This document shows, one piece after another, positions 1 through 11,695 of a DNA stretch of 11,695 nucleotides. Numbering within the stretch: the stretch's first letter is position 1; the number at the start of each line of letters is the position of its first letter. The notes beneath the pieces were generated by a model. It saw only the letters and a list, made by a program, of their open reading frames with translations, did no database searches and was not told the origin of the DNA. The stretch is from an uncultured bacterium (lineage in GTDB: Bacteria > Patescibacteriota > Minisyncoccia > Phycocordibacterales > UBA9973), in contig CAIJZW010000028.1 of the NCBI GenBank assembly GCA_903825265.1, positions 1 through 11,695 of the forward strand, given 5' to 3'. Made by a program: the position numbers and the translations under genes.

Positions 1-14
1 AAATTTAAAATAAA

Positions 15-2312
15 TTATTCTAAAACTTTACGGAGTACATCTTCTGGAACTTCTTTTTTAGCTTTACGTTTTTGCCAAGAATCTGATTGTGTAGTATCTT
101 CTTTCTCTATGTTTTTCTCTTCCACCTTAGGAATTACAGAGGCCTTAATCTCTTCTACTTTCACCTCTTCTTTTTTAATTTCTTCTTTTACCTCAACTGA
201 ACTTGGTATAAAAGCAGGTGTCTTGGTTTCTTCTTTTTTAATAAATGTATCTACAACAACTTCAGGCTTTTTCTCTTCTTCAACATTCTGAGAATTATGA
301 TGAGTATGATTCGTAGCCTTTGCAAGTAAATCCTTAAGAGATGCTTTTTTTTCCTCAGAGGCTTCTTTTACTGGTACTACAAATTCCTTCCCGCCCTCTC
401 GGCGAGTCGCAGACAAGGCGACTTTTGTTTCTTCTTTTTTAAGAGATGAAAGAGAAATAGGTGCTGGAATTTCTTTCTTTACCTCAACAGCTTCTACCTT
501 ATTAGTAATGTCTGTAGTTTTATTATTTACTCCAATTTTTTCTAATAATCCTTTTAAAAGTGGAGACGGACCTGTATGCTTCTTTTCTTGTTTAACAAAA
601 GGAGGTCTAGTGTCTGTTTTATGATAGCTATTATTAGAAGTATTAGTAGTATTTACCTTAGAATCTATTTTGGGTGGAAGAATAATATTAGTATTATTAT
701 TTTTAACTACTTGAGGTAATTCTTTTTTGTTCTCATTAAAGTTTTTAGAAACTCTAAAATTAGTATCTGTAACTGGAAATTCTATACCTAAAGCTGCAAG
801 TGGTGAAGTTGAAACTTTTTCTTCTTGACGAGATGATCTAGAAGCAACGAAACCAGTCTCTGGCTTGAGTTCACCGCTCTTAATTTTAAACATACACTCT
901 TTACAGTATACAGGTCTTCCTTCTTGAGGTTCAAATGGAACCATTGTAGACTTCTGACAATTTGAACAATCTGCTTTATATTTAGCTTCACCTTCTCCTA
1001 CTTGAAGCATTCCACTCCATCTAGATATCTCTCCTTCTACTTCTTCACGAGAACGAGTATAAAGTTTACGAGAAGATTCTATTATTTTATCTTTCACACC
1101 TGAAGTAGGGTCTACTTTTATAGGAGGTAATGTTGAAGCAGAAAAAGGTCTACTCGTTATACCATCAATCATTAACTTCAAATAAACATGATAGTTTGGT
1201 AAATTCACTAAATCTTGAGCCGTAAATTCTGGCTCAAATTCTTTCTCTAGAAAGTCTGCATCATCTGCACCAACGCGGAAAATAATCATTGTTCCAACGT
1301 TACCAAAAACAGCATCACGAACTTTTGAACCATCTTTATTTTCAAGCTGAGCTGTATATTGGTGGGCAACAGTAAGATTCAAACGATATTTACGAGCCTC
1401 AGAAAGAATGTTTGCAAATGAATCAGTCGCAAAGTTCTGGAATTCATCAACATAAAGATAGAAGTCTTTACGTTCATCTTCAGGAATACGAACACGCTCC
1501 ATCGCAGCAAGTTGAATCTTTGTAATTATCATACCTCCCAAGAGAGCAGAGTTATCTTCACCAATACGCCCCTTCGAAACGTTTACAAGAAAGATCTTCC
1601 CTTCATTCATAATATCAAAAATATCAATAGTCGATTTTGGCTGACCAACAACATTACGAATAATCGAAGTAGAAAGGAATTGCCCAACTTTGTTTTGGAT
1701 TGGGGCGATTGCTTCATTTCTAAACTGTTCACGCCATTGCTCATACTCATGAACCCAGAAAGCTTTCACGACTGGATCTTTCAAATTACCTATTATCATC
1801 TGACGATAGTCCTTATCAACAAGTAGACGAGGTATACCTAGAAGTGTTGTACCTGGTGTATCAAGAAGAGCTAGGATGGCATTATTCAGAATGTATTCCA
1901 TACGAGAACTCCAAGCATTTGCCCAAATTTTTGTGAAGATACCCATAAGACCTGATGCAACTAAATGTTTGTATTTAGGGTCATCAAGCTGTATAACATT
2001 AAATCCAATATGAAAATCTGTATCAGCTGGATTAAAATAAATAACATCTTTAGTTCTATTCTCTGGAATAAGATGTAAAATTTCTTCTACAAGTTCTCCG
2101 TGTGGATCAACAACACAGACACCTTCCCCATTCTGAATATTTTGAACAATAAGATTTGAAAGTAAGACAGACTTACCAGTACCTGACTTACCAAGAATAT
2201 ACATGTGCTGACGACGATCTTTACGCTTTATACCAAAAACGTTATCACTATTACGAAAATTCGTTTTAGCAAAATAAGTTATGTCACGATTATGAGGAAT
2301 TTCTTTTTCCAT
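15..2312 (-). CDS. Type IV secretion/conjugation-type DNA-transfer ATPase (VirD4/TraG/HerA-like), zinc-ribbon paralog
   Basis: A 765-residue P-loop ATPase, probably a hexameric DNA pump of the FtsK/HerA superfamily. Walker A is GKSGTGKS at residues 41-48. A CVVDPHGEL segment lies at 66-74, Walker B is LYVDEFQNF around 286-294 with D289 and E290, and a sensor-like AHQYTAQL segment lies near 316-323. A zinc ribbon follows: C449-x2-C452 and C470-x2-C473. Residues 490-765 are low-complexity, Lys/Glu-rich and probably disordered, ending in VPEDVLRKVLE. No N-terminal transmembrane helices are visible, unlike classical VirD4, so it is probably cytosolic and recruited to the membrane. It is clearly paralogous to the ATPase at 5134-6645. 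The start is supported by alignment of its N-terminus with that paralog and by a TATACT box 11 nt upstream. Residues about 630-643 are encoded by a GC-rich palindromic segment. The ATPase class is secure. The role (secretion, conjugation or DNA uptake) is inference, since no relaxase or pilus gene is in view. Confidence 0.85.
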   Translation of the reverse strand: MEKEIPHNRDITYFAKTNFRNSDNVFGIKRKDRRQHMYILGKSGTGKSVLLSNLIVQNIQNGEGVCVVDPHGELVEEILHLIPENRTKDVIYFNPADTDFHIGFNVIQLDDPKYKHLVASGLMGIFTKIWANAWSSRMEYILNNAILALLDTPGTTLLGIPRLLVDKDYRQMIIGNLKDPVVKAFWVHEYEQWREQFRNEAIAPIQNKVGQFLSTSIIRNVVGQPKSTIDIFDIMNEGKIFLVNVSKGRIGEDNSALLGGMIITKIQLAAMERVRIPEDERKDFYLYVDEFQNFATDSFANILSEARKYRLNLTVAHQYTAQLENKDGSKVRDAVFGNVGTMIIFRVGADDADFLEKEFEPEFTAQDLVNLPNYHVYLKLMIDGITSRPFSASTLPPIKVDPTSGVKDKIIESSRKLYTRSREEVEGEISRWSGMLQVGEGEAKYKADCSNCQKSTMVPFEPQEGRPVYCKECMFKIKSGELKPETGFVASRSSRQEEKVSTSPLAALGIEFPVTDTNFRVSKNFNENKKELPQVVKNNNTNIILPPKIDSKVNTTNTSNNSYHKTDTRPPFVKQEKKHTGPSPLLKGLLEKIGVNNKTTDITNKVEAVEVKKEIPAPISLSSLKKEETKVALSATRREGGKEFVVPVKEASEEKKASLKDLLAKATNHTHHNSQNVEEEKKPEVVVDTFIKKEETKTPAFIPSSVEVKEEIKKEEVKVEEIKASVIPKVEEKNIEKEDTTQSDSWQKRKAKKEVPEDVLRKVLE
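389..423. repeat. GC-rich palindromic segment inside the ATPase reading frame
   Basis: A GC-rich island in an AT-rich gene. It contains CGCC (392-395) opposite GGCG (401-404), and AGTCGC (405-410) opposite GCGACT (418-423). The core TCCCGCCC (389-396), CTCG (398-401), CGAG (403-406) recurs in the same order inside uvrC at 10624-10643. It encodes roughly ATRREGGKE in the disordered tail, a composition unlike the surrounding Lys/Glu/Val-rich sequence. It is best read as a degenerate copy of a small palindromic element. Chance similarity cannot be excluded from one window. Confidence 0.5.
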
Positions 2313-2323
2313 ATATTAACTAT

Positions 2324-2329
2324 AGTATA
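2324..2329 (-). promoter_or_regulatory. Candidate -10 box for the zinc-ribbon ATPase
   Basis: TATACT reads on the minus strand 11 nt before the ATG at 2312. No convincing -35 is seen at the usual distance, and there is no Shine-Dalgarno sequence. If used, the mRNA leader would be only about 4 nt. AT-rich sequence makes such boxes common by chance. Confidence 0.3.
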
Positions 2330-2372
2330 CCTTTATTTTTTAAAATAAAAAAGACTTTATCTACCTTAATTG

Positions 2373-2401
2373 TTGACAATTCAATTTTAGAAGCCTAAAG
2401 T
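2373..2401 (+). promoter_or_regulatory. Sigma-70-type promoter for the 2420-3019 membrane protein gene
   Basis: A perfect -35 TTGACA (2373-2378) is followed by a 17-bp spacer and TAAAGT (2396-2401, 4 of 6 matches to TATAAT). Transcription would start near 2408, leaving a leader of about 12 nt before the ATG at 2420. No Shine-Dalgarno sequence lies in that leader. Confidence 0.5.
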
Positions 2402-2419
2402 TTAATAAAAGCTCATAAT

Positions 2420-3019
2420 ATGGAAAATATTTTTCCTGTGACGATACTAAATTGGTTAATTTTTATCGGCACAATTTCAGCTTATATCATAATGATAGCT
2501 GGAATCATCAAAAATAAAGGTAAGGGTCAAAACTTTTTTACTTGGTTATTATGGGCAGTGCTTGATTTGCTGCTTTACATACTAACAGAAGAAGAGAAAG
2601 GCTCCTGTCTAAGTTTAGTTTTTGGGTGTGTTTTAGGTTCATCTATTACCACTTTATTTCTAATAAGATATGAAATAAAGTGGAAGCAAAAAGAATGGAT
2701 AACCCTAACAACAACTTCAATTTTTGTAACTATCTGGATATATTCAGGCTCAAATACATTAGGATTAGTTCTTGCAGTTGTATCACAACTAATCGCAGGA
2801 TGGCCCCTAATGGAAGAATCATGGAAAAATCCAGAAGATGGGTTAACACTTATTAGTTACCTCATCTTTATTTTAGTCTACTGTCTAAGCATACTAGACA
2901 GTCCTAATTGGGAAATTCAAAATGTGCTATTCCCTATAGCATTTTTGATTTATTCAATTGGGGATACTTTTCCACTCATAAAAAAATGGTGGAAAAATAA
3001 AAATCAAAAAAATGCTTGA
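2420..3019 (+). CDS. Seven-helix membrane protein, PQ-loop/SWEET-like (function unknown)
   Basis: A 199-residue hydrophobic protein with about seven predicted membrane segments, near residues 9-30, 38-56, 63-83, 93-109, 113-130, 142-160 and 166-187. Two cytosolic-type turns look alike: GIIKNKGKGQNFFTWLLW (28-45) and PLMEESWKNPEDGLTLISYL (129-148). A third, FPLIKKWWKN, closes the protein. This repeat of a short basic or polar loop leading into a new helix, with seven helices in total, is reminiscent of PQ-loop/SWEET-type transporters, although no literal PQ pair is present. Substrate and role are unknown. It stands alone on the plus strand with its own promoter, and its TGA stop (3017-3019) lies within the terminator stem. 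The reading frame is secure; the family suggestion is inference. Confidence 0.75.
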   Translation: MENIFPVTILNWLIFIGTISAYIIMIAGIIKNKGKGQNFFTWLLWAVLDLLLYILTEEEKGSCLSLVFGCVLGSSITTLFLIRYEIKWKQKEWITLTTTSIFVTIWIYSGSNTLGLVLAVVSQLIAGWPLMEESWKNPEDGLTLISYLIFILVYCLSILDSPNWEIQNVLFPIAFLIYSIGDTFPLIKKWWKNKNQKNA

Positions 3020-3051
3020 AATTTTGTTTTCACAAAATTTCAAGCATTTTT
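3008..3051. terminator. Bidirectional rho-independent terminator, perfect 20-bp stem
   Basis: The arm at 3008-3027 pairs without mismatch with 3032-3051 around a 4-nt TTTC loop. A-tracts and T-tracts at both ends make it functional in either direction. It sits between convergent genes, includes the stop codon of the plus-strand gene, and ends 4 nt before the minus-strand CutA-like stop codon. Confidence 0.85.
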
Positions 3052-3055
3052 ATTT

Positions 3056-3361
3056 CTATATTATTTCTTCTGTCATCCATTCTTTATAAGAAGAATTCAT
3101 TCTTCTTATATCTACTCCAGCAATAAGAGGAACACTATAAGAATGATTTTTAGAAATTATCTCATTCACATCTTCTAATTTTGACTCAAAAGTAGTAACC
3201 ACAAGCATCGCCTGAGATACACGTTTCATAACTCCATTCCAATTATAACGAGACGATACAGGCCAAAAATCTACACAAGCAGCAATCTTGTTATTTATAA
3301 TCAACTCACCTAATATTTCAGCTTCTTCTAAACTCTCACATGTTGTATAAATAAATATCAT
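3056..3361 (-). CDS. cutA: CutA1-like divalent-cation tolerance protein
   Basis: A 101-residue protein matching the CutA1 fold in length and motif order. The N-terminus is a strand, MIFIYTTCESLEEAEILGEL. It is followed by KIAACVDFWPVSSRYNW (residues 25-41), corresponding to the family's LAACVN...S.Y.W block. An AMLVVTTFESKLEDV strand-helix follows, then HSYSVPLIAGVDI (73-85), the family's HPYEVPEI segment, and NSSYKEWM near the end. CutA1 proteins form small, very stable cytosolic trimers linked to copper and divalent-metal tolerance, but their molecular role is unsettled. The gene ends in TAG. A possible promoter lies at 3399-3429 (TTTACA, 19 bp, TATAAT), and a CATAAT box 6 nt before the ATG would alternatively give a leaderless message. 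It could also be read through from the upstream Cys-rich gene, as no clear terminator separates them. Confidence 0.85.
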   Translation of the reverse strand: MIFIYTTCESLEEAEILGELIINNKIAACVDFWPVSSRYNWNGVMKRVSQAMLVVTTFESKLEDVNEIISKNHSYSVPLIAGVDIRRMNSSYKEWMTEEII

Positions 3362-3398
3362 AAAAATATTATGGCTCTGATTAATCGACTTCTATACT

Positions 3399-3429
3399 AT
3401 TATAGTAACACTGTACAAATCTTTGTAAA
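3399..3429 (-). promoter_or_regulatory. Candidate promoter upstream of cutA
   Basis: On the minus strand, TTTACA (3429-3424) and TATAAT (3404-3399) are separated by 19 bp, slightly longer than optimal. The implied start is about 30 nt before the ATG. The 101-bp gap between cutA and the Cys-rich gene holds nothing else recognisable apart from this and a CATAAT box (3368-3373). Confidence 0.35.
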
Positions 3430-3462
3430 CAAATTTAACAGTATTATAAAAATAGAATAATA

Positions 3463-5109
3463 TTAGCTTAAATTCCGCTGATAGCAATTTTCACAAGCGA
3501 TTTTCTTGTAACCCCACTCAGGTGGATAATAAGCATTTATATCCTTATGGCAGTAGTAGCATTTATATAGATAAGATTTTAAAACTGTAGAATATTTTAA
3601 ATTATTTTTTGTTCTGACGTCAAAATGATATCGTGGAAGCGGAATATTGTTTTGTTTATAAAAGCTTAACTCATTCTGTGCAATATTGAAACGCCAACCA
3701 GTTTCCGGACAAATGAGCGCTTGAGTACAGATACTTTCATCTACATTATCTATAGAATCTGGTAACTCACTAGTCGGCACTCCTTCAATATAACTTTCAT
3801 TAACATCTTCCCAGTAACCACCAAGTTTTAAAATATCTTCTTTTTTGGTTTCAGGGAAATACAAAAAGCTTGTTGAGAAATTAAACGGCCCAGCTGACAT
3901 AGAGTATGGTAAGAATTCCCCATATTCACCTCTTTCTTTCATATCAAAAATAATTTTATTTTTTAAAATTTCGTACTCTTCTTTAGAATATTGTTTATTT
4001 AAAATGCAATATTTTTTCTTCTTCAATCCGACACAACCAAAACAATTTTCACATTCAATACATAAATCCAAATATTCTGAAAATCGTGAAGATGACCATG
4101 ATGAATATTTTAAAGCATATCCACCAGTACAACAACCGCAATTACCTGATGATTCTATATGCCAAGAACCATTTATATCAATACAAGATTTTTGTTTTAA
4201 ACCACGAATAGCATTGTAAGAATCTTCAGAATCACTTATTGTATTACAATTCTGACAATTTTTAGTATTTATTAAGTTATCACCAAAAGAATTCAGAGTT
4301 TTAAAATTGAAATTCTCTCTATGAATTGCTTCTTTTTGTATCATTTGCTCGAAATATTCTTTCAATATCTGCACAGCCTCATATGAACCAAGTGAAAATT
4401 CTTTTAATTTATCAAAATATTCTTCTCTTGTATATTGTATGTTCTCTATACAGTATGATTTCCCTCTTAAATTAAAGCACATAAAGCAATCTTGGCAGTT
4501 TCTACAATCAAGTAAAAAATATGAATCTACGCAATCACGAGAATTACGAGAATAGAAAAGTTTATATGAATGATGACAATTCACGCAATCAAAACATCGC
4601 TCCGAATCAAAACAAATCGCGACATCAATTGAATTCCTGACTTTTAGATTTCTATATGAGTAATATAAATCTTCACATTCTTCCATTGAACGAGATAAGT
4701 AACAATTCTTAGAATTCCAAACATCATCACACCAATCGCAACCAGTATTATTGGAACCATTCTGATGTGGATGAGGAATTTTCTCTTGAAGAGATTGCAA
4801 CTGCTTAAAAAAAGATTGCGATGAATCATAATCACAACCCCAATCCATAGCATCCCAAGCGTCACTATGCCATTCTTTTAAAGTATAAATCGGATATCTA
4901 TTATTTGATGATAGTACAGTGATCAAACTATCGCCAGATAAATCAGACTTCCCAATACGGAATTTACCAAACAACCAGAAAGACAAATGTTGTTTAATTC
5001 GACAAAAGAAACAAATCATTGGTAACTCAATACCAACTTTTTTATACATAGATAATTCATCTGTTGTAATAGCAAACTCTGTATTACAATGTTCACATTT
5101 TCGTTCCAT
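3463..5109 (-). CDS. Cys-rich multi-zinc-motif protein of CPR type, function unknown
   Basis: A 548-residue soluble protein with 36 cysteines, mostly in CxxC pairs. The N-terminal module has C5-x2-C8 and C33-x2-C36 around an ELSMYKKVGIELP segment. A related module recurs at the C-terminus (C461, C467, ELSFYKQNNIPLP, R493), followed by a ribbon C517-x2-C520 / C539-x2-C542. Two internal repeats have identical spacing, four cysteines each three apart and a fifth nine further: 202/205/208/211/220 and 350/353/356/359/368. Each continues as CI-x-N-x-QY-[TS]-[RK]-EEY. This architecture resembles an uncharacterised protein family I recall from many CPR genomes. Multiple structural zinc sites are likely, but iron-sulfur binding cannot be excluded. 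It begins 24 bp after the second DNA-transfer ATPase ends, so co-transcription is likely. No Shine-Dalgarno sequence is seen. I assign no function. Confidence 0.85.
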   Translation of the reverse strand: MERKCEHCNTEFAITTDELSMYKKVGIELPMICFFCRIKQHLSFWLFGKFRIGKSDLSGDSLITVLSSNNRYPIYTLKEWHSDAWDAMDWGCDYDSSQSFFKQLQSLQEKIPHPHQNGSNNTGCDWCDDVWNSKNCYLSRSMEECEDLYYSYRNLKVRNSIDVAICFDSERCFDCVNCHHSYKLFYSRNSRDCVDSYFLLDCRNCQDCFMCFNLRGKSYCIENIQYTREEYFDKLKEFSLGSYEAVQILKEYFEQMIQKEAIHRENFNFKTLNSFGDNLINTKNCQNCNTISDSEDSYNAIRGLKQKSCIDINGSWHIESSGNCGCCTGGYALKYSSWSSSRFSEYLDLCIECENCFGCVGLKKKKYCILNKQYSKEEYEILKNKIIFDMKERGEYGEFLPYSMSAGPFNFSTSFLYFPETKKEDILKLGGYWEDVNESYIEGVPTSELPDSIDNVDESICTQALICPETGWRFNIAQNELSFYKQNNIPLPRYHFDVRTKNNLKYSTVLKSYLYKCYYCHKDINAYYPPEWGYKKIACENCYQRNLS

Positions 5110-5133
5110 GTTTTTAGAATTAACAATTATTAA

Positions 5134-6645
5134 TTATATAAGTGGCTCTCCTCCTTTTTCTTCTTTTTTAAGATTTTGTTCTTCTTTATTTTCTTCATTT
5201 TTATTCTCAGAAGAATTATTATTCTCGTGATCTTTATGACCACCTGATATAGCTGCCTTTTCTTGAGCACTACGTATTATTGTTGATTCTTCTTCAGCAA
5301 TTAATCGAGCTGCATCCCCTGCTGGAATAGAATATTTACGACGTGAAGCTTCTATAACTCTTTGCTTATAAGAAGGATGAGTAGCAGGAAGAACACGTAG
5401 AGTCTCCCCAGAGAAAGGATCATAACTCTCCCCATCTATAGTCATCTTGATATAAAATTCTCCAACACCTAAGTTGATCATATCTTTCACATCAAAGATA
5501 GGAGCAAATTCTGGTTTAAGTTTTGTAGCATCATCCCCTCCTACACGGAAAGTTATAATTGATCCAACGTTTCCAAGAACTGCTTGCTGAACTTTCGGCA
5601 ACAACTGAGCTACATACTGGTGAGCAACAATTAAATTGAGTCCATATTTACGAGCCTCAGAAAGGATATTTTCAAAAGTATCTGTTACTATATTCTGGAA
5701 CTCATCAACATATAGATAAAAATCTGCACGATCTTTTGGATCTAATTTTGCACGAGCCATACCTGCCTGTTTAATTTTTGTAAGAAACATAGAACCAAAG
5801 AAAGAAGAATTCTCTTCTCCTATTTTTCCTTTTGATAAATTAATGAGAAGAATTTTTTGTTCATTCATTAGTTTCTCTATGTCAATTTTATTCTCTTTCT
5901 GTCCAAAAATATTTCGAAGCATTGGATCAGAAAGAAATTGTCCAAGTTTGTTCACCAATGGGATAATGGCATCTGTATCAAATTTCTCAGACCAATCAGC
6001 GAATTCAATAGCCCAGAAACGTTTAACCATATCATCTTCAATATACTCAACTACCTTCTGACGATAATTACGATCTGTAAGCATACTTATCATTCCACGC
6101 ATTGTCGCATAAGGATAATCTAAAAGAGCAAGAACAGTAAAACGAAAAACGTGCTCTAAACGTGGAGTCCAATTCGATCCGAATTGTTTACGCAAAACTT
6201 CAATCAAGCCTTGAGTGAGTTGATGCTTGAAAGTTGGATCAATATTTGAAAGTGGATTAAATGATGAAGGAAAATCCACATCTCCTGGATCAATAATACA
6301 AACATCTTCAATACGTTCTTCTGGAATAAAATTTAAAATATCATCAATAAGTTCTCCGTGTGGGTCGATAATACAAACTCCATGTCCATAAGCTACATCC
6401 TGACGAATCATTAATTCTTGAAGTTTTGATTTACCAACTCCAGACTTTCCGATAATATACATATGTCGTCTACGATCAACACGCTTAATACCGAAAACAA
6501 ATCTCTTTTCTTCTAAAGAAGCAACGTAATTCGTACGGCCAATGAAAGCCACATCTCCGGGGTCTACTCTACCTAAAGTTGGAAGATCTGGTGGTGGTGG
6601 AGCATACTTAATTATTTGAATTTTGTTTGGTTTATTCAAAGACAT
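5134..6645 (-). CDS. Type IV secretion/conjugation-type DNA-transfer ATPase, second paralog
   Basis: A 503-residue ATPase closely related to the one at 15-2312. Walker A is GKSGVGKS (66-73), followed by CIIDPHGEL (91-99). Walker B is LYVDEFQN (311-318) with D314 and E315, and AHQYVAQLLP follows at 341-350. It differs from its paralog in three ways. It has an N-terminal extension with a PPPP run (16-19), it lacks the CxxC ribbon, and its hydrophilic Asn/Glu/Lys tail is short (about 465-503). No membrane helices are seen. The frame extends upstream to 6732, but those 29 residues are hydrophobic, overlap the divergent transporter gene and lack paralog similarity, so I start at MSLNKPNK (6645). 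A TACAAT box lies 14 nt upstream of that ATG. It is likely the first gene of an operon with the Cys-rich gene. It may form a mixed or alternating motor with its paralog, which is inference. Confidence 0.88.
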   Translation of the reverse strand: MSLNKPNKIQIIKYAPPPPDLPTLGRVDPGDVAFIGRTNYVASLEEKRFVFGIKRVDRRRHMYIIGKSGVGKSKLQELMIRQDVAYGHGVCIIDPHGELIDDILNFIPEERIEDVCIIDPGDVDFPSSFNPLSNIDPTFKHQLTQGLIEVLRKQFGSNWTPRLEHVFRFTVLALLDYPYATMRGMISMLTDRNYRQKVVEYIEDDMVKRFWAIEFADWSEKFDTDAIIPLVNKLGQFLSDPMLRNIFGQKENKIDIEKLMNEQKILLINLSKGKIGEENSSFFGSMFLTKIKQAGMARAKLDPKDRADFYLYVDEFQNIVTDTFENILSEARKYGLNLIVAHQYVAQLLPKVQQAVLGNVGSIITFRVGGDDATKLKPEFAPIFDVKDMINLGVGEFYIKMTIDGESYDPFSGETLRVLPATHPSYKQRVIEASRRKYSIPAGDAARLIAEEESTIIRSAQEKAAISGGHKDHENNNSSENKNEENKEEQNLKKEEKGGEPLI

Positions 6646-6659
6646 AATACTATCTATGT

Positions 6660-6665
6660 ATTGTA
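6660..6665 (-). promoter_or_regulatory. Candidate -10 box for the second DNA-transfer ATPase
   Basis: TACAAT on the minus strand, 14 nt before the ATG at 6645. No convincing -35 is present. It overlaps the plus-strand TTGTAT proposed as the -35 of the divergent transporter, so the two promoters would compete for polymerase. Confidence 0.3.
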
Positions 6666-6689
6666 TCAAATTAAAAGAAAAAGTATAAT
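6661..6689 (+). promoter_or_regulatory. Promoter of the Nramp-like transporter gene
   Basis: TTGTAT (6661-6666), a 17-bp spacer and a perfect TATAAT (6684-6689). The expected start of transcription is about 6696-6697, exactly at the second in-frame ATG (6697). This would make the message leaderless and put the real start codon at 6697 rather than 6688. Confidence 0.5.
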
Positions 6690-8022
6690 GCAATTTATGA
6701 ATATAGAAGAAAAAGGAATACTTGAACAACAATCAGAAATAATAATAGAAAAGAAAGAAACATTATTAGAAGAAGGAAAAGAATATATCAAAAAACTCGG
6801 ACCTGGAATTATTACTGGAGCAGCAGATGATGATCCTTCTGGTATTGCCACTTACTCACAAACAGGTGCTCAATACGGAACATCTTTACTTTGGCTTGCT
6901 TTATGGACATTCCCTCTAATGGCAATGATTCAAGAAATGTGTGCTCGTATTTCACTTGTCACAGGACGTGGACTTGCTGCTAATATAAAACATGCATATT
7001 CAAGAAAAGTTCTTTATGTTTGTACTGCATTACTTTTTGTTGCAAATACTCTAAACATCGGAGCTGACCTAGGAGCAATGTCTAAAGCTGTTCAACTTAT
7101 AAGTCCATCTATCCCCTTCACTTTCCTTGTTATTTTTATTGGAATTGCTGGATTACTTTTAGAAATCTTTGTTCCTTATAAAAAATATGCGAGTTATCTT
7201 AAATGGTTAGTAATCGCATTATTTTCTTATGTCGTTACAGGGCTTCTTATAAACATGGATTGGTCATTATTATTCAGAGATGGAATCTTCCCTCAAATAA
7301 CATTCTCTAAAACTCAAATACTTCTTATTACTGGTATTCTTGGTACAACTATCTCTCCATATCTTTTCTTTTGGCAAACATCACAAGAAGTAGAAGAACA
7401 AATAGCTGAAGGTAAAACAACAGCTCATTCTAGAAGAGGAACAAATAAAGCTGAAATAAAAGAAATGAGACTAGATGTTTGGACTGGAATGTTCTTATCT
7501 AATCTTGTTATGTTTTTCATTATTGCTGTATGTGCAAATACTCTTTTTACAAACGGAATTACTAATATTGGAACTGCAAGTGATGCTGCTTTGGCTCTTG
7601 CTCCTCTTGCAGGACAATTTGCAACATTACTCTTTGCTATCGGAATAATAGGAACAGGACTCCTAGCCATACCTGTACTTGCAGGGTCTGCTTCTTATGC
7701 TATTTCAGAAAGTTTCGGATGGAAAGAAGGATTGTATCGTAAATTAAAAGAAGCGCGTGCTTTTTATGCTGTTATAGCTATATCTGTAATTGTTGGTATC
7801 GCTATAAACTTTATAGGAATCAATCCAATTAAAGCTCTTATCTATTCAGCTATAGCAAATGGTATCATCGCTCCAATTATAATCATATGTATAGTTCACA
7901 TAAGTTCAGACAAAAAAACTATGGGTCACTTCAAAAATTCCCTACTAACAAAAATAATAGGATGGGCTATTGCAATACTAATGGGAGTAACAGCTATCGC
8001 AGCTATAATATCTCTATTCTAA
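6688..8022 (+). CDS. Nramp-superfamily (SLC11-like) divalent metal transporter with non-canonical metal-site motifs
   Basis: A 444-residue polytopic inner-membrane protein of about eleven helices. Helix 1 carries GPGIITGAADDDPSG (38-52), aligning with the GPG...DPGN region of Nramp transporters, and helix 6 carries TTISPYLFFWQ (220-230) where canonical members have MPHN. The broken helices 1 and 6 form the metal site in this family. Here the helix-1 Asp-Pro is kept (D49-P50), but the helix-6 Met-Pro-His reads Ser-Pro-Tyr. The methionine favours transition metals over magnesium or calcium in studied members, so substrate choice may differ here. Metal uptake coupled to protons is the family expectation, not a demonstrated property. 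The N-terminal 35 residues are hydrophilic and cytosolic. The frame opens at 6616, but those codons overlap the divergent ATPase. ATG 6688 or 6697 is the probable start, and the -10 box favours 6697. Confidence 0.82.
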   Translation: MQFMNIEEKGILEQQSEIIIEKKETLLEEGKEYIKKLGPGIITGAADDDPSGIATYSQTGAQYGTSLLWLALWTFPLMAMIQEMCARISLVTGRGLAANIKHAYSRKVLYVCTALLFVANTLNIGADLGAMSKAVQLISPSIPFTFLVIFIGIAGLLLEIFVPYKKYASYLKWLVIALFSYVVTGLLINMDWSLLFRDGIFPQITFSKTQILLITGILGTTISPYLFFWQTSQEVEEQIAEGKTTAHSRRGTNKAEIKEMRLDVWTGMFLSNLVMFFIIAVCANTLFTNGITNIGTASDAALALAPLAGQFATLLFAIGIIGTGLLAIPVLAGSASYAISESFGWKEGLYRKLKEARAFYAVIAISVIVGIAINFIGINPIKALIYSAIANGIIAPIIIICIVHISSDKKTMGHFKNSLLTKIIGWAIAILMGVTAIAAIISLF

Positions 8023-8027
8023 ATGTC

Positions 8028-8055
8028 TTGCAAAAAAATAAAAATACGGTAATAT
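8028..8055 (+). promoter_or_regulatory. Promoter of the tRNA-Ala gene
   Basis: TTGCAA (8028-8033), a 16-bp spacer and TAATAT (8050-8055). Transcription would start near 8062, about 10 nt before the mature 5' end. The tRNA is bounded by a terminator downstream, so it is probably an independent transcription unit. Confidence 0.45.
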
Positions 8056-8071
8056 ATAGAGGTATTTAGCT

Positions 8072-8145
8072 GGGCCCTTAGCTCATCTGGCTAGAGCGCC
8101 TCATTTGCAATGAGGAGGTAGCAGGTTCGATTCCTGTAGGGTCCA
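8072..8145 (+). tRNA. tRNA-Ala (anticodon TGC)
   Basis: A complete cloverleaf can be folded by eye. The acceptor GGGCCCT (8072-8078) pairs with AGGGTCC (8138-8144), including the G3:U70 wobble that identifies alanine tRNAs. The D stem is GCTC/GAGC. The anticodon stem CCTCA/TGAGG encloses TTTGCAA with anticodon TGC at 8106-8108. The variable loop is AGGTA, and the T arm is GCAGG-TTCGATT-CCTGT. The discriminator base is A8145. The following bases are CAA, so the CCA end is not encoded and must be added by a nucleotidyltransferase. Confidence 0.97.
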
Positions 8146-8153
8146 CAAATGTT

Positions 8154-8178
8154 AAAATCTCCCCTGCGGGAGATTTTT
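8154..8178. terminator. Rho-independent terminator after tRNA-Ala
   Basis: AAAATCTCCC (8154-8163) pairs perfectly with GGGAGATTTT (8168-8177) around a CTGC tetraloop, with a T-run on the 3' side and an A-run on the 5' side. It begins nine bases after the tRNA 3' end. It should also work in the opposite direction, though no minus-strand gene enters it. Confidence 0.85.
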
Positions 8179-8280
8179 AGTTTGTAGAAAGCGCAGGCTT
8201 AATTTTTTAGTAGAAAAATGCCAAGCCGAAGTCGCGAGTAAATAATCGCCCAAAAGCTCTTTATCTGCTAATATAGAAAT

Positions 8281-8847
8281 ATGAAGATAACATCCACAAA
8301 GTTTATAAAAGGAGTCGTCGGAGATGATAAAATACTCGCAAGTGACATCCCACAAATTGCTTTTATAGGCCGTTCAAATGTCGGCAAATCAAGCATTATA
8401 AATACCATAACTAATAGTAGAATCTCTCGTACAAGTTCTTTCCCCGGAAGAACACAAGAAATAAATATTTTTCTTATAAATAACATGTTCTACTTAGTAG
8501 ATCTCCCCGGCTACGGATTTGCTCGTGCTTCAGGCTTAGGACGTGAGAAAATAGGTGAACTTATAGATTCATATCTTTTTAATTCAATTTATAATCAAAA
8601 GAAAATAGTTATGATAATAGATGCGAATGTTGGTATGACAGATAAAGATGTACTCATGTTTAATGAACTAAAAAATCATGATAAAAATTTCATTATCATT
8701 GCAAATAAAATAGATAAAATGAAACAATCAGATTATCACAAAAAAATTACTGAACTTAAAAAAATGGTAGGAGAAGATAATATAATCCCCTTTTCAACGA
8801 AAAAGGTAGTCGGGCTTGAAAAACTCGTAGATGAAATCTTCAATTAA
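8281..8847 (+). CDS. engB: Ribosome biogenesis GTPase EngB (YihA/YsxC)
   Basis: A 188-residue single-domain GTPase of TrmE-Era-EngA-EngB type, the usual length for EngB. It assists large ribosomal subunit assembly in the cytoplasm. The nucleotide motifs are in order: G1 GRSNVGKSS (30-38), the GRTQ switch with T58 as G2 (56-59), G3 DLPGYG (74-79), G4 NKID (142-145) and G5-like PFSTKK (170-175). The GYGFA sequence after G3 is characteristic of EngB. G4 reads NKID where most EngB proteins have TKxD. The ATG follows a TAATAT box (8269-8274) by 6 nt with no Shine-Dalgarno sequence, so a leaderless message is possible. The 102 bp between the tRNA terminator and this ATG contain a weak GGCTT/AAGCC hairpin (about 8195-8227) and no recognisable regulator. 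The gene converges on ddl with a 7-bp gap. Confidence 0.93.
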   Translation: MKITSTKFIKGVVGDDKILASDIPQIAFIGRSNVGKSSIINTITNSRISRTSSFPGRTQEINIFLINNMFYLVDLPGYGFARASGLGREKIGELIDSYLFNSIYNQKKIVMIIDANVGMTDKDVLMFNELKNHDKNFIIIANKIDKMKQSDYHKKITELKKMVGEDNIIPFSTKKVVGLEKLVDEIFN

Positions 8848-8864
8848 ATTGAAATTACTTTTTT
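8839..8864 (+). terminator. Weak hairpin plus T-run at the engB/ddl junction
   Basis: TTCAAT (8839-8844) pairs with ATTGAA (8848-8853) around the engB stop codon, followed after a few bases by six T (8859-8864). The stem is short and purely AT-rich apart from one pair, so it is only a marginal intrinsic terminator. It is the only candidate in the 7-bp convergent gap. Confidence 0.3.
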
Positions 8865-9856
8865 AAAGAGAGCTTAATTATATGATCGATGAATGAAGGA
8901 ACATCTGCACCAACAGCGTTCAGCATTTTCGGAATCAAAGATTCATTTGTAAGACCAGGAAGAGTATTTACTTCAAGAGCAAATATTCCCTTCTTGGGAT
9001 GAATGATAAAATCACTCCTAGAATAATGATCAAGCTTAAGACCTGTGTGAATAAGACCAGCCAATCTTTCAAGCTCTTCCTTCTCTTCTCTTCCAAAATT
9101 TCCAGGACAAACCTCCTCTGAGACTCCTGTATATTTTGCTTCATAATCAAAGAATTCTTTATTCTTAGGTATACGTATTTCAACAGAAGGAAGAACATAA
9201 ACTTTCTTATCACGGAAATCATTTACAACACCGACAGTGGCTTCTCTTCCTTCAATAAGTTCTTCTACAAGAACGTCATTGTTTTTATTTATACCGTCGA
9301 AGAAAGCACTTACAAGCTCTGGATAAGTCCTACACATTCTCATTCCCACAGAAGAACCACCAGAAAGAGGCTTCACAATCCAAGGAGGTGAAAGTTTATC
9401 ATGAATTTCTTTTGCTACTTTTCCTGAATATAATTCAAGATCACTATCTATATCTTCATAATATTTAGCAATAGTAAGATGCTTAGGTGTATTTATACCA
9501 AGTGAAATAAATATTTCTTTTGCTAAAACTTTGTTATAACCCAACGCAGAAGCAACTGCATTCGAACCAGTATAAGGAATATTATATCCATCAAGAATTT
9601 TTTGAACCTGACCATCTTCGCCAAAGTCACCATGCAAAGCATTGAAAATAACATCGACAGAGGAAGCAACATCTTCAAAAGAAACAGGTTTACCGTCTAT
9701 ATGCCAAATGCCTTCTTTATCTATTAATATATCTATCGGTTTATAAATTGTATTTAATTTATCACTACGTAAATGAGTAAGAACATTACTGCCAGTTTTA
9801 AGTGACACTTCATATTCCCCACTTATTCCCCCACGAATAACTCCAACTTTTATCAT
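8855..9856 (-). CDS. ddl: D-alanine--D-alanine ligase
   Basis: A 333-residue ATP-grasp ligase that joins two D-alanines for the peptidoglycan stem peptide in the cytoplasm. The N-terminal domain has RGGISGEYEVSL (8-19), with E14 in the position of the catalytic glutamate, and FNALHGDFGEDGQVQ (71-85). The ATP-grasp part has VKPLSGGSSVGM (161-172), where K162 and the GSSVGM loop contact ATP, and VEELIEGREATVGV (197-210). It also has FFDYEAKYTG (235-244) with a tyrosine of the active-site loop. R280 and D282, with E295 and N297 in ALEVNTLPGLT, match the magnesium-binding set. All expected catalytic residues appear present, so it should be active. The length is within the usual range. It lies 46 bp downstream of uvrC with its own promoter-like sequence between them. 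Confidence 0.95.
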   Translation of the reverse strand: MIKVGVIRGGISGEYEVSLKTGSNVLTHLRSDKLNTIYKPIDILIDKEGIWHIDGKPVSFEDVASSVDVIFNALHGDFGEDGQVQKILDGYNIPYTGSNAVASALGYNKVLAKEIFISLGINTPKHLTIAKYYEDIDSDLELYSGKVAKEIHDKLSPPWIVKPLSGGSSVGMRMCRTYPELVSAFFDGINKNNDVLVEELIEGREATVGVVNDFRDKKVYVLPSVEIRIPKNKEFFDYEAKYTGVSEEVCPGNFGREEKEELERLAGLIHTGLKLDHYSRSDFIIHPKKGIFALEVNTLPGLTNESLIPKMLNAVGADVPSFIDHIIKLSLKK

Positions 9857-9864
9857 ATCTGCAT

Positions 9865-9892
9865 ATTATATCAATAATAAACAAAAAGTAAA
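9865..9892 (-). promoter_or_regulatory. Promoter of ddl, positioned for a near-leaderless mRNA
   Basis: On the minus strand, TTTACT (9892-9887), a 16-bp spacer and a perfect TATAAT (9870-9865). The ATG (9856) begins 8 nt after the -10 box, so transcription would start about 0-2 nt from the start codon. No Shine-Dalgarno sequence could fit. Confidence 0.5.
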
Positions 9893-9902
9893 AATATAAA
9901 AA

Positions 9903-11204
9903 CTAACCTAAAAAACTTTTATTTCTTTTTAATTTATGAAATGTTATGGCGAATCTATGCGCCTCACTATTTGCAAGTAATATAGATTTTTTATATATTT
10001 TAATTATCTTTTCATCCCCTATTATAGCTTTCGGTTTATGATGTTCATCTTTTACAACTCCCACAATAGGAATATCAAATTGATACCTATCAATAACTCT
10101 TTTAGCAACATTCACCTGTGCAATACCACCGTCACACACAATAAGATTAGGTAGCCCCCATTCTGTGTGTCTTAAGCGACGAGAAAGAACCTCTTCTAAG
10201 GCACCAGTATCATTAGCATCTTCTTGAGTTTTAATAATAAACTTTCTATATTCACTTTTTTTTACTTCCTCATCTTCTATAACTGTCATAACTCCTACCA
10301 TATTCTTTCCTCCCATATGAGCTATATCATAAGCTTCGATACGAGAGATCCTATCAGGGGTACAACCCCCGGTTGGACCCCTGATAAAATCTACATCTTT
10401 TATCAAAGCCACATCATTTATATGATTCAAGGCAAAAATTCTTTTTTTAATTTCTCCTGCTTTTTCAAATTCTTTCCTTGAAGCATATAAAAGCATTTCT
10501 TTTTTCAAATTTGAAATAATATTTTTCTTTTTACCTTCAAAAAATAATTTAAGATTTTTAATGTTATTTTTATATTCTGATAACGAAGAGGAGAAGTGCT
10601 TTTCAAAATGGTCTGGCACCGGCTCCCGCCCCCCTCGTCCGAGGACCTTTTGAAAAGCATTTCTCCTCGTAGTTTTAATATCAGGAACTAATCCTAACTG
10701 TTTATAAAATTCAATATTATTCTTCTTAATAGAATCATTATCTATATATGGGAAAATTGGGCGGATTATTTTCATCGCATCACGAAGCTGTAAACCATTT
10801 GGAAATGGTCCATAAATTTTATTATACAAGTTCTTTTCTAAACCCCTACCTCTAATAACTAAAACTTTAACTATTTTATCTTTAGTAAAACAAACATAAT
10901 TAAAACTCTTATTATCTTTCTCTTTTGTGTTGTATTTAGGTTTATATTTTTTTATAAGATTAGCTTCTAATATTAAAGCCTCTAGTACACTGTCTGTTTC
11001 TTGCCATTCTATACTGTCAGCTTTTACTGTCATATCTAAAATATGAGGACCTCTAGTCACTATAATATCTTTAGAAAAATAGCTTTTGACTCTATCTTTT
11101 AGAGATGTTGCTTTCCCTATATAAAGAATACTACCCCCTAATTTAAAAGAATAAACCCCTGGTTTATCTGGAATATTCATTTTCTTTAAATATTGACTAT
11201 TCAT
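9903..11204 (-). CDS. uvrC: UvrABC excinuclease subunit C, short form without helix-hairpin-helix
   Basis: A 433-residue dual-incision nuclease of nucleotide excision repair. The N-terminal GIY-YIG domain has PGVYSF (15-20), YIGKATSLKDRVKSYF (28-43) with R38, and LILEANLIKKYKPKYN (77-92) with E80, for the 3' cut. A UVR-like helical hairpin lies near 232-258. The RNase H-like domain for the 5' cut carries D293 (IEAYDIAHMGG), D358 (VCDGG), D386 (VVKDEHHK) and H416 (EAHRFA). The protein stops at HKLKRNKSFLG, where full-length UvrC proteins (about 600 residues) continue into tandem helix-hairpin-helix motifs, so that module is missing. Two segments coded by GC-rich palindromes interrupt it, near residues 177-209 and 272-287, both outside the catalytic cores. 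A second possible start is M9 (11180). Its neighbour at the window edge is probably uvrA. Confidence 0.93.
   Translation of the reverse strand: MNSQYLKKMNIPDKPGVYSFKLGGSILYIGKATSLKDRVKSYFSKDIIVTRGPHILDMTVKADSIEWQETDSVLEALILEANLIKKYKPKYNTKEKDNKSFNYVCFTKDKIVKVLVIRGRGLEKNLYNKIYGPFPNGLQLRDAMKIIRPIFPYIDNDSIKKNNIEFYKQLGLVPDIKTTRRNAFQKVLGRGGREPVPDHFEKHFSSSLSEYKNNIKNLKLFFEGKKKNIISNLKKEMLLYASRKEFEKAGEIKKRIFALNHINDVALIKDVDFIRGPTGGCTPDRISRIEAYDIAHMGGKNMVGVMTVIEDEEVKKSEYRKFIIKTQEDANDTGALEEVLSRRLRHTEWGLPNLIVCDGGIAQVNVAKRVIDRYQFDIPIVGVVKDEHHKPKAIIGDEKIIKIYKKSILLANSEAHRFAITFHKLKRNKSFLG
10347..10391. repeat. GC-rich palindrome inside uvrC (second copy, 35-bp core)
   Basis: TATCAGGGGT (10352-10361) pairs perfectly with ACCCCTGATA (10377-10386). 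Inside it, CAACC (10363-10367) pairs with GGTTG (10371-10375) around CCC, with a single A/G mismatch between the two stems. GAT/ATC at 10347-10349 and 10389-10391 can extend the hairpin outward. It encodes RGPTGGCTPDR in frame, just before the IEAYD motif of the RNase H-like domain. The GC content contrasts sharply with the host gene. Confidence 0.75.
10588..10668. repeat. 81-bp palindromic element inserted in frame in uvrC
   Basis: A left arm (10588-10613) pairs with a right arm (10644-10668) over about 24 base pairs, with one mismatch and one bulged base. The 30-bp centre is almost entirely G and C. It contains its own small hairpin CCTCG-TC-CGAGG (10633-10644) and the core TCCCGCCC...CTCG..CGAG (10624-10643) shared with 389-406. 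It codes for about 30 residues (from KTTRRNAFQ to HFSSSLSE) between GLVPDI and EYKNNIKNLKLF. In the UvrC proteins I recall those two blocks are close together, which suggests an insertion. The frame is kept open. The element family is not known to me; its form resembles Rickettsia palindromic elements. Confidence 0.75.
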
Positions 11205-11221
11205 AGTATTTATATTAGATT
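11193..11221 (+). promoter_or_regulatory. Candidate promoter for the 98-codon plus-strand gene
   Basis: TTGACT (11193-11198), a 17-bp spacer and TAGATT (11216-11221). Transcription would start near 11228, leaving a leader of about 40 nt before the ATG at 11270. The box lies within the divergent uvrC start region, so the two promoters overlap. Confidence 0.35.
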
Positions 11222-11240
11222 AAATTTAAATATAGTACAA
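11212..11240 (-). promoter_or_regulatory. Candidate promoter of uvrC
   Basis: On the minus strand, TTGTAC (11240-11235), a 17-bp spacer and TAATAT (11217-11212), with the ATG (11204) 7 nt after the -10 box. The arrangement matches that of the Nramp-like gene and implies a leaderless transcript. Confidence 0.4.
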
Positions 11241-11269
11241 ATTTTTGTTTCATTAAAAAAATTTTAAGG

Positions 11270-11566
11270 ATGGAAAATCAAGTTATTTCAAGTGTTGGGA
11301 GAAAAGACCAATACTTAACTCTTATTAAATTAGAGTTAAAAGAAGGAAAAACTTCAGGTAAAAAGGTAGGGAATAAAGAAAATTTGGTATTAGGAGGACC
11401 CATATCAATAGGACGTCCAATAACAAAAATAAAACAAATTGGAGAATCTAGGAAAAAGCCTCCGACATTTCCAGCAACATCAGAAGTTCTCAACATAGAG
11501 AGCTTGGAAAATAATATTTACAAAATTGAAACTTTGACCTCTTTTTATAGAGCAAAGTTAGTTTAA
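11270..11566 (+). CDS. Small hypothetical protein
   Basis: A 98-residue protein that I do not recognise. It is basic and hydrophilic with no membrane segment or signal peptide. It alternates short beta-prone stretches with turns: DQYLTLIKLEL (13-23), LVLGGPISIGRPI (39-51), KPPTFPATSEV (63-73), and a C-terminal NIYKIETLTSFYRAKL (82-97). Support for being real comes from its position: it has a promoter-like sequence upstream, an AAGG directly before the ATG, and an intrinsic terminator starting 11 nt after the stop. It lies between uvrC (divergent) and uvrA (convergent). A 72-codon frame on the opposite strand (11278-11496) is possible but lacks these flanking signals. I do not assign a function. 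Confidence 0.55.
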   Translation: MENQVISSVGRKDQYLTLIKLELKEGKTSGKKVGNKENLVLGGPISIGRPITKIKQIGESRKKPPTFPATSEVLNIESLENNIYKIETLTSFYRAKLV

Positions 11567-11576
11567 AAAATAAATT

Positions 11577-11610
11577 AAAAAGGAGTTGAATTCATATTCA
11601 ACTCTTTTTA
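11577..11610. terminator. Bidirectional terminator between the hypothetical gene and uvrA
   Basis: GAGTTGAAT (11583-11591) pairs with ATTCAACTC (11596-11604) around a TCAT loop, extended by G-T and A-T pairs into flanking A and T runs. It serves the plus-strand hypothetical gene. Read on the minus strand it overlaps the uvrA stop codon (11608-11610). Confidence 0.85.
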
Positions 11611-11695
11611 TTTTCTCTTTAATATCTTTTTCAAATATTTACCTGTATGACTTAGGGGTGTATTTGCAACTTCTTCTGGAGTTCCCTTTGCAACA
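11608..11695 (-). CDS. uvrA: UvrABC subunit A, C-terminal end (cut by the window edge)
   Basis: The minus strand reads VAKGTPEEVANTPLSHTGKY followed by LKKILKRK and a TAA stop at 11608-11610, 28 residues in view. GTPEEVA followed by a Ser/His-Thr-Gly-x-[YF]-L-K ending is the typical C-terminus of UvrA, the damage-recognition ABC ATPase of excision repair. Its position directly upstream of uvrC on the same strand supports the call. An ABC transporter ATPase could end similarly, but the SHTGKYLKK ending favours UvrA. The rest of the gene lies beyond the window. Confidence 0.8.
   Translation of the reverse strand, partial: VAKGTPEEVANTPLSHTGKYLKKILKRK

Follow-up and report, generated by a model that had tools for sequence, protein, structure and literature searches.

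The palindrome inside the uvrC gene of the analyzed DNA (a stretch of 11,695 nucleotides, hereafter called the window) is one copy of a repeat family, here named F1. The arm sequences of F1 differ from copy to copy with self-complementarity kept, and unrelated palindromes occupy the identical UvrC, UvrB, and Tgt linkers in sister species. We consider it fairly probable that F1 is a mobile hairpin family of approximately 80 to 110 bp from a Ca. Nomurabacteria-type genus, which would have a Y1/RAYT-like mover, survive where the reading frame is kept, and carry palindromic arms whose sequence drifts.

The uvrC palindrome and its site in relatives

An inverted-repeat search returned arms at positions 10582-10619 and 10637-10674 (38 nt, 79% complementary, 17 nt spacer), the longest among the 10 inverted pairs listed for the window. 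Folding of 10576-10690 on the uvrC sense strand gave a z-score of -6.34 for DNA and of -4.91 for RNA, and in both cases none of 200 shuffles folded as well. A palindrome lying in frame inside uvrC had been reported in the sequence-only reading, which also proposed the RNA fold, and both folds bear it out; the one mismatch and one bulge described for the stem are present as a mismatch and a bulged A, and the ORF is indeed open across the palindrome. Only the extent of 81 bp (10588..10668) has to be revised, as the true span is longer (Table 1). Pfam places the domains of UvrC at residues 24-92 (GIY-YIG), 227-259 (UVR), and 284-420 (UvrC RNase H), which agrees with the proposed position of the insert between GIY-YIG and UVR.

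The AlphaFold2 model of UvrC, built with 38 sequences, had a mean pLDDT of 79.3, and its domains match solved UvrC halves. Values below 50 were assigned to residues 178-195 and 197-204, corresponding to the F1 insert, and to residues 265-284, where a second palindrome of the family F2 is located. Both inserts are thus modeled as low-confidence loops, and the approximately 33 extra residues at the F1 site probably form a passive, disordered loop. Palindromes related to F2 were also seen in uvrC of G005 (site 1) and in tgt of G005 and G023. Elsewhere in the window, at 3008-3051, a perfect 20-bp inverted repeat with a 4-nt spacer lies between two convergent ORFs and is probably an ordinary terminator.

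Table 1. Positions of the features discussed; plain numbers refer to the window, L numbers to loci fetched from G018.
Feature	Position	Strand	Basis
uvrC, host gene, 433 aa	9903..11204	(-)	ORF and Pfam
Entire F1 palindrome with its outermost pairs CTGATA/TATCAG	10577..10684	(-)	Folds, repeat search
Inserted codons, UvrC residues ~176-208, lacking in relatives with an empty site	10581..10679	(-)	Alignments; low-confidence loop in the model
Conserved F1 core GTCCTCGG...GCCAGAC, 36 nt	10611..10646	(-)	Pattern searches
Second palindrome, family F2, GTCCAACC...GGTTGTAC, at UvrC site 2; unrelated to F1	10346..10392	(-)	Repeat search, relatives
Doubled G018 repeat in UvrB	L469:9638-9697
Doubled G018 repeat in the Xer-like recombinase	L475:6863-6934
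Doubled G018 repeat in Fmt	L472:12068-12119

Empty and filled sites were compared between species of the genus, with uvrC of G007 and G008 being truncated by contig ends and no UvrC match being obtained in G014, G015, and G019. Of the 19 genus genomes displayed, 12 lack the segment at residues ~176-208. Site 1 measures 6-8 aa in 11 of the 19 genomes, and 13 residues without a palindrome in G022. In many relatives, the alignment ends near residue 175 and resumes near 209 with zero or few bases in between; G012, for example, aligns over residues 1-175 and 210-432 with 3 nt between the two parts, and G020 over 5-174 and 208-432 with nothing between them. A palindromic insert fills site 1 in seven of the 19. 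F1 itself is present in the source genome (G000) and G016, and in G013 with its orientation reversed; G023 has an F1 variant, whereas the palindromes of G005, G010, and G021 are other than F1. Between the copies of G000 and G016, several of the arm differences, although not all, are mirrored on both sides.

The assumption that the segment of about 30 residues is foreign to UvrC is therefore supported by its absence in 12 of the 19 genus genomes, and further copies do exist in the source genome, which contains 13 matches to the F1 core. With the segment lacking in most relatives displayed, in-frame insertion of a mobile palindrome, as first suggested from the sequence, is the best reading. A palindrome of the family F4 (GGAAGTC-N-GACTTCC) at UvrC site 2 was considered as additional proof of insertion and dropped, since it adds no length to the linker; elsewhere, F4 is linked to Y1 genes.

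The linkers of Tgt and UvrB were extracted as well. For Tgt, 23 of 25 loci (L488-L512) were covered, among which only G003 and G015 have no long insert (20 and 22 residues). In G000, G008, G009, G016, and G007, F1 is found in one frame with similar inner arms, probably representing one old insertion. G005 and G023 carry F1 in another frame behind an F2 element, G001 carries a reversed F1 beside a third palindrome family, and G013 a copy that reads as decayed F1, while the remaining Tgt linkers hold other foldable inserts. Since Tgt of different species holds F1 in two sense frames as well as in antisense, these insertions are read as independent. The tgt gene of G012 (L507) is split into two frames by a stop codon, reflecting either decay or a sequencing error.

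For UvrB, linkers were obtained from 18 of 24 loci (L528-L551), as six missed the search expression. Short linkers of 13-15 residues occur in four of the 18 (G003, G009, G015, and G022), and the UvrB alignment skips residues ~431-472 in G003, G005, G009, G011, G015, G017, G019, and G022. F1 fills the UvrB linker in G000, G008, G010, and G021, and forms read as decayed F1 in G013 and G023. Two inverted AGGTC-N-GACC repeats are located there in G004, G006, and G018, and other foldable inserts, read as palindromes, in G001, G012, G016, G059, and G068. As a background for inverted repeats, 200-kb samples of G018 and G004 contained 29 and 22 with a score of at least 20, compared to 1 and 0 after one shuffle each, with terminators and two masked runs being included in these counts.

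Copies, anatomy, and host genes of F1

The relaxed core pattern GTCCTCGG-N9..39-GCCAGAC was matched 122 times in 20 of the 24 genus genomes (own included), and the reversed-pattern control yielded no match in the same 24 genomes. The four genus genomes without a match are G003, G014, G015, and G017. A genome-wide search for further copies, as had been proposed, gave the 13 matches in the source genome mentioned above, two of which lie at contig ends (G000:C50:25-60 and G000:C73:16892-16927), share the same core, and are probably one physical copy separated by an assembly break. Of 148 genomes searched with the exact core, 11 gave a match (own included), and all 11 belong to the same genus. A stricter pattern requiring GCCAGACC, which is one base longer than the relaxed core and misses copies lacking the last C, matched seven genomes in a sample of 383 from the class. 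Three belong to the genus, counting the source genome, two (G059 and G068, with 10 F1 copies) to another genus of the same family, and the last two are G129 and G344. The single matches in the latter two (loci L253 and L259) were rejected as chance, the surrounding DNA having no arms, and their removal reduced the collection from the fetched loci from 132 to 130 copies. In viral contigs, at least 120 stretches matched a short gapped pattern; these were judged to be at chance level and were not used.

Read on the sense strand, an F1 copy consists of an outer arm, an inner arm, GTC, CTCGG with its followers, and an inner hairpin or G/C loop, after which CCA, GAC, usually a C with a bulged A, the second inner arm, and the second outer arm follow. 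The core measures between 31 and 52 nt. TNC stands at both ends in 71 of the 130 copies (2.2 in shuffled sequences), and in a check for target duplication the host genes were too diverged for a duplication to be read.

Copies with a flank shorter than 20 nt were left out of the frame count, and those with less than 45 nt out of the arm tests. For the outer arms of 66 coding copies, the mean complementarity to the own partner was 10.05 compared to 5.71 with swapped partners and 5.67 after shuffling, and for 61 non-coding copies it was 9.51 compared to 7.12; none of 2000 permutations was as high in either group. Counting against this co-variation, the outer-arm score is below 8 in 19 of the 66 coding and 12 of the 61 non-coding copies, and only 22 and 6 copies, respectively, match their own partner strictly better than any other. 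In the inner arms (62 of the 66 coding copies), 82% of the cells are paired, compared to 59.5% on shuffling.

Within open frames of at least 150 aa that run through the element, 67 of the 130 copies were found, leaving 63 outside such frames. All six frames are used by the coding copies, and F1 therefore encodes no single conserved peptide. Some of the 67 are situated near the N-terminus, possibly upstream of the true start (L032, L235, and L441). The ORF of L441 begins at a contig end with the peptide GSLVGSEMCIRDRS, which we take to resemble sequencing-adapter read-through. The 67 copies form 22 host clusters, of which one member each was scanned with Pfam, some domain scores not reaching the curated cut-off, in part as the fetched loci truncate genes. 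Hosts are LigA (11 copies), Tgt (8), UvrC (7), PheT (6), UvrB and TruB (4 each), UvrA, Pol I, and TsaD (3 each), and, with two copies each, the CCA-adding enzyme, LeuS, an M1 aminopeptidase, RNase HII, and a class II (F) tRNA synthetase core read as PheS. Single copies were found in an MnmA-type tRNA enzyme, an SMC-type ATPase, a UvrD-like helicase, Nramp, a TraG-like protein, a class V aminotransferase, an RNase H ORF (L032), and a class II tRNA synthetase ORF (L441). The Nramp and TraG-like hosts belong to G001 (L235 and L247), and by eye, similar-reading ORFs are located near uvrC in the window.

Altogether, genes of DNA repair and replication or of tRNA function host 62 of the 67 copies (60 without L032 and L441), a tally that is purely descriptive. 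For other phyla, Di Nocera and colleagues (PMC3733652) list excinuclease genes (UvrA, UvrB), UvrD, Pol I, DNA ligase, tRNA synthetases, and TruB as hosts of intragenic REPs. The host kinds found here agree strikingly with that list, and the host bias itself is thus not new.

Among the non-coding copies, 31 share the arms AAATTATATT and are referred to as the S2 class. A gene starts to the right of the element in 27 of the 31 and to the left in four, two of which also have one on the right. In 22 of the 27 right-side cases, the distance from core to ATG is 35-43 nt, and a same-strand gene ends just upstream in 21 of the 31 copies. Examples with this fixed orientation, often at operon junctions, are L007, L015, L232, L242, and L427. 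In G001, two F1 copies lie just upstream of open frames that, by eye, look like ATP synthase gamma and beta, the second copy belonging to S2. The placement of S2 may reflect a target preference or a function that has been taken over, and its fixed spacing before start codons looks functional rather than merely selfish.

Candidate movers and competing explanations

The Y1 transposase family (PF01797) gave 66 matches in 19 of the 24 genus genomes, with up to six per genome, and all 66 loci were taken with approximately 1.2-1.5 kb of flanking DNA per side, or less near contig ends (L063-L103 and L402-L426). F1 was found beside Y1 at none of these loci within such flanks, and Y1 as its direct neighbor was rejected. 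A mismatch-tolerant search of the first 40 loci returned a few isolated matches resembling half-sites and no whole core. At 60 of the 66 loci, a hairpin of non-F1 sequence is located near the gene ends; these hairpins are of many kinds, and some will be terminators. All five genomes without detected Y1 carry F1 (G000, G007, G009, G019, and G022, with G000 and G007 reaching a completeness of only 78% and 84%), and all four F1-less genomes carry Y1, which is opposite to the pattern predicted for a resident Y1 mover.

The situation is different for other repeats of G018. The repeat TAGCCATAGGC flanks a Y1-type gene (L423) on either side and also occurs within it (L423:1459), giving the repeat-flanked Y1 gene expected of a REP/REPIN that F1 shows at none of the 66 loci. 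In Fmt, TAGCCATAGGC stands doubled and in frame. The repeat CCNTAGGTC-N-GACCTANGG, present at 13 places of the same genome, is found immediately ahead of a second Y1-type gene (L422) and within it (L422:1357), the downstream side of this gene having a different palindrome; doubled and in frame, it also occurs in UvrB and in a Xer-like recombinase (Table 1). Both Y1-type genes score below the Pfam Y1_Tnp cut-off; their proteins align with all 65 others in the set at an E-value of 1e-5 or better and contain an NHFH stretch, presumably the HUH motif. The Y1 protein of G011 (L410) shares the peptide SPRSDLGE with L422 and has a related palindrome on both gene sides. In L422, L423, and L410, the repeated palindrome of the genome, or half of it, lies within the frame of the Y1-type gene itself just after NHFH, and PRSDLG and SHRQGLWQ are among the peptides encoded in this way.

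Two further candidates were rejected. A reverse transcriptase is not required for F1, since RVT_1 was undetected in 11 F1-bearing genomes (G000, G001, G004, G005, G006, G007, G008, G010, G016, G018, and G022). Likewise, no mover gene was seen between two F1 copies: the close pairs of G001, G009, G002, and G007 have ATP synthase genes, a ComEC-like ORF (both by eye), pheT, or nothing between or beside them. By analogy with the repeats tied to Y1-type genes, which occupy the same linkers, we consider a trans-acting Y1-like transposase the likeliest mover of F1. The hairpin would be moved in trans as single-stranded DNA by such a Y1/RAYT-like enzyme, and only insertions keeping the frame in a tolerant linker would survive. 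Compensatory change or template-switch repair could keep the arms palindromic while their sequence drifts. The copies themselves are found in gene junctions and in intragenic linkers that are empty in some sister species and filled with unrelated palindromes in others.

A rather unlikely variant holds that the fold and not the sequence is inherited and moved, with arms rewritten at each locus and several hairpin families competing for shared protein linkers. The moved unit would then be the core with its asymmetric internal loop, the bulged A, and the TNC ends, transferred as a single-stranded hairpin by an enzyme that is outside the detectable Y1 family or has been lost, and one F1 class may have been co-opted as a leader at a fixed distance from the start codon. 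The S2 spacing (22 of 27 at 35-43 nt) and a fold kept despite sequence differences would also suit a functional structured RNA or DNA element, such as a leader, a processing site, or a translation element, that is under selection and mainly inherited vertically. We judge this clearly improbable, as 67 of 130 copies lie inside open frames in all six frames, orthologues differ in presence, frame, and orientation of F1, and an Rfam scan of seven loci with E-values up to 0.1 matched only a tRNA.

Homology to the Rickettsia palindromic elements (RPE) after transfer between phyla would explain the like behavior, with in-frame copies, several families, and several host genes, as described in PMC10969869 and PMC3733652. 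However, among the 383 genomes of the class, the GCCAGACC pattern found F1 only in the genus and in G059 and G068, chance singles aside, and with six frames in use, no single conserved peptide, and no enrichment of the CGTC tag, such a common origin is very improbable. Quasi-palindromes can grow through template switching, so that an old UvrC linker might have become palindromic locally with no mobile element involved, and the F4 palindromes at UvrC site 2 without net length gain fit this idea. It is contradicted by the same core being shared by many unrelated genes, and with the insert missing in 12 of the 19 genus genomes we find it scarcely credible. An assembly or sequencing artefact might be suspected in a 78% complete draft of 84 contigs, in which two contig ends share the F1 core; nevertheless, independent assemblies show insertions at one and the same site (UvrC in G016; Tgt in G008, G009, G016, and G007), which reduces its probability to next to nothing. 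The mobile hairpin family thus remains the preferred explanation.

F1 among known repeat systems

Protein-coding palindromes are known from excinuclease, ligase, Pol I, and tRNA genes. Our data add an unrelated phylum with the same host gene kinds, a different palindrome, and many alternatives per linker, together with one genome (G018) in which repeats tied to Y1-type genes stand at the same linker position and even inside transposase genes. The genus therefore offers a comparative system for the mover, the target choice, and the effect on the protein, and selfish DNA that has been decoded may account for loops in Patescibacteria proteins. No report of such elements in Patescibacteria, Nomurabacteria, or the candidate phyla radiation was found among the open-access papers listed in the literature searches.

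The likeness to RPE drawn in the sequence-only reading is apt with regard to behavior, as F1 copies stand in frame in 22 host clusters. Both are palindromic, span tens of codons, are inserted in frame in unrelated genes and also between genes, and occur as several families per genome. However, RPE encode a conserved peptide according to the accessible part of PMC10969869, which does not name their mover, whereas F1 uses six frames. Moreover, F1 belongs to a different phylum, and its arms vary around a small conserved core; the likeness is one of behavior.

MITEs and F1 are alike as small, non-autonomous repeats between and inside genes, but F1 keeps its center and varies its arms. CGTC repeats are palindromic as well, and according to PMC3733652 they are intragenic in some species, seemingly without a dedicated transposase. 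Unlike these, F1 shows no enrichment of the CGTC tag (16 of 130 flank pairs compared to 14.2 on shuffling; 3 compared to 10.3 for GACG). Intragenic REP/REPIN sequences share with F1 the hairpins in coding frames and, according to that source, the kinds of host genes, and repeats tied to Y1-type genes fill the same UvrB linker in G018. F1 differs by its greater length, an asymmetric conserved core, the lack of an adjacent Y1 gene, and the lack of GTAG enrichment (4 of 130 flank pairs compared to 15.7 on shuffling, and 38 compared to 28.3 for the reverse complement CTAC). F1 behaves like an RPE or an intragenic REP and is filed under neither. The family and the phylum are new, while the behavior is known and the host-gene bias is already in print for other phyla (PMC3733652).
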